This document shows positions 1-64,000 of a stretch of DNA of 64,000 bases, piece after piece. A program made the translations under genes and the position numbers. The notes beneath the pieces are model-generated. The model made no database searches, was not told the DNA's origin, and saw only the letters and a list, made by a program, of their open reading frames with translations. Source of the stretch: Cyanobium sp. T1B-Tous (GTDB taxonomy: Bacteria; Cyanobacteriota; Cyanobacteriia; PCC-6307; Cyanobiaceae); contig NZ_JAGQBE010000003.1 in the NCBI RefSeq assembly GCF_024345475.1, positions 1-64,000 of the forward strand. Reading direction: 5' to 3'. Position 1 is the stretch's first letter; the number at the start of each line of letters is the position of its first letter.

Positions 1-1530
1 GTCGTAGCCCCGTTCGGGCTGGATCAGCACGGTCACGTGGCGCCAGCGCAGGCCTCGGATCGGGAAGCCGGCCCTGCCTCCCCTCGGCGTTTCCAGGCCC
101 GCATCCTGGTGCGGAGGCCCCCAAACCGCTTCCAGGCGCTCGCGCCCCTGGCTGGGCAACTGGTCGTACCAGGCCAGGTAGTCCTCGAGAGGGAGATGGT
201 CGAGCGGGGAGCGGTGCCCGCTTTCCGGGTCATTGCTGCGGCCGGCCAGCAGCTGCTGGATCAGCTCCTCCCCGCTGCTGGGCCACTCGGGCCCGAGGGC
301 ATAGCCCGCCTCGGCCAGCCAGCGCAGCATCAGCGCCGTGGAGGCCGGGGTGTCGAGTCCCACCCCATTGGCCAGCCGGCTGTTGCGGGTGGGGTAGTTG
401 GCCAGCACCAGGGCGATGTGCCGGTCGGCGGCGGGGGTCTGGCGTAGGCGGATCCAGTTGGCGGCCAATTGGGCAATCCACCCGAGGCGCCCCGGGTCCG
501 GCTGGTAGCGCTGCAGGGCCGAGGCCAGCTGGACGCTGGCCCCCACCGTCTCCTTGAAGGCAGCGATCCGTGTTGTCAGCCGCCCATCCAGCTCCGGCAG
601 GGCCACCTGCAGGGTCAGGTCAGTGGGCCCGAGGCCGATGCTGCTCTCCTGCCAGCGGCTGCGGGGTTGGCTGCTGCAGAGCATCTGAAACACCGGTACC
701 CCCAGCTGCTCCCACAGCGGTGCCCCCAGCCCGGCCTCCTCAAACTGCACCGACGCAAAGGACGTGCTGCACAGCACGGCTTGCACCTGTTCCCGGCCCA
801 GGAGGTCAGCCACCCCCTGCTGGACGGCCCCATCCCGCAGGCCGCTGACCCAGAGGGCACGGGGGCATAACCCCACCCCGCGCAGGGCGGCCAGGCTGGC
901 CTCCATCAGGGCCAGATCACCGGCCTGCAACAGGGCGCGATAGGCGATCAGGCCGATCCGGGGCCCAGGCTCCTCGCGCCAGTCGTGGGCAAGGGGATCA
1001 GCCAGGGGCTCGACCGTCGGGGGCGCAGGCTGCTCCCCCTGCAACAGGGCCCGCAGGGTGGCCAGCAGGCGGCGGAGGTTGGCGGGGCCGCCTTCCCTCA
1101 GGCCATGGGCCAGAGCCACGGCCAGGGCCGGATCCACGGTGCCGAGGCTCGCGAGGGTGACCTCCTCCTCCGGGGTGCCAGCCAGCACCAGCAATTGGCG
1201 CCCGGCCTGGGAGCGGGACCAGTCCTGCAGGCGTTCGAGTCCATAGCTCCAGTGGCCCCGGCCGCCCAGCAGCCGCACAACCACCAGTTGGGCATGGCGC
1301 ACGGTGGAGCTGAGGTAGTGGTCGATCTGGGCGGGATGGCCCAGGGCCGAGAGGTTCAGCCCCCGCAGCTCAGCCCCCAGCAGCTGGGGTTCCTGCGCCA
1401 GCAGCTGATCGATGGCCAGGAGATCGGTGTCGGCGCTGCTGAGCAGCACCACCGGTGCGGGCGGCTGCTCCACCAGGGCGCCCCAATCGGCCGCCTCCGT
1501 TCCCCCCGGTACCGATGCCAAGCGATGCAT
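1..1530 (-). CDS. cobN: Cobaltochelatase subunit CobN (5' part, cut by window edge)
   Basis: CobN is the large, ChlH-related subunit of the ATP-dependent chelatase that inserts cobalt into the corrin ring during cobalamin synthesis. The frame is open from an ATG at 1530 to the left edge, giving about 510 residues of a family that is usually 1,100-1,300 long, so only the N-terminal part is present. The last visible residues read IQPERGYD, which matches the conserved QP-x-RGY block of CobN/ChlH. Earlier segments (GLIAYRALLQAGD, ANYPTRNSRLANGVGLDTPAS) are also typical of CobN. The gene diverges from ilvE-metH across an 85-bp gap, so the two units may share a promoter region; MetH is a B12-dependent enzyme. 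The alternative, magnesium chelatase ChlH, is less likely because the N-terminus and the ANYP motif fit CobN better. Confidence 0.88.
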   Translation of the reverse strand, partial: MHRLASVPGGTEAADWGALVEQPPAPVVLLSSADTDLLAIDQLLAQEPQLLGAELRGLNLSALGHPAQIDHYLSSTVRHAQLVVVRLLGGRGHWSYGLERLQDWSRSQAGRQLLVLAGTPEEEVTLASLGTVDPALAVALAHGLREGGPANLRRLLATLRALLQGEQPAPPTVEPLADPLAHDWREEPGPRIGLIAYRALLQAGDLALMEASLAALRGVGLCPRALWVSGLRDGAVQQGVADLLGREQVQAVLCSTSFASVQFEEAGLGAPLWEQLGVPVFQMLCSSQPRSRWQESSIGLGPTDLTLQVALPELDGRLTTRIAAFKETVGASVQLASALQRYQPDPGRLGWIAQLAANWIRLRQTPAADRHIALVLANYPTRNSRLANGVGLDTPASTALMLRWLAEAGYALGPEWPSSGEELIQQLLAGRSNDPESGHRSPLDHLPLEDYLAWYDQLPSQGRERLEAVWGPPHQDAGLETPRGGRAGFPIRGLRWRHVTVLIQPERGYD

Positions 1531-1615
1531 GGACCCATCCTGCTTGCTGCAGTGAGAAGATCGGGGCATCCCGGCCACCGGCCGTCGCGCCTGCTCCGCC
1601 CGCTTCGCCCCCACC

Positions 1616-2533
1616 ATGCACCAGTTCCTGCCCTTCGCCTGGTTCGGTGGCAAATGCGTGCCCTTTGCGGAGGCCACCCTCTCGGTGGCCACCCATGCGC
1701 TCCACTACGGCACCGGGGCCTTCGGCGGCATGCGGGCCCTGCCCAATCCCAGCGATCCCGCCGAGATCCTGCTGTTTCGCGCCGACCGCCACGCCCGACG
1801 GCTCAGCCAGAGCGCCCGGCTGCTGCTCACTGAGCTGCCCGAGGCCACCATCCATGACGCGATCGTCACGTTCCTGAAGGCCAACAAGCCCACCTGCCCG
1901 GTGTACCTGCGGCCCTTCGTGTACACCAGCGACCTCGGCATTGCGCCCCGTCTGCACAACATCGAGACCGACTTCCTGATCTATGGCCTGGAGCTCGGCG
2001 ATTACCTGTCCCCGGATGGGGTGAGCTGTCGGATCAGCTCCTGGACCCGCCAGGAAGACCGCTCCCTGCCCCTGCGGGGCAAGATCAGTGGTGCCTACAT
2101 CACCAGCTCCCTGGCCAAAACGGAGGCCGTCAAGAGTGGCTTCGATGAGGCGCTGCTGCTCAACAGCCGCGGCAAGGTGAGCGAGGCCAGTGGCATGAAC
2201 CTGTTCATCGTGCGCGACGGGGTGCTGATCACGCCGGGTGTCGACCAGGACATCCTTGAGGGCATCACGCGAGCCAGCGTGCTGGAGCTGGCCCAGGCCA
2301 TGGGCATCCCCACCCTGGAGCGCCCGGTCGACAAGAGCGAATTGTTCGTGGCCGATGAGGTGTTCCTCAGTGGTACCGCCGCCAAGGTCACCCCGGTGCG
2401 TCGGGTGGAGACGACGGACATGCCAGCCCATCGGCCGGTGATGACCGCCATTCGGGAGAGGCTCACCGCGATCACAGAAGGCCGCGATCCCGCCTATGAC
2501 CACTGGGTGACCCGAATCCGCGTTGACGGTTGA
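1616..2533 (+). CDS. ilvE: Branched-chain amino acid aminotransferase
   Basis: PLP-dependent fold-type IV transaminase that makes the last step of leucine, isoleucine and valine synthesis from the 2-keto acids and glutamate. The 305-residue length is normal. Visible signatures are the PLP-lysine region [13 protein letters not shown] (about residues 153-165), the EASGMNLF block and [11 protein letters not shown]. The ATG at 1616 gives the expected N-terminus [13 protein letters not shown]. The stop at 2531-2533 lies 5 bp before the metH ATG, so ilvE and metH are probably cotranscribed. Dihydroxy-acid dehydratase (ilvD), which supplies its keto-acid substrates, is in the same window at 39.8 kb. 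A D-amino acid transaminase is possible within this fold but fits the motifs less well. Confidence 0.95.
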
Positions 2534-2538
2534 GCGCC

Positions 2539-5500
2539 ATGACAACGGCAGTGGCATCCCAGGTGGGACAACGGGTGGGCTTTCTGGAGCGGCTGCATGC
2601 CCCGGAGCGTCCCGTGCTGGTGTTCGACGGGGCCACGGGCACCTCGCTGCAGCAGATGGATCTGACCGCCGACGATTTCGGCGGGGCGGCTCTCGAGGGC
2701 TGCAATGAATATCTGGTCTTCACCAGACCGGACGCTGTGCAGGCGGTGCACCGGCAGTTTCTGGAGGTGGGCGCCGATGTGATCGAAACCGACACCTTTG
2801 GGGCCACCTCCCTGGTGTTGGCGGAATACGACATCGCCGATCAGACCTTTGCGCTCAACAAGCGGGCCGCCGAACTGGCCCGGGAGATGGCCGATGCCTA
2901 CTCCACCCCTGAGAAACCCCGCTTTGTGGCGGGCTCCATGGGGCCCACCACAAAGTTGCCCACCCTGGGCCACGTCGATTTCGACACGATGAAGGCGTCC
3001 TTCGCCGAACAGGCGGAAGGGCTGATTGCCGGCGATGTGGATCTGTTCATCGTCGAAACCTGCCAGGACGTGCTGCAGATCAAGGCGGCCCTGCAGGGCA
3101 TCGAGCAGGCCTTCGCCAAGACCGGCCAGCGCCGGCCGTTGATGGTGAGCGTCACGATGGAAACCACCGGCACGATGCTGGTGGGCTCGGACATCGCCGC
3201 GGTGGTGGCGATCCTCGAGCCGTTCCCGATCGATGTGCTCGGGCTCAACTGCGCCACCGGCCCGGAGCAGATGAAGGAGCACGTGCGCTATCTGAGCGAG
3301 CACAGCCCCTTTGTGGTGAGCTGCATCCCCAATGCCGGCCTGCCCGAGAACATCGGCGGCGTGGCCCACTACCGGCTGACGCCGGTGGAGATGAAGATGC
3401 AGCTGCTGCACTTCGTCGAAGACCTGGGCGTGCAGGTGATCGGAGGCTGCTGTGGCACCACCCCAGCCCACATTGGCGCCCTGGCCGAGCTCGCCGCTGA
3501 GCTGCAGGCGGCGCCCCGTCCGGTGCGCACCCCCCAGACCCAGCACGAGCGCCCCCTGCTCCAGGTGGAGCCCTCGGCCGCCTCGATCTACGGCACCACG
3601 CCCTATCACCAGGACAACTCTTTCCTGATCATTGGCGAACGGCTCAATGCCAGCGGCAGCAAAAAGGTGCGGGAGCTGCTGGCTGACGAAGACTGGGACG
3701 GCCTGGTGGCCGTGGCCCGGGGCCAGGTGAAGGAGAACGCCCACGTTCTGGACGTGAACGTCGACTACGTCGGTCGTGATGGCGAGCGGGATATGCACGA
3801 TTTGGTGAGTCGTCTGGTGACGAACGTCAACCTGCCGCTGATGCTCGACTCCACCGAGTGGCAGAAGATGGAAGCCGGCCTCAAGGTGGCCGGCGGCAAG
3901 TGCATCCTCAACTCCACCAACTACGAAGACGGCGATGAGCGCTTCTTCAAGGTGTTGGAGTTGGCCAAGGCCTATGGCGCGGGTGTGGTGGTGGGCACCA
4001 TCGACGAGGAGGGGATGGCCCGCACGGCGGAGCGCAAGTTCGCCATCGCCCAGCGGGCCTATCGCGATGCCCTCGAGTTCGGGATTCCTGCCCACGAAAT
4101 TTTCTACGACCCCCTGGCTCTGCCGATCTCCACCGGCATTGAGGAAGACCGTCTGAACGGGGCGGCCACGGTGGAGGCGATTCGCCGCATCCGCTCCGAT
4201 CTTCCTGGGGTGCATGTGGTGTTGGGGGTCAGCAACGTGAGCTTCGGCCTCTCCCCGGCGGCCCGCATCGTGCTCAACTCCGTCTTCCTGCACGACTGCT
4301 GTGAGGCCGGCATGGATGCGGCCATCGTCAGCCCGGCCAAAATTCTCCCGCTGGCCAAGATCAGCGAGGAGCACCAGCAGGTTTGCCGCGACCTCATCTA
4401 CGACCGGCGGCGCTTCGACAGCGACGACGCCGGGGCGATCTGCAGCTACGACCCCCTGACCGTGCTCACCACCCTGTTTGAGGGGGTGAGTGCCAAGGAG
4501 GCCCGGGCTTCGGGCCCCTCCCTGGCCGATCTTCCGGTGGAGGAGCGTCTCAAGCAACACATCATTGATGGCGAGCGCATCGGCCTGGAGGCCTCCCTCA
4601 ACGAAGCGATGCAGACCTATCCGCCCCTGCAGATCATCAACACCTTCCTCCTCGATGGCATGAAGGTTGTGGGGGACCTGTTTGGTTCTGGCCAGATGCA
4701 GCTCCCCTTTGTGCTGCAGAGCGCTGAAACGATGAAGGCAGCGGTGGCCCAACTCGAGCCCCACATGGAAACCGTGGAAGGGGAAAGTTCGGCCAAGGGC
4801 AAGTTCCTGATCGCCACGGTGAAGGGCGATGTGCACGACATCGGCAAGAACCTGGTGGACATCATCCTCACCAACAACGGTTACGAGGTCATCAACCTCG
4901 GCATCAAGCAGAGCTGTGAGGCCATCATCGAGGCCCAGCAGGAGCACCAGGCCGACTGCATCGCCATGAGTGGTCTGCTGGTGAAGTCAACCGCCTTCAT
5001 GAAAGACAACCTCGAGGCGTTCAACGCGGCGGGGATTGCCGTTCCCGTGATCCTCGGCGGTGCGGCCCTCACGCCCCGCTTTGTGCATGGTGACTGCCGC
5101 GCGGTTTACAAGGGTCAGGTGATCTATGGCCGGGATGCCTTCGCCGATCTGCGCTTCATGGATGCGCTGATGGAGGCCAAGGGCGCAGGCAGCTGGGACG
5201 ACCACCAGGGGTTCCAGGGGCCGATTCCGGACGGGCTGGGCCTGGCCAGCACGGACAGTGCCACCCCTATCTCCCCAGGGGACGACCCGGCACCCCCTGC
5301 GGTGCCCGCAGATGGGCCGGAGGCTGGACCCAACGATCACCGTTCTGAAGCCGTGCCCGAGGAGCCTGCGCTCGATCCCCCGTTCTGGGGCAGCCAGGTG
5401 CTCACCGAGCAGGACATCAGCCTGCAGGAGGTGTTTGCCTACCTGGACCGCAATGCCCTGTTTGCCGGCCAATGGCAGCTGCGCAAGACCCAGCAGCAGA

Positions 5501-6189
5501 GCAGGGAGGAGTACGAGTCGATGTTGGCTGAAAAGGCCGAACCCGTTCTGCAGCAGTGGATGCAGCGGTGTCTTGAGGAGGAGCTGCTCACCCCACGGGT
5601 GGCCTATGGCTATTTCCCCTGCGGGCGCAGCGGCAACGCCGTGGTGGTGTTCGATTCCAACGAGCCCCACCAGGCTCTCGGGCGCTTTGCCCTGCCCCGT
5701 CAGCGCTCGGGGAATCGCTACTGCATTGCTGATTTTTACCGTGATCTCTCGGTGGGAGGCGATGGCGCTGGCACGCCTACCGATGTGTTGCCGATGCAGG
5801 CCGTGACGATGGGGGATAGGGCCTCTGCCTTTGCGCGCGAGCTGTTCAAGGCAGACCAATACAGCGACTACCTCTACTTCCACGGGCTTGGGGTGCAGAT
5901 GGCTGAGGCCCTGGCGGAGTGGGTGCATGCCCGCATCCGGCGGGAACTGGGCTTTGCCGATCCAGCTGCCATGCCGTTGCGGGATGTGCTTGCCCAGCGC
6001 TACCGCGGCAGCCGTTACTCCTTCGGCTATCCGGCCTGTCCCAATGTGGCTGATTCCAGGCAGCAGCTCGCCTGGTTGGGGGCTGATCGCATTGGTCTCA
6101 CCATGGATGAGAGCGATCAGCTCGATCCGGAGCAGAGCACCACGGCCCTGGTGGCCCTGCACAGCCAGGCCCGCTATTTCTCGGCCTGA
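2539..6189 (+). CDS. metH: Cobalamin-dependent methionine synthase
   Basis: Transfers a methyl group from methyltetrahydrofolate to homocysteine through protein-bound methylcobalamin. The 1,216-residue protein has the full module order. The homocysteine domain carries zinc cysteines in NCATGPEQ (about 237) and GGCCGTTP (about 302). The pterin domain begins near [12 protein letters not shown] (about 364). The B12 domain has the lower-ligand motif GDVHDIGKN (about 763). The C-terminal reactivation domain has SFGYPACPN (about 1160). Between the B12 and reactivation domains, roughly residues 885-945, lies a Pro/Ala/Asp-rich stretch that looks like an extended linker. An in-frame TTG at 2530 overlaps the ilvE stop; I prefer the ATG at 2539. 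The gene follows ilvE directly and stands opposite cobN. Confidence 0.97.
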
Positions 6190-6236
6190 GCGGACGCGCT
6201 CCCTCTTAGCCTGCAGGCGTTGTTGCTGAGCAGGCC

Positions 6237-6509
6237 ATGGCCATTGCAGGCCCCGGCGGCGTTGACGCCGCGATCGCATCGGGCATCGATCTCGATGGCA
6301 CACCCATCCCCGCGGAAATGATCGCCCTCTACGCCGAGGTGATGGACCTGGAGAGTCAGCGCGCCCGCAGCGGCGTCAAGAAGTCGATGCGCAACCGGAT
6401 CGTCAAGACCGGGGCCAAACACTTCGACCAGGCCACGCTGGATGCCCGCCTGCAGGCGGCTGGATGGGAGGGGCTCAAAGCCAAGGAGATCGCGTTTTTC
6501 TACGCCTGA
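6237..6509 (+). CDS. Small conserved-looking protein of unknown function
   Basis: A 90-residue soluble protein that I do not recognise. The N-terminus is Gly/Ala-rich and weakly structured. The middle is a charged helix (AEVMDLESQRARSGVKKSMRNR) and the C-terminus (LQAAGWEGLKAKEIAFFYA) is also helical. It has no signal peptide, membrane segment or cysteines. It begins 48 bp after metH and could be transcribed with it. A clean ATG, codon use like its neighbours and a good fit between flanking genes support it as a real gene. The basic central segment could contact nucleic acid, but that is only a guess. Confidence 0.7.
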   Translation: MAIAGPGGVDAAIASGIDLDGTPIPAEMIALYAEVMDLESQRARSGVKKSMRNRIVKTGAKHFDQATLDARLQAAGWEGLKAKEIAFFYA

Positions 6510-6539
6510 GTCGCCACCGACCCGTCGCAACCGCTACGC

Positions 6540-6767
6540 CTAGCTGCACATCTCCTCGAGGGCATCGATCACCTCCTGCTGAAACTCCTCGAGATCGGAG
6601 GAGTCGCTGAGATCGATTCCCTCACCGGCGGCGTTCTGGGTGAGCTCCTGGAAATGGAAGGCCCCCTCTCCATGGGCGAGGAACTCCATGGCGGAGGGTT
6701 CACCGCTCTCTTTGTAGGCGTCGCAGAGGGCCAGGAAGGCCGCATCCTCGGTGAATTCCCAGCTCAT
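6540..6767 (-). CDS. Small acidic protein of unknown function
   Basis: A 75-residue, strongly acidic protein with N-terminus MSWEFTEDAAFLALCDAYKE and an acidic C-terminal helix (SDLEEFQQEVIDALEEMCS). It has no signal peptide or membrane span. The plus-strand frame across the same bases is longer but reads as low-complexity shadow sequence, whereas this minus frame has an ordinary amino acid balance and a clean ATG. It converges on the 90-residue gene with a 30-bp gap. I cannot assign a function. Confidence 0.65.
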   Translation of the reverse strand: MSWEFTEDAAFLALCDAYKESGEPSAMEFLAHGEGAFHFQELTQNAAGEGIDLSDSSDLEEFQQEVIDALEEMCS

Positions 6768-6977
6768 GAAGGGGGCCGCGCTGAAAAACAGGGTGAACGC
6801 GCTAACCGACCTTTAACGCCTCCCCCCCGGAATCCGTCAACCACCTCGCCCCACTTTGTTCCGGTGTGTTGCCTTTGCTCGGGGTCTGCGGGCCTCCGGC
6901 AGGCTGCGCTTCCGGCCCGATGCAGTGCCGGGATCCCTTGGCCAGACTGGCGGAGCTGCCCTGTCCGATTCCCTGTC

Positions 6978-7361
6978 GTGAGCGATTCCAGCCCCAGCCT
7001 CCCGCCTTCGCTCAATGTGCTCGGTGAGCCGCTGGAGGTGTGTGGGTGCCAGCCGATGACCGGTTGGTTCCGCGATGGCCACTGCCGCACCAACGCCGCG
7101 GACCTCGGCCGCCACAGCGTGTGCTGCGTGGTGACGGAGGCGTTCCTGCGCTACAGCGCCGCCCAGGGCAACGATCTCAGCACCCCGGCCCCGGCCTACG
7201 ACTTTCCAGGCCTCCAGCCTGGGGACCATTGGTGTGTCTGTGCACCCCGCTGGCTGGAGGCCTATGAGGACGGCATGGCCCCACCCGTGCGGTTGGAGGC
7301 CACGGAGGACTCCGCCCTCGACGTCATTTCCCTGGAACTGCTGCGGGCCAACGCCGCCTAG
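6978..7361 (+). CDS. DUF2237 family protein
   Basis: A 127-residue protein of the DUF2237 family, whose function is unknown. The whole pattern is visible: NVLGEPLEVCGCQPMTGWFRDG, then GNDLSTP, FPGLQPGDHWCVC and RWLEAYEDGMAPPV, with several conserved cysteines that could bind metal. I chose the GTG at 6978 because it sits just before the domain. The frame is open for another 324 bp upstream, but that part overlaps the 75-residue minus-strand gene and has no family similarity. It converges on the SDR gene with an 18-bp gap. Confidence 0.88.
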   Translation: MSDSSPSLPPSLNVLGEPLEVCGCQPMTGWFRDGHCRTNAADLGRHSVCCVVTEAFLRYSAAQGNDLSTPAPAYDFPGLQPGDHWCVCAPRWLEAYEDGMAPPVRLEATEDSALDVISLELLRANAA

Positions 7362-7379
7362 GCGATCCCTGGGCCGTCC

Positions 7380-8183
7380 TCACCAGGGAATGGCTTGCCC
7401 GTCCCAGGCCCAGAAGCCGCCGGAGTCCTCCGGGCTGAGCCCTTCCAGGACCCTGAGCAGCTGTGCGGCCGAGCGTTGGGGGCTGAACAGCCGGGCAGGG
7501 GGCACCCCGGCCTGAAACGGCGCGGAGAGGGCTGTTGCCGTGGTGCCGGGATGGAGCAGGCTCACGCACCCCTGGGGCCTGCGGCGGCGCCACTCCAGGG
7601 CCAGGGTGCGCAGCAGTTGGTTCTGGGCGGCCTTGGCGGCCCGGTAGGCGTACCACCCTCCCAGCTGGTTGTCGCCAATGCTGCCCACCCGAGCCGACAG
7701 GCTGGCGACGTGGAAGGGGGCGTCGCCCGGCAGGCAGGACTCGATGGCCTGGGCCACCAGCAGCGGCGCGAAGGCATTGACCGCAAAGCTCTGCTCCAGG
7801 CCCAGGCGGTTCACCTGGCTCAGACGCTTCTCGGGCTGGAGCCCGGCACCGTGCAGGACGCCGGCGGTGTGGATCACCAGGCGTAGGGGTGGGCGAGTCC
7901 TCAGGCTGGTGCCCAGGCGCTCCAGGCTGGCGTCATCGGTGAGCTCGAGGGGCAGGTAGTCGACTCCCTGCCAGTCGTGAGACGCCGCGCCGCGCCAATC
8001 CCTGCGGGAGGCCCCCACCCGCTGCAGGTGGGGGGCCGCCTGGCCGAGTTCCTGGAGCAGGGCCTGGCCGATCCCGCCACAGCCCACCACCAGGGCCGTG
8101 CCTTGCCAGGAGCTCCAGTTCGATCGGGGGGGCGTGACCACAGAACGCTTGGGGGGCTGGGACGGAACCGCTCCCTGGCGCAT
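7380..8183 (-). CDS. Short-chain dehydrogenase/reductase family protein
   Basis: An NAD(P)-dependent oxidoreductase of the SDR family, about 267 residues. It shows the N-terminal Rossmann motif (ALVVGCGGIGQALL), a VIHTAG segment equivalent to the family NNAG, the active-site serine region (VASLSARVGS) and the catalytic YxxxK (YAYRAAKAAQN). This resembles the cyanobacterial and CsgA-like branch of SDRs. The substrate is unknown. The ATG at 8183 avoids overlap with gpsA. The frame extends to 8423, but that extension covers gpsA coding sequence and has no SDR features. A slightly later start just before the Rossmann fold is possible. It is divergent from gpsA across 36 bp. Confidence 0.85.
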   Translation of the reverse strand: MRQGAVPSQPPKRSVVTPPRSNWSSWQGTALVVGCGGIGQALLQELGQAAPHLQRVGASRRDWRGAASHDWQGVDYLPLELTDDASLERLGTSLRTRPPLRLVIHTAGVLHGAGLQPEKRLSQVNRLGLEQSFAVNAFAPLLVAQAIESCLPGDAPFHVASLSARVGSIGDNQLGGWYAYRAAKAAQNQLLRTLALEWRRRRPQGCVSLLHPGTTATALSAPFQAGVPPARLFSPQRSAAQLLRVLEGLSPEDSGGFWAWDGQAIPW

Positions 8184-8219
8184 GATGGCAGCGCTGTTCT
8201 GCCTGCCGCTTCGCACCCG

Positions 8220-9143
8220 ATGGGCCTTCGCATCACCGTGTTGGGTCTGGGCGCCTGGGGGCAGACCCTGCTGGAGCGCTGGCAAGCCCAGGGCCATCGG
8301 GTGGCGGGCTGGTCCCGGAGCTCCGGCGGCAGCCCCATCGAGCTGCTGGCGGATTGCGACCTGGTGGTGTCGGCCGTGGCGATGGCGGGGGTGCAGCCCC
8401 TGGCTGAGACCCTGGCCCCCCACTGGCCCCCAGGCCTACCCCTGCTCAGCTGCAGCAAGGGTCTCGACCTCTCCACCCTGGCCACGGCCACCCAGCTCTG
8501 GGCAGCCCAACTGCCTGCCACCCCGTTGTTGGTGCTGAGCGGTCCGAATCTGGCGACGGAAGTGCGGCAAGGCTTGCCAGCGGCCAGTGTGTTGGCCTGC
8601 ACCGCCCCTGACCTGGCCCGCGAGCTGCAGCGCCAGCTCAGCGATGAAGCCCTGCGTCTCTACACGAACGGCGATCCGATCGGAACGGAGGCAGCCGGGG
8701 CCCTCAAGAACGTGATGGCGGTGGCGGCCGGGATCGCCGATGGCCTGTGCCTCGGGGCCAACGCCAAAGCTTCCCTGCTCTGCCGCGGGCTGGCGGAGAT
8801 CGGCGTGGTGCTGGAGGGGCTGGGCGGTGTGACGAGCACCCTCTATGGCCTGGCTGGACTTGGCGACCTGCTGGCCACGGCGAACAGCACCCTGAGCCGC
8901 AACTACCGCTGCGGGTTACTCCTCGCCGAGGGCTGCAGCGAGGAGCAGGCCAGGGAGCGCATCGCGGCGACCGTGGAGGGCCCCCGCACGGCACGGGCCG
9001 CCTTGCAGCTGGCCAGTGGGCGGGGCTGGCATCTGCCCATCTGCGAGCAGGTTGTGCGGGTGCTCGATGGGGGAGCCAGCCCGGCGGACGCGGTGAAAGC
9101 CCTGATGGAGCGGGACCTGCGGCCCGAATGGACCCAGCCATGA
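8220..9143 (+). CDS. gpsA: NAD(P)+-dependent glycerol-3-phosphate dehydrogenase
   Basis: Reduces dihydroxyacetone phosphate to sn-glycerol-3-phosphate, the backbone for membrane lipids. The protein is 307 residues, slightly short for the family. It has the Rossmann motif VLGLGAWGQTLL, the LSGPNLATEV block, the GTEAAGALKNVMAVAAG region with the catalytic lysine, and NSTLSRNYRCG. The ATG at 8220 puts the glycine motif at the very N-terminus, as in homologues. Its last 4 bases overlap the PhzF-family start (ATGA), so the downstream genes are probably translationally coupled to it. Confidence 0.95.
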   Translation: MGLRITVLGLGAWGQTLLERWQAQGHRVAGWSRSSGGSPIELLADCDLVVSAVAMAGVQPLAETLAPHWPPGLPLLSCSKGLDLSTLATATQLWAAQLPATPLLVLSGPNLATEVRQGLPAASVLACTAPDLARELQRQLSDEALRLYTNGDPIGTEAAGALKNVMAVAAGIADGLCLGANAKASLLCRGLAEIGVVLEGLGGVTSTLYGLAGLGDLLATANSTLSRNYRCGLLLAEGCSEEQARERIAATVEGPRTARAALQLASGRGWHLPICEQVVRVLDGGASPADAVKALMERDLRPEWTQP

Positions 9144-10054
9144 CCAGCCCCACGCCGGCGGTTCTGGTGGAGGCCTTCGCCGCCGGACCCTGCCGGGGCA
9201 ACGGGGCCGCCGTCGTGCTGCTCGACCAGCCCATGGGAGATGGGGGCCTGCAGGCGATCGCCCGCAGCCTCAACCAGTCGGAAACGGCCTTTTTGCTGCA
9301 CCAACAGGATCGCTGGTGTCTGCGATGGTTCACCCCCACCTGCGAGGTGCCGTTGTGCGGCCACGCGACCCTGGCAGCCCTGCTGGCCCTTGGGCACTGG
9401 CAGGTGCTGGAAGCGGGTCAGCCGGTGTCGCTCTGGACCCGCAGTGGCCCCTTGGCGGTGCAGCTGGGGCCCCCCGGGGAGCCGACCCAGGCCTCCAGTG
9501 GCTCCGTGGTGCTGCCCAGCGCCGGCTTGCTTGCCGCCGAGCCGTCTCCGCCCCTGATCCGCCTGTTGCAAGAGCGCTTGGGCGTCAAACCGACGGACTA
9601 CTGGGGCTCGTCCTTGGGCTATCGGGTGGCCCTGCTGCCCCCGGAGGCTCCGCTGGCGGCGATGGCCAGTGTGGCCTCCGAGCTGCAGGGGGCCGATCGG
9701 GCGGGGCTGGTGCTGATGCAATCCCTCGAGGGGCTCGAGCTGACCCCATCTGAAGTTGTCCTGGGTCGGCGGGCCGACTATCAGCTGCGTTTCTTTGCTC
9801 CAGGGCTGGGGATTGAGGAGGATCCAGTCACGGGCTCCGCCCATGCGTTGGTGGCGCCGTTCTGGCTCGAACGGTTGAACCGGCGATCCGTGGTGGGCTG
9901 GCAATGTTCCCCGCGACCGGGGGGCATGGTGCTCGAAACGGCGTCTTCAGGCATGATCCGCCTGAGCGGTACGGGCCATCTTCTGTGGAACGGCACATTG
10001 CACGTGCAAGCCGATGGCTGCGGAGCCGAGCCATGGGGGGCGTTGCTCGCCTGA
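9140..10054 (+). CDS. PhzF family isomerase/epimerase-like protein
   Basis: A 304-residue protein of the PhzF superfamily, which has a diaminopimelate-epimerase-like fold. The sequence shows VEAFAAGPCRGNGAAVV, the conserved NQSETAFLL with the family glutamate, RWFTPTCEVPLCGHATLAA, and EEDPVTGSAHALVAPFW. These blocks suggest an intact catalytic site. Nothing here indicates phenazine synthesis, so the substrate is unknown. It overlaps gpsA by 4 nt and the SpoIID-domain gene by 22 nt, which places it inside a compact operon. Confidence 0.9.
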   Translation: MTSPTPAVLVEAFAAGPCRGNGAAVVLLDQPMGDGGLQAIARSLNQSETAFLLHQQDRWCLRWFTPTCEVPLCGHATLAALLALGHWQVLEAGQPVSLWTRSGPLAVQLGPPGEPTQASSGSVVLPSAGLLAAEPSPPLIRLLQERLGVKPTDYWGSSLGYRVALLPPEAPLAAMASVASELQGADRAGLVLMQSLEGLELTPSEVVLGRRADYQLRFFAPGLGIEEDPVTGSAHALVAPFWLERLNRRSVVGWQCSPRPGGMVLETASSGMIRLSGTGHLLWNGTLHVQADGCGAEPWGALLA

Positions 10055-11058
10055 GTCTGATCCCGTCAGGGCTGCGGCTCAGCAGTCCGTTCAACCGCCG
10101 GCTGATGCTGGCCGGTCCCATGGCCGTGGCGGCCGTGGCGGTGGGCTTCGCCGCCCAGGGCCTTGCCCCCAAGCCCTACGGAGCCGCCCAGGGGGAACTG
10201 CTCGACGCGCTGATTGAAACTCCGCCTCCTCCGCAGGACACCACCGCTGCGGCTGAAAGCCTGCGGCGCCTGGAGGCTCGCCGGGCCACGGCCCCAACGA
10301 CGGCCGGAGCCGGTGGCAGCCTCGGCCTGGCCGAACCGGAGGCTGGGCCCACGGTGGATCTGGAGATCCGCGTGGCCCTGCTGACGGCTGGATCCAGCCC
10401 TGCGCTCTCGGGCACTGGCCCCTGGCAACTGGTGAGCCGGGATGGCCAATTGCTGCAGCAGGGTGCCGCCGGGACGCCCGTCAATCTTGCCGACCTCTGG
10501 TCCCAGGGGCCCGAGGCCTGGCTCCAGACCTCAGGAGGGGCGCTTCTGGTCAACGGCAGCCCCTACGGCGGTCGCCTGCGGTTGATCCGAGACAGTGACG
10601 GCCTGCGGCTGGTGAACCATCTCGGCCTGGAGACCTACATCGCCTCGGTGGTGGGGGCAGAGATGCCCAGTAGTTGGTCGATGGAGGCCCTGCGCGCCCA
10701 GGCCGTTGCCGCCCGCTCCTACGCCCTGGCCCACATGGCCCGACCGGCAAACCGTCACTGGCATCTCGGCGACACCACGCGCTGGCAGGCCTACAAGGGG
10801 TTGGCCCGGAGCAACGACCGCACCCGGCAGGCCGCCGGCAGCACCGCGGGGCTGATTCTCAGTTATCAGGGAGGAATCGTGGAAAGCCTCTATGCCGCCA
10901 ACCGCCAGATCAGTCTCGAGGCCCACGGTCACCTGGGGGCGAGCATGAGTCAGCACGGAGCCCAGGATCTGGCCCAGCAGGGCTTCCGCTACAACCAGAT
11001 CCTGGGGCACTACTACCAGGGGGCGTCCCTGGCACGCCTCAAGGCCGGTGCGGGCTGA
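10033..11058 (+). CDS. SpoIID/LytB domain protein, probably membrane-anchored
   Basis: A 341-residue protein with one N-terminal hydrophobic segment (about residues 17-38), a Pro/Ala-rich linker, and a C-terminal SpoIID/LytB domain. The domain is shown by LGLETYIASVVGAEMP, ALRAQAVAARSYAL and the final GMSQHGAQDLAQQGF block (written here as SMSQHGAQ). SpoIID of Bacillus is a lytic transglycosylase acting on peptidoglycan; cyanobacterial homologues probably also act on cell wall, though not in sporulation. I chose the ATG at 10033, giving 22 nt overlap with the phzF-like gene; the frame opens earlier at 9904 but that part is shadow sequence. It overlaps the next gene by 11 nt. Confidence 0.87.
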   Translation: MGGVARLSLIPSGLRLSSPFNRRLMLAGPMAVAAVAVGFAAQGLAPKPYGAAQGELLDALIETPPPPQDTTAAAESLRRLEARRATAPTTAGAGGSLGLAEPEAGPTVDLEIRVALLTAGSSPALSGTGPWQLVSRDGQLLQQGAAGTPVNLADLWSQGPEAWLQTSGGALLVNGSPYGGRLRLIRDSDGLRLVNHLGLETYIASVVGAEMPSSWSMEALRAQAVAARSYALAHMARPANRHWHLGDTTRWQAYKGLARSNDRTRQAAGSTAGLILSYQGGIVESLYAANRQISLEAHGHLGASMSQHGAQDLAQQGFRYNQILGHYYQGASLARLKAGAG

Positions 11059-11902
11059 GCACTTCTGGCACCGGGCGCTGGAGCGTTCCCTCGAGGCCCA
11101 GCGCAGTGGGGCCCTGGTCCCTCTGGCCACCGACGTGGTGGATCTGCCGGGGTTGGAGCCGTTCGTGCTGCGGCGGTTGCTCAGCCGTACGCCGAAACAC
11201 CTGCGCCGCGGTGGCCCCAAGCCCAATCCCTTTCTTCCCTGGGAGCCTGAGTTGGAGGTGGAATGCCTCGCTTCCGGCCATGTGGCCCTGCTCAACAAAT
11301 ACCCCGTTCAGCCAGGCCATCTGCTGTTGATCACCCAGGCCTGGCAACCCCAGGCGGGCTGGTTGCGGCCTGACGATTGGGCAGGGGTGGCCCAGGTGGC
11401 CTCCGATACGGCGGGGTTGTGGTTCTTCAACAGTTCTCCCGCCGCCGGCGCCAGCCAGCCCCACCGCCACCTGCAGCTGCTGCCCAGGCGAAGCGGCGAG
11501 CCCAGCTGTCCGTTGGCTGCTGCCCTCCAGGCCCAGCTGGAGGAGACAGGAGATCGCCCAGGTCCTGCCGGATCTCCTTGGCCCTGGGCCTATCGCTTGA
11601 GTCGTCGCCAGGACCCCCTGGGCGGCAGCGACCTCGAAGAGCTGTACCTTCGCCATGCCGAGCAGCTGGGTCTGGGGTCCCCGCTTCACGATCCCCAACC
11701 CCTTCATCCGTACAACGTGCTGTTTGACGACCACTGGATGCTCACGGTGCGGCGCACCGAGGAACACTGTGCCGGCTTCAGCCTCAATGCCCTGGCCTTT
11801 GGCGGGTCTTTGCTCGCCACCGAGCGCTCGGATCTCGCCTGGTTGGAGCGGCAAGGACCTTGGCAGCTGCTGCGATCGGTCGCCAGCCCTCCGCTGCCGT
11901 GA
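11048..11902 (+). CDS. ATP adenylyltransferase / Ap4A phosphorylase family protein
   Basis: A 284-residue HIT-superfamily enzyme of the fungal-type Ap4A phosphorylase (APA1/2) family, which splits diadenosine tetraphosphate with phosphate to give ADP and ATP. The catalytic histidine motif reads QPHRHLQLLP (HxHxQ). The family N-terminal block (KPNPFLPWEPELEVE), LLNKYPVQPGHLLLIT and the C-terminal HPYNVLFDDHWML are present. The start is a GTG at 11048 that overlaps the end of the SpoIID-domain gene. It is the last member of the gpsA-phzF-spoIID-Ap4A run, and an 80-bp gap separates it from the sigma factor. Confidence 0.88.
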   Translation: MRAEHFWHRALERSLEAQRSGALVPLATDVVDLPGLEPFVLRRLLSRTPKHLRRGGPKPNPFLPWEPELEVECLASGHVALLNKYPVQPGHLLLITQAWQPQAGWLRPDDWAGVAQVASDTAGLWFFNSSPAAGASQPHRHLQLLPRRSGEPSCPLAAALQAQLEETGDRPGPAGSPWPWAYRLSRRQDPLGGSDLEELYLRHAEQLGLGSPLHDPQPLHPYNVLFDDHWMLTVRRTEEHCAGFSLNALAFGGSLLATERSDLAWLERQGPWQLLRSVASPPLP

Positions 11903-11982
11903 ACCAGGTTCCGTAATTTCCCGGTTGCGGAATCCCCTGTTGCCGGGCGTGGTTGGAAAGCAAGGGGACCTGCCCCTGCTGA

Positions 11983-12807
11983 ATGACTCCTGTCCCGATG
12001 ACCCAACCCGTCAAGACCCCTGCCCGGCCCGATCGCCCGATCTCCCGTCGAGCCCTGCTGCAACGCAACCAGCGGGTCAACCAGTACCGCGCTCTGGTGA
12101 ATCCGATTGCGGTGCACTACGTCCGCCGCTGCCCCGAACCGCTCGATGATCTGATTCAGGTGGGCCTGCTTGGGCTGCTTCGCGCTGCGGAGCTCTATCA
12201 AGCCCACACCGCCACTCCCTTTGAAGCCTTTGCCAGGCCCCACATCCGCGGGGCCATCCTGCACTACCTGCGGGATTGCTCCCAGGCCGTACGGCTCCCC
12301 CGCCGCCAGATGGAGCTCCACGACAAGTTGCGCCAGCTGAAGGCCGGCTGGTGTGCCCGCCATGGCCACGAGCCCAGTGCTGACGACCTGCGTCAGGGGC
12401 TGGCCCTCAGCCGCCAGCAGTGGGAGGACCTGCTCCGGGGACAGGCGATGGCCCGTCCGTCAGCCCTTGGGGCCACGGCGGAGGACATTCAGGCGCTGAT
12501 CTCCGATGGGGACGAGAGCTGGGAAGACCCGACGGGCACGGAGCACACCATCTTGGGCCAGTTGGCCCGGCTGGAGCCCTGCCTCCGATTGGTGATCCAG
12601 AAGGTGGTGCTGTCCGGCTGGACCTATCGGCGTACGGCGGCCCTGTTGCAGGTGAGCCCGATGACGGTGCAGCGACGAGTGAAGCGTGGCTTGGCCCTGC
12701 TGAAGGACGGCCTCCATGCTCCGGTGGCGGAACTCGCAGGGCCGCTGAGTCCCCTCAGCCGTTCCCGGACCCGGCATCGCGTTGCATCTGCTGCTCCAGC
12801 GTGCTGA
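11983..12807 (+). CDS. Group 3 (SigF/SigB-like) alternative sigma factor
   Basis: A 274-residue sigma-70 family factor. Region 2 is visible as EPLDDLIQVGLLGLLRAAE and PFEAFARPHIRGAILHYLRD, a pattern closer to SigF/SigB/FliA than to the principal factors. Region 3 follows with the conserved RLPRRQMEL. Region 4 ends with a helix-turn-helix, GWTYRRTAALLQVSPMTVQRRVKRG. It lacks region 1.1, so it is an alternative factor. The C-terminal 30 residues are low-complexity. An in-frame ATG at 11998 is an alternative start. No anti-sigma factor is adjacent. Its 3' end overlaps a small minus-strand frame. Confidence 0.9.
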   Translation: MTPVPMTQPVKTPARPDRPISRRALLQRNQRVNQYRALVNPIAVHYVRRCPEPLDDLIQVGLLGLLRAAELYQAHTATPFEAFARPHIRGAILHYLRDCSQAVRLPRRQMELHDKLRQLKAGWCARHGHEPSADDLRQGLALSRQQWEDLLRGQAMARPSALGATAEDIQALISDGDESWEDPTGTEHTILGQLARLEPCLRLVIQKVVLSGWTYRRTAALLQVSPMTVQRRVKRGLALLKDGLHAPVAELAGPLSPLSRSRTRHRVASAAPAC

Positions 12808-12949
12808 TGGCCGCCGTGACGGCCGCCAGTTGCCGTTCCACGCCGTCCCGCCAGAACCGCAGCATGCGCAGTTTGCGTTCCTGATGGCGACGCCAGCTGC
12901 TCTGGCCACCTTCGTCGCCGTTGCCGCAGCAGCCCAGGGGGGGAAGCAT
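12755..12949 (-). CDS. Possible small protein overlapping the sigma-factor 3' end
   Basis: A 64-residue frame on the minus strand. After a Gly/Cys-containing N-terminus, it forms a charged helix with heptad-like spacing (RHQERKLRMLRFWRDGVERQ, then LAAVTAAISTLEQQMQRD), which looks like a short coiled coil rather than shadow sequence. It covers most of the otherwise empty space between the sigma factor and the DUF3370 gene and overlaps the sigma factor tail by 53 bp in convergent orientation. I have no family name for it. Confidence 0.45.
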   Translation of the reverse strand: MLPPLGCCGNGDEGGQSSWRRHQERKLRMLRFWRDGVERQLAAVTAAISTLEQQMQRDAGSGNG

Positions 12950-13046
12950 GAGAAAGTGGAGAAGTGCTCTGAGGTTCTAGCGACCCCGGTGCGTCACCCG
13001 AGTGCCGTGTTGCCCGCCCCAGCGGGTGTTTCCCCCAGCAATGGTC

Positions 13047-14744
13047 ATGAAGCACTGCTGGACCCGACGACCCTGGCCAAGCGCGCCAGCAGGGGTGTCC
13101 CCCGTTCTGAATCGGCCCCTGGCACTCCTGTTGGTTTCTGGGCTCCTGGGCCCAGGGGTGCTGGTGCAGGCCCCTGCCGCCATGGCCTACGTGGCGCTGA
13201 TGGCCGGGCAACAGGCCAGGCCCCTGAAGGGCAATTTCAACCAGGTGCCCGTGCTGCACTCCAACCAGCCGGAAGAGGTGGAGGGCGAGGGCATTCTGAT
13301 CAACACGGCTCCGGGCTATGCCTATGCCGCTGAAACGGGCCAGCCCCTGCGCAACGCCGAATACACCTTCAACGGTGAATTCGGCGTCCACATGCACCAC
13401 AAGTATTTCCCGCCCAACCGAGGCCAGCTTTCAGCTTCTGGGCGACGGCCCGAACTCACCCTGGGGCTGATTCTGATCAACCCAGGCGCGCGGCCCGTTC
13501 ACATTCGCTTCGAAAATGGAGCTGTCCGCAACAGCTTTGAAGCCCCCTACTTACAGCAATACAAGATGGGCGTGCGCCCCTTGGGACCGAGGCCGTGGAA
13601 CACCGGACCCGGGGATGCCACCGCGATTCAGGTGTTGCGGGGCCGCCTGGATTCCAAGCTGAGCGAGGAGATCACCATCCCGGCCCGCAGCCGCATCGTG
13701 CTCTTCCATACCCAGCTGCCAGCCCTGGGGATCGCCAACGCCCTGCTCAAGGGCCGCAGCGATGGACCGTTCCAGATGGCCGTGGTTGCAGCCAAGAATC
13801 CGCAAAGCGACTGGGAGGTGCTGTCGGTGCTGGACCAAGGGCGGCTGGCGCCCGGCCGGGTGTATCTGAACCGGATCGCCGACATCAACGGAAGGCGGGT
13901 GTTTTCCCGTGTGGGTGGTGTCGCCATCGGCGATGCCTACCAGGCCAGCCTCAGCCACGACCTGGTCCAGCAGGGGCCCTTGCATGTCCCCCTCACCAGC
14001 ACCCATCGCCACAATTTCGGCACCCGGGAAGTGCAGGTGAATCCGCTGGTGAGTCGGATGGTCGATTCCTCCCTCGACAATGTGGGCACCTACGGCGTTC
14101 GGTTCGACGTCGATCTCAACCTCAAGGGGGCGGGTCCCTTTGAGTTGGTGTTGAGCCATCCCTCCACCACCGGCAGCGGCAGGCCCTTCACCGCCTTCCG
14201 GGGCTCGTTTCAAGTCCGCACCGAGGAGGGCCTCCAGGAAATGCACGTGGGCCTGCGCTCTGGCCAGAGCGTGGCTCTCACCACCTTGAACCTGCGTGCT
14301 GGGGTGTCGAACCCGGTGCGCGTGAGCCTGGTGTATCCGGCCGATGCCACCCCAGGCCATCTCTTGAGTGTGGTGCCGGCCAGTCAGGTCGCGATGGTCC
14401 AGGACCGCGAGCGCCAGCTCGAGCTTGCCCGCTCCGCTGCCAGCAGCACGGCCACGGCCCGACCCTCCACCCTGCCGGCGCTGCCCGATGGCGAGGATGG
14501 TGCCAACGGCGGCCTGCCTGCCCTGTCGCCCCTCGTGCTGCAACCCGGTGCTCAGACCCTTCAGCCTGCGCTGGCTCCCTATCGTTACCTCCCGCCGCCC
14601 CCACCCCCGCCGGCACCGGGTCGGCTGACCCAGCCACGCTCCTCGGCACCCACCCCGGGCATGGCGAGTGAATCCCTGGTGGACCGCTACCAACAGGCCT
14701 TGGAAGCGCAGCAGCAGATGATGCGCGGCTTGATGGGCCGTTAG
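13047..14744 (+). CDS. Secreted DUF3370 family protein
   Basis: About 565 residues of a family (DUF3370) that I know only from cyanobacteria. A hydrophobic signal segment (RPLALLLVSGLLGPGVLV) ends at a plausible cleavage site AMA followed by YVAL, so the protein is probably exported to the periplasm or outside. The body has the family blocks LKGNFNQVPVLHSNQPEEVEG, YTFNGEFGVHMHHKY and SLSHDLVQQGPLHVPLTSTHRHNFG with conserved His residues. The C-terminal 130 residues are Pro/Ala-rich with an eight-proline run. Start choice is uncertain: ATG 13041 or 13047 gives a long signal peptide, and GTG 13095 gives a more usual one. It is followed after 2 bp by the J-domain gene. Function is unknown; an envelope or extracellular structural role is a guess. 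Confidence 0.8.
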   Translation: MKHCWTRRPWPSAPAGVSPVLNRPLALLLVSGLLGPGVLVQAPAAMAYVALMAGQQARPLKGNFNQVPVLHSNQPEEVEGEGILINTAPGYAYAAETGQPLRNAEYTFNGEFGVHMHHKYFPPNRGQLSASGRRPELTLGLILINPGARPVHIRFENGAVRNSFEAPYLQQYKMGVRPLGPRPWNTGPGDATAIQVLRGRLDSKLSEEITIPARSRIVLFHTQLPALGIANALLKGRSDGPFQMAVVAAKNPQSDWEVLSVLDQGRLAPGRVYLNRIADINGRRVFSRVGGVAIGDAYQASLSHDLVQQGPLHVPLTSTHRHNFGTREVQVNPLVSRMVDSSLDNVGTYGVRFDVDLNLKGAGPFELVLSHPSTTGSGRPFTAFRGSFQVRTEEGLQEMHVGLRSGQSVALTTLNLRAGVSNPVRVSLVYPADATPGHLLSVVPASQVAMVQDRERQLELARSAASSTATARPSTLPALPDGEDGANGGLPALSPLVLQPGAQTLQPALAPYRYLPPPPPPPAPGRLTQPRSSAPTPGMASESLVDRYQQALEAQQQMMRGLMGR

Positions 14745-14746
14745 GA

Positions 14747-15793
14747 ATGGCTGAAAGGGAAGATCCGCGCCGCCGGTTCAGCCTGGAGCTTCCGGTGGCC
14801 CTGCTGGAGAAAATCGATGGCCTCAAGGCCGAACTCGGGCTCCGCAGCCGCGGTGATCTCGTCGAACGGCTGTTGCAGGACCTGTTTCCTAGCGACAACG
14901 ACACCAGCGACGGCACTGACGACGGCGGCAGTTACAACGATGCCAGCGGCGAATTCGAGCCCGATCCCGGTGCCGGTACGCCAACCACCTTCAACGAACA
15001 GGGTGCGCTCGTGCTGGTGACCCGTGGAGCCGGGGGCGAACTCACCCTGGATCTCGACGCGTCAGATGACCACTGGGCGGATTCCACTCGGGTCCCCAAC
15101 CCCCAACCACGCCAGGGCGGGATTGACCTGCCTGGATTTGTACGGCGCCAATCAGACCAGCTCAAACGCAGTCTCCATCCCCGCCGCCCCGACGTTCAGG
15201 CATCCCTCGAACCCCTGCCCCAGGTGGGCGGCGAGTTGATTGCCCAGGCTTTGATGCGTGCCCGCACGCACTGGATGGAGCTCTACGGCAATGACGCGAA
15301 TGAGGCCGTGCTGGAGGCGGCCATGGTGTGGCTGGGCCAGGACATCTGGCCCCAGAGTGACCAGAGCGAGAATCGCCCCTTCACCTGGACCCTGGCGTGT
15401 GATGTGGTGGCCACCACCGCGCCAAGTTGGGGCCGCGAACCTGCGAGTTTTGAGCGGGTGATGGTGATGGCCGGGCTGCTGGAAGATCCGTTCAGCACGT
15501 CGACCTTGGAGCTGCGCTTACCCACGCTGATTCGACGCTTTGTGCATCGATTCCGCAAACGGCGCAAGGGGACGTCGTTCCAGACCCTGGAGCACACCAT
15601 GACGCTCCATGGAGCGTTGAAGTTATTGAACTTGCCTACAGCCCCCGGCCATCGCCTCACGCTTGGTCAAATCCGGGATGCCTACCGAGATCTGGCCATG
15701 AGCAACCATCCCGATGCGGGAGGGAGCGAAGACAGCATGCGCCGGCTCAACGAGGCCTACCAACTTCTCAAGGAGCTCTACCGCAACCAATAG
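14747..15793 (+). CDS. J-domain protein with ribbon-helix-helix-like N-terminus
   Basis: A 348-residue protein in three parts. Residues 9-45 (RRRFSLELPVALLEKIDGLK, then SRGDLVERLLQDLF) look like a ribbon-helix-helix strand-helix-helix unit. Residues 50-130 are acidic and low in predicted structure. The middle (about 150-280) is helical and of unknown type. The C-terminus (about 300-348) is a J-domain: LTLGQIRDAYRDLAMSNHPDAGGS with the HPD tripeptide near residue 321. A J-domain would recruit a DnaK-type Hsp70. The gene starts 2 bp after DUF3370 and is probably cotranscribed. The RHH assignment is inference; the J-domain is clear. Confidence 0.82.
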   Translation: MAEREDPRRRFSLELPVALLEKIDGLKAELGLRSRGDLVERLLQDLFPSDNDTSDGTDDGGSYNDASGEFEPDPGAGTPTTFNEQGALVLVTRGAGGELTLDLDASDDHWADSTRVPNPQPRQGGIDLPGFVRRQSDQLKRSLHPRRPDVQASLEPLPQVGGELIAQALMRARTHWMELYGNDANEAVLEAAMVWLGQDIWPQSDQSENRPFTWTLACDVVATTAPSWGREPASFERVMVMAGLLEDPFSTSTLELRLPTLIRRFVHRFRKRRKGTSFQTLEHTMTLHGALKLLNLPTAPGHRLTLGQIRDAYRDLAMSNHPDAGGSEDSMRRLNEAYQLLKELYRNQ

Positions 15794-16681
15794 CAGCCCC
15801 CAATTGTCTCGGCCTATTCTTGCTACAAGACTAGGAGTAAGAATTAGCTCGCCCCACTGAGATTGTCGGGATGTGTTCGGCCGGCCCGCTGAGGTCAGGC
15901 GAGTCCTTGGGTTGTCCAGGCCAGGCAGGGTGATCGCTCACCAAGCCAAGATTGCATTGCCCGAAGCATCTGAGACCCACCCTGGGTCTTGTACTGGCAT
16001 TTACCGGAGATGACTGCCACCACGCCAGGGGCTGCCTCGACATCAATGAAATGGAGTCGTCTAATAAGTCGCATCAGCCTTCAGGCCTGAGTCTGACCCT
16101 GCACCTCATCACAGACTGCCGAGACTTAAGTGTTTCGGATTGGCGGCGTGGCAGGCATCCGTTGGTCGGCCTGATTCACGCATTGGAGCTGGCAGAAAAG
16201 GCAAAAAACACGTGATTCTGGCCGGAGCGGTTGATCGCTTCATGTGTTGCGCGTTAGCCGCGCCCTGATGGCGTCCATGGCTTCTGCGCCAATCAGAGCT
16301 TGTCCCACGTCCTGTCCAGTTCGCCGAAGCCCAACCAAAATTCAATCCTGGAGGTCGTTTCTAGCTCTGCGTATCTGTGTCATACACAGGTACGCAAGTT
16401 GATTCCCTCTTTTTCCAGCGGCCTGACACGCTTCGCCCGTGGGGCGCCGAGAACCAGCCCATTGAGAGCGAAAATAGGGAGCTCTCCTTCGTCTCATGTG
16501 GGAGAAGTTTCTAGATTCACAAACGGATCGAGATGAGATTAACAAGACTCACTTCCGGGGTGTTTGTGCCGCTGCTTCTTTGCCTCTCATCGGAGAACAC
16601 CATGGAGGGGCCAAGCCCGCCTACGCCGCCGCCGCCTCTTGGGCGATCTACTAGGTCCGAGATGGGTCCCATGCACTTGTA
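15794..16681 (+). other. Gene-poor region with no supportable CDS
   Basis: About 890 bp, the longest stretch without a gene I can defend. It looks richer in A+T and in stop codons than its surroundings. The reading frames here (longest about 87 codons) show no domain, no signal peptide that fits, and no consistent codon bias. It contains a small hairpin at 15973-15989 (AGACCC/GGGTCT) just downstream of the J-domain gene and a large dyad at 16368-16396. It could hold a small RNA, a decayed gene or a regulatory region. I cannot tell which. Confidence 0.6.
16368..16396. repeat. Large near-perfect dyad (13-bp arms, 3-bp centre)
   Basis: The left arm TGCGTATCTGTGT (16368-16380) and right arm ACACAGGTACGCA (16384-16396) are reverse complements except for one position, separated by CAT. 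No T-tract follows on either strand, so it is not a usual intrinsic terminator. It could be an operator for a dimeric regulator, the stem of a small RNA, or a relic of a mobile element end. It lies in the gene-poor region, upstream of no obvious gene. Confidence 0.75.
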
Positions 16682-16718
16682 CAAAAAAGACCCAGTCGAG
16701 ACAGGTGTCGACTGGGTC
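16682..16718 (-). terminator. Intrinsic terminator of apcD
   Basis: An 11-bp perfect inverted repeat, GACCCAGTCGA (16689-16699) and TCGACTGGGTC (16708-16718), with an 8-nt loop. Read on the minus strand the hairpin is followed at once by six T residues (plus-strand AAAAAA at 16683-16688). It lies 22 bp downstream of the apcD stop codon in the correct orientation. Confidence 0.93.
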
Positions 16719-16740
16719 TGGTGCCTGGTCCGGGTGGGAC

Positions 16741-17235
16741 TCAGGTGCTGGTTTGCATGCCCTGGATGAGGAAGTCGAAGTAGGGGCCGGCCATGGCGGC
16801 TTGATCGGTGCTCAGCAGCCCAATCGCCGCATCCTTCATGGTGCGCATCGCTTCCACCATGCCTGGCATCGGCACGCCGAGGCTGTTGTACATCTCGCGG
16901 GCACCCACAAGCCCGATCTGCTGGATCATCTCGGTGCTTCCGGCCAGCACGCCGTAGGTCACCAGACGCAGGTACCAGCTGTAATCGCGAAGGCACTGGG
17001 CCCGCTGCTTCTGGCCGTAGGCATTGCCGCCGGGAGCCACGTAGTCAGGTTTGCGTTGAAACAGCTGCTTGGCTGCCTCATCCACAATCTTTTTCTCGTT
17101 ATCGGTGAGAACCCGAACCACGGCCAGCCGATCGGCCCCCCGGCTGAGGTACTCCACCATGGAGCGCAGCTCGCCGCCGCTCGGATAGCGCAGCTGATCA
17201 TCTGCCTGGAGGATCAGATCCCGAACGACGCTCAT
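16741..17235 (-). CDS. apcD: Allophycocyanin alpha-B subunit (terminal emitter)
   Basis: A 164-residue phycobiliprotein of the phycobilisome core. ApcD forms part of a minor, red-shifted allophycocyanin that passes energy from the phycobilisome to the photosystems. The N-terminus [19 protein letters not shown] is the ApcD pattern rather than ApcA, ApcB or ApcF. The bilin-binding cysteine is in [14 protein letters not shown]. The conserved [12 protein letters not shown] and [16 protein letters not shown] blocks are also present. The ATG at 17235 gives the family N-terminus; the frame extends upstream to 17634 only as shadow sequence under rlmD. It stands alone, divergent from rlmD, and ends in a strong terminator. 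Confidence 0.96.
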
Positions 17236-17328
17236 CGCAGCGACCACACGCGTGCACCACTGTATCGACTCCTCCGGGGGAACCTGCCTCTCGACAGCAA
17301 GGTGTAACGCCCCTTTGCACGGCGTAGG

Positions 17329-18765
17329 GTGAGGGATTGCCTGGCGCGCGTGGACAGCCTCACCACCGGCAGCAACCTGGACCTGTCCACCGGTAGCCGG
17401 GTGGAGGTGACGATCACAGGCCTCTCCCACGACGGCCAAGGGGTGGCCCGCCTCAACGATCGGGTTCTGTTTGTCTCCGGAGCCCTGCCTGGCGAACAAG
17501 TGAAGGTGCGTCTCACCCATCGGGCGCGGCGCCATTGGGTGGCCGAATTGGAACAGGTGTTGGTTCCTGCTCCGGAGCGGCAGCGCCCTCCCTGCATCCT
17601 GGCCGAGCACTGCGGTGGCTGCAGCGTGCAGCACCTTGCCGACTCAGGCCAGCAGCACTGGAAGCACCAGAAGGTGGTCGACGCCATCCGTCGCATTGCC
17701 CATCTCGAGACGCCCGTCTCTCCGTTGCTCGTGGCGCCCGAGAGCCTGGGCTACCGCAACCGCGCCATCATCCCGTTGGAGCGTCGTGAGGATGGTCGAC
17801 TGCGGGCTGGCTTCTATCGCCGCGGCACCCACACGATCGTCAACATGAATCACGGTCCCGTGTTGGACCCCCGCCTGGACAGCCTGATCGCTCCACTCAA
17901 GGCGGATCTGGAGGCCAGTGATTGGCCGGTGGATCGGGACTTCCGCGAGGGCGGCGGCCTTCGCCATCTGGCCCTGCGGCTTGGCAGTCACAGTGGTGAT
18001 GTGCTGATCACCCTGGTGAGCAGCCACGCCGAGCTCGACGGCCTCGAAATCCTTTCGGCGGCGTGGATGGAGCGCTGGCCCGAGGTGGTGGGGGTGTGTC
18101 TCAACCTGCAGCCCCTGGCCACCAACACCCTGATGGGACCGGAAACCCGGGTGGTGGCCGGTCGGGGTTGGGTGGAAGAGCGCTTCAGCGGTCTCACCCT
18201 GCAGATTGCAGCTGACACCTTTTTTCAGGTTCACACCCGCCAAGCTGAGCGGGTTGTGCCGCTGGTGCTGGCAGCTCTAGAAGCAGTCCCCACCGGCGTG
18301 ATGGTGGATGCCTACTGCGGAATCGGGACGTACACCCTGCCGGTGGCCGCTGCTGGCTGGCACGTGCACGGCATCGAACTCAGCGCCGAAGCGGTGCAAC
18401 AGGCCCGCACCAACGCCCGGGAGAACGGACTCACCGATCGGGCCTCGTTTGAGGCTGGCGTCGTGGCGGAGTGCTTGGCGGCGCACCTGGCCCACTGCGA
18501 CGTGCTGTTCCTCGACCCGCCCCGCAAGGGACTGGAGCCCGGTACCCAGGCCGCCATTTTGGAGCGGCCACCAGCCCACATTTTGTATCTCAGCTGCGAC
18601 CCGGCCACCCTCGCGCGCGACCTGGCCCAACTGGTGGGCCAGGGGGGCTATCAGCTGGAATCCCTCCAGCCGCTCGACTTTTTTCCCCAGACCAGCCACG
18701 TGGAAACGCTGGCTGTCCTGCGGCGCGGCGCTGCGGTTCCGGTGCAACCCTCAGCCGAGGCCTAA
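17329..18765 (+). CDS. rlmD: 23S rRNA (uracil-5-)-methyltransferase, RlmD/TrmA family
   Basis: A 478-residue SAM-dependent RNA m5U methyltransferase. It has an N-terminal TRAM domain (about residues 20-75), an iron-sulfur-type cysteine cluster ([17 protein letters not shown], about 86-102), the SAM-binding motif [12 protein letters not shown] (about 328), and the catalytic cysteine in [14 protein letters not shown]. The target base (U1939-type in 23S rRNA or another site) cannot be fixed from sequence alone, since RlmCD and TrmA paralogues share these motifs. The start is a GTG at 17329; a GTG at 17350 is an alternative. Its last 4 bases overlap the pheT 3' end. Confidence 0.9.
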
Positions 18766-21224
18766 GCCCGCAGCTGGGCTCCCAGCTGCTTCTCCAGGGC
18801 CGCCTGCACCGCAGCGTGGGCCCGTTCCACATCCTCATCGGTGAGGGTGCGCTCCGGATCGCGGTAGCGCAGGCGGAAGGCCTGGCTGCACTGGCCATCG
18901 GCCAGTTGGTCGCCCACGTAGCGATCCACCAGTTCGGCATGTTCCAGCAACGGCTTGCCAGCCTTGCGGATCACCTGGAGGAGGTCGGCGGAGCGGCAGT
19001 CGGCGCCCACCACAACGGCCAGGTCCCGCTCTGAGGCTGGAACCGTGGCAAAGGGTGCAAAGGCCGGCTGCCAGCGGTTGCGCCGGGTGGCTGCGGTGAG
19101 CAGGGCCCCCAGCTCCAGTTCGAACAGGTGGGTGCTATCCGGCAGGTCGAGGGCCTGGGCCTGTTCCGGATGCAGCTGGCCAAACCATCCCGCCGGTCGG
19201 CCCTCCACCACGATCTGGGCGGCCCGGCCCGGGTGCAGCAGCGGCTGGTCCTGCAGGGGACGGTCCTCGCAAGGGATCGACAGGGAGGCCAGGGCCTGCT
19301 GCAGAACCCCACGGGCCTGCCCATAGGTGAGGGGTTGGGGCTTGCCGCTGCTGGTCCAACGCTCGGCTCTTCGTTCGCCGCAGATCACGCCCACGAGCAG
19401 ATGGCGTTGGGCCCGGCTGGCGACCCCGCTGCCGCTAGCCGAGCTGAAAACCTGGCCCATTTCAAAGGCCCAAAAGCCCTGTTGACCGCTCTGCAGATTG
19501 CGGCGGGCTGCCGCCAGCAGTTCACCGTGCAGGTTGTCGCGCAGGTGGCCGTAATCGGCGAGCAATGGATTCGCCAGGGGAAGGCGCCCTGGTGCTGTCG
19601 CGACCAGGGAAAAGCTGCAGGCCTCCTGTAATCCAGCGGCACAGAGCTGGCGGCGCAGGCGGCGCTCCACCTGCTGGGCGGGCTCCAGCCCCCCGGGTTC
19701 GAGGGGATCGGGCAGATGGCAGGCAAATCGGTCGTAGCCCACCAGTCGTGCCACCTCCTCGATCAGGTCCACCTCCCGCTGGAGGTCCATTGATCGCGAG
19801 GGGGGAACGGTGACCTGCCATCCCTCCGCATCGGCATCCGCCACCAGGGTGCAGCCGAGCGCTGTGAGGGTCTGCAGGATCTGCCCATCGCTCAGGTCGC
19901 CCAGTTCCTCGCCCTCCTGCACGGGGCCCAGCAGGTTGTGCAGCGCGTCCCGACGCAGATGCAAGGGAACGGCCGGCGCCTGGGGGCGCTGGTGCACCCA
20001 GCGTTCCACCACTTGGGCATCGCAGAGCTCCTGAAACAGCTCCACGGCACGGTCGGCGGCAGCGAGGGTGTTCTCCCGAGGGAGACCCTTCTCAAAGCGG
20101 CTGCTGGCCTCGGTCCGCAGTCCCACGCTGCGGGCGGAGCGGCGAACGGATTGGGGGGCAAAAACCGCCGCCTCCAGCCAAATCGCGGTGGTGTTGTCGC
20201 TGACGGCCTCTTCGGCGCCACCCATCACGCCCGCCAGGGCGATGGCCCGGCCCGCATAGGTCACCACGAGGGCTTCAGGCGTGAGGGCCTGCTCCGAGCC
20301 GTCCAGGGCGGTGAAGTGTTCTCCGGTGCGCGCTTGACGCAGGCCCACGGCGGCCGCCTCGACCGCGCCGCCGGTGAGGGCTGCGAGCCGCGACCGATCG
20401 AAGGCATGCAGCGGCTGGCCCGTTTCCAGCATCACCAGGTTGGTGATGTCCACCACGGTGTTGATGGGCCTGATGCCGGCCTTGTCGAGGCGTTGTTGCA
20501 ACCAGCGTGGAGAGGGCCCCACCTTCACGCCCTCCAGGGCTGTGAGGCTGAACAGCCCGCCCTCCTCCATCGCCGCTTGGTCACTGGCGTCGGCGGGAAG
20601 GGGGACAGCCGTCACCGCCGGCGCCGGCATGGCAATGCGGGTTTGCCCGCCCACCAGAGCTGCCACCTCGCGGGCAATGCCCTGCATCGACAGGCCGTCG
20701 GGGCGGTTGGCGGTGATGGCCAGCTCCAGCACCTGGTCATCCAACCCCAAACTGGGCCCCACCGGCGCTCCCACGGCAGGCACGGATTCGAGCAGCTCGT
20801 CGAGCACGGCGATGCCATCGGCTTCCGCACTGAGGCCCAGCTCCGCCAGGGAGCAGATCATGCCGCTGCTGGGCACGCCGCGCAGTTCGGCGGGCTTGAT
20901 CGTGAGGTTCACGGCCGGCAGGGTGGCCCCCACCAGGGCTACCGGGACGTGAATCCCAGCGCGCACGTTGGCGGCCCCACAGACGATCTGGAGCGGCTCG
21001 GCTGCCCCCACCTCCACCTCACAGACACTGAGCTTGTCGGCGTTCGGGTGGGGCTGCCGATCGCGCACGTAGCCCACCACCACCCCTGCGGCCTGGGCGG
21101 CCAGATCCTCAATGGCGTCGACTTCAAAACCGGCGAGCGAGAGGCGCTCCGCGAGGGCCTCCACCGCGAGTGCCTCGCCAGGGGCGGTCACCAGCTCCTG
21201 CAACCATTGGAGCGAGACCCGCAT
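18762..21224 (-). CDS. pheT: Phenylalanyl-tRNA synthetase beta subunit
   Basis: The beta chain of the alpha2-beta2 enzyme that charges tRNA-Phe. The 820-residue length is typical. Domain order is visible: an N-terminal tRNA-binding (EMAP-like) domain (about 40-150, [21 protein letters not shown]), the B3/B4 editing domain (about 215-400), the B5 domain (about 410-490), the catalytic-like core ([20 protein letters not shown] onward), and the C-terminal ferredoxin-fold anticodon-binding domain ([15 protein letters not shown]). pheS is not in the window, so the two subunits are encoded apart. It converges on rlmD with a 4-nt overlap. Confidence 0.97.
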
Positions 21225-21337
21225 CAGCCCATCCCATCAGGAAGCGGGATCCTAGGGATCCACAGGGATCCGGGTTCAGCTGCCAGGTATGGTGGCAACT
21301 TGTCCTTTCGCATCGCACCAGCGGCGCAACGTCCTTC

Positions 21338-21532
21338 ATGGCTAAAAACAAGGGCGTCCGGATCGTGATCACTCTCGAGTGCACGGAATGCCGGTCCAAC
21401 CCCGCCAAGCGGTCCCCCGGTGTGTCCCGGTACACCACCGAAAAGAACCGCCGCAACACCACCGAACGGCTTGAGCTGAAGAAGTTCTGTCCGCACTGCA
21501 ACTCCTCAACGGTCCATAAGGAAATCAAGTGA
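21338..21532 (+). CDS. rpmG: 50S ribosomal protein L33
   Basis: A 64-residue zinc-ribbon ribosomal protein. It starts [18 protein letters not shown] and ends [15 protein letters not shown]; the two CxxC pairs (CTEC and CPHC) are those of the zinc-binding form of L33. The ATG at 21338 gives the expected N-terminus; the longer upstream frame is not conserved sequence. It is followed by rpsR after 102 bp, the standard cyanobacterial rpmG-rpsR order. Confidence 0.97.
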
Positions 21533-21634
21533 GGCCGGTTTCAGGTCGCGGCCCTCTGGCCCTCGCTCTGAGCCCCTTGCATGTTCCTTGGCCTTGACAG
21601 GCGTCGGCTTCCTTTCACCTCACCGTTTCTCTCG

Positions 21635-21856
21635 ATGTCCAGTTCCTTTTTCAAAAAGCGTCTTTCGCCGATCAAGCCCGGCGACCCGATCGACTACAAG
21701 GATGTCGATCTGCTCAAGAAGTTCATCACCGAGCGCGGCAAGATCCTGCCCCGCCGGCTGACGGGCCTCACCGCCAAACAGCAGCGAGACCTCACCAATG
21801 CGGTCAAGCGAGCCCGCATCGTGGCCCTGCTGCCCTTCGTGAACCCCGAAGGCTGA
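21635..21856 (+). CDS. rpsR: 30S ribosomal protein S18
   Basis: A 73-residue small-subunit protein with the family core [20 protein letters not shown] and [20 protein letters not shown], then [11 protein letters not shown]. The ATG at 21635 gives the [17 protein letters not shown]-terminus. It is downstream of rpmG and 43 bp upstream of the RNB ribonuclease start, so the three genes probably form one transcript. Confidence 0.97.
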
Positions 21857-21899
21857 GGCGCATCCGCTGGCCTCGGCAAGCTTCCAACCCGGCGATCTG

Positions 21900-23900
21900 G
21901 TGGGCCTCAGCGACGAGCGGGGCCCCCAGGTCGCCGTTGTTGTAAGCGTTCAGACCACGAAGGCCTCCGTGGCCATTGGGGCTTCCGCTCGCCAGCAGAT
22001 CCTCCCCCTGCGGCAGCTGCAGTTGCTCTGCCCCCTGCCCGCGCTGTCGACCATTCCCCAGCGGATCAGCCAGCCTCCCTGGGGCCTCAACGACGCCAGC
22101 CTGGCGGCGGCGCTGCCACCCCGGCGCGATTTTGGTGCGGCCTGGCTGTTGCTCCAGGGGGATGACGCAGCCCAACCCCTGGCCGACTGGGTCGAACTGG
22201 TGTGCTCCCGTCATGACGGCTTGGCGATTGCCGCCTGCTGGCTTTGGTGTCAGGGGCCCCAGACCCTGTTTCGCTGGCGTCAGGGTCAGGTTGAGCCCCG
22301 TGGCCAGGACGACCTGAAGCGGCTGCGTCGTGAACGGCGCCACCAGGTGCTGCAGGCGCAGGCGGAACAGCGGTGGCATCAACTGCTGCGAGGGCGGAGC
22401 CCCCTCGAGGCCCAGTCCCTCGATTTGGAGCAGCAGCAGCAACTGCAGCTGTTGCTGGCGTGGGCCGCCGGCGACTGTGAGATCCCCCTGCCCTTGCCCC
22501 TGCGGCAGGCTCTGCAAGCGGCCCACTGCAGCCCCGACACCGGCTCGATCCGCCACTTGCTGGTGGACCTGGGTCAATGGGAAGCCCACCATCTGCCATC
22601 CCTCCGTGCCACCACTTGGGAGCAGGGTTTCTCCGCCGCGTTGCTGGCGGAGGCCGATCGCCTGGTGGCGGCTGCCGAGCAGGAGCAACCGGGGGATGCC
22701 CATCGGCTTGACCTCACGGCCCAGCGCAGCGTCACCATCGACGATGCCGACACCTGCGACATCGACGACGGCCTCGCCCTCGAAACCACGCCCGCAGGCC
22801 AGCAGCGGATCTGGATTCACGTGGCCGATCCGGGGCGCCTAATCCCTGTGGATTCTCCGCTCGACCTGGAAGCGCGCCGACGGGGCAGCAGTTTGTACCT
22901 GGCCGGGGGCATCCTGCCGATGTTTCCCGAGACCCTGGCGACCGGGCCGATGAGCCTGCGGGCGGGACACCGCAGCGCTGCCTGGAGCCTCTGGGTAGAG
23001 CTGGATGCGGCTGGCGCCATTGCCGCTTCGGGCCTGCAGCGCAGCTGGGTGTCACCCACCTATCGGCTGTCCTACACCGACGCCGATGAGTTGATTGATC
23101 TGGCCCCTCCCCAGGAGCGCGACCTTGCCGATCTGCACGGCCTGCTGGAGCGTCGCCGCCAGTGGCGGGTGCAGCAGGGGGCCCTGCTGCTGGAACAGCC
23201 GGAAGGGCGCATCCGTGCCCAGGGCGACCAGGCGGTGCTGGAGATCACCGAACCGAGTCCGTCCCGGTTGCTGGTGGCTGAGGCCATGATCCTGGCGGGA
23301 GCGGCCGTGGCTGCCTATGGGCGCGAGCAGGGGCTGGCCCTGCCCTACCGCAGCCAGTTGCCCGCTGCCCTGCCGCCAGACAGCGAGCTCAACGGCCTCC
23401 CAGCTGGGCCCGTGCGCCACGCGGCGATCAAACGCTGTCTGAGCCGGGGGCACACCGGTACCGAGCCCAGCGGCCATTTCAGCCTCGGGCTGCCTGCCTA
23501 TGTGCAGGCCACCTCACCCATTCGCCGCTACGCGGATCTGGTGGTGCAGCGGCAGCTGCTCGCTGTGCAGCAGAACACCGCACCGCTGGCCGCCGAGGCC
23601 CTTCAGGGTCTGCTGACGGATCTCGATGGGTCCATCCGGCAGGGCATCCAGATCAGCCGGGAGGATCAGCGCCACTGGCAGCAGGTGTGGTTTCACGACC
23701 ACCGCCAGGAGCACTGGGCTGGCCTGTTCCTGCGTTGGTTGCGTCCCCAGGACCGACTGGGCCTGGTGCATGTGGACGCCCTGGGCCTGGATCTGGCGGC
23801 TGAGTGCCCCGCCGGTTCCCAGCCCGGCGATGCACTCCAGCTGCGTGTGCAGTTGGTGGACCCCCTGCGGGATCAGCTGCGGCTGCTGGCCACCGGTTAG
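21900..23900 (+). CDS. RNB domain ribonuclease (RNase II/R family)
   Basis: A 3'-5' exoribonuclease of the RNase II/R family, about 666 residues. The N-terminal third is helical and divergent. The RNB catalytic domain starts near residue 265 with the acidic metal-binding cluster VTIDDADTCDIDDGLAL, followed by WIHVADPGRLIPVDSPLD, FSLGLPAYVQATSPIRRYADL and a short C-terminal S1-like tail. The GTG at 21900 is the only usual start I find, but in-frame sequence before it (SFQPGDLVGL) still looks like coding sequence, so translation may begin further upstream. It follows rpsR by 43 bp and overlaps the next, convergent gene by 4 nt. Confidence 0.88.
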   Translation: MGLSDERGPQVAVVVSVQTTKASVAIGASARQQILPLRQLQLLCPLPALSTIPQRISQPPWGLNDASLAAALPPRRDFGAAWLLLQGDDAAQPLADWVELVCSRHDGLAIAACWLWCQGPQTLFRWRQGQVEPRGQDDLKRLRRERRHQVLQAQAEQRWHQLLRGRSPLEAQSLDLEQQQQLQLLLAWAAGDCEIPLPLPLRQALQAAHCSPDTGSIRHLLVDLGQWEAHHLPSLRATTWEQGFSAALLAEADRLVAAAEQEQPGDAHRLDLTAQRSVTIDDADTCDIDDGLALETTPAGQQRIWIHVADPGRLIPVDSPLDLEARRRGSSLYLAGGILPMFPETLATGPMSLRAGHRSAAWSLWVELDAAGAIAASGLQRSWVSPTYRLSYTDADELIDLAPPQERDLADLHGLLERRRQWRVQQGALLLEQPEGRIRAQGDQAVLEITEPSPSRLLVAEAMILAGAAVAAYGREQGLALPYRSQLPAALPPDSELNGLPAGPVRHAAIKRCLSRGHTGTEPSGHFSLGLPAYVQATSPIRRYADLVVQRQLLAVQQNTAPLAAEALQGLLTDLDGSIRQGIQISREDQRHWQQVWFHDHRQEHWAGLFLRWLRPQDRLGLVHVDALGLDLAAECPAGSQPGDALQLRVQLVDPLRDQLRLLATG

Positions 23901-25765
23901 TCGGGGGCGAGCCGGGATGCCCGCAGCCACGGCCCCCAGGGGTTGGCACAGCCGAGCAACCGGGCCGGCGTCGGCCGGTCGAGATCCTGAAGCCAACGGT
24001 TCAGCCCAGGTTCGAGCGTGATCAGGGGCCAGGTGCGGGCCCCGTTGCCGCCGGCCGCGATGGCGAGGGCTGGGTCGAGCGTGATCTGGAACCCTCCTTG
24101 GCCATCGGGGTGCACCATCCCGCTCCAAAGGGCCTCCTGCGGTTCAGTGCTGCCGCTGCGGGGATCAAGATGACGTGCAAAGGGTTCTGCCAGGAGGCCA
24201 TCGGAACCCACCAGCTCGGGTGCATCCAGCAGCTGCACCTGGCGTTCGGCCCAGTCGTCGGCATACCAGGGTGTATCCCAGAGGGGCACCACGGCCGCGG
24301 GCGCCCAGGTATCGCGGATCAGCTGCTCCTGCAGGCTGCGCACCGGCAGGTCCGCCAGGGCCACGTTTCGCTGCACCGCCAGGGCCGCCGCGGCTCCTGC
24401 AGCCTGGCCGATGTTGAAGATCAGGGGCTGCAACCGGGTGGCGCCGTTGGCCATGTGGCTGACGCTGAGGCACTTGTCAGCGGCGAGCAGGTTGTCGCAG
24501 CTGTCGCTGATCAGGGCCGAATAGGGAATGGTGAACGGGGTGCCGCTCCAGCGGCCGCCCCAGCGAATGCTCTTCGGGGCGAGCGGCCAATCGGGCCCTG
24601 GATAGTGGTGGTCGTTCGCATAGTTGCCCACCGCCACCGACTCAACCTGGCCGTAGGCGTTCAAGGGCAGCGGGCCCTGGGATTCCCCGGCCCCCCGGGG
24701 AAGGAGGTGCTGCTCCAGCACCACGGTGCGCCCCACCAAACGACGCCCCTCCCGCCAGTAGGGCATCAGGGCCAGGGGGGATGGCCCCTCCAACGCTGAA
24801 CGCCCACCGCTGGTCTGGCCGGGCAGGGGGAAGCAGGCCGCCGGCTGGAGCCAACCCCCGGAAGCCTCTTGCAACGCTGCGCTGAACGCCTGGCTGTGGG
24901 CCTGCATGGCCGCCCCGATCGCCCCGTCGGGTGCCGTTGGCTCCAGTAGCTCCAGGCCGGAGCCATGCCAATCGTTGCCGCCGAGGGGCCAGTTCAGCAT
25001 CACCAACCCGCCCGGCAGCCGGCCGTAGCTAATGGTGCGCTCCAGCCCAAAGGCCTCGGCAGCGGAGCCAAAGGGCGCCGCAAGGCGGGGTGACTCCCCC
25101 TTCAGCAGGGGTGGCATCGAGCCGGGAGCTGCATCCGCTGGCAACTGGCCCATGGCCACCCAGGTGGGGGACTGCAGCGGATGGTTCTTGAAAAAAGGCT
25201 CCTGCTCCAGCCTGGCTCGCGATGGGGCACTGGGCTCGTGCCACTGGTCCTGCGCTTCCCAGCCCTGGCGGTAGGGAGCGGCGCCCTGGGCCAGAAGTTC
25301 GCCGCGGTCACTGCCATCAATCAGCACCTGGGCGTGGATCTGCAGCACCTCGCCCCGATGCTCCACCTCGATGGCCTGGATGCGCTGCCCCTGGCGGTGC
25401 ACAGCCCGCAGCACCACGCCATCGAGCCACTGCAAGGAGCGCTGGGCATCGCACCATTGGCGCAGGATCGCCTCCGCCGTGGCGGGTCGATAGCCAAAGC
25501 AGCTCACCCAGTTGTGGTCGAGCCCTTCCGGTTCGCGGCGCTGCAGTTCCCGCAGGAATGCCCCCCAGAGGCCCGTCTGCCAGGGCGAGAGCTCATTGCC
25601 ATCGGGAGCGCAGACCCCGGCCGCACTGACCATGCCCCCCAGCCAGGGGCCGGGAGTGAGCAACAGCACCCCTGCCCCGCCCCGGGCCGCCTGCAGCGCC
25701 GCCGCCACCCCACCGGTGCCGCCACCCCACACCACCACCTCGGCCTGTTCGTGCCTGATCGCCAT
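23897..25765 (-). CDS. FAD-dependent oxidoreductase (FAD_oxidored family)
   Basis: About 622 residues. The N-terminal FAD-binding Rossmann motif is VVVWGGGTGGVAAALQAARG. Further blocks typical of the PF12831-type family include GGMVSAAGVCAPDGNELS, VLIDGSDRGELLAQGAAPYRQ, the FTIPYSALISDSCDNLLAADKCLSVSH region (shown only in part) and GQAAGAAAALAVQRN. No cofactor other than FAD is evident, and there is no signal peptide. The substrate is unknown and the neighbours (RNase, metG) do not help. An ATG at 25774 is an alternative start. It is divergent from metG and convergent with the ribonuclease. Confidence 0.85.
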   Translation of the reverse strand: MAIRHEQAEVVVWGGGTGGVAAALQAARGGAGVLLLTPGPWLGGMVSAAGVCAPDGNELSPWQTGLWGAFLRELQRREPEGLDHNWVSCFGYRPATAEAILRQWCDAQRSLQWLDGVVLRAVHRQGQRIQAIEVEHRGEVLQIHAQVLIDGSDRGELLAQGAAPYRQGWEAQDQWHEPSAPSRARLEQEPFFKNHPLQSPTWVAMGQLPADAAPGSMPPLLKGESPRLAAPFGSAAEAFGLERTISYGRLPGGLVMLNWPLGGNDWHGSGLELLEPTAPDGAIGAAMQAHSQAFSAALQEASGGWLQPAACFPLPGQTSGGRSALEGPSPLALMPYWREGRRLVGRTVVLEQHLLPRGAGESQGPLPLNAYGQVESVAVGNYANDHHYPGPDWPLAPKSIRWGGRWSGTPFTIPYSALISDSCDNLLAADKCLSVSHMANGATRLQPLIFNIGQAAGAAAALAVQRNVALADLPVRSLQEQLIRDTWAPAAVVPLWDTPWYADDWAERQVQLLDAPELVGSDGLLAEPFARHLDPRSGSTEPQEALWSGMVHPDGQGGFQITLDPALAIAAGGNGARTWPLITLEPGLNRWLQDLDRPTPARLLGCANPWGPWLRASRLAPD

Positions 25766-25847
25766 GGCTAGCAAGGGTCAAGGACTGGCTCCCCAGCGTG
25801 TCAGGGTGGGCCCCGGTCCAGGCGCCGCGTGCCCCCCTCCCGGTTGC

Positions 25848-27416
25848 ATGTCTTACACCCTCACCACCCCGCTCTACTACGTCAACGATCGGGCCCATCT
25901 CGGCAGCGCTTACACCACGCTCGCCTGTGACACCATCGCCCGCTTTCAGCGCCTGAAGGGGGAAGAGGTGCTGTTCATCACCGGCTGCGATGAGCACGGC
26001 CAGAAGATTCAGCGCACCGCCGAGGCCGCGGGTCTGACGCCCCAGGCCCACTGCGACGCAGTCAGTGAAGGGTATCGGTCCCTCTGGAACCGGTGGCAGA
26101 TCAGCCACGACCGCTTCATTCGCACCACGGCCCCGCGGCACCGCCAACTGGTGGAGCAGTTTTTCGCCAGGGTCGAGGCCAATGGCGATGTGGTGGAGGG
26201 CCGCCAGCAGGGCTGGTACTGCGTGGCCTGCGAGGAGTTCAAAGACGACGCCCCGGGCAGCGAAGACCCGGAATGCAGCATCCATCGCAAGCCCCTGGAA
26301 TGGCGCGACGAGGTGAATCTGTTCTTTCGCCTCTCCCGCTATCAGAGCCAGATCGAGGCCCTGATCCGGCGTCCGGGCTTCATCGCCCCGGCCAGCCGGC
26401 AGAAGGAAGTGGAGAACTTCGTGGCCCAGGGGCTGCGTGACTTCTCCATGTCCCGCGTCGACCTTCCCTGGGGAATTCCGGTGCCAGGCCATGGCGGGCA
26501 CACGTTCTATGTGTGGTTCGACGCCCTGCTGGGCTACCTCTCGGCCCTGTTGCCCCAGGAGGATCCTGTCGACCTGGATCTGATCACTCAGCGGGGCTGG
26601 CCGGCCCAGCTGCACGTGATCGGCAAGGACATCCTGCGCTTTCACGCCGTCTACTGGCCCGCCATGCTCATGTCGGCAGGCTTGCCCTTGCCCGAGCGGG
26701 TGTTTGGCCACGGCTTCCTCACGCGGGAGGGGCAGAAGATGGGCAAATCCCTCGGCAACGTCCTCGATCCCGAGACGTTGCTGGAGCGCTGCGGCCGGGA
26801 TGCGGTGCGTTGGTATCTGCTGCGGGATATCCCCTTCGGCGATGACGGTGATTTCCAACAGCAACGGTTCATCGATCTGGTCAACAACGACCTGGCCAAC
26901 ACGATCGGCAACCTGCTCAATCGCACCTCGTCGATGGCCAGGCGCTGGTTTGCCGATGCCGTGCCGCCTGCCGGCAGCGCCATCCAGGCCGATCACCCCC
27001 TGGCGGTGGCTGCCCTCACCGCTGGCCAGACGGTGTCTGAAGCCCTTGAGGCCCTCGACTTCCGAACCGCCGCCGAGGCCGCCTTGCAATTGGCCGTCAG
27101 TGCCAATGGCTTCCTCAACGACCAGGCCCCATGGAAGCGGATGAAACAGGGGGGGGAGGAGGCGCAGGTGGCGTCTGATCTCTATGCGGTGCTGGAGGCC
27201 ACCCGCTGGGTTGCGGTGTTGTTGGCTCCGCTGGTGCCCGAACTCTCCGAGCGGATGCTGCTCCAGCTCGGCCAGCAACCGTTTGTCAGTGACCAGTGCT
27301 CGGGCCTGCCCTCTGCCTGGCGGGACGCCCAACAGTGGGGTGGCCTGGCCCCGGGCCTCCCCTTGATCGAACCCCAGCCGGTGATGCAACGGCTTGAACT
27401 GGAGGCTCCCCTGTGA
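25848..27416 (+). CDS. metG: Methionyl-tRNA synthetase
   Basis: A class I aminoacyl-tRNA synthetase, 522 residues. The HIGH-type signature is HLGS (near residue 17), ITGCDEHGQKI is the methionine-binding block, and the KMSKS loop reads KMGKS (about residue 297). The connective peptide keeps a CVAC pair and one further Cys (PECSIH), so zinc binding may be partial. The anticodon-binding helices follow, but there is no C-terminal EMAP-like tRNA-binding extension, so this is the short form. I chose the ATG at 25848; the frame extends upstream only through the divergent oxidoreductase gene. It overlaps lptC by GTGA. Confidence 0.96.
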   Translation: MSYTLTTPLYYVNDRAHLGSAYTTLACDTIARFQRLKGEEVLFITGCDEHGQKIQRTAEAAGLTPQAHCDAVSEGYRSLWNRWQISHDRFIRTTAPRHRQLVEQFFARVEANGDVVEGRQQGWYCVACEEFKDDAPGSEDPECSIHRKPLEWRDEVNLFFRLSRYQSQIEALIRRPGFIAPASRQKEVENFVAQGLRDFSMSRVDLPWGIPVPGHGGHTFYVWFDALLGYLSALLPQEDPVDLDLITQRGWPAQLHVIGKDILRFHAVYWPAMLMSAGLPLPERVFGHGFLTREGQKMGKSLGNVLDPETLLERCGRDAVRWYLLRDIPFGDDGDFQQQRFIDLVNNDLANTIGNLLNRTSSMARRWFADAVPPAGSAIQADHPLAVAALTAGQTVSEALEALDFRTAAEAALQLAVSANGFLNDQAPWKRMKQGGEEAQVASDLYAVLEATRWVAVLLAPLVPELSERMLLQLGQQPFVSDQCSGLPSAWRDAQQWGGLAPGLPLIEPQPVMQRLELEAPL

Positions 27417-28564
27417 TTGGTCGGCTGCTGTTTGGTCTGACCCTGGTTCTGGCCCCGCAGCTCCTCGTGGGCTGCCGCGCCCCCGCCCCCAAGGAGGAAG
27501 CCGCCCAGCCGTTTGTGTTCCGCTCGCTCAACCTGCGGCAGAAGGACCCGAGTGGGCGTCCCTTGTGGGAGCTCAGCAGTCCCGAGGCGCGTTACGACCT
27601 CGGCCGCCGTGTCGCCCAGGCCAGGGACCTGCGGGGGGTGATCTATGCCAAGGGCACAGCCCTGTATCGGATCACGGCGACCAGCGGCACCGTCATCAAC
27701 GACGGCGAGGTCGTGCAGCTGGAGGGGCCCACCCTGCTCCAGCGGATTGGTCCGAAGCCGTTGAGGGTGTCCGCGAGTCGGGTGCGTTGGTACCCCAAGC
27801 AGGAGCGTATGGAGATCGACCGCCATCCCCGGGCCAGCCAGGGAGATTTGCGACTCACCGCCCAGCGGGCCCGCTTCTGGATCCAGCAGGACAAGTTGGA
27901 ATTGTTGGGCCGTCCCGTGTTGGAGCGCACCGGTGCCAGCGGCATGACCCTCGCCCTCAGCTCCGCGGATTGGTTCCCTGGTACGGGCCAGCTGCTGGGT
28001 CGCGGTCCGGTTCGGGGTGAGCGCCGGCTGCCAGGCAACGGGCTCCAGACCCTCAGCTCACCAGGCCTGACCGGCAATTCCCTCTCCCAGATCATCGACC
28101 TGCAATCTCCGGTGCAACTGCTGGATCCAGGCCGCAAGGCCAGGCTCGATGCCCGCCAGACCCGGATCCAGCTCGCCGACGAACGCATCAGCAGCCCCCA
28201 CCCCTTCACGGCCCGGCTCGATCAATCGCTGTTGACGGGCACCGGCTTCGAGGTCCTGGGTCCCATCCACACCTTGATCATTCCCCAGGCCTGTCGTCTC
28301 AACCAACCCACCGATTCCCTCCGCGCCGACCGCTGCAGTTGGAACTGGCAGACCAATCAGGCGGAAGCCACAGGCAGCGTGGAATTGCGCCGCCAGGCCT
28401 TTCAACAGGTCACCAAGGCCCAACGGCTCACCGGCGTTGTCTCGAAACAGGGTCAAGCGGTGTTCAGCAGTCCGGGGAGTCGGGTTCAGACCCGGATGAC
28501 CCTGCCTCCGGCCCGGAGCCGTCCCCAGAAGTCGGAGCGGAAAGCGCCTCCAATTTCCCTCTGA
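27413..28564 (+). CDS. lptC: LptC-like LPS export lipoprotein
   Basis: A 383-residue protein with an N-terminal signal and lipobox LLVGC (Cys about 20), so it is probably a membrane-anchored lipoprotein facing the periplasm. The following 150 residues (VFRSLNLRQKDPSGRPLWEL, then SPEARYDL) match the LptC/OstA-like beta-jellyroll that passes lipopolysaccharide from LptFG to LptA. It is about twice the length of E. coli LptC, as is usual for cyanobacterial forms. The basic C-terminal tail (about 35 residues) overlaps the convergent CCB gene by 101 nt. It starts at a GTG inside the metG stop. Its partners lptF-lptB-lptA are at 50.4-52.7 kb. Confidence 0.82.
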   Translation: MIGRLLFGLTLVLAPQLLVGCRAPAPKEEAAQPFVFRSLNLRQKDPSGRPLWELSSPEARYDLGRRVAQARDLRGVIYAKGTALYRITATSGTVINDGEVVQLEGPTLLQRIGPKPLRVSASRVRWYPKQERMEIDRHPRASQGDLRLTAQRARFWIQQDKLELLGRPVLERTGASGMTLALSSADWFPGTGQLLGRGPVRGERRLPGNGLQTLSSPGLTGNSLSQIIDLQSPVQLLDPGRKARLDARQTRIQLADERISSPHPFTARLDQSLLTGTGFEVLGPIHTLIIPQACRLNQPTDSLRADRCSWNWQTNQAEATGSVELRRQAFQQVTKAQRLTGVVSKQGQAVFSSPGSRVQTRMTLPPARSRPQKSERKAPPISL

Positions 28565-29165
28565 TCCGCAGGGACCAGCCCTCCAGCCAGGTGAGATCAC
28601 TGCGGCTAAAGCAGCGCGGCGACCACCCTCCCAGCACCACCAGACCATCGCGACCCAGGGGTTGGACCACGACAGCAGGTAAGCCAGGCAGGAGGGAGGC
28701 AAATTCCTCCCGGCCTGGGTAGAGGCGCAAATCCACCAGGGAAATGGCAGCCCCCTTGGACTGGGCCCGGTGACAGATCTCTCCGGGTCTGAATGTCCCC
28801 TCCGCGAGCAAACCACGGCGCAGCAGACACCGGCCCTGCCAGCTCACCAGCACCACGGCGGCCGGACTGGCCGTGAGCAGCATCTGGCTGCCCCAGCCCA
28901 GCTCTTCCGCCAGATCGTCCGGCAGCCCCTGGGCGATCACCAGGCCCTGCTCGCCGGACAACTCCACGCGGGCAGCCGTTTCCGGGATGGCGCGGGTCCA
29001 GAGCACCCCCACCAACATCAGGCCTACCGCCAGAAAGCTCGCCAGCACAGCGGCCCGTTCCAGCGACGGATCGGTGCTGGCGGCGGTGGTCTGGTTCACA
29101 ACCACCAGGCCCAGGGCGGCCACGCCTGACCAGAAACTGACCCTGGCGGGGATGGAGGCGGTCAT
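28464..29165 (-). CDS. CCB2/CCB4-like cofactor assembly of complex C protein
   Basis: A 233-residue membrane protein related to CCB2/CCB4, which help attach heme c(n) to cytochrome b6 in the b6f complex of chloroplasts and cyanobacteria. It has two N-terminal transmembrane segments (about 7-24 and 36-54) followed by a soluble domain with ELSGEQGLVIAQGLPDDL, VVLVSWQGRCLLRRGLL and VVQPLGRDGLVVLGGWSPRC. This order and spacing fit the family. The ATG at 29165 starts the protein just before the first helix; an upstream start at 29207 is possible. The C-terminal Ser/Gly/Asp-rich tail overlaps lptC. CcsA, another cytochrome maturation factor, is at 49.4 kb. Confidence 0.78.
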   Translation of the reverse strand: MTASIPARVSFWSGVAALGLVVVNQTTAASTDPSLERAAVLASFLAVGLMLVGVLWTRAIPETAARVELSGEQGLVIAQGLPDDLAEELGWGSQMLLTASPAAVVLVSWQGRCLLRRGLLAEGTFRPGEICHRAQSKGAAISLVDLRLYPGREEFASLLPGLPAVVVQPLGRDGLVVLGGWSPRCFSRSDLTWLEGWSLRIRGKLEALSAPTSGDGSGPEAGSSGSEPDSPDC

Positions 29166-29233
29166 GGCCGAAGAGCAGGAGGCGACAGCAGGGCCCGCAA
29201 GCGGCAAACTAGGGCCAAGCTTGGCCTGATCCG

Positions 29234-29929
29234 TTGCCGACTTCCCCTCGCGCGAGCCGTAGGACTCCAGTTCTGGCGCTGCTGGCCGTCCTGTGCTGCA
29301 CCCTTAGCAGCTTGCTGTCTCCCGCCCCAGCCCTGGCGATCTCCGCGGCCGGTCTACCCGCCGCTGCTCCCCAGGAACGGGTGTTGGACACAGCCGATGT
29401 GCTCAGCAGGGCTGCCCGGGCCGAACTGGGTAAGACCCTGGACACCTTCGGTGCCGATCGGGTCGATGCCCACCTGGTGACGGTGAACCGGCTCGACTAC
29501 GGCTTGACCCTGCCCCAGCTAGGAGCCGAGCTGCTCGAGCGCTGGGCCGACGCAGGAGCCGAACCCAACCAATTGCTGTTCCTGATCGACAGCCAGACCA
29601 ACAGCGCTGCTGTGGTGGCAGCCCCTGCCCTCAGCGGCCAGCTGGATTCGAGCCTGCTGCGCAGCACGGCCCGCACCACCATGGCCCAGCCGATCCGCGA
29701 TGGGGGGCGCTACCGCCAGGGCAGTTTGGATGCCATGACCCGGCTGCTCACCGTTCTCGAGGCTGGCGAAGATCCTGGTGAACCTGTCACCGCCGAGGTG
29801 GTCACCCAGCCCACCAACATTCCGACCAAGGAAGAAACCGCCTCCAGCAACGCCTTCACCTGGGTGGTGGTCCTGTTGGTGCTGGGCACCCTCGTGCCCA
29901 TGCTCACCTGGTGGGTTTTCTCACGCTGA
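29234..29929 (+). CDS. TPM domain protein, Psb32-like
   Basis: A 231-residue exported protein with an N-terminal signal peptide (cleavage near ALA at about residue 34), a TPM (TLP18.3/Psb32/MOLO-1) domain (about 48-175, starting VLDTADVLSRAARAELG), and a single C-terminal transmembrane helix (about 208-227). Psb32 and plant TLP18.3 share this layout and take part in photosystem II repair in the thylakoid lumen; that role is inferred by family. The start is TTG at 29234, since no ATG precedes the signal peptide. The gene is 4 bp upstream of pcxA. Confidence 0.8.
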   Translation: MPTSPRASRRTPVLALLAVLCCTLSSLLSPAPALAISAAGLPAAAPQERVLDTADVLSRAARAELGKTLDTFGADRVDAHLVTVNRLDYGLTLPQLGAELLERWADAGAEPNQLLFLIDSQTNSAAVVAAPALSGQLDSSLLRSTARTTMAQPIRDGGRYRQGSLDAMTRLLTVLEAGEDPGEPVTAEVVTQPTNIPTKEETASSNAFTWVVVLLVLGTLVPMLTWWVFSR

Positions 29930-29933
29930 ACCG

Positions 29934-31079
29934 ATGGCACTCACCAATTGGATGGGCGCCTTCGGGCGAGCCCAGGCGCTCGATGTCAGCCATGACCTGG
30001 AGCGGGGATACGAATCCGCCCTGCTGATCCAGAGCATCGAGCTCGAGCACTACAACGATCGCCCCGTTCGCCCCGAGCTGGATCTGCGGATCCCTCGCTC
30101 CGCCCAGGCCCAGTTGTTGCGCCGTTTCCGCGCTGCGCTGGAGATCTGCCGTCAAGCCATCGTCACCGTGGAGCCCCGCCGGGGTGAACTGGCCGGCCAG
30201 GAGATTCGCCAGTTCCAGCTGATTGAAAGCGTGGTGGCCCGCTACGGCGCCAAACGGGACCCACTGCCGGCCATCAGCCGATCTCCCGAGGTGTTGCCCC
30301 GCAGCCTGATTGGTGTTGTTGACCAGGTGCGAAGGCAGCTGGATCCGGAGGCCGAAGCCAATGTGGTTGCCGGTTTCCGCCGTCGGCGCGACTCCACCCT
30401 GGTGTCGCTGCGCATCCTGTTGCTGTTGATTCTGGTGCCGGTCCTGGTTCAGCAGATCAGTCGCACCTATGTGGTGTCGCCGCTGGTGGATCGTTTTGCC
30501 CCAGACAACGCCTTCCTCACCTACCCCAAGCCCAAATTGGAGGAGAAGGCCGTTGAAAAACTGCGGGTCTTCCAGGCGGAGATCGAGTTCGATGCCCTGT
30601 TGCAGGGAAATCCCCTACCCAGCCGCGAAGAGTTGCAGGCCCAGCTCGCCAGCCGGGCCCAGGAACTCAAGGAGGAGGCCGATCTCGAAAGCACCCACGC
30701 CATCAAGAACGTCCTGGCCGACCTCGGCGGACTTCTGGGTTTCGTCTTGGTCTGTGTGTTTGGCCAGCGGGATCTTCAAGTGCTGCGCGGCTTCCTCGAT
30801 GAACTGGTCTACGGCTTGAGCGACAGCGCCAAGGCCTTCGCGATCATTCTCTTTACGGACATCTTTGTCGGGTTTCACAGCCCCGAAGGCTGGACCGTTC
30901 TCCTCGATGGCGTGGCCCATCACTTGGGGCTTCCGGCTCGCGAGAACTTCATCATGTTGTTCATCGCCACCTTCCCGGTGGTTCTGGCCACCGTGTTCAA
31001 GTACTGGATCTTCCGTTATCTCAACCGGGTTTCTCCTTCCTCGGTGGCCACCTTGCACAACATGAACGGTGGGGGCTGA
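29934..31079 (+). CDS. pcxA: Proton extrusion protein PcxA (CemA family)
   Basis: A 381-residue membrane protein of the CemA/PcxA family, which is needed for light-induced proton release and links to inorganic carbon uptake. The N-terminal half is soluble and helical. Transmembrane segments are visible at about 162-182, 270-285, 302-318 and 345-367. The family ending FKYWIFRYLNRVSPSSVATLHNMN is well conserved. The ATG at 29934 lies 4 bp after the psb32-like stop; the 3' end overlaps cobP by 11 nt. The three genes are probably one operon. Confidence 0.93.
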   Translation: MALTNWMGAFGRAQALDVSHDLERGYESALLIQSIELEHYNDRPVRPELDLRIPRSAQAQLLRRFRAALEICRQAIVTVEPRRGELAGQEIRQFQLIESVVARYGAKRDPLPAISRSPEVLPRSLIGVVDQVRRQLDPEAEANVVAGFRRRRDSTLVSLRILLLLILVPVLVQQISRTYVVSPLVDRFAPDNAFLTYPKPKLEEKAVEKLRVFQAEIEFDALLQGNPLPSREELQAQLASRAQELKEEADLESTHAIKNVLADLGGLLGFVLVCVFGQRDLQVLRGFLDELVYGLSDSAKAFAIILFTDIFVGFHSPEGWTVLLDGVAHHLGLPARENFIMLFIATFPVVLATVFKYWIFRYLNRVSPSSVATLHNMNGGG

Positions 31080-31629
31080 TTCGGGCCCAGGCCCCATCCT
31101 CGTGCTCGGGCCCGCCCGCAGTGGCAAAAGTCGCTGGGCCGAGCATCTGGCCCTCCAGTCCGGCCAACCGGTGGTGTACCTCGCGACCGGCCCCTCACCC
31201 ACGGAAGACGATCCGTCCTGGTCCAGCCGGATCGCGGCCCATCAACGCCGGCGCCCCTCCAGTTGGCGCACCCTGGAGGTGGGAGCCGATCTGGCTGCCT
31301 CCCTCCACGATCTTCAACCTCCTGGCCTCGCGCTGGTGGACTCCCTCGGCACCTGGGTGGCTGGCGGGCTCGACCTGGATGCGGGGGTTTGGGTGGAGCG
31401 TTGTGCGGCGTTAACGGACGCGCTGCGCCAGTGCGCCGTGCCCGTGGTGCTCGTGAGCGAGCAGACCGGCTGGGGCGTGGTCCCCCCCACGGCCATCGGG
31501 GGGCTGTTCCGTGACCGTCTGGGTGCCCTGGAGCAGCAGCTGGAGCCCCTCTGCTCCGGTCTCTGGCTGGTGGTGGCGGGTCGCGCCCTGGATCTGAGGG
31601 TCTGCAGCGTGCCCGTCCCCGCTGGTTAA
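31069..31629 (+). CDS. cobP: Adenosylcobinamide kinase / guanylyltransferase
   Basis: The bifunctional CobP/CobU enzyme phosphorylates adenosylcobinamide and adds GMP, preparing the lower-ligand loop of cobalamin. The 186-residue protein has the P-loop LGPARSGKSRWAEHLA, the VDSLGTWV block, and the VSEQTGWGVVPPTA segment equivalent to the family VxNEVGxGIVP. The usual N-E-V is replaced by S-E-Q-T, a notable but conservative change. Start is a GTG at 31069 within the pcxA 3' end. It is one of several cobalamin genes scattered in the window (cobN, metH, hupE, cobW). Confidence 0.9.
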   Translation: MGADSGPGPILVLGPARSGKSRWAEHLALQSGQPVVYLATGPSPTEDDPSWSSRIAAHQRRRPSSWRTLEVGADLAASLHDLQPPGLALVDSLGTWVAGGLDLDAGVWVERCAALTDALRQCAVPVVLVSEQTGWGVVPPTAIGGLFRDRLGALEQQLEPLCSGLWLVVAGRALDLRVCSVPVPAG

Positions 31630-31651
31630 GCGGCCAGGTAACGGATTGACC

Positions 31652-32161
31652 ATGCCACGGATCGTTCTCTACCAACCCCAGATTCCGCCCAATACGGGCA
31701 ACGTGGCCCGCACCTGCGCGGCCACCGGCACCGATCTGCACCTGATCGACCCCCTCGGCTTTCAGATCGACGACCGCCAACTCCGCCGGGCTGGATTGGA
31801 CTACTGGCCCCTGGTGGCCTTGGAGCGTCACGCCAGTTGGTCAGCTTTTGCTGATCGTCGCCATACCCTCGGTGGACGCCTGATCGCCCTGAGCAGCCAC
31901 GCCGATCAGGCCTACACCACTTGGCGCTTTGCGCCCGACGATTGGCTCCTCTTCGGGCGTGAGACCGATGGTCTGCCAGGGGATGTGATGGATCAGGCGG
32001 ATGCCGCGATCACGATCCCCATGCCCCGTGCGGCTCGTGGTGGCCAGCCTGGCGTGCGCAGCCTCAATCTCTCGGTTGCCGTGGGCGTGGTGCTGTTTGA
32101 GGCGCTGCGTCAACAGGATCTCCTGACTTCAGCGGGATCGACTGGTACCACTGGCCTCTAG
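31652..32161 (+). CDS. trmL: tRNA (cytidine/uridine-34-2'-O)-methyltransferase
   Basis: A 169-residue SPOUT-class enzyme that methylates the ribose of wobble nucleotide 34 in certain tRNA-Leu species. It has all three SPOUT motifs: PQIPPNTGNVARTCAATG, LLFGRETDGLP and the knot-forming IPMPRAARGG with VRSLNLSVAVGVVLFEALRQ. The ATG at 31652 is preferred over a TTG at 31646. It follows cobP by 22 bp and may be cotranscribed with it. Confidence 0.92.
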   Translation: MPRIVLYQPQIPPNTGNVARTCAATGTDLHLIDPLGFQIDDRQLRRAGLDYWPLVALERHASWSAFADRRHTLGGRLIALSSHADQAYTTWRFAPDDWLLFGRETDGLPGDVMDQADAAITIPMPRAARGGQPGVRSLNLSVAVGVVLFEALRQQDLLTSAGSTGTTGL

Positions 32162-32281
32162 ACAGATGGGCCAGTGCGGGTGTAGCAGCCAGCACTTGTG
32201 GCCCAGGGTTCCGTCCGCTACTCTCTGGCCGGCTCGGGGATGTTGGCTTCTCCACGAGCTTTGTCCGATGGGAAGAACTGC

Positions 32282-33304
32282 ATGAAGCCTTTGCTCACCA
32301 GTCTGCGAATTCTGATTCCCTGCGCCGTGGCCGTGCCGGCCGTGGTTGTGGCTCTCTCCCCCGCTGACCTCGACAAGGCTTCCGTCGACACCCTCATTGC
32401 AGCCCTGCCTGCCCCCAGTGCGGATCGCATCTGGGTCAAGGTTCGTCAACCGATCACCGTTGAAGACCTCTCCACCAGCCTCCAGCTCGATGAGGAGCGG
32501 CTGGCCAAGCTCAACGACGTCAACGAAGACCACCGCTTCCGCCAAGGCGACTGGCTGGTGGTGCCCAGCCTCAAGACCCGCCAGATCAAACATCTCGCGG
32601 CCATTGACACCAGCGAGCTCCGCCGTACCCCCCCTCTGCAGTCCCTACCTCCCGTGGAGGACCGGGCGGTGGTTCGCTTCGGCGACACCGTCGTCAAGAT
32701 CGCCCAGCGCTACGGCCTGACCCTGCAGGAGCTCCTCCAGCTCAATCCCGGCCTCGAAACCGCCCGGCTGGTGGTTGGCAGTCAGGTTCGTCTGGCCCAG
32801 TCGGCTCCTGGCCGGACCCGCATGGTGCTGGGCCTCAAGCCCTCCACCAGCGGCGGGGTGAGCTGGCCGGAGCTGCCGGGCTTCGGCGAGCTCACCAAGC
32901 CCTTTGAGGGGCCCACCTCCTCCCAGGGCTGGATCTGGCCCACCCGGGGCGTGTTCAGCTCGGGCTACGGCTGGCGTTGGGGGCGCATGCACAAGGGCAT
33001 TGATGTGGCCAACAACGTCGGCACCCCCATCGTGGCGGCCAAGAGCGGTCGGGTGGTCTTCTCCGGATGGCACGACGGCGGTTATGGCTACCTGGTCACG
33101 CTCGCCCACCCGGATGGCAGCCGCTCGCTCTACGCCCATAACAGCCGTCTGATGGTGCGCGTTGGCCAGGAAGTGGAACAGGGATCCCTGATTTCGCACA
33201 TGGGGAGCACCGGTCGCAGCACAGGCCCGCACCTCCACTTCGAGATCCATCCCCCAGCTTCAGGTGCGGCCAACCCGCTCCAGTTCCTGCCACCCAGGGC
33301 CTGA
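32282..33304 (+). CDS. LysM and M23 peptidase domain protein
   Basis: A 340-residue exported cell-wall protein. A hydrophobic N-terminal segment (about 10-27) serves as signal peptide or anchor. Two LysM-like repeats follow (WVKVRQPITVEDLSTSLQLD and VVRFGDTVVKIAQRYGLTLQ). The C-terminal M23/LytM domain has the zinc-site motifs MHKGIDVA and GPHLHFEI with YGYLVTLAHPDG between them; both zinc motifs are intact, so it may be an active endopeptidase. The ATG at 32282 is selected because it starts the signal segment; the frame is open from 32198. The tRNA-Met gene begins 17 bp downstream. Confidence 0.92.
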   Translation: MKPLLTSLRILIPCAVAVPAVVVALSPADLDKASVDTLIAALPAPSADRIWVKVRQPITVEDLSTSLQLDEERLAKLNDVNEDHRFRQGDWLVVPSLKTRQIKHLAAIDTSELRRTPPLQSLPPVEDRAVVRFGDTVVKIAQRYGLTLQELLQLNPGLETARLVVGSQVRLAQSAPGRTRMVLGLKPSTSGGVSWPELPGFGELTKPFEGPTSSQGWIWPTRGVFSSGYGWRWGRMHKGIDVANNVGTPIVAAKSGRVVFSGWHDGGYGYLVTLAHPDGSRSLYAHNSRLMVRVGQEVEQGSLISHMGSTGRSTGPHLHFEIHPPASGAANPLQFLPPRA

Positions 33305-33321
33305 TAAAGTCAGGTCACCGC

Positions 33322-33395
33322 GGCTCGGTAGCTCAGCTGGTTAGAGCGTGGGATTCATAACCCCAAGGTCGGGAGTTCAAGTCTCCCCCGAGCCA
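33322..33395 (+). tRNA. tRNA-Met(CAT), elongator type
   Basis: A 74-nt cloverleaf including discriminator A, with no encoded CCA. The acceptor stem GGCTCGG pairs with CCGAGCC, the D-stem GCTC/GAGC encloses AGCTGGTTA, and the T-stem GGGAG/CTCCC encloses TTCAAGT. Anticodon CAT is at 33356-33358 in the loop TTCATAA. The first acceptor pair is G-C, not the C-A mismatch of initiator tRNA, so this is an elongator. It could instead be the tRNA-Ile that is modified to lysidine, but the stem sequences look more like tRNA-Met. The last anticodon-stem pair is A-C rather than Watson-Crick. Confidence 0.95.
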
Positions 33396-33405
33396 TTGTC
33401 GTGCG

Positions 33406-33431
33406 GACGGTCCTAGGGCCGTCTTTTTTTT
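33406..33431 (+). terminator. Intrinsic terminator after tRNA-Met
   Basis: A hairpin GACGGTC/GGCCGTC (33406-33412 and 33417-33423, one G-U pair) with loop CTAG is followed by eight T residues (33424-33431), 10 bp after the tRNA discriminator base. Confidence 0.9.
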
Positions 33432-33491
33432 GGCTTCATCCCCTTGCGTGGGGGACACCAGCCGGCAACGCCCAGCAGAGCGGGCCAGGGA

Positions 33492-33866
33492 TCAGCGCAA
33501 CTCCACCGCGTTCAGGCGTTCGCGAAAGCTGGCTGATCCCGCATCGTCATCGCCTGGCCCCTCGTGTCCGTTGGCCCAGGTTGGCTCCTGCACGGGCAGG
33601 GGCGCTGGGGAGGGCACGGGCACGGCCACCGAGCTCGAGCCCGAGGCCGAGGCTGTGCTGCCGCCACCCCTGCGTCCGCGTCCGTAGCCCTGGGAGCGGC
33701 CTTCGATCGCACGGATCAGGGCCTTGCTGCGGTTGACCTCCCCAATGCTTTGGCCTTCCTTCGGCCGGACCAGGGGGTTGGCCTTCAGTTCAGAGCGCAG
33801 TTGGTTGAGCAGCCGAAAATGGCCGGTGGTGTTGTATTTGCGCAGCACGCTCGGCTCCCAGGCCAT
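33492..33866 (-). CDS. Conserved-looking cyanobacterial protein of unknown function
   Basis: A 124-residue soluble protein. The N-terminal 50 residues are regular and basic (MAWEPSVLRKYNTTGHFRLL, then NQLRSELKANPL), and the final residues FRERLNAVELR are also ordered-looking. Between them is a low-complexity Gly/Arg/Ser/Pro linker (about 60-105) with an RGRRGGG patch. This ends-conserved, linker-in-the-middle layout resembles a small cyanobacterial family I have no function for. The ATG at 33866 starts the regular segment; a longer frame to 33920 adds 18 irregular residues. Confidence 0.75.
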   Translation of the reverse strand: MAWEPSVLRKYNTTGHFRLLNQLRSELKANPLVRPKEGQSIGEVNRSKALIRAIEGRSQGYGRGRRGGGSTASASGSSSVAVPVPSPAPLPVQEPTWANGHEGPGDDDAGSASFRERLNAVELR

Positions 33867-34029
33867 GGACAGCGATCTCGTTGGGGGGTCGTCTGTCCAG
33901 CCTATGGCCACGGGCCCCAACCGGCTGTGATAAATTGTTGGAGAGTCAACTGGAAGTCGTTCCGACTTTGGACTGAACGTCCACTAGGGGCTGGCCCCGA
34001 GTCTGGTCAGAGCACGGCCTCTCCATGGT

Positions 34030-34048
34030 CCCCAGGTGTGCCCTGGGG
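34030..34048 (+). other. Hairpin in the leader of the peroxiredoxin gene
   Basis: A perfect 7-bp stem CCCCAGG/CCTGGGG with a 5-nt loop, 70 bp upstream of the peroxiredoxin ATG. No T-tract follows. The leader (33867-34117) has no gene and begins with an AT-rich GATAAATT (around 33930) that might be a -10 element. If so, the mRNA leader would be about 180 nt and structured. Confidence 0.5.
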
Positions 34049-34117
34049 CCCGTTGGTGCGTCCGAGCTGAGGGCCCCTTCCCGTTGCATCCACGCCCTGT
34101 TCTTCACCCCCTCCAGC

Positions 34118-34708
34118 ATGTCCCGGCTCGTTGGCCTGCAGGCTCCTGACTTCACCGCCACCGCCGTGGTGGACCAGGAGTTCAAGGAGATCACGCTCTC
34201 CCACTACCGCGGCAAGTACGTGGTGCTGTTTTTCTACCCGCTCGACTTCACCTTCGTCTGCCCCACGGAGATCACCGCCTTCTCCGACCGCTACGGCGAT
34301 TTCTCGAGCCGCAACTGTGAAGTGCTGGGCGTCTCGGTGGACAGTCAGTTCAGCCACCTGGCGTGGGTTCAGACCGAGCGTAAAAACGGCGGCCTCGGTG
34401 ACATCGCCTACCCGCTCGTCGCTGACCTGAAGAAGGACATCGCCCGCGCCTATGAGGTGCTCGATGAGGACGCTGGTGTCGCCCTGCGCGGTCTGTTCAT
34501 CATCGACCCCGATGGGGTGATCATGCAGAGCACCATCAACAACCTGCCGGTGGGTCGCAGCGTGGAGGAGACCCTGCGTCTGCTGCAGGCCTTCCAGCAC
34601 ATCCGCAACAACCCTGATGAGGTCTGCCCGGCCAACTGGACCCCCGGCGACAAGACCATGAACCCCGACCCCGTCAAGAGCAAGGAGTTCTTCGCCGCCG
34701 TCAACTGA
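34118..34708 (+). CDS. 2-Cys peroxiredoxin
   Basis: A thioredoxin-dependent peroxidase that removes hydrogen peroxide and organic peroxides. The 196-residue protein has the peroxidatic cysteine in [17 protein letters not shown] (about residue 48), the resolving cysteine in EVCPANW (about 170), and the [10 protein letters not shown] segment associated with overoxidation-sensitive eukaryotic-type enzymes. The C-terminal YF helix partner is replaced ([10 protein letters not shown]), so sensitivity is uncertain. The ATG at 34118 gives the family N-terminus. It has its own long leader and an intrinsic terminator, so it is probably monocistronic. Confidence 0.96.
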
Positions 34709-34733
34709 GATTCAGCCCAGACGGTGCTGAGCA

Positions 34734-34758
34734 GGGGCCCACGAGGGCCCCTTTTTTT
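34734..34758 (+). terminator. Intrinsic terminator of the peroxiredoxin gene
   Basis: A perfect stem GGGGCCC (34734-34740) and GGGCCCC (34745-34751) with loop ACGA is followed by seven T residues. It lies 25 bp after the stop codon and 5 bp before the convergent purQ stop. Confidence 0.95.
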
Positions 34759-34763
34759 GCGGA

Positions 34764-35429
34764 TCAACCCAGCAGGCTGGCCAGCAGGCGGCGGCCATCG
34801 ATGCCCCCGGTGCAGGGGTCACAGGCCCGTTCGGGGTGGGGCATCAGACCGAGCACGTTGCCCGCCGGATTGCTCAGCCCGGCCACGTCGCCCACCGATC
34901 CATTCGGGTTGGCGGCGTAGCGCAGCACCACCTGGCCATTGGCCTCAAGGGAGGCCAGCTGGTCAGGGTCGCACTGGTAGCGGCCTTCGCCGTGGGCAAT
35001 GGGCAACACGATCGAGTCTCCCTCGCCATACCCCTGCAGCCACTCGGATCGACCGGGATGGACCGTCAGGGACGAGGGTTCGCAGAGGAAGTGCAGGCGG
35101 GCGTTGCGGGTGAGCGCGCCGGGGAGCAATCCCATCTCGGTGAGCACCTGAAAGCCATTGCAGATGCCCAGCACGGGCCCACCCGCGTCGGCAAAGGCCC
35201 TGACGACCTCCAACACGGGGGCAAAGCGGGCAATGGCCCCACAGCGCAAATAGTCGCCGTAGCTGAAGCCTCCGGGGATCACCACGGCGTCCAGACCGGC
35301 CAGGTCGCTCTCCTCATGCCAGAGGAAGCGGGTCGAGAGCCCCAGGCAGCCTTCGAGGGCCCAGCGCACATCCCGGTCGCAATTGGATCCTGGAAACACC
35401 ACGATCCCGATGGTCCTGGCAGCGCTCAT
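34764..35429 (-). CDS. purQ: Phosphoribosylformylglycinamidine synthase subunit PurQ
   Basis: The glutaminase subunit of FGAM synthase in de novo purine synthesis; it supplies ammonia to PurL. The 221-residue class I amidotransferase has [12 protein letters not shown] at the N-terminus, the catalytic cysteine in [10 protein letters not shown] (about 90), and the His/Glu pair in [11 protein letters not shown]. It overlaps purS by 4 nt, so translation is probably coupled. PurL is not in the window. Confidence 0.96.
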
Positions 35430-35698
35430 GCCGACTGCTCTCCGCTCGCTTCGATCATCTCCAGGGTCCAGTCTTCGATGACGGGGTTGGCCAACAGCCG
35501 ATCACTCAGCAACTCGATCTGGCTCCTGGCAGTGGCTGCGTCGGCAGCCTCCACCTCCAGCTCAATGGCCTTGCCGATGCGCAAGCGACGCACCCCATCG
35601 ACACCCAGCCGGGCGGCGGCAGCCCTGGTGGCTTCTCCAGCCGGATCCAGCACCGAGGGGCGGAGTGAAACCTGAACGCGAGCGCGAAAGACGGGCAC
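35426..35698 (-). CDS. purS: Phosphoribosylformylglycinamidine synthase subunit PurS
   Basis: A 90-residue structural subunit that bridges PurQ and the small-type PurL. The family pattern is visible: [20 protein letters not shown], then [14 protein letters not shown] and [14 protein letters not shown]. It lies immediately upstream of purQ with a 4-nt overlap, which implies a three-part (PurLQS) complex rather than the fused PurL of proteobacteria. Confidence 0.94.
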
Positions 35699-35792
35699 CT
35701 GAGGAGCTGGAGGTTTGTTAAATCTTGGCAGCTCGATGGCCCCAGCACCCGGGCTCTGGCCAGCTTGAAGGGAGCCCCCTGTCCAGCCCTCC

Positions 35793-36218
35793 GTGGACCG
35801 GACCTTTCTTCCCCCCTCCGTGGCTCCGTGCCCGCTTGCGCCAGCTGCGCGCGGCTGGCGTCCCCTGCTGCGGGCTGGCCTCAGTGCTGTGGTGAGTCTT
35901 CTCGCTCTGGGGATTGGGCTGGGCCCCGTTCAGGCCGATCCACTCCCCCTGCGTTGTCGGCTGGGCAATGGCCCCTGGCAACACTGCAGCATGGACGTGG
36001 ACCGGCCCGGAGAACGCTGGTCCATCCAGGTGGCTGGACGGCGGATCGCGTTCCGCCATGACGGCAGCGGCACGGTGACCATGCAGGATCCCGCACCGGT
36101 GTCTCCGGCCAACAGCGGTGGTGGAGGGGCCTGGGTGCCGGTGGCCACCACGTGGATTGCGGGGCCAGCACTCTGCTGGAACGGTGTCTGCGCCCAGGGG
36201 GACATCCCCCTGGATTGA
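35793..36218 (+). CDS. Small secreted protein of unknown function
   Basis: A 141-residue protein from a GTG start. After a 25-residue Pro/Ala-rich lead there is a hydrophobic core (LLRAGLSAVVSLLALGIGLG) with a likely cleavage site VQA before DPLPL. The mature part is about 90 residues with four cysteines (CRLGNGPWQHC and CWNGVC), suggesting two disulfides, and predicted beta strands. I do not know the family. The start could be later, nearer the hydrophobic core. It converges on cobW with a 13-bp gap. Confidence 0.65.
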   Translation: MDRTFLPPSVAPCPLAPAARGWRPLLRAGLSAVVSLLALGIGLGPVQADPLPLRCRLGNGPWQHCSMDVDRPGERWSIQVAGRRIAFRHDGSGTVTMQDPAPVSPANSGGGGAWVPVATTWIAGPALCWNGVCAQGDIPLD

Positions 36219-36231
36219 GGCCCTTGGGCCC

Positions 36232-37335
36232 CTACGCCGCTCCGGTGGCCTCCAGCAAGGTGGCCTCGATCGCGGCTTGATCGAGCTGAAAACCGAGCAC
36301 CACCAGGTCCAGGCCCGCCGGGGGTGCCGGCTGATGCCCAGCTGGTTCTGGCGATCCGGTTTCAAACCAGCACTCCAGCCGTGGGCCGACGGCCTGAATC
36401 TGCAGGGGGCGAGCCTTTCCCTCCAGCCAGAGGCGTCCCTTCAGCCGGATCAGCCCGGGATCCTGGATCAGCTGGCTGAGCTGCCGTTCCAAGGCCGGTC
36501 GGTCAAAGGCACCACTGAGTTGCAGGGCCAGCGACTCCATGGCGACGTGGCTGTGATCGTGGTGATGGTCGTGCTCATGCTCATGCTGATGGTCGTGCTC
36601 ATGGTGGTCATGGGAGGCGTGGCCATCGGCATCGGGCTCCTGCCGCTCCAGACCCAACACCAGCTCTGGTGAGACCGCACCCCGTTCCATGGTCAACACG
36701 GCAGCACCGGGACGCACCTGGGGGATCAGACGCGATTCGAGCTCGTTGAGGGATGCTGCGTCGAGGCAATCCGCCCGGCTGATCAGCACCAGATCGGCTG
36801 CCTCCAGCTGTTCGGCAAACAACTCCTCGATCGCGGACCCATGGTCGAGGCTGGGATCGGCCAAACGTTGGGCCTCCAGGGCGGCGGGGTTGGCCACCAC
36901 AGCTCCGGCGGCCAGCGCCTCTCCGTCCACGACGGCCACCACCCCATTCACCCGAATCCGGGTGCGGATCTCGGGCCACTGCAGAGCGGCGATCAAGGGC
37001 TCGGGCAGGGCGAGTCCGCTGGTTTCCACCACGATGCCGTCGAGGCTGTCGGCGCGCGCCAACAGGGTCTCCATCGTCGGTAAAAAGTCGTCCTGCACGG
37101 TGCAGCAGAGGCAGCCGTTGGCCAATTCCACCAACCGCGAGTCCACCTCGTCCTCTGGACAGAAGCCGCAGCTGCGCAAGAGGGCCCCATCGATCCCCAC
37201 CTCGCCAAATTCATTGACCAGCACCGCGAGGCGCTGGCCGCTGTTCAGGAGCAGATGGCGCAGGAGGGTGGTTTTACCGGCACCGAGAAACCCGGTCACC
37301 ACGGTGACCGGCAGACGTTGCTGAGACGCTGTCAT
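36232..37335 (-). CDS. cobW: CobW-type G3E GTPase (metal chaperone)
   Basis: A 367-residue COG0523 GTPase. It has the P-loop TGFLGAGKTTLL (residues about 14-25), the metal-binding CxCC motif in NGCLCCTV (about 76), the SRADCLD base-recognition motif, and a CobW C-terminal domain (about 275-365). A His/Asp/Glu-rich loop at about residues 238-264 contains roughly a dozen histidines and could hold metal. Members of this family deliver zinc, cobalt or nickel; here the position directly after hupE (2-bp gap) and a cobalamin riboswitch argues for cobalt. A zinc role (ZNG/YeiR-like) is the main alternative. Confidence 0.92.
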   Translation of the reverse strand: MTASQQRLPVTVVTGFLGAGKTTLLRHLLLNSGQRLAVLVNEFGEVGIDGALLRSCGFCPEDEVDSRLVELANGCLCCTVQDDFLPTMETLLARADSLDGIVVETSGLALPEPLIAALQWPEIRTRIRVNGVVAVVDGEALAAGAVVANPAALEAQRLADPSLDHGSAIEELFAEQLEAADLVLISRADCLDAASLNELESRLIPQVRPGAAVLTMERGAVSPELVLGLERQEPDADGHASHDHHEHDHQHEHEHDHHHDHSHVAMESLALQLSGAFDRPALERQLSQLIQDPGLIRLKGRLWLEGKARPLQIQAVGPRLECWFETGSPEPAGHQPAPPAGLDLVVLGFQLDQAAIEATLLEATGAA

Positions 37336-37337
37336 CG

Positions 37338-38006
37338 TCAGCCGGCCACGGCCGCGACGGCCCAGCTCGCTCCACAGCCGGCGAGGGCCAGGGCCACCCA
37401 GCGCAGGGTGGCGGGGGACAGACGGGAGGCCAGGGGCCGAAGCAGCACCAGGGCAAGGATCAGCAAGCCCCCCTGGCTGATCAGCAATCCAGCGGCGTAG
37501 GCCGCCACCGGCATCGATGTCCAGCCGAAGACCGGGCCACTCAGCACATAACCGTGCAGGGCCATGGCAGGCAGCAGCAGCCCCAGGGGCAGGCGTCGCA
37601 GGAGCACCAGCGCCTCCAACACCAGGGTGCAGGCCACCAGGACTTCAGCACCGGGCAGACCGGGCCAGAGCAGGCCGGCTCCACTGCCCAGCAAGCCGAT
37701 CACCAAGAGGCCGAGGGCCCAGCGCAGGCGGCGCTGCAGGCCCACCAGCGAAAGAGCGAGCAGGAACAGCAGATGGTCAGGACCAAGCACGGGGTGGGCC
37801 AGACCACTCAGCACCCCGTTGAAGACGGTGGGCTTCAGCTGACCGAGGTCTGCAACGTGGTGGGCCTGGGCTGGGGCACCCAGCAGCAGGCAAGCCACTA
37901 GGGCCGTGGCCAGAACAGCTGTGCCGCCTAGCACTGGGCTAGGCCAGGATTGGACCCGCAGGGTTGGTCCACGCAGACCTGGCGTCTGGGTCGTCTGATC
38001 AGTCAT
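37338..38006 (-). CDS. hupE: HupE/UreJ family transporter, probable cobalt uptake
   Basis: A 222-residue membrane protein with a cleavable-looking N-terminal signal ending at AQA before HHVADLG, then about six transmembrane segments. The signature motif of the family is present: GLAHPVLGPDHLLFLLALSL, where the His and Asp residues are metal ligands in HupE/UreJ. Such proteins carry nickel or cobalt. The cobalamin riboswitch just upstream on the same strand, and cobW downstream, point to cobalt for B12. The ATG at 38006 follows the riboswitch by about 30 nt; a start at 38036 would fall inside the riboswitch and is rejected. Confidence 0.88.
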   Translation of the reverse strand: MTDQTTQTPGLRGPTLRVQSWPSPVLGGTAVLATALVACLLLGAPAQAHHVADLGQLKPTVFNGVLSGLAHPVLGPDHLLFLLALSLVGLQRRLRWALGLLVIGLLGSGAGLLWPGLPGAEVLVACTLVLEALVLLRRLPLGLLLPAMALHGYVLSGPVFGWTSMPVAAYAAGLLISQGGLLILALVLLRPLASRLSPATLRWVALALAGCGASWAVAAVAG

Positions 38007-38034
38007 GGGTCCGGTCCGCGCCGAGGGAAGAAAC

Positions 38035-38165
38035 AAGACCGGCGGGCGTTCTGACTGGACGGTCGAGATGACGCGCCTTCACAGCTGCGGGACAGTGCCG
38101 GATTCGCACCGGACTTTCCCCCTTTCGTCCGGTGGCTGTTCCCCACCGGAACCGGTGTGCTGATG
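38035..38165 (-). promoter_or_regulatory. Cobalamin riboswitch, short type
   Basis: Read on the minus strand the region holds the conserved cobalamin-aptamer core: GGGGAACAGCC, then GGGGGAAAGTCCGGTGCGAA, TCCGGCACTG, TCCCGCAGCTGTGAAGG, and the B12-box-like AGTCAGAACGCCCGCC. A closing helix is possible between ACCGG (38151-38155) and CCGGT (38038-38042). The GCCACTG segment and outer arms of the large class are missing, so this is a compact class II-like form. It precedes hupE by about 30 nt and should lower hupE-cobW expression when cobalamin is plentiful. Confidence 0.9.
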
Positions 38166-38181
38166 CTATCGGCCTGTCGCC

Positions 38182-38706
38182 CTATCGGCAGGCCAGGCTG
38201 TCGCGGGTGGCCACGCCCGACACCGGATTGGTGCCTGTGGCCCTCTGGCAGAGGGCCTTCTGCTCGGGCAGATCGAGCACCGCGTCACTGAAGTCGGCTC
38301 CATCGATGCGGGCCCCCTTGAAGTGGCTCTGCATCAGCATTCCGTTGCGCAACACCGCACCGCGCAGGTCAGCGTCCTCGAAGTGGCTGGCAAAGGCCAC
38401 CACGTCCTCCAGGTTGGCGCCCTGCAGATCGGTGCCGCGCAGGTCGCTGCTGTTGAACACCGCCCCGCGCAGGTCGGTGCCGCTGAGGTCAAACCCGGCC
38501 AGGGAGGCCTTGAGAAACTCCTGCTGCTGCAGGTTGCGGCCGTGCATATCGGGCTGAAGGTCCTGCAGCGAGCGCTGGCTGCGCAATTCGGGCGCGGTGA
38601 TGGCCCAGGCCGGTGATACCGCTAGGCACCAGGCCAGGAGGACGCCAAGCGCCCCCATGGCCCACCCGGACCAACGGGTCAGGCGGGTTGCTGTCAGGGG
38701 GCCCAT
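38182..38706 (-). CDS. Exported pentapeptide repeat protein
   Basis: About 174 residues: a signal peptide (WAMGALGVLLAWCLAVSPAWA, cleavage after AWA, only part shown) and then a run of pentapeptide repeats of the A(D/N)LxX type, for example FDLSGTDLRGAVFNSSDLRG and ANLEDVVAFASHFEDADLRG. Such repeats fold as a right-handed beta-helix. The C-terminus carries two cysteines (ALC and LACR) that may form a disulfide. Cyanobacteria have lumenal pentapeptide proteins of this kind with unknown roles. Starts at 38730 or 38733 are also possible but approach within 4-7 bp of the divergent gene. Confidence 0.82.
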   Translation of the reverse strand: MGPLTATRLTRWSGWAMGALGVLLAWCLAVSPAWAITAPELRSQRSLQDLQPDMHGRNLQQQEFLKASLAGFDLSGTDLRGAVFNSSDLRGTDLQGANLEDVVAFASHFEDADLRGAVLRNGMLMQSHFKGARIDGADFSDAVLDLPEQKALCQRATGTNPVSGVATRDSLACR

Positions 38707-38736
38707 GGGCGCGCACTTACGGTGGGTCATCAAGTT

Positions 38737-39402
38737 ATGTCAACCATGGTCATGGCCCTGCGGGTGGTGGTTCCCCCCCACCCTCTGATCGGTCACTGGT
38801 TGGGGGTGTTGCGCGACCGCCACACGCCTGGCGCCCTCTATGCCACCGCCACCACCGAACTGGGGCGTTGGCTGAGTTATGAGGCCCTGCGCGACTGGCT
38901 GCCCCATCGGCGTGTCGACCTGGACACTCCCCTGGCCTCGACCCAGGCCGATCTGGTGGACGCCACCATTCCCTTGGTGGCCCTGCCGCTGCTCACGGCT
39001 GGGCTGGGTCTGTGGCAAGGGGCGCAAGCCGTCTTGCCATCCGCCCGCGTGGTCCACCTTTGGGAGCAGCAGGGGGAGATCGCGGGGCTGGACTCTCCCA
39101 TCGAACCCCGGGCCGGTGTGCTGCTGTTCTGCGCGGAGTTGAGCGACGGTGAACGGTTGATTCGGGTGCTCGATCGGCTTGCCGAGCTGGGGGTGGGGGG
39201 CGATCGGCTCCGGGTCGTCACGGCCCTCGCATCCGCCCCTGGACTTCAGACCTTGGGGGAACGTCACGGTCATCTCACCCTCTACACCGCCGCGATTGAC
39301 CCTGAGCTCAATGGGCTCGGTCAAATCGTGCCTGGCATCGGGGCCGTGACGGAGCGTCTCTTCGCGGGCACGGTGCTGGAAAGCGCAGCGCGCCCTGCCT
39401 AG
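38737..39402 (+). CDS. Uracil phosphoribosyltransferase-like protein, PRPP loop not conserved
   Basis: A 221-residue homologue of uracil phosphoribosyltransferase. It keeps the fold landmarks: VVVPPHPLIGHWLGVLRDRH, a WLSYEALRDWLP segment, the VALPLLTAGLGLW block (family VPILRAGLGM) and LYTAAIDPELNGLGQIVPGIG near the end. However, the PRPP-binding loop, usually VDPMLATGGS, reads FCAELSDGER, and the final uracil-binding GDAGDRxFGT reads GAVTERLFAGT. Key Asp, Thr and Gly residues are therefore missing. I infer a protein that has lost or changed activity. The ATG at 38737 is preferred; ATG 38746 and 38752 are alternatives. Confidence 0.8.
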   Translation: MSTMVMALRVVVPPHPLIGHWLGVLRDRHTPGALYATATTELGRWLSYEALRDWLPHRRVDLDTPLASTQADLVDATIPLVALPLLTAGLGLWQGAQAVLPSARVVHLWEQQGEIAGLDSPIEPRAGVLLFCAELSDGERLIRVLDRLAELGVGGDRLRVVTALASAPGLQTLGERHGHLTLYTAAIDPELNGLGQIVPGIGAVTERLFAGTVLESAARPA

Positions 39403-39427
39403 TCTGACCGCAGAGAATTCCGGATTG

Positions 39428-39712
39428 ATGGGCGATCGCAGCGGCAACGCCAACTCAGCGGGCAGCGGCGCCCTGAGCGTGCTGGCAGGGGCGGTGATCG
39501 GAGCCGCGGGGCTGGCCTGGTGGTTGCTGTCGGAAGCGGAACGGCGACGCCTTGAAGCGGACCGCCCTCGGCGTCAGCGCTCCATCCGGCTCCAGGACAC
39601 ACCGGCCGCCGAACCCCACACCGAGCGCGACCTGCACGATCGGGTGCACGAGCTCAACCAGGCGATCGATGACGTGCGTCGCCAGCTGGAAACCATGAAC
39701 CCCCAGACCTGA
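39428..39712 (+). CDS. Small single-span membrane protein of unknown function
   Basis: A 94-residue protein with one predicted transmembrane helix ([20 protein letters not shown], about residues 15-34), then a basic segment ([16 protein letters not shown]) that should stay in the cytoplasm, and a C-terminal helix with coiled-coil character ([20 protein letters not shown]). The ATG at 39428 is used; a TTG directly before it would add one residue. It sits between the UPRT-like gene (25-bp gap) and ilvD (56-bp gap). Confidence 0.72.
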
Positions 39713-39768
39713 TCCCTCGAGGCCCTTGGCGCCGCTCGGTAGGTTTCTCCCAGCCTGACAATTCGCCC

Positions 39769-41439
39769 ATGCTCCGCTCCGCCGCGATCACCCAGGGGAT
39801 CCAGCGCTCCCCCAACCGCGCCATGCTGCGGGCCGTGGGTTTCGGTGACGGCGACTTCAGCAAGCCGATCATCGGCATCGCCAACGGCTACAGCACGATC
39901 ACGCCTTGCAACCTGGGGTTGAACGACCTGGCCCAGCGGGCCGAAGAAGCGGCCCACGCCGCCGGCGCCATGCCGCAACTGTTCGGCACGATCACCGTGA
40001 GCGACGGGATCTCGATGGGCACGGAGGGGATGAAATATTCCCTCGTGAGCCGGGAGGTGATCGCCGATTCGATCGAAACCGCCTGCAATGGTCAGAGCAT
40101 GGATGCGCTGCTGGCGATCGGTGGCTGTGACAAGAACATGCCCGGGGCCATGCTGGCCATGGCCCGCATGAACATCCCCGCGATCTTCGTGTACGGCGGC
40201 ACGATCAAGCCCGGCAAACTCGGCGCCTGCGACCTCACCGTGGTGAGCGCCTTCGAGGCGGTGGGTCAGTACAGCGGCGGCCGCATCGATGAGCAGGAGC
40301 TCACGGCGATCGAGAAGAACGCCTGCCCCGGCGCCGGCAGCTGCGGCGGCATGTTCACCGCCAACACCATGAGTGCGGCGTTCGAGGCGATGGGCCTGAG
40401 CCTGCCCTCCAGCTCCACCATGGCCGCCGAAGACCCCGAGAAGGCGGACAGTGCGGCCCGCAGTGCCGAGGTGCTGGCGGAGGCGATCAAGGCCAACATC
40501 TGCCCGCGGGATCTGATGACCCGCGAGGCCTTCGAGAACGCCATCAGCGTGATCATGGCCGTGGGTGGCTCCACCAATTCGGTGCTGCACCTGCTGGCCG
40601 TGGCCCGTACCGCCGGGGTGCCGCTGAGCATCGACGACTTCGAAACGATCCGCCAGCGGGTGCCGGTGATCTGCGATCTCAAGCCCAGCGGCCGCTACGT
40701 GACCGTGGATCTGCATCAGGCCGGCGGCATTCCCCAGGTGATGAAGCTGCTCCTGGATGCGGGCCTGCTCCACGGCGACTGCACAACCATCGAGGGCAAG
40801 ACCCTGAAGCAGGTGCTGGCGGATGTGCCCTCCGAGCCGCCCGCCGGCCAGGACGTGATCCGCCCCCTCAGCAACCCTCTCTATGCCAAGGGCCACCTGG
40901 CGATCCTCAAGGGAAATCTGGCGGAGGAGGGTGCCGTGGCCAAGATTAGCGGCGTCAAGAACCCGGTGATCACAGGCCCGGCACGGGTGTTCGAAAGCGA
41001 GGAAACCTGTCTGGCCGCCATCCTCGACAAGCAGATCAACCCCGGCGATGTGGTGGTGGTGCGACAGGAAGGGCCCGTGGGTGGCCCCGGCATGCGCGAG
41101 ATGCTCAGCCCCACCGCCGCGATCGTGGGCCAGGGCCTGCTGGATTCGGTGGCCCTGATCACCGATGGGCGCTTTTCCGGCGGCTCCTTCGGCTTGGTGG
41201 TGGGCCATGTGGCCCCCGAAGCCGCCGTGGGGGGCACCATTGGCCTGGTGCAGGAGGGCGACAGCATCACGGTGGATGCCAACCAGCTGCTGATCCAGCT
41301 GAACGTCGATGACGGTGAGATCGCCCGTCGTCGCGCTGCCTGGGTGAGGCCCGAGCCCCGCTACCGCACAGGCGTGCTGGGCAAATATGCCCGTCAGGTG
41401 AGCAGCAGCAGCCTCGGCGCCGTGACCGACCAGCCCTGA
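39769..41439 (+). CDS. ilvD: Dihydroxy-acid dehydratase
   Basis: Dehydrates dihydroxyisovalerate and dihydroxymethylvalerate to the keto acids for valine, isoleucine and leucine synthesis. The 556-residue protein carries the iron-sulfur cysteines in [13 protein letters not shown] and [15 protein letters not shown], plus the C-terminal [10 protein letters not shown] block, all typical of the [2Fe-2S] IlvD/Edd family. It starts [20 protein letters not shown]. The product feeds ilvE, at 1.6 kb. It converges on a small minus-strand gene with a 20-bp gap. Confidence 0.97.
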
Positions 41440-41459
41440 GCCCCAGGTGTGGGCAGTGC

Positions 41460-41846
41460 TCAGTCCATCGGGAGCAGCAGGGCCCGCAGCCGGCGGGCCA
41501 GCGCTTCTAAGGACGCCCCATCGGCTGGGCGCTCACAGCGTTCTCCGGATGTGCCATCCATCCACACCGGATGGCTCCCATGCCAGAGCAGGGGACGCTC
41601 CGGGTCGTCACACCAGGCCAGATTGAGGTTGAGCTCACCGCCGCTGCGATAGATCTCAAGTTCAAGATCTTCCTGAGGCCAGCGTGACCCATCCGGCTGG
41701 CGGGCCTCCAGACGCAGGCAGCAGTCGTCCAGCTGCTGGGTGCCATCGATCGGGAGCACCGCGTGACGCAGAGGCTTGCGGCAGAGGTCGGCAGCAGCAG
41801 CCACCAACTGCTGCAGGTTGGTGTTGACCAGCTCAGGGGTAGCCAC
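41460..41846 (-). CDS. Conserved-looking protein of unknown function
   Basis: About 128 residues from a GTG start, or 144 from an ATG at 41894 that would lie well inside the CIA30 gene. The sequence is soluble with two tryptophan-rich strands (LNLNLAWCDDPERPLLWHGS and HPVWMDGTSGERCER) and four or five cysteines. I do not recognise the family. Its 5' end overlaps the CIA30-family gene by 14 nt in the same direction, which places it at the end of the pgl operon. Confidence 0.68.
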   Translation of the reverse strand: MATPELVNTNLQQLVAAAADLCRKPLRHAVLPIDGTQQLDDCCLRLEARQPDGSRWPQEDLELEIYRSGGELNLNLAWCDDPERPLLWHGSHPVWMDGTSGERCERPADGASLEALARRLRALLLPMD

Positions 41847-42375
41847 GAATTGAGAGCAGTTCGAGATGGATCGGACCCGATCGGAAGCCCGCATTCAGGC
41901 CTCCATCATCGGCGAATCGGGAGTGCAGGACCTGCAGGCGGGTGATGCGGGCGGGATCGAATCGCAGCGGTAGGCCCACCGGTTTTGCCCGAACGGACGC
42001 CCGCAGTGCGTTGAAGGGAATGCGCACCAAGGTGGTGCCCTCCATGTCCGTTCCGAATTCGATCACCCAGCGCAAACCACCAGGGATCAGGTTGGTCAGC
42101 CCTGCCAAGCCATCGGCGCAGGCCAGCGCCAATTTGAAGCGACGTCCCTCGCCCACGAGGTCGAGCTCCAGGCCCTCGCATCCGGAAAGATCCAGGGGAG
42201 GCGAAAACAGGGGGGAGCGGCAACTGATGAAGCCGCCTCCCTCTTCGATCAGCAGGCCATCAAACACCAGGCCCTGGGGACCGACCTGGCAGCTGCCCTG
42301 GCTGCGCCCTCCCATCACGGTGTCGTTGAGGGCGTGCCAGCCACTGAAGCCGTCCCCGGAAGCGATCGGAATCAT
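41833..42375 (-). CDS. CIA30 family protein
   Basis: A 180-residue protein of the CIA30 (complex I intermediate-associated protein 30) family, a carbohydrate-binding-like beta-sandwich fold. Key blocks are WHALNDTVMGGRSQGS near the N-terminus, GGFISCRSPLFSPP in the middle and the RITRLQVLHSRFADDGGLNAGFRSG ending (partial). In cyanobacteria the role is unclear; complex I (NDH-1) assembly is possible by name only. It overlaps pgl by 4 nt and the next gene by 14 nt. Confidence 0.87.
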   Translation of the reverse strand: MIPIASGDGFSGWHALNDTVMGGRSQGSCQVGPQGLVFDGLLIEEGGGFISCRSPLFSPPLDLSGCEGLELDLVGEGRRFKLALACADGLAGLTNLIPGGLRWVIEFGTDMEGTTLVRIPFNALRASVRAKPVGLPLRFDPARITRLQVLHSRFADDGGLNAGFRSGPIHLELLSIRGYP

Positions 42376-43121
42376 GGGGCCACCCCTGCGGCCGCGGCGC
42401 GGTCAGCCAGGATCCACACTTCGGTGTTGGGCCGAACCAGCTTGGCTGGGGTGCGCTCGGGGGATTCCTGGGGATCCAGCAGGCGTTGCAGCGCCTGCAC
42501 CTTGCCTGCACCACTCACGAGAAACAACACCTGCCGGGCCGCCGAGAGCGTTGGGGCGGTGAAGGTCACACGGGGGAGTCCCTTGCCTTCCCCGAGGGTG
42601 ACGGCCCGGTCGATCACCGAGGTGGCCGGGGTGCCTGGAAACAACGATGCCGTGTGGCCGTCATCGCCCAGCCCCAGCAGCACCAGGTCGAGCACCGGTG
42701 GGGTGGTGCGACAGAGCTGCTGCAGCATCTCCCCATAGGCTTCGGCCCCCTGTTCGGGAGTGGCCAGGTGGGTGGGTACGGCATGAAGACAGGCGCGGCG
42801 GCCTGGTCCCTCGGCCAGCAGGGTTTCGCGCAGCATGCGGGCATTGCTGGAGGGGTCCTCGGCGGGCACCCAGCGCTCATCCCCCAGCAGCACATCCACC
42901 CGATCCCAGGGGAGATGCTGCTGGCCGAGCAACCGGTAGGCCGCCTTGGGCGTTTCCCCTCCGGCTAGGGCGATCTGGGCCCGGTCCCGCTCTGCCAGCA
43001 CGAGGTCGAGGGCCGTGCCGATGGCTTGGGCGGTTCGGGTGGCGAGCTCCTCGGCGGAGTCGGCCACAACCAGGTGATACCGGGTCGTGGCTGGGTTGGA
43101 GGAGGAGGTGGGGGAAGGCAT
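42372..43121 (-). CDS. pgl: 6-phosphogluconolactonase
   Basis: Hydrolyses 6-phosphogluconolactone in the oxidative pentose phosphate pathway, the main route of sugar breakdown in cyanobacteria in the dark. The 249-residue protein shows ALAGGETPKAAYRLL, VDVLLGDERWVPAEDPSSNA and LVLLGLGDDGHTASLFPGT, the three conserved blocks of the family. It lies 24 bp after gnd, whose substrate it makes, so gnd and pgl are probably one transcript. Confidence 0.95.
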   Translation of the reverse strand: MPSPTSSSNPATTRYHLVVADSAEELATRTAQAIGTALDLVLAERDRAQIALAGGETPKAAYRLLGQQHLPWDRVDVLLGDERWVPAEDPSSNARMLRETLLAEGPGRRACLHAVPTHLATPEQGAEAYGEMLQQLCRTTPPVLDLVLLGLGDDGHTASLFPGTPATSVIDRAVTLGEGKGLPRVTFTAPTLSAARQVLFLVSGAGKVQALQRLLDPQESPERTPAKLVRPNTEVWILADRAAAAGVAP

Positions 43122-43145
43122 GGCCGCGGGCTCCGGGCAGAGGCC

Positions 43146-44564
43146 TCAGTCAAGCCATTCCGTGTGGAAGCTGCCTGCTTTGTCGACCCGCTCGTAGGTG
43201 TGGGATCCGAAGCAGTCGCGCATGGCCTGCACAAGGTTCTGGGGCAGGCGGCCGCTGCGGTAACTATCGATGTAGTCGAGGGTGCTGCTGAGGCATGGCA
43301 CGGGAATGCCCGCCAGCGCCGCCCCGGCCACCACCTGGCGCAGGCCCGGCAGGCGACGGTTGATCTGGTCAGCAAACCAGGGGTCCAGCATCAGATTGGG
43401 CAGGGAGGGATTGGCCCCATAGGCGTTCTGAATGCGCTGCAGCAAGCGGGCCCGAATGATGCAACCCCCCTTCCAGATCTGGCCAATCGAAGAGAAGTTG
43501 AGGTTGTAGTTGTGGAGCTTGGAAGCCTCCTGCAGCAGGGCCATGCCCTGGCCGTAGCTCACGATGCAGGCGGCAATGCAGGCATCGCGCACAGGGCCCA
43601 TCCCATCTTCTGGGGTTCCCAGCGAGAAGGTGTGGGGGGCCGGAGCCGGAAGCAGGGCGCCGGCTTTGAGGCGCTCCGGCCTCAGCGAGCTCAGCACCCT
43701 GGCGTTCAGGGCGGCGTAGATCGTCGGCACGGGCACCCCCATCTCCAGGGCGCTCACCACGGTCCACAGACCTGTGCCCTTCTGTCCCGCGGCATCCACA
43801 ATCGCCTCCACCAGATCGCCCCCCGTTTCCGGATCTTTGGTGCGCAGGCACACCTCAGTGATCTCCACCAGGAAGGAGGCCAGTTCTTCGGTGTCATTCC
43901 AGCCAGCGAGCACGTCGGCCATCTGGTCGCCGTTCAGGCCGCCCACCCGCTTCATCAGGTCGTAGGCCTCCGCGAGGATCTGCTCAATGCCGTACTCGAT
44001 GCCGTTGTGCACGGTCTTGACGAAGTGGCCAGCGCCCCCAGGCCCGATGTAGGTGACGCAAGGGCCGTCATCCACCTGGGCCGCCATCTTGCGCACCAGC
44101 GGTTCAATGGCGTCGTACGCCGCCTTGGTGCCACCCGGCATCATGCTGGGCCCCTCCAGGGCGCCCTTGGCGCCACCGGACACGCCCATGCCGATGTAGC
44201 CGAAGCTCTTGCTCTCCAACTCGGCGACGCGGCGTTCCGTGTCGGTGTAGAGCGAGTTGCCACCGTCGATGAGCAGGTCCCCCTCTTCGAGGTAGGGAGA
44301 GATGGCGGCGATGGTGTCGTCCACCGGTTGGCCCGCCTTCACCATCATCAGGATGCGCCGAGGCCGCTCGAGTGCCGCCACAAACTCCTGGAGGGTGGCG
44401 GCGCCCACGATGTCTTTACCCGCCCCGCGACCGGCAAGGAACTCCTCGGTTTTGGCGAAGGTGCGGTTGTACACCACCGAGGAGTAACCGTTGCGCTCCG
44501 CATTGAGCACCAGGTTTTCTCCCATCACACCGAGACCGATCAGGCCGAAATGTGCCTTGCCCAT
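43146..44564 (-). CDS. gnd: 6-phosphogluconate dehydrogenase, decarboxylating
   Basis: Oxidatively decarboxylates 6-phosphogluconate to ribulose-5-phosphate with NADP. The 472-residue protein has the N-terminal Rossmann motif FGLIGLGVMGENLVLNAERN, the substrate block GGAKGALEGPSMMPGG (family GGxxGAxxGPSxMPGG), and the catalytic lysine region GAGHFVKTVHNGIEYG. I chose the ATG at 44564 (MGKAHFGLIG); the frame opens six codons earlier. It sits in the order glgC-gnd-pgl. Confidence 0.97.
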   Translation of the reverse strand: MGKAHFGLIGLGVMGENLVLNAERNGYSSVVYNRTFAKTEEFLAGRGAGKDIVGAATLQEFVAALERPRRILMMVKAGQPVDDTIAAISPYLEEGDLLIDGGNSLYTDTERRVAELESKSFGYIGMGVSGGAKGALEGPSMMPGGTKAAYDAIEPLVRKMAAQVDDGPCVTYIGPGGAGHFVKTVHNGIEYGIEQILAEAYDLMKRVGGLNGDQMADVLAGWNDTEELASFLVEITEVCLRTKDPETGGDLVEAIVDAAGQKGTGLWTVVSALEMGVPVPTIYAALNARVLSSLRPERLKAGALLPAPAPHTFSLGTPEDGMGPVRDACIAACIVSYGQGMALLQEASKLHNYNLNFSSIGQIWKGGCIIRARLLQRIQNAYGANPSLPNLMLDPWFADQINRRLPGLRQVVAGAALAGIPVPCLSSTLDYIDSYRSGRLPQNLVQAMRDCFGSHTYERVDKAGSFHTEWLD

Positions 44565-44625
44565 GGAGAAGTCTGAAACCAATTGGGCTCAGTGTGGCGA
44601 GGCTGGAGAGGCGTCCCCAGCATCC

Positions 44626-44641
44626 GTCACAACTTCGTGAC
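44626..44641. repeat. Inverted repeat upstream of gnd
   Basis: GTCAC (44626-44630) and GTGAC (44637-44641) flank AACTTC, a 5-6-5 dyad 62 bp upstream of the gnd start and 41 bp after the glgC stop. It might be an operator or a weak hairpin. It is not the NtcA pattern (GTA-N8-TAC) or the CRP pattern (TGTGA-N6-TCACA). Confidence 0.4.
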
Positions 44642-44681
44642 AACGGTGTCAGCAACTCCTGGCTTAAGGGCCAACGCTGGC

Positions 44682-45977
44682 TCAGATCACGGTGCCGTCG
44701 GCAATCGAGCCGTTTTTCACCACCACCACAATGCCGTTGCGAATGTAGAAATTCAATTCAGGCCGATCCGCCTCTTCAACGTGATCCTTGTTGACAATGG
44801 TGACGTTGTTGCCGATTCGCACGTTCTTGTCGAGGATCGCCCGCTTGACCGTGGTTCCTTTGCCAACACCGAGGGGAATGCCACCGCGCTCCCGCAGCAC
44901 CAGACGCTCTTCAGACGATTCGTAGTAGTCGGCGCCCATCACCAGGGTGTCCTGGAGGACAACCTCATCCTCAACCCTGGTCCGCACCCCGAGCACGCAA
45001 TGGTGGATGCTGCAGGCCTTGAGCAGGGAACCCTCGCCGATGATCGACGCTGTGACTTGGGAGTCCTGCAACTTGCTCGGTGGCAGGTAGCGGGGACGGG
45101 TGTAGATCGGAAACTTTTCGTCGTAGAAGGAGAAGGCCGGATTGGGTTGATCGGTGAGGGCCAGATTGGCCTCATAGAAGGCGCCGATGGTTCCGATGTC
45201 TTCCCAGTAGTCGTCGAAGAGAAAGCTTTGGAGCCGATCGCCACGGGCCAGCGAGGAGGGAATGATCTCCTTGCCGAAATCGGTGGAGGTGGGGTTGGAA
45301 TTGAGCAGATCGAACAGCGTCTCACGGCTGAACACATAAATGCCCATGGATGCCAAGTAGGGCCGCTTGGCCGCTTCCTCGGCCGAGAGTCCCAGTGCCT
45401 GGGTGTCCACGCGCATCGCGGCCAAGGAATCGCCCTTGGGCTTCTCTCGGAATTCCTGAATGCGTCCATCCGCACTGGTGCGCATCAACCCGAATCCTTC
45501 CGCTTGGGCGGGGTCAACGGGTAGGGCTCCAACCGTCAGTTGGGCTCCGGTATCAATGTGGTGCTGCACAAAACGGCTGTAATCCATGCGGTACAGCTGG
45601 TCTCCGGAGAGGATCAGGTAGTGATCCACGTCCCATTCCTGGAAGAGCCATTGATATTTCCGCACCGCATCGGCTGTCCCTTCAAACCAGCTGGGGCTTT
45701 CCGGGGTCTGTTGCGCGGCCAACACCTCCACAAAGCCTTGGCCAAAGCCTGCGGAGAGGTTGTAGCTCATCGTCAGGTGACGGTTGAGCGATGCACTGTT
45801 GAATTGGGTCAACACGTAGATCTTATTGATCTCTGAGTTGATGCAATTGCTGACCGGAATATCAATCAAGCGGTACTTGCCGGCCAGCGGTACGGCTGGC
45901 TTGGCGCGCATCTTGGTGAGCGGATAGAGGCGCGTACCAGCACCGCCTCCCAAAATGATCGCCAGTACGCGTTTCAT
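44682..45977 (-). CDS. glgC: Glucose-1-phosphate adenylyltransferase
   Basis: Makes ADP-glucose for glycogen and is the control point of that pathway, activated by 3-phosphoglycerate in cyanobacteria. The 431-residue protein begins [20 protein letters not shown] with the nucleotide-binding motif, followed by [34 protein letters not shown], and a C-terminal left-handed beta-helix with [20 protein letters not shown]. Length and ending ([11 protein letters not shown]) are normal for the family. Confidence 0.97.
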
Positions 45978-46095
45978 AAACCCTGCTGCCGGCGGTTCTC
46001 GGGGCTGACCGTACTGGAGCGGCCCGCACCAGCGCGACCCTTTTGTTCAGCGGCGGCACGAACTGTTGCAGAGCCAGCCGGCCTGGAGCGGGTCA

Positions 46096-47406
46096 TCAGC
46101 CCTCACCGGCCTGGTCTTGGAGCTCGAAGAGGTCCTGCAGCACCCGCATGGCGCTTTGGCGTTGCTGGCGCGGCTGGGGAGCCCGCAGGTTGGTGACCGG
46201 CGTGTGGAGAATCTTGTTGATGATCCCCTTGCTCAGGGCTTCCACCACCTTGCGCTCGCGCGCTGAAAGATCAGGCCCCATGCGGCTGAGGGCCTTCTGC
46301 AGCTCCTGTTCTCGGATGTCCTCCAACTGGCGGCGCAGACGGTTGACGACCGGTACGGCCTCCAGTCCATCCCACCACTCCAGGAACAACCTGGACTCCT
46401 CCTCGAGCAGACCCTCGGCTTCGGCAGCCATTTCGCGCCGGGCTTCCTGGTTGCGATTGACGACTTCCTGCAGGTCATCGACATCGAAGGACTGGATACC
46501 CGCCAGAGCGGCCGTGTCGCCGGCAATGTTTCTGGGCACACCGATGTCCATCAGCATGAGACTGGAGCGCCGGTTGAGGGCACCGAGGCGCTCGGCCGTA
46601 ATGATCGGGCTGTCAGCGGCGGTGCTGGTGAACACCAGCGAGCACGTGCTCAGACAGTGGTCCAGGTCGTCGAGGGGGCGACACTGGACGGGCAGGGCGG
46701 GAAAGTCGGCGGCCAGCAGCTCGGCCTTGCTCACCGTGCGGTTGAGCAGCACCACACCCCGGCAGCCTTTGGCCTGCAAGTGCTGGAGCAGCAGGCGCGC
46801 CATGCGGCCGGCACCCACCACTGCCACCTGCTCTTGGTCCAGGGGGACCAGCTCATCCACGCCACGGGCCTGGCCCACTTTGAGCTGGGCGAGCTCCACG
46901 GCCGCGGAGCTGATCGACACCGCACCGGTGCCGAGATTGGTTTCGGTGCGGACCCGCTTGCCCGTGCTCACCGCCTGGGTCAACAGACGGTTCAGGATCG
47001 GGCCGACGGAGCGATGCTCCTGGCCCAGGCGCACCATTTTCTTGACCTGGGAGAGGATCTGACCCTCCCCCAACACCAACGAATCGAGGCCGGCAGCCAC
47101 CCTCAGCAGGTGGCTGATGGCGTCTTCGTGGTGGAAGGTGAACAGATGGGGGGTGAGCTCCTCGACCGCCAGTCCGGAGTGCTGGCTCAGAAAGGAACCA
47201 ACGGCAGAAATTCCCTGCTCCGGATTGCGGAGCAGGGTGTAGATCTCCAGCCGGTTGCAGGTGCTGAGGATGGACGCCTCCAGCACCTGGTCATCGGAGC
47301 GGAGCTGTTGAAGCGAAGCCTCCATGGTTTGCTCCGGGATGCTGAGGCGTTCCCGGATCTCCACTGGAGCCGTGCGATGACTGAGGCCGACGACGGCAAT
47401 GTGCAT
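46096..47406 (-). CDS. hemA: Glutamyl-tRNA reductase
   Basis: The first committed step of tetrapyrrole synthesis: reduces glutamate on tRNA-Glu to glutamate-1-semialdehyde, leading to heme, chlorophyll, bilins and cobalamin. The 436-residue protein has GLSHRTAPVEIRERLSIPE, the catalytic cysteine in ILSTCNRLEIY (about residue 50), an NADPH-binding domain (VAVVGAGRMARLLLQHL) and a C-terminal dimerisation helix. It lies 34 bp after glpX and 118 bp before glgC. Confidence 0.97.
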   Translation of the reverse strand: MHIAVVGLSHRTAPVEIRERLSIPEQTMEASLQQLRSDDQVLEASILSTCNRLEIYTLLRNPEQGISAVGSFLSQHSGLAVEELTPHLFTFHHEDAISHLLRVAAGLDSLVLGEGQILSQVKKMVRLGQEHRSVGPILNRLLTQAVSTGKRVRTETNLGTGAVSISSAAVELAQLKVGQARGVDELVPLDQEQVAVVGAGRMARLLLQHLQAKGCRGVVLLNRTVSKAELLAADFPALPVQCRPLDDLDHCLSTCSLVFTSTAADSPIITAERLGALNRRSSLMLMDIGVPRNIAGDTAALAGIQSFDVDDLQEVVNRNQEARREMAAEAEGLLEEESRLFLEWWDGLEAVPVVNRLRRQLEDIREQELQKALSRMGPDLSARERKVVEALSKGIINKILHTPVTNLRAPQPRQQRQSAMRVLQDLFELQDQAGEG

Positions 47407-47440
47407 GGAGGCTGGCTCGTGGGCGCGTGCTGCGAGGTGG

Positions 47441-48445
<1,005 letters not shown>

Positions 48446-48612
48446 GGTGATCCGGCAGGGGAATGGGCTTCAGGGAACGGCGTTGGCCCGGCGGGACACG
48501 GGGTCTGAGTCCTGCTGCTGCTAGGCCTTTCGGGCTTGAAGCGGCCGCAACTGTATCAGTGACTTCGTCCCAGGCGCCTCCTTACAATCACGAACCCTGC
48601 GACGAGCCCAGC

Positions 48613-49296
48613 ATGAGCACCAAGTCCCTGGTCATCTCCCCGTCGATCCTTTCCGCCGACTTCTCCCGCCTGGGCGAGGACGTGCGTGCCGTCGACCAGG
48701 CTGGTGCCGACTGGATTCACGTCGATGTGATGGACGGGCGCTTCGTTCCCAACATCACGATCGGACCCCTGATCGTTCAGGCGCTCCGCCCTGTCACCAC
48801 CAAAACGCTCGACGTCCACCTGATGATCGTGGAGCCCGAGAAGTATGTGGCTGACTTTGCCAAGGCGGGCGCAGACATCATTTCGGTGCAGGTCGAGGCC
48901 TGCCCGCACCTGCATCGCAACCTGGCCCAGATCAAGGATCTCGGCAAAATGGCCGGAGCCGTGTTGAACCCCAGCACCCCGCTGGACACCCTCGAGTACT
49001 GCCTCGAGCTCTGTGATCTGGTTTTGATCATGAGCGTCAACCCTGGTTTCGGGGGCCAGAGCTTCATTGACAACCAGGTTCAGAAGATCCGCGACCTGCG
49101 CCGCATGTGCGATGAGCGTGGTCTCGATCCCTGGATCGAGGTGGATGGAGGCATCAAGGCCGACAACGCCTGGAAGGTGCTCGAGGCAGGTGCCAACGCG
49201 ATTGTGAGTGGATCGGGCATCTTCAACCAACCCGATTACGCCGCCGCCATTACCGGGATTCGCAACAGCAAGCGACCCGTCGCCGTGGCGGCCTGA
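48613..49296 (+). CDS. rpe: Ribulose-phosphate 3-epimerase
   Basis: Interconverts xylulose-5-phosphate and ribulose-5-phosphate in the Calvin and pentose phosphate pathways. The 227-residue TIM barrel has [35 protein letters not shown] with the metal His and Asp, [11 protein letters not shown], and the phosphate-binding [12 protein letters not shown]. The ATG at 48613 is preceded by an in-frame opening to 48463 that is not family sequence. It is followed by an intrinsic terminator. Confidence 0.97.
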
Positions 49297-49331
49297 TCCC
49301 CCCAAGGGCCGTTCGGTTTGGATCGCCGCTG

Positions 49332-49358
49332 AGCCCCCCTCCCTCGAGGGGGGCTTTT
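49332..49358 (+). terminator. Intrinsic terminator of rpe
   Basis: A 9-bp perfect stem AGCCCCCCT/AGGGGGGCT (49332-49340 and 49347-49355) with loop CCCTCG is followed by a short T run (TTTT). It is 35 bp after the rpe stop and 10 bp before the convergent ccsA stop. Confidence 0.9.
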
Positions 49359-49368
49359 CAATGGCAGT

Positions 49369-50319
49369 TCAGCTCTCGAAAAACCAGCCGTAGCTGTGCA
49401 GGCCAATACCCAACAGATTGACGCCGATATAGCAAACAACGATCACCACCAGGCCCGCAGCTGCCACCAGGGCAGGTTTGCGGCCCTGCCAGCCGCGAAT
49501 CAAACGGGTGTGCAGGTAGGCCGCATAGACGAGCCAGCAGATCAGGGCCCAGGTTTCCTTGGGATCCCAGCTCCACCAGCTTCCCCAGGCCTCATTGGCC
49601 CATACGGCTCCACTCACCAATCCCACGGACAGCAGCAGAAACCCCACGGTGATCGTGCGGTAGCTGAGCGAGTCGAGTTGTTCCACCACCGGGATGGCCA
49701 CACTGCTGAGCTGCATGGCCGGGGCGCCCGTGCCATCAGGCCCCTCTCCCACGACGGCCAAGCGGGCCTGGCGGTAGCCCCCACTGCCGATCGAGCTGCT
49801 GCGCAGCTCCAGGGCGTTGCGGCGGTCCGTGAACAGCACGGCCAGCGACAGCAACGAGCCCACCAGAAGGGCCGCATAGCTCACCATGATCACGCTCACA
49901 TGCATGACCAACCAGCTCGAACGCAGAGCTGGAACCAGGGGAGAGGCTTCCTGGAGACGGTCGGGGAGGGCGAAGCTCGCAAAGGCCACACAGCCCAGGG
50001 CCATCGGGGTGGCGGCGGCTGGAACGAGCGGGGAGGGCCAGCTGCGCTCAACCAGGAGCTGGGTGAGGGTGCAGGCCCAGGCCAGGAAGCAGAGGGACTC
50101 GTAGAGATTGCTGATCGGGAAGTGGCCCGAATCCCACCAGCGCAACACCAGTTGGGCCGTCAGGCAGAGATTGGCGACGGCCACCAGCAGCCGCACCGCC
50201 GCGCTGGTGCGCCCCCCACTGAGGGACCAAAAGGCCAGCGGCAGCACCAACAACAGCAGGGCAAACGCCGCCAGGCCAAGGCCGAGCACCGGATCAGTCA
50301 ACAGGGCAGGCACAGGCAT
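49369..50319 (-). CDS. ccsA: Cytochrome c biogenesis protein CcsA (system II)
   Basis: The heme-handling half of the system II cytochrome c synthase, in the thylakoid or plasma membrane; it attaches heme to cytochrome f and c6 together with Ccs1. The 316-residue protein has about eight membrane spans and the tryptophan-rich WWD motif [16 protein letters not shown]. Conserved histidines are visible in [13 protein letters not shown] and YLHTRLIRG. An internal loop of about 35 residues (near 175-210) is longer than in plastid CcsA. In bacteria the same family is often named CcsB or ResC. Confidence 0.93.
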
Positions 50320-50358
50320 GGCATGAGGTTGGGGCAGTCTGGCGAATCGCCGGCGCCT

Positions 50359-51537
50359 TCAGCGGCTGGCCTGTCGTAACAGAAACAGGCCGCCACCAAG
50401 TCCGATCACCACGGGTAACCAAGCGGAAAAATAGGGGCTGAGCACCCCTTTCACGCCAAGGGAGCTGAACACGAACGCCACTAGGTAGTAGCCGAAGATC
50501 AGCAGCACACTGAGTCCAAATCCCTGGCTGCGACTGCGTCGGGAATGGGGTCTAACGCCGAGGCTGCTACCGATCAGACCGAACACCAGGCAGACCGCGG
50601 GGAAGGCGAATTTTTCCTGAATCCGCACCCGCAATTTCCTCGCCCCCTGAAGATCACTGGCTTCCCGCAGCAACCGTTCGGCCGTACGCGCCTGACCAAT
50701 CGTCATCGAGTTGGAATCCTTCGGCAATTTCGCCACCTGCAGCGGCTGGCTGCCTAGGGGGTAGAGGTAGCGGTCGAAATCCGCTGAGGTGGTAGCGCTA
50801 TCGGTGCCCTCCGTGACCCCGAAGACGTGGCCATCCAAGAATTCCCACTGGGCATCGGGCTCACTCCAGCGGGCCCGATCGGCACTGAGCAACACCCGTT
50901 GATCACTGCGCGAGAGGTCGAGCAGGGTGACCCGTTCCATCACGCCCTTGTTGAAGCGCTGGGCATAGAAAAAATGGGTCAGTCCGCGCTCCGTGCTGCC
51001 ATCAGGCGCCGAGATCTCCCCATACTTCGAGAACATCACATTGTCCTTCTGCTCACCCGCCACGGCCCGTCCGATGGCCCGGTTGAGGGTGTTTTTGGCC
51101 TCCAGCAGGGTGCGCGGCACGATCGCCTCGTTGAAGGTGAAGGTGAGCAGGGTCATCACCAGGGCCACGGCCACGGCGGGCATCACCATGCGCCAGGTGG
51201 CCACCCCCACGCTGCGCAGGGCCGTGAGTTCACTGTTGCCAGAAAGCTTGGAATAGGTGAGCAGGGTGGCCATCAAGGTGGCCATCGGGAACGACAACAC
51301 CAGAAACGACGGCATTTCCAGCACCAGCACCCGAACCGCCACATCCAGAGGAAGGCCCGACTCGGCCACCCGCCGGACCAGCTCAAACACCGCTCCAACC
51401 GAGAGTGAAACGGCCGTGAAGGCGGCGATCCCGAAAATCAGCGGACCAATCAGCTCCCCCAGTAGCCAGCGATCCATGAGGGGGAGTTGCCTCCAGGGCC
51501 GCAGCACGGATTGGCGGCAGCGGTGCAGCATGGTCAT
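50359..51537 (-). CDS. LptF/LptG family LPS export permease
   Basis: A 392-residue inner-membrane permease of the YjgP/YjgQ (LptF/G) family. Three transmembrane segments at the N-terminus (about 25-130) are followed by a periplasmic beta-jellyroll (about 150-280) and three more segments (about 305-385). EMPSFLVLSFPMATLMATLLTYSK, only partly quoted here, is the family coupling region. Only one permease gene is present, so the transporter could be a homodimer or have a second subunit elsewhere. It overlaps lptB by 4 nt, and the two are probably cotranscribed with lptA. Confidence 0.91.
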   Translation of the reverse strand: MTMLHRCRQSVLRPWRQLPLMDRWLLGELIGPLIFGIAAFTAVSLSVGAVFELVRRVAESGLPLDVAVRVLVLEMPSFLVLSFPMATLMATLLTYSKLSGNSELTALRSVGVATWRMVMPAVAVALVMTLLTFTFNEAIVPRTLLEAKNTLNRAIGRAVAGEQKDNVMFSKYGEISAPDGSTERGLTHFFYAQRFNKGVMERVTLLDLSRSDQRVLLSADRARWSEPDAQWEFLDGHVFGVTEGTDSATTSADFDRYLYPLGSQPLQVAKLPKDSNSMTIGQARTAERLLREASDLQGARKLRVRIQEKFAFPAVCLVFGLIGSSLGVRPHSRRSRSQGFGLSVLLIFGYYLVAFVFSSLGVKGVLSPYFSAWLPVVIGLGGGLFLLRQASR

Positions 51538-52262
51538 AGCCGGAAGGCCTCACCGAGGTAGTGCCGGCGGACCAGGGGATCGGATCCCACCTCTTCGGAG
51601 CTGCCGGCGGCCAGAATCGAGCCCTCCGAGAGGATGTAGGCCCGATCGGTGATGGCCAGGGTTTCGCGCACGTTGTGGTCGGTGATGAGCAGCCCCATGC
51701 CCCGGCTTCTGAGTTGGTCGATCAGCTCCTGCAAATCGGCCACCGCGATCGGGTCCACCCCCGCGAAGGGTTCATCGAGCAGCAGGTAGCGGGGCCCCTC
51801 CAGGCCGACGGCGAGGGCCCTGGCGACTTCACAGCGACGACGTTCGCCGCCGGAGAGCTGGTATCCCTTGCGGTGCTGAAAGGCCGTGAGGTGGAAATCC
51901 GTGATCAAGCCCTCCAGCCGTTCCCGACGTTGATCCAGTGGTGTGGCACTTTCCTGAAGGGCCAGGCTGAGGTTGTCGCGCACGCTCAACTGCCGAAACA
52001 CACTCGGCTCTTGCGGCAGATAGCCGATGCCCAGCCGTGCCCTCTGGGGCATGGGCAGCTGCTCGATCCCTTGGCCGTCCATCAACACCTGCCCCGAGTC
52101 AGGACGCATCAGGCCTGTCACCAGGCCGAAGGTTGTGGTTTTGCCGGCTCCGTTCGGGCCCAGCAGACCCACCACTTCTCCGGGCTCGAGCTGCAGGGAG
52201 ACATGGTTCACCAGGAGCCGGCCGCCAATCGCCAGCACGACATCAACCAACTCCAAGCTCAT
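51534..52262 (-). CDS. lptB: LPS export ABC transporter ATPase LptB
   Basis: The ATPase that drives LPS extraction through LptF/G. The 242-residue protein has Walker A LLGPNGAGKTTTFGL, Q-loop sequence YLPQEPSVFRQLS, the ABC signature LSGGERRRCEVARAL, Walker B YLLLDEPFAGVDPIA, and the switch His in LLITDHNVRETL. The TDHNVRETL segment is the LptB-specific form. It overlaps lptF and lptA by 4 nt each. Confidence 0.95.
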   Translation of the reverse strand: MSLELVDVVLAIGGRLLVNHVSLQLEPGEVVGLLGPNGAGKTTTFGLVTGLMRPDSGQVLMDGQGIEQLPMPQRARLGIGYLPQEPSVFRQLSVRDNLSLALQESATPLDQRRERLEGLITDFHLTAFQHRKGYQLSGGERRRCEVARALAVGLEGPRYLLLDEPFAGVDPIAVADLQELIDQLRSRGMGLLITDHNVRETLAITDRAYILSEGSILAAGSSEEVGSDPLVRRHYLGEAFRL

Positions 52263-52708
52263 GGCTTCAGAACCATGGGCGCGTTGAGCCGGTAATGCGT
52301 GACAACCTGTTCTCCTTGGGCTGGTTCAGCCACGATGCGCTCGCGTTCCACGAGATACACGAGCCGTTCGGCGCGGATGCTGTGTCCGCCCTCCTGGAGA
52401 ACATCCACATCGCCACTGAGCACAACCCGGCCTTCGCGGCTGAAATACTGGGCCTGGCGCGAGGTGGCGACCACCCGCTGGTCGGGATAGACGATGCGGA
52501 CATTTCCGGTTGCGGTGACCACACCGGTGCTGTTGTCGGCTTTCTGCAGGTCGGACTCAATCGTCACCAAGCCGTTGGTGGGGGTCACCACCATCGGGCT
52601 GGCAGCCGGGGACATGGGGGCGACCGGTTGGGCCGTTGCCACGGCGGCACTGAAGGAGGCAGCAATGGCAAGAGGGGCAGCCAGCCGCCTGGACCAGAAA
52701 CCCAGCAT
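52259..52708 (-). CDS. lptA: LptA-like periplasmic LPS transport protein
   Basis: A 149-residue exported OstA/LptA-fold protein. An N-terminal signal peptide (LAAPLAIAASFSAAVATAQ) is followed by the jellyroll repeats VTIESDLQKADNSTGVVTAT, GNVRIVYPDQRVVATSRQAQ and VVLSGDVDVLQEGGHSIRAE. LptA forms the bridge that carries LPS across the periplasm. It precedes lptB with a 4-nt overlap. Its ATG shares a base with the stop of the DUF309 gene, so a different, longer start is unlikely. Confidence 0.88.
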   Translation of the reverse strand: MLGFWSRRLAAPLAIAASFSAAVATAQPVAPMSPAASPMVVTPTNGLVTIESDLQKADNSTGVVTATGNVRIVYPDQRVVATSRQAQYFSREGRVVLSGDVDVLQEGGHSIRAERLVYLVERERIVAEPAQGEQVVTHYRLNAPMVLKP

Positions 52709-53172
52709 CAGATCGACCAAGGGCTCGGGCCTGCACCGCTCTTCGAGCAATCTACAGACGGCTGTTGCGCCGGCGTTGCAACCAGTCTCGGGCTCTGACA
52801 GCCGTCTAGTGATCCATGCTCTTGCAGGGCACGCAGGCGCACGGTGGTCGTCTGACGGAGTGAGTCCAGGTCGAGCCCGAGGGCGATGTCCTCGGCACGC
52901 CCCAACCGGCCCAACCCCTCGCCCATCAAGATGGTGGCCCCGCGCCGATTGCCCCGTTCGTGGTGCAGCTCGGCGACCGCGATCTGCAGGATGCCCTGCA
53001 ACACAGGCCGCATGGCGCCAGCGGTCTCGTGCCAAAGGGCCTCAAAACCATCGTGGCAGCCATACCAATCCCCCGCATTGAAGAGGGCAATGGCTTCAGC
53101 CAACCGCGGATCGGCCAGCAACCCCTGTTCCTCAGGGTCCAGGGGGTGGGGCTGTGACTGGAGCAGGGTCAC
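52708..53172 (-). CDS. DUF309 family protein
   Basis: A 154-residue helical protein of the DUF309 family. The signature is complete: LFNAGDWYGCHDGFEALWHE, then PVLQGILQIAVAELHHERGN and RRGATILMGEGLGRL. The function is unknown. It shares one base (TGATG) with the lptA start and lies 3 bp after the typA stop, so it is probably in the lpt operon. The C-terminal 40 residues are irregular and Pro/Ser-rich. Confidence 0.88.
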   Translation of the reverse strand: MTLLQSQPHPLDPEEQGLLADPRLAEAIALFNAGDWYGCHDGFEALWHETAGAMRPVLQGILQIAVAELHHERGNRRGATILMGEGLGRLGRAEDIALGLDLDSLRQTTTVRLRALQEHGSLDGCQSPRLVATPAQQPSVDCSKSGAGPSPWSI

Positions 53173-53175
53173 CCG

Positions 53176-54984
53176 TTAACGCTTGGCCGCCTTTTTGGAC
53201 GGCAGCTTGCGCAGACGGATCGATTCGGGCGTGACTTCCAGCATCTCGTCGGGACCGATGTATTCCAGCGCCCGTTCCAGGGTCATCTGAATCGGTGCCT
53301 GCAGGGTGTCGAGCACTTCAGCGCCGGCGGAGCGGATGTTGGTCACCTGCTTGGCCTTGCAGACGTTCAGCTCCAGATCCGGCGGACGGTTGTGCTCGCC
53401 CACGATCATGCCCTTGTAGACCTTGGTGCCAGGGGTGATGAAGAACTGACCCCGATCTTCTGCGCCCTTGAGCGCATAGAAGGTGGCTGTGCCCTCCTCA
53501 AAGGCAATCAGCACGCCGTTGCGGCGATTGTCCATATCACCCTGCATCGGGCGGTAGTCGAGGAAGGAGTGGCTCATGATCCCTTCCCCCCGGGTGGCGC
53601 GGATGAACTCCCCACGGAAACCGATCAGGCCCCGGGATGGCACCACGAACTCCAGCTGGGTCCGGCCGTCGTTGGTGTTCTCCATGTTCTGCATCTCGGC
53701 CTTGCGGATGCCGAGTTTTTCGATGCAGGCGCCCACCGATTCCTCGGGCACATCGAGCACCAGGGTTTCGTAGGGCTCCGATGGCGTGCCATCGATGGTG
53801 CGGAAGATCACCTGGGGCTGGGACACCTGAAACTCATAGCCCTCGCGGCGCATGGTCTCAATCAGGATGCCGAGGTGCAGCTCACCCCGGCCGCTGACGG
53901 CCCAGCGGTCGGGGGAATCGGTGTCTTCGACCCGCAGCGCCACGTTGGTGAGCAGTTCTTTCTGCAGGCGGTCACGCACCTGGCGGCTGGTGACGAACTT
54001 GCCCTCCTTGCCGGCGAACGGCGAGTCGTTGATGACGAAGGTCATCTGCAGGGTGGGTTCGTCCACCCGGATCAGGGGGAGAGCTTCGGGGTGATCGGGG
54101 CAGGCGATCGTCTCGCCGATGTTGACCTCATCAAAACCGGCCACAGCCACGAGGTCGCCGGCGCGGGCCTCTTCGATTTCAACCCGCTGCAGGCCCTGGA
54201 AGCCAAGCAGTTTGCTGATGCGGCTGCGCTTGATGCTGCCGTCGTCACGGATCAGGGCCGCGGGCTGGCCCGCCTTGATGGTGCCGTTATGAATGCGGCC
54301 GATCATGATCCGGCCGAGGAAGTCTGAGTAGTCGAGGGTGGTGACCTGCAATTGCAGGGGCTTCTCAGGGTCGCCGACCGGCGGCGGCACGTGACGCAGG
54401 ATGGCTTCGAAGAGCGGCTTCATGTTGTCGCTCTCGGTCTTCATGTCCGGCTTGGCGTAGCCACCCATGCCGCTACCAAAGAGGTAGGGGAAATCGCATT
54501 GGTCATCATCGGCGCCAAGCTCCAGGAACAGGTCGAGCACCTTGTCCACAGCCACTTCGGGATCCACCCGCGCCCGGTCGATCTTGTTGACGAACACGAT
54601 CGGCCTCAATCCCTTCTCGAGGGCTTTCTTCAGCACGAAGCGGGTCTGGGGCATCGGGCCCTCATTGGCATCCACGATGAGCAGGCAGCCATCCACCATG
54701 CCCAGCACCCGCTCCACCTCGCCACCGAAGTCCGCGTGGCCGGGGGTGTCGACGATGTTGATCCGGATGCCGTCGTAATCAACGGCAGTGTTTTTCGACA
54801 GGATGGTGATCCCGCGCTCGCGCTCGAGATCGTTGGAGTCCATCACACAGGTTGGAACCGCCTCTCCCTCACGGAAAATGCCCGACTGGCTGAGCAGGGC
54901 ATCCACCAGGGTGGTTTTGCCATGGTCAACGTGGGCAATGATCGCAATATTGCGAATCGGCGTGCCTGGGTGTGCACTACTCAT
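53176..54984 (-). CDS. typA: Translational GTPase TypA/BipA
   Basis: A 602-residue ribosome-binding GTPase related to EF-G and LepA, involved in ribosome assembly and stress or cold growth. The G-domain motifs are [15 protein letters not shown] (P-loop), [22 protein letters not shown] and NKIDR. The C-terminal part is the TypA form ([20 protein letters not shown]), which distinguishes it from LepA. It ends [17 protein letters not shown] plus a basic tail. A 14-bp direct repeat lies about 85-115 bp upstream of its start. Confidence 0.96.
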
Positions 54985-55067
54985 ACTTGGGATGACCTAC
55001 GTTTAAATAGGCCTGATTTAGTGATCGTTTGTAGTTGACTTGAAGTTTGGAGAGAAGCTTTCCTGAA

Positions 55068-55100
55068 CGAGAATCTTGAACTTGACCGAGAATCTTGAAC
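55068..55100. repeat. 14-bp direct repeat upstream of typA
   Basis: CGAGAATCTTGAAC occurs at 55068-55081 and again at 55087-55100, a period of 19 bp. The second copy runs into ACGAGAAG, a partial third start. The surrounding 120 bp is AT-rich compared with the window. It lies about 85-115 bp upstream of typA and just past the 3' end of the U32 gene. A spacing near two helical turns would suit a repeated regulator site. Confidence 0.7.
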
Positions 55101-55136
55101 GAGAAGCGACTTTTAACTTGCAGCCAGGAGTCAACT

Positions 55137-57704
55137 CTATCCCACGCCCCTGCCAGCTCTGAGACTGCCGCGGGTCACACCGAGACGGCTGTCCAGCTGC
55201 TCCCGCTGCCACAGCTCGCGGCCGCTGATCTCGCCCCGCAGGGTCGCCGCATACTGCTGCACCCGGTGCCGGGCTTCGTCAGCCGTCTCCAGCAGCAACT
55301 CCAGCCTCACCTGGCGGACGCCAGCCCGGAGCAGTTGGGGCAGGGCCTCAGCCGCGGTCTGGGCGCGGCCGTTGAACAGGGTGTTGCGGCAGCCAAGATC
55401 AGCCAACAGGGGATGGTCACTGCCGCTGCGATCGCGCAGCACAACGTTGTGGTGGTCGCAGGGTCGGCCGCAGTCGGTGTGGTCGTGGCCGTCGGAGAGG
55501 AACGCACAGAACAGACAGTGCTCCATGTGAAACAGGGGCATGTGCTGGTGCACCGTGACGGCCACCCGGCCGGCGGGGCAGCCCCGCACCAGGGACAGCA
55601 TCTGCTGCAGATCCAGGTCGTAACTGGCCGTGATGGACTGCAGCTGCCAGTGCTGCAAAAACCAAGCGGCCGTGAGCGGGTTGGCCACATTCAGGGAGAA
55701 GTCGCCGTGGCAGGGAGCCAGGGGGCTGAGAACCTCCAGTTGGTCAGCGTTGCGCACCAGATAGGCGTCGGGACTGGCCTTCAGCAGCGGTTCCAGGGTC
55801 CAGCGCTCGTCCGGTCGGGTGATGCGGGACCCGGCCAACCAGATCCCCCGGGGCCAGCAGCCCCGTCCGATCGCCACGGCTTCGCGCAGGTCGCTGGGCT
55901 GCTCCAGGTCGGCGATCACGGCGGCAACCGGCTGATCTCGCAGGGCCCGGAGCTGGTCCAGGTTGCGCACCAACACGATCAGGTCGGGGGGCGTGACGGG
56001 GTCACCGTCAGGGCCAGGGGGCTCAGCGCCTGTCACTGCGGCCAGCCGTTGCATCAGGGCCGGCAGATCGGGCTGCTCCGGTGCCGGGGGCAGCGTTCGT
56101 GGGTGGGCAGCACCCGCCTCTGGTCCGAGCTGGGCCAGCAGCTCCACCAGGTCACGGCGCATGCGGTTGAGTTCCGTCACGGGCAGGAACAGGAGCCCCT
56201 CCAGGTCGAGCTCCAGCCCATCGAGGCGCCAGGGCGTTCCACCGAGCCGGCCGAGCTGGGCCACCAAGCGATCGTGGTCGAGGGGTTGGCCCGTCGCGCG
56301 CTGGAGAGGGGAGGCCGAGCACACCCTGAGAGCAGCGCTGGCCAGCCGGGGCTGGTCCGATCGCCCCACGGCCTCCAGCACGGTGAGGGTTAAGGGCTCG
56401 CCCTCCCGCCCGAACACCGCCAGCCGCAGCCCCACGCAAGCCTCGGGGGTGGGAGCCGTAGCCAGCCGTTGCCAGTCGCGCTCCAGGCTGGGATCGCTGG
56501 TGAGCCAGCAGGGACTGCCCTGGCTCAGGCCGCGACCATCGATCCGTCCAGGACCCAGACGGATCGCCAGCCGGTTCCCAGGCCGGGTCTGCACCGCCAT
56601 CACGCGCCCGCCCACCTCGGCCGGAGCCTCCAGAGGGTTGCCGCCGGCCACCTCGAACACCACGCCATCGCCAGGCTTGAGCGCAGCGGAGCTCCGCAGC
56701 GTCCACCAGCCCTGGGGATCGAGGTGCTCTAGCGCCCCGATCAGGGGGCCCCGCTTCTTGCTCCAGCGCCCATGCACCAAGGTGCGGTGGTCGATGCCGG
56801 TCAGCCATCCGGTGGACAGGCCGCGCGAAAAACTCAGTTCCAGGGACCGGCGTTGCTCGGCACTCTGGGGGCCTGGTTGGTCTCCTGCCGTGAGGCGATC
56901 CAGGCTCTGCCGATAGGCATCGGTCACCGCGGCCACGTAGGTGGCGTCCTTAAGACGGCCTTCGATCTTGAGGCTGGCGATGTCCAGATCGGCAAGCTGG
57001 GGCAGGAGTTCCCAGGCGGACAGATCCTGGGGTGAGAGCAGATAGCGCTGCTCCTGCAGATCCCGCTCCACCCCATCCACGATCAACTGGTAGGGCAGAC
57101 GGCACGCCTGGGCACATTCGCCCCGGTTCGCACTGCGTTGGCCCAGCGCTTCGCTGGTGAGGCACTGCCCCGAGTAGGCCACGCACAGGGCCCCATGCAC
57201 AAACACCTCCAGGGGCATGGCCAGTTGACGTTGCAGTAATTGCTTCTGAAGCCGCTCGAGATCGGTCAAGGCCAGCTCCCTGGCCAGCACGACCCGCTCA
57301 CAGCCCAGGGCGGCGGCCTGGGCTACTCCGGCGGCGCTGGTGATCGACATCTGGGTGGAGCCGTGGATGGCCAGCTGGGGGGCCAGGTCCCTGGCGAGCC
57401 GTGCCAAGCCGATGTCCTGCACGATCAGGGCATCCACCCCGGCTTCGGACGCGGCCTGGATGAGGCCTGCGGCTTCGCTCAGTTCATCGGTGAACACCAA
57501 CACATTCACGGTGAGGAAGCCCTTCACGCCGCGTTGATGGAGCCAACCCATCAGCTCCGGCAACTCGGACCGGCGGAAGTTCGCGGCCCGCATGCGGGCG
57601 TTGAAGGCTTCGACACCGAAATAGACGGCGTCAGCCCCGTTGGCCACGGCAGCCCGCAGGGCTTCCCAGGTGCCAGCCGGTGCGAGCAGCTCAGGAACGC
57701 CCAT
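55137..57704 (-). CDS. Peptidase U32 family protein, long form
   Basis: An 855-residue U32-family protein of the long type with a DUF3656-like central insertion. The N-terminal half has ELLAPAGTWEALRAAVANGA and the U32 signature block around ANRGECAQACRLPYQL with its cysteines. The C-terminal part has the Cys/His-rich EHCLFCAFLSDGHDHTDCGR followed by PCDHH. This cysteine layout is that of RlhA, an E. coli U32 protein needed for hydroxylation of 23S rRNA C2501, and a 4Fe-4S cluster is likely. RNA hydroxylation rather than proteolysis is therefore the best guess. Its start overlaps the vanY-like stop (TGATG). Confidence 0.88.
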   Translation of the reverse strand: MGVPELLAPAGTWEALRAAVANGADAVYFGVEAFNARMRAANFRRSELPELMGWLHQRGVKGFLTVNVLVFTDELSEAAGLIQAASEAGVDALIVQDIGLARLARDLAPQLAIHGSTQMSITSAAGVAQAAALGCERVVLARELALTDLERLQKQLLQRQLAMPLEVFVHGALCVAYSGQCLTSEALGQRSANRGECAQACRLPYQLIVDGVERDLQEQRYLLSPQDLSAWELLPQLADLDIASLKIEGRLKDATYVAAVTDAYRQSLDRLTAGDQPGPQSAEQRRSLELSFSRGLSTGWLTGIDHRTLVHGRWSKKRGPLIGALEHLDPQGWWTLRSSAALKPGDGVVFEVAGGNPLEAPAEVGGRVMAVQTRPGNRLAIRLGPGRIDGRGLSQGSPCWLTSDPSLERDWQRLATAPTPEACVGLRLAVFGREGEPLTLTVLEAVGRSDQPRLASAALRVCSASPLQRATGQPLDHDRLVAQLGRLGGTPWRLDGLELDLEGLLFLPVTELNRMRRDLVELLAQLGPEAGAAHPRTLPPAPEQPDLPALMQRLAAVTGAEPPGPDGDPVTPPDLIVLVRNLDQLRALRDQPVAAVIADLEQPSDLREAVAIGRGCWPRGIWLAGSRITRPDERWTLEPLLKASPDAYLVRNADQLEVLSPLAPCHGDFSLNVANPLTAAWFLQHWQLQSITASYDLDLQQMLSLVRGCPAGRVAVTVHQHMPLFHMEHCLFCAFLSDGHDHTDCGRPCDHHNVVLRDRSGSDHPLLADLGCRNTLFNGRAQTAAEALPQLLRAGVRQVRLELLLETADEARHRVQQYAATLRGEISGRELWQREQLDSRLGVTRGSLRAGRGVG

Positions 57705-58519
57705 CAGCGGCTCAGGCGCTGGGCCGGTTCAAACACCTTGAGCGCCGCAGCGGTTCCCTCAAAGCGCCAGTGCCACGGTTCGTAGCTGACGCCCTGGGCA
57801 TTGCCCCGCGGAAAGGACAGCACGAAGTGATAGCGGGCGGCATGGTCCTGGAGCCAGGCGAAAGCCGCCGTCTGGTCGAAGGCGGGAGAGAGATTGGCGG
57901 CGGGCGCCCGACCATCGCCGAGATCGACGGCGTAACCGGTGCTGTGTTCGGAGAAACCCGGCGGGGCGCTCACCATTGCCCGCTCCCGGGCATTTTGGTT
58001 CCGCTCCGACTTCACCCCGAAGAACAGGTCGTTCTGCACCGGAATGGAGCGAAAGGCACTCAGCAACGCCAGATCCACCCCAGCGCTGGCGGCATCGCGC
58101 TGCATGGCGAGCAGGGCTTCTGCGGCCTCGCGATGCAATTCCAATCCGGGGGCCACAGCCACCCGCTGGCTTGCCGCCACCTCTGGATAGGGGAAGTGGC
58201 CCAGCAGCCGGCCGTCCAGCGTCGTGCGGGCGTTGAGGCCCTTCACGGGAGGAGGGGCCAAGAGCCGCTGCAGGGGCTGGGGGCGCCACACCAACAGCAG
58301 CGTGAGGGCCACCAGGAGACTGCCCGTACCCACGGTCAACCGCAGCAACCAGCGGTTGGCGGGGGTCAGGGCCGGGCTGGTGCGCCGGGCCACTGGGATG
58401 TCGTCCAGGCCGGAACGGCGGGGAGGGCGACGGGTCACGCGGGTCCCCTGGCTGGCACCGGACAACGGCCCTTTGAAAGAAGGAATAAAGATCCTAGGTG
58501 GGGAGAGCGGATTGGCCAC
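57704..58519 (-). CDS. D-alanyl-D-alanine carboxypeptidase, VanY family
   Basis: A 271-residue M15B zinc peptidase. After a basic, disordered N-terminus (about 1-55) there is a membrane anchor (LLRLTVGTGSLLVALTLLLV). The catalytic domain has the zinc and substrate motifs SAFRSIPVQNDLFFG, FSEHSTGYAVDLGDG (His and Asp ligands) and YEPWHWRF (final His and Glu). It probably trims peptidoglycan stem peptides outside the plasma membrane. It is upstream of the U32 gene with a one-base overlap and is divergent from chlP. Confidence 0.88.
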   Translation of the reverse strand: MANPLSPPRIFIPSFKGPLSGASQGTRVTRRPPRRSGLDDIPVARRTSPALTPANRWLLRLTVGTGSLLVALTLLLVWRPQPLQRLLAPPPVKGLNARTTLDGRLLGHFPYPEVAASQRVAVAPGLELHREAAEALLAMQRDAASAGVDLALLSAFRSIPVQNDLFFGVKSERNQNARERAMVSAPPGFSEHSTGYAVDLGDGRAPAANLSPAFDQTAAFAWLQDHAARYHFVLSFPRGNAQGVSYEPWHWRFEGTAAALKVFEPAQRLSR

Positions 58520-58581
58520 CAGCCGGCCGCTCAGCGGTGTTAGCTTCGGCCCAACATCCTTCCTGGCGGAGCGGTTTTCAG

Positions 58582-59958
58582 ATGTTGCGTGTGGCAGTGG
58601 TGGGTGGCGGCCCCAGTGGTTCCTGTGCGGCTGAAGTGCTTGCCAAGGCCGGCATTCAAACCTGGATCTTCGAGCGCAAGCTCGACAACGCCAAGCCCTG
58701 TGGCGGAGCCATTCCGCTCTGCATGGTCAGCGAGTTCGACCTGCCCGAGTCGATCATCGACCGCAAGGTCCGCAACATGAAGATGATCTCCCCCTCCAAC
58801 CGGGAGGTGGACATCAACCTCGAGAACGCCGATGAGTACATCGGCATGTGTCGCCGAGAGGTGATGGACGCCTTCCTGCGCAATCGCGCCGCCGACCTGG
58901 GGGCCCAGCTGGTCAATGGTCTGGTCACCAAGATCGACACCGGCACCAACCGGCAGGGGCCCTACACCCTCACCTACTCCGACTACGCGGCAGGCGAGGC
59001 CACCGGCGAAACCAAAACCCTGGAGGTCGACCTGATCGTGGGCGCCGATGGTGCCAACAGCCGGGTGGCCAAGGCCATGGATGCCGGTGACTACAACGTG
59101 GCGATCGCCTTCCAGGAGCGCATCAAGTTGCCCCCCGAGGAGATGAAGTACTACGAAAGCCTGGCCGAGATGTACGTGGGAACGGACGTGTCCCCCGACT
59201 TCTATGCCTGGGTTTTCCCCAAGTACGACCACGTGGCCGTGGGCACCGGCACCATGCAGCAGAACCAGGGCCTGATCAAGAGCCTGCAGGAAGGCATCCG
59301 CGAGCGAGCCAAGAAGCGCCTGGTGAACGGTGAGGTGATCAAGGTGGAGGCCCACCCGATCCCCGAGCATCCCCGCCCGCGCCGGGTCGTGGGTCGAATG
59401 GCCCTCGTGGGGGATGCCGCCGGCTATGTGACGAAGAGCTCTGGGGAAGGCATCTACTTCGCGGCCAAAAGCGGCCGCATGTGTGCCGAGCAGATCGTGG
59501 AATCCAGCGCCAATGGCACCAAAGTTCCCAGCGAAGCGGATCTTAAAAAGTATCTGAAAAAATGGGATCGCCAGTACGGCGCCACCTACAAGGTGCTCGA
59601 GATTCTGCAAAACATCTTCTATCGCAACGATGCAGCCCGCGAAGCCTTCGTGGAGATGTGCGATGACAAAGATGTTCAGCGCCTCACCTTCGACAGCTAC
59701 CTCTACAAGCGGGTGGTGTTGATGAATCCCTGGCAGCAACTCAAACTGACGCTGCTGACCCTGGGTTCCGTCCTGCGTGGCAACGCTCTTGCCCCCCAGG
59801 GCTACAAGCCGGTGGACAGTGCCGTGCGGGATGAGGCTGAGGTCATCGCCATGTTGGCGGTGAGCAGCATCAAGGGCGGCATCAAGGTGGGCGGCAAGCA
59901 GAAGGCTTCCGAAGCTGGTGACGGGGAGCGTGAACCCGTGTTGGCTGGCAAGGGCTGA
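58582..59958 (+). CDS. chlP: Geranylgeranyl diphosphate/chlorophyll reductase
   Basis: Reduces geranylgeranyl groups to phytyl for chlorophyll and tocopherol. The 458-residue flavoprotein starts MLRVAVVGGGPSGSCAAEVL, has CGGAIPLCMVSEFDLP, a second dinucleotide-related block LIVGADGANSRVAKAMD, and RMALVGDAAGYVTKSSGEGI. I chose the ATG at 58582; the upstream 28 codons are not family sequence. The C-terminal 30 residues (KVGGKQKASEAGDGER) are charged and variable. It is separated from vanY by 62 bp. Confidence 0.96.
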   Translation: MLRVAVVGGGPSGSCAAEVLAKAGIQTWIFERKLDNAKPCGGAIPLCMVSEFDLPESIIDRKVRNMKMISPSNREVDINLENADEYIGMCRREVMDAFLRNRAADLGAQLVNGLVTKIDTGTNRQGPYTLTYSDYAAGEATGETKTLEVDLIVGADGANSRVAKAMDAGDYNVAIAFQERIKLPPEEMKYYESLAEMYVGTDVSPDFYAWVFPKYDHVAVGTGTMQQNQGLIKSLQEGIRERAKKRLVNGEVIKVEAHPIPEHPRPRRVVGRMALVGDAAGYVTKSSGEGIYFAAKSGRMCAEQIVESSANGTKVPSEADLKKYLKKWDRQYGATYKVLEILQNIFYRNDAAREAFVEMCDDKDVQRLTFDSYLYKRVVLMNPWQQLKLTLLTLGSVLRGNALAPQGYKPVDSAVRDEAEVIAMLAVSSIKGGIKVGGKQKASEAGDGEREPVLAGKG

Positions 59959-59978
59959 GAGGGCGTCGTCGCAGTCTG

Positions 59979-61001
59979 TCAGCCTTGGTGAGCAGGTTCG
60001 GCAGCTTCGCTCAGGGTGATCAAGCGCCCTTGCTCCGCATCCCAGAGGATGTAGGTGAAGCAGCTGGCGAAATCTGCCAATCGCAGCACCCGGCTTGCGG
60101 CGAGTTTTTCAGCGTTGGCCAGGTGGCAGGCCCTCAACCGGTAATTGGGGATCCGTTCACAGAGGTGGTGGATGCTGTGGAAGGAAATGTCTGCCCAGAA
60201 CCAGTTCAGCAGCGGATGCACATCCAGATTGCTGCTTCCCTCTAGCGCCCCCCGCAGATAGCTCCAATCTTCGCTGCCACTGGCGTAGGAGCCTTCAAAA
60301 TTGTGCTGCACAAAAAAGATGCACAGGAAAAGGGACGCTGACAGGGTCATCACCGGCAGGTAGCAGGCCCAGAAAAGTCCCTGGCCCAGCCAGGCTCCCA
60401 TCAACCACCAGCTGGTGAGCACCACCACGTTGTTGGCCACGAGATCTCGGAACTCGCCAGCGGTATACCAATGGCTGGATTGAAACGCACGACTCAGCCG
60501 GGGCAGGTCAACGAGACCGCCAAGGCCGTTTTGGCCCACGTGGGCAACCATGGCCCGAAGCCATTCAACGAGGCCAAAAACGAGCTGCAGCCGTGGCCTC
60601 ACCAGCAGGTAGTAGCCGCCTCCCGGCACCAACATCAAAGGGTGGCGGCTCAGTCCATAGAGCCAGCGCTGCCTTGGTGCGAGATCGAGGTAAGCCTTGC
60701 GGGTGAGCAGGGCCGAGGGGCCGCGATAGCGCTCCCAATTGCCGTTGTGCAGGTGGTGAAAGGCATGCCCCCGGGCCCAGGGGTGCTGGGGAATCGCATT
60801 GAGGCCGCCCAACAGGAAGCCCACCGGTCGATTCATCCAACGGGAGTGGAACAGGGAATCGTGGCCGCAGTCATGCATCAGCGCGAAGGAGCGCGCCGAG
60901 AACAGCACCAGCAGAGCCAGCACCGGCAGGAGCAGGAGCCGCAAGAGCCCTCCCGCCTCAGCTAAAGGACCAATGCAGGCCCACAGCAGAGCCGTGGGCA
61001 C
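59979..61001 (-). CDS. Fatty acid desaturase family protein (N-terminus uncertain)
   Basis: A membrane di-iron desaturase with three histidine boxes, HDCGHDSLFH (HxxxH), HAFHHLHNG (HxxHH) and HSIHHLCE (HxxHH), and four hydrophobic spans. It resembles the acyl-lipid DesA/DesB group, so the substrate is probably a glycerolipid acyl chain; carotenoid ketolase (CrtW) is a related possibility. From the GTG at 61001 it has 340 residues, but the frame stays open to about 61170 and the added residues (LRRKDFQLEPFRRSDDRIAL, then WQLLNTL) look like true desaturase N-terminus. No canonical start codon is found in that extension. Confidence 0.85.
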   Translation of the reverse strand: MPTALLWACIGPLAEAGGLLRLLLLPVLALLVLFSARSFALMHDCGHDSLFHSRWMNRPVGFLLGGLNAIPQHPWARGHAFHHLHNGNWERYRGPSALLTRKAYLDLAPRQRWLYGLSRHPLMLVPGGGYYLLVRPRLQLVFGLVEWLRAMVAHVGQNGLGGLVDLPRLSRAFQSSHWYTAGEFRDLVANNVVVLTSWWLMGAWLGQGLFWACYLPVMTLSASLFLCIFFVQHNFEGSYASGSEDWSYLRGALEGSSNLDVHPLLNWFWADISFHSIHHLCERIPNYRLRACHLANAEKLAASRVLRLADFASCFTYILWDAEQGRLITLSEAAEPAHQG

Positions 61002-61185
61002 CAGGGTGTTCAGCAGCTGCCAGAGGGCGATTCGGTCGTCGCTGCGGCGAAAGGGCTCCAGCTGAAAATCTTTGCGGCGCAGGGTCGGTACCGTCGCGGC
61101 CTGGGCAGAAGGGAGCAGAGTCAGGCGGAAACCCAGGTCTGAACGGGTATCGGAACGACCCGATGAATTTCAGCCTAGGGGGCCC

Positions 61186-63351
61186 TCACCCGGCAATGCG
61201 GCTGAAGTCCGCCAGGACGGACGCCTGATTGCGCAGAACGCCCAGCAGGTTGAGCCGGTTGGTGCGCACGGACGGATCGTCGGCCATCACCAACACGCTC
61301 TGCTCACCATCAAAGAAGGCCGCCAGGGTGTCACGGCTGGCCGCCAGGGCCTTCGCCAGGGCGGCGTGGCGCCCGGCATCACGGCCGGTGGCGATCGGCT
61401 GCAATTGCTCCACAACCTGGAGCATGGCCGCCTCACTGGACGTCTCGAACAGGCTGGCATCAACAACCCCGGCAGGGCTGAGCACGGTGGCGTCGAGACT
61501 GCCCTTTTCAGCCAGGCGGGCCGCGCGCGTCACCACGGCCTGGACGCCCTCCAACTCACCGCTGGCCCTCAAGGCGGCCAACAGATCGGCGCGCTGGCGG
61601 GCGTCGGACGGGTCGCTGAGGATGCGCTCCAGGGCCAGGCCGTCACCAGCGACGGCCTGGACGAGATCGACATCCACGCCCTGGTCCTCCAGCAAGCTCA
61701 CCAGCCTCTGGCGCAGGAACTCAGCCAACTCGGCAGCCAGCGCCGTGGCATCCACCGCAAAGGTGGGCAGCAACGATGCCCAATGGGCCGTGCAGCGCTG
61801 CAGCAGGGCCTGCAGATCGAGGGCCCAACCCCGCTCCCACAAAATCTGCAGCAGGCCATTGCCGGCACGGCGCAGGGCGTAGGGATCGGAGGAGCCGCTC
61901 GGCCGCTCCCCCTTGGCATAGATGCTGAGCAGCAATTCCAGCCGTTCGGCCAGGGCCACCACCGCTCCAGCGTCGGAACTGGGCAGGCTGTCGCCGGCTC
62001 CACGGGGCAAGTAATGCTCCAACACGGCCAGCCCCACCTCGGTGGGTTCCCCTTCTGCAACCAGGTACTTGCCCCCCATGGCCCCCTGCAGTTCGGGGAA
62101 TTCCCCCACCATTTGACTGACCAGATCGTGCTTGCACAGGTGGGCGGCCCGGCGGGCATGGTCGCCACAGGCCGGGGGGAGTTGCAGGTGCTCCAGCAAC
62201 ACATCGGTGCACCATTCCAGGCGTTCGGTGCGATCCAGCAGGGAACCCAGGCCCTCCGCGAACGTGACGCGGGCCAGCTGGGCCCGGCGGTCGATGCTGG
62301 CTACCGAACGGTCGGCCCGCACAAAGAACTCCGCATCGGCCAGCCGTGCCTTGAGCACCCGCTCATTGCCCCGCGACACCGTGGCTGCCGCTGCGGGCAA
62401 GGCGTTGCTGATGAAGAGAAAGCGCGGGAGCAGGCTGTCACGGGCATTCAGGGCCAGCGGATCCGGCGACAGCCCCTGGCGAACCAGCGGGACGTAGCGC
62501 TGATGGGCCCGCATCACCGTGCAGAGCACCTCCGCTGGGAGATCCAAAAAGGCGTCATCAAATCCACCCTCCAGCAAGGACGGGGATTCCACCAGGTCAA
62601 TCAGTTCGTCAAACAGTGCATCGGGGAGATCGGCATCGGCACCATGAACGGCAGCCGCAGAGGCCACCGCGGCGCGGATCAAGGTGCCGCGTCGCTCGCG
62701 ATCCACCTCCACCCCAGCGGCGGCCAGATCGACCGCGTAGCTGTCGGCACTGGCAATCTCGACCCTCGCCTCCACCAGGCGATGGCCCCGGCTGATCCTG
62801 CCGGCTTGGATGGCCGGATCGCTGTCGGCCAGGGTGACAGGGATCGGCGTGCCGCCCAGCAAGGCCACCAACCAGCGCACCGGCCGGGAAAACCGTCTGT
62901 CCCCCTCCCCCCAGCGCATGAAGCGGCGACCCTGCAACGCCTCGATCCATTGGGGGATCTGGGTGGAGAGCACCTCCAGAGCGGGACGGCCCGGCTCCTG
63001 ACAGCGGGCAAACACGAAGGGGCCCTTGGGGGTCTCCCGCAGCTCGAGGCTCTCGGCTGGAACCCCGCAGCGCTTGGCAAACCCGAGGGCTGCCGCCGTG
63101 GGCTTGCCATCACTCCAGGCCTGGGATCCGGGCGGGCCCTTGCGCTCCTCTTCCAGATCGGGTTGTCGCTCCGGGATCCCAGTGGCACGGATCACGAGCC
63201 GCCTGGGGGTGCTGGTGCAATGAATCCCGTCGTATTGGAGTCGCAGCGCTGCCAGGTCCTGACGCACCAATCGCTCCAGCTGGGGCAGGGCCAGACGCGC
63301 AAAATCGGCGGGAAGTTCCTCGGTGCCGATTTCGAGCAAAAAGGTCGACAC
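61186..63351 (-). CDS. glyS: Glycyl-tRNA synthetase beta subunit
   Basis: The beta chain of the bacterial alpha2-beta2 glycyl-tRNA synthetase. The 721-residue length is normal. It begins FLLEIGTEELPADFARLALP, has the RFMRWGEGDRRFSRPVRWLV and PRGAGDSLPS blocks, an HD-type domain, and a C-terminal anticodon-binding region. The alpha subunit gene (glyQ) is not in the window. It is divergent from sir across 81 bp. Confidence 0.97.
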   Translation of the reverse strand: MSTFLLEIGTEELPADFARLALPQLERLVRQDLAALRLQYDGIHCTSTPRRLVIRATGIPERQPDLEEERKGPPGSQAWSDGKPTAAALGFAKRCGVPAESLELRETPKGPFVFARCQEPGRPALEVLSTQIPQWIEALQGRRFMRWGEGDRRFSRPVRWLVALLGGTPIPVTLADSDPAIQAGRISRGHRLVEARVEIASADSYAVDLAAAGVEVDRERRGTLIRAAVASAAAVHGADADLPDALFDELIDLVESPSLLEGGFDDAFLDLPAEVLCTVMRAHQRYVPLVRQGLSPDPLALNARDSLLPRFLFISNALPAAAATVSRGNERVLKARLADAEFFVRADRSVASIDRRAQLARVTFAEGLGSLLDRTERLEWCTDVLLEHLQLPPACGDHARRAAHLCKHDLVSQMVGEFPELQGAMGGKYLVAEGEPTEVGLAVLEHYLPRGAGDSLPSSDAGAVVALAERLELLLSIYAKGERPSGSSDPYALRRAGNGLLQILWERGWALDLQALLQRCTAHWASLLPTFAVDATALAAELAEFLRQRLVSLLEDQGVDVDLVQAVAGDGLALERILSDPSDARQRADLLAALRASGELEGVQAVVTRAARLAEKGSLDATVLSPAGVVDASLFETSSEAAMLQVVEQLQPIATGRDAGRHAALAKALAASRDTLAAFFDGEQSVLVMADDPSVRTNRLNLLGVLRNQASVLADFSRIAG

Positions 63352-63432
63352 GGGCAGCAGGCAACACAGCGCGACTGTATTGAACGCCGTTCGCTAACTT
63401 CGGACTGTGCCGAGCCTTGAGCGCAGGACCTG

Positions 63433-64000
63433 ATGCCCGATGTCACGCACGGCTCGAGTGCCAAAGCCCCGTCCAAATTCGAACAGCTCAAGGACAGCAG
63501 CGGCCATCTCAAAGAGCCTCTGCTGACTGAACTGGCCAATGACGCCGCCAACTTCACCGAAGGGGCGGTCCAGATTCTCAAGTTCCACGGCAGCTACCAG
63601 CAGGACAACCGCGACAACCGCCGCAAGGGTGCCGAGAAGGACTGGCAGATGATGCTGCGCCTGCGCAATCCCGGGGGGCGCGTGCCCGGTTCCCTCTACC
63701 TGGCGATTGACGAACTCGCCGACCGGCTCGGCAATGGCACCCTGCGGGCCACGACGCGCCAGGCCTTCCAGATGCATGGGGTGCGCAAGGACGACCTCAA
63801 GGAGGTGATCGGCACCATCGTGCGCGAGCTCGGCTCCACCCTGGCCGCCTGCGGTGACATCAACCGCAACGTGATGGCGCCGGCAGCCCCGTTTGAGAAA
63901 GCCGGCTACCCCGCCGCACGAAAGCTCGCCGATGACATCGCTGACCTGCTCGCCCCCCAGGCGGCGGAAGGCTCCTATCTCGACATTTGGGTGGATGGGG
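63433..64000 (+). CDS. sir: Ferredoxin-sulfite reductase (5' part, cut by window edge)
   Basis: Reduces sulfite to sulfide for assimilation. About 189 N-terminal codons are visible, with the first half-domain of the sulfite/nitrite reductase fold: [52 protein letters not shown] and [14 protein letters not shown]. The N-K-x-R-type residues near the substrate site fit Sir more than NirA. The C-terminal siroheme/4Fe-4S part lies beyond the right edge. The ATG at 63433 starts MPDVTHGSS. Confidence 0.92.

Follow-up and report, generated by a model that had tools for sequence, protein, structure and literature searches.

The 64,000-nt stretch of Cyanobium sp. T1B-Tous DNA analyzed here (contig NZ_JAGQBE010000003.1, positions 1 to 64,000; hereafter the window) carries a gene for a HupE/UreJ-family permease followed by a gene for a COG0523 GTPase, which raises the question of whether one cobalamin riboswitch controls both and whether the metal they handle is cobalt. 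Picocyanobacteria are abundant producers of pseudocobalamin, and their acquisition and channelling of cobalt have mostly been inferred. The leader, the two genes and their genomic context are described below; all features of the operon lie on the minus strand.

The original prediction had placed a cobalamin aptamer at 38035-38165. Rfam scanning bears this out: the segment 38171-38024 (-) aligns to the whole RF00174 model (positions 1-189) and scores 66.6 bits, the cut-off being 31.5 (E 3e-14 for the 64-kb window). RF00174 is the best scorer of its own clan at this site, neither RF01482 nor RF01689 scoring higher. The predicted location was therefore right, its extent slightly short, and the proposed distance of about 30 nt to hupE holds, as the ATG lies 28 nt past the predicted aptamer end and 17 nt past the Rfam end. 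This is the single RF00174 match in the 2.71-Mb genome, which is 99% complete. Among 45 relatives, covariation is seen in P2 of the aptamer (38024..38171) and in its P6 extension. A large peripheral domain seems to be absent, since 57 positions of the model are skipped in the Rfam alignment and replaced by 9 nt, and every relative has a short single hairpin as its P6 extension; in cobalamin riboswitches, the preference for adenosyl or methyl forms is set by peripheral domains (PMC10907184). The likely ligand of the hupE leader is pseudocobalamin, since every cobalamin riboswitch tested responds to it in addition to cobalamin (PMC9600662).

A probable -10 element, TAGCAT (38163..38168), marks a putative promoter directly 5' of the aptamer. 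Among 45 aligned leaders from picocyanobacteria, 42 possess a TANNNT element 13-20 nt before the P1/P2 anchor, against 5.0 expected from shuffles. This conserved element is likely the -10 box, so that the hupE-cobW operon probably has its own promoter; a consensus scan found no full sigma-70 site at the leader. The gene for a pentapeptide-repeat protein (38182-38733, -) ends 10 bp before the aptamer, and the predicted -10 box falls within the first bases of the Rfam match.

The leader ends, just before hupE, in a hairpin corresponding to P13 (CGG-CGCGGA-CCG, 38012..38023), which RNAalifold recovered with no hint given and which is the last element of all 45 aligned leaders. Its stem pairs are C-G or U-A and G-C or A-U, with both-sided changes at three of four pairs (in 9, 18 and 11 sequences). 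The loop has the consensus CG[C/A]GGA, relatives showing GAGGA or GCGGA, and deviates to CUCGGA in L042 and three other leaders and to CGAGGUA in L058 and L063. It contains a Shine-Dalgarno-like GGA (38015..38017) that is invariant in the 45 leaders, lies 8 nt before the hupE ATG and is complementary to L5. The L5 loop UCCCG (38088..38092) is likewise invariant (45/45) and equals the L5 consensus in the literature (PMC10653944). Bases C, G, G, G and A of L13 stand opposite G, C, C, C and U of L5, and the single variable loop base (C or A) is bulged, giving five pairs and one bulge in every one of the 45 leaders. Because these kissing pairs never vary, the evidence for the L5-L13 contact is complementarity, and covariation support comes from the P13 stem alone.

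In the whole leader set, pairing is present in 97.3% of cells, compared with at most 42% after a shift of the partners against each other by one to three columns. P13 was found in 115 of 117 leaders, a count that presupposes a stem of at least three pairs, required by design; the unbiased support for P13 is thus the RNAalifold result together with the sliding control. Ten loci were additionally checked with Rfam. The minimum-free-energy fold of the window leader does not show P13, and its stability does not exceed that of shuffles (z 0.06), an uninformative score. An alternative pairing in that fold, CCGGUC-GACCGG, was dropped; by inspection it is not present in marine leaders.

This arrangement resembles that of the env8 hydroxocobalamin riboswitch (PDB 4FRN), where P13 holds the ribosome-binding site and its loop kisses L5 through a bulged helix, a 1-2-nt bulge making the docking ligand-dependent (PMC10907184). 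A mismatch plus a bulge is reported for env8 (PMC10653944), whereas the hupE leader has five pairs and one bulge. No terminator-like site was found between the aptamer and hupE, and transcriptional attenuation was rejected on this ground. Taken together, P13 with its Shine-Dalgarno-like GGA, the complementarity to L5, the agreement with env8 and the missing terminator lead us to conclude, from sequence comparison, that the hupE leader is a predicted translational OFF switch.

The first gene of the operon, hupE (ATG at 38006, stop at 37338; 222 aa), encodes a HupE/UreJ-family permease (PF04955, 55.6 bits, cut-off 23) that is predicted to import cobalt. It has the family motif HPxxGxDH as HPVLGPDH (residues 71-78) and the invariant residues H49, H50, H71, D77, H78, E121 and H151. 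The nearest named relative is Cyanobium sp. FACHB-13342, with 86% HupE identity. The predicted model is all-helical with ten helical elements (mean pLDDT 79), a moderate model for a family expected to have six transmembrane helices; relatives in the PDB were found neither by sequence nor by fold at E <= 0.001, and structure therefore adds nothing on metal choice. The suggested link between B12 elements and hupE in some bacteria is already published for marine cyanobacteria, where hupE is controlled by a B12 riboswitch and its product is a probable cobalt importer (PMC4284471, PMC7689651). In Synechocystis, either cobalt or methionine rescues a hupE mutant (PMC7689651, PMC4284471).

The second gene, cobW (36232..37335), starts 2 nt behind the hupE stop (TGA-CG-ATG), exactly the gap originally described. 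Its product, a predicted cobalt chaperone, scores 355.1 bits with TIGR02475 (cut-off 332.1) and is the single match to this model in the genome at E <= 1e-60. It possesses the CxCC metal motif (GCLCC, residues 74-78; 37102..37116) and two extra cysteines, C56 and C59 (37159..37170). Two cysteines occur in this segment in all 50 readable hupE-linked CobWs, and none was found there in the genome's three further COG0523 proteins, one of which belongs to a zinc cluster. Young et al. described a CobW cysteine pair, C56 and C61, that is missing in zinc-binding homologues (PMC7895991); the spacing in the window protein is CxxC instead. On the strength of the TIGR02475 score and the extra cysteine pair, the protein is classified as a true CobW. 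The His-rich stretch pointed out earlier is present as a linker (36544..36630; 14 His in residues 236-270), but as an argument for cobalt it fails, the COG0523 protein of the zinc cluster being His-rich too. The proposed cobalt role of the two genes is otherwise supported by TIGR02475, the C56/C59 pair and the riboswitch, the choice of cobalt over nickel by HupE being a prediction. We consider it well supported by these sequence features that hupE and cobW are best read as a putative cobalt supply for B12 (pseudocobalamin) synthesis.

The zinc cluster provides a natural same-genome comparison for metal specificity in HupE and COG0523 proteins. On contig C107 (L137), 1256-4219 (-) and 4205-7149 (+), a second HupE-COG0523 pair stands beside genes for a ZnuA-like binding protein and an ABC transporter, the transporter genes scoring below the cut-offs of the zinc ABC (Azt/Znu) models that they match. 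The divergent region contains a Zur-box-like palindrome (4098-4112) with three mismatches to the consensus (0.00 expected). The two pairs share the adjacency of a COG0523 GTPase and a HupE/UreJ permease; the second differs in its reversed gene order, its zinc ABC neighbours and the lack of both RF00174 and the CobW cysteines, its COG0523 protein scoring 179.1 with TIGR02475 against the cut-off of 332.1. No significant BLASTP match was found between the two HupEs of the genome. The cluster suggests that some HupE/UreJ proteins may serve zinc. A broader reading, in which HupE and COG0523 would form a recurring import-and-delivery module whose permease passes metal to the GTPase and whose metal (cobalt in the window, zinc in L137) is set by regulation and GTPase subtype, is speculative and seems to us rather doubtful.

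Pathway markers were searched family by family, with NikABCDE, SodN, MetE, CobS/CobT and CobG lying outside the search. The cobN gene is split by a contig break: its N-terminal part lies at 1-1692 (-) of the window (TIGR02257, 515.1 bits) and the other, larger part at the end of contig C79 (1198.5 bits). The two parts are likely adjacent in the genome; the contig ends have no exact overlap. Located about 35 kb from cobW, cobN co-occurs with the operon and stands outside it. In published work CobW is linked with CobNST, the late-insertion chelatase, rather than with CbiK (PMC10206600), and of the picocyanobacterial genomes examined there, which make pseudocobalamin, virtually all have cobW and cobN (PMC9361551). 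The genome of the window further contains CbiD, urease and a CbiX-family protein of two domains, for which even the best NCBIfam matches stay under the cut-off; profiles of the NicO and CbiM/NikM families found no member. Elsewhere in the window, cobU (31069-31629, +; PF02283) and an ORF recognised from its translation as MetH-like, a B12-dependent methionine synthase (2530-6189, +), are without a riboswitch.

The distribution of the gene pair was analyzed in 81 HupE loci, namely the window and 80 named relatives. A COG0523 gene directly follows hupE in 51 loci, and in 45 of those it starts at -1, +1 or +2 nt, a spacing that suggests translational coupling of hupE and cobW. On the HupE tree only three changes of linkage state are needed, compared with a mean of 27.6 after shuffling, and linked loci surround two unlinked groups, one of marine Synechococcus and Prochlorococcus and one a Cyanobium clade. 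The pattern would fit one gain and two losses of linkage on a tree whose root is not secure. Among 200 genomes of the family, CobW (TIGR02475 at E <= 1e-60) occurs in 195, above cut-off in 152, RF00174 in 151 and a window-type HupE in 170; linkage is therefore a question of position and not of gene content.

Several loci deserve separate mention. One titled Bifidobacterium breve (L053) groups tightly with the cyanobacterial HupE-CobW loci in the tree; its metagenome bin is almost certainly contaminated or wrongly labelled. In L016, RF00174 occurs as a back-to-back divergent pair (3480-3638, -, and 3691-3854, +), one riboswitch for the window-type hupE and the other for a second, canonical HupE, with cobW not beside hupE; L013 and L018 are arranged likewise. 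In L051 (2956-4504, +), a riboswitch precedes two tandem hupE genes of different type without cobW, and L048 is similar.

We consider it highly probable that the operon is a feedback-controlled cobalt supply for the synthesis of a B12-type cofactor. Under cobamide shortage, the loop of P13 (GCGGA) would be free and ribosomes would initiate at hupE. HupE would bring Co(II) into the cytoplasm, translation would continue from hupE into cobW across the 2-nt gap, and GTP-bound CobW would capture Co(II) and deliver it to a CobN-type chelatase. With plentiful cobamide, probably pseudocobalamin, its binding to the aptamer would dock the P13 loop onto L5 and hide the ribosome-binding site, and the synthesis of both HupE and CobW would stop. 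Given a B12-sensing riboswitch before a cobalt operon, the cell probably stops cobalt uptake once B12 is sufficient. The steps that we infer are ligand binding, translational repression, coupling, the preference of HupE for cobalt and the transfer of the metal to CobN.

One rival reading concerns the permease: HupE might import nickel, or nickel and cobalt alike, with the riboswitch merely trimming its level and CobW as the sole cobalt-specific part. Many HupE/UreJ proteins carry nickel (PMC2667541, PMC7689651), and the presence of urease alpha together with the failure to find a CbiM- or NicO-type importer means that HupE could also serve nickel. We nevertheless regard this as unlikely, since repression of the sole nickel route by B12 would make little sense, the genome has a second HupE, and mutant rescue ties a cyanobacterial HupE to cobalt (PMC7689651); the nickel importer families covered were NicO and CbiM/NikM. 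That the COG0523 protein serves zinc, with the operon balancing zinc and cobalt, is very improbable: zinc is a frequent metal of COG0523 proteins, and one HupE-COG0523 pair of this genome does sit in a ZnuABC cluster, yet the window protein alone scores above the TIGR02475 cut-off and carries the cysteine pair of CobW.

The mode of control could differ too: instead of masking the ribosome-binding site, the switch might end transcription early or promote mRNA decay. Termination has been postulated for another cyanobacterial B12 riboswitch, and a transcript change of about 100-fold was seen in Anabaena (PMC10878165). With no terminator-like site between aptamer and hupE, and with P13, kept in nearly all leaders, placing its GGA before the start codon in the window, we hold this mode to be improbable. 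The preferred reading remains translational control of a cobalt operon, and it is mostly expected biology, well supported. With one cobamide-sensing leader over import and chaperoning in a genome without any other RF00174 match, it would provide a single clear control point in a freshwater-type picocyanobacterium.

Riboswitch control of hupE in cyanobacteria is already published, and the coupled cobW is a modest addition and the less known part. A description of the hupE-cobW pair was not found in the literature searched, the original Rodionov/Vitreschak B12 papers lying outside that search; a metagenome survey of 2007 noted B12 elements before cobW and hupE (PMC2211319). According to a statement by Haas et al. 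(2009), cobW of cyanobacteria does not cluster with B12 genes and is not regulated by a riboswitch (PMC2770081). The predicted operon in the window and the same operon in Synechococcus sp. WH 5701 (L037) contradict this statement and would correct the published view that places cyanobacterial cobW outside B12-riboswitch control.

The closest known system is the B12-riboswitch hupE of marine cyanobacteria (PMC4284471, PMC7689651; PMC2667541), with which the window shares an RF00174-type leader directly before hupE and predicted cobalt uptake. The window differs in having cobW as its second gene, 2 nt after hupE; most marine Synechococcus and Prochlorococcus loci of our tree have cobW elsewhere. 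In Proteobacteria, riboswitch-controlled cobW clusters are known (PMC2770081), and a B12-riboswitch operon of Novosphingobium comprises a TonB receptor, a NiCoT permease and cobW (PMC7689651). The likeness to these operons is that one B12 riboswitch governs a cobalt permease and CobW together; the Novosphingobium operon uses a NiCoT permease for this purpose, and the operon of Cyanobium sp. T1B-Tous a HupE.
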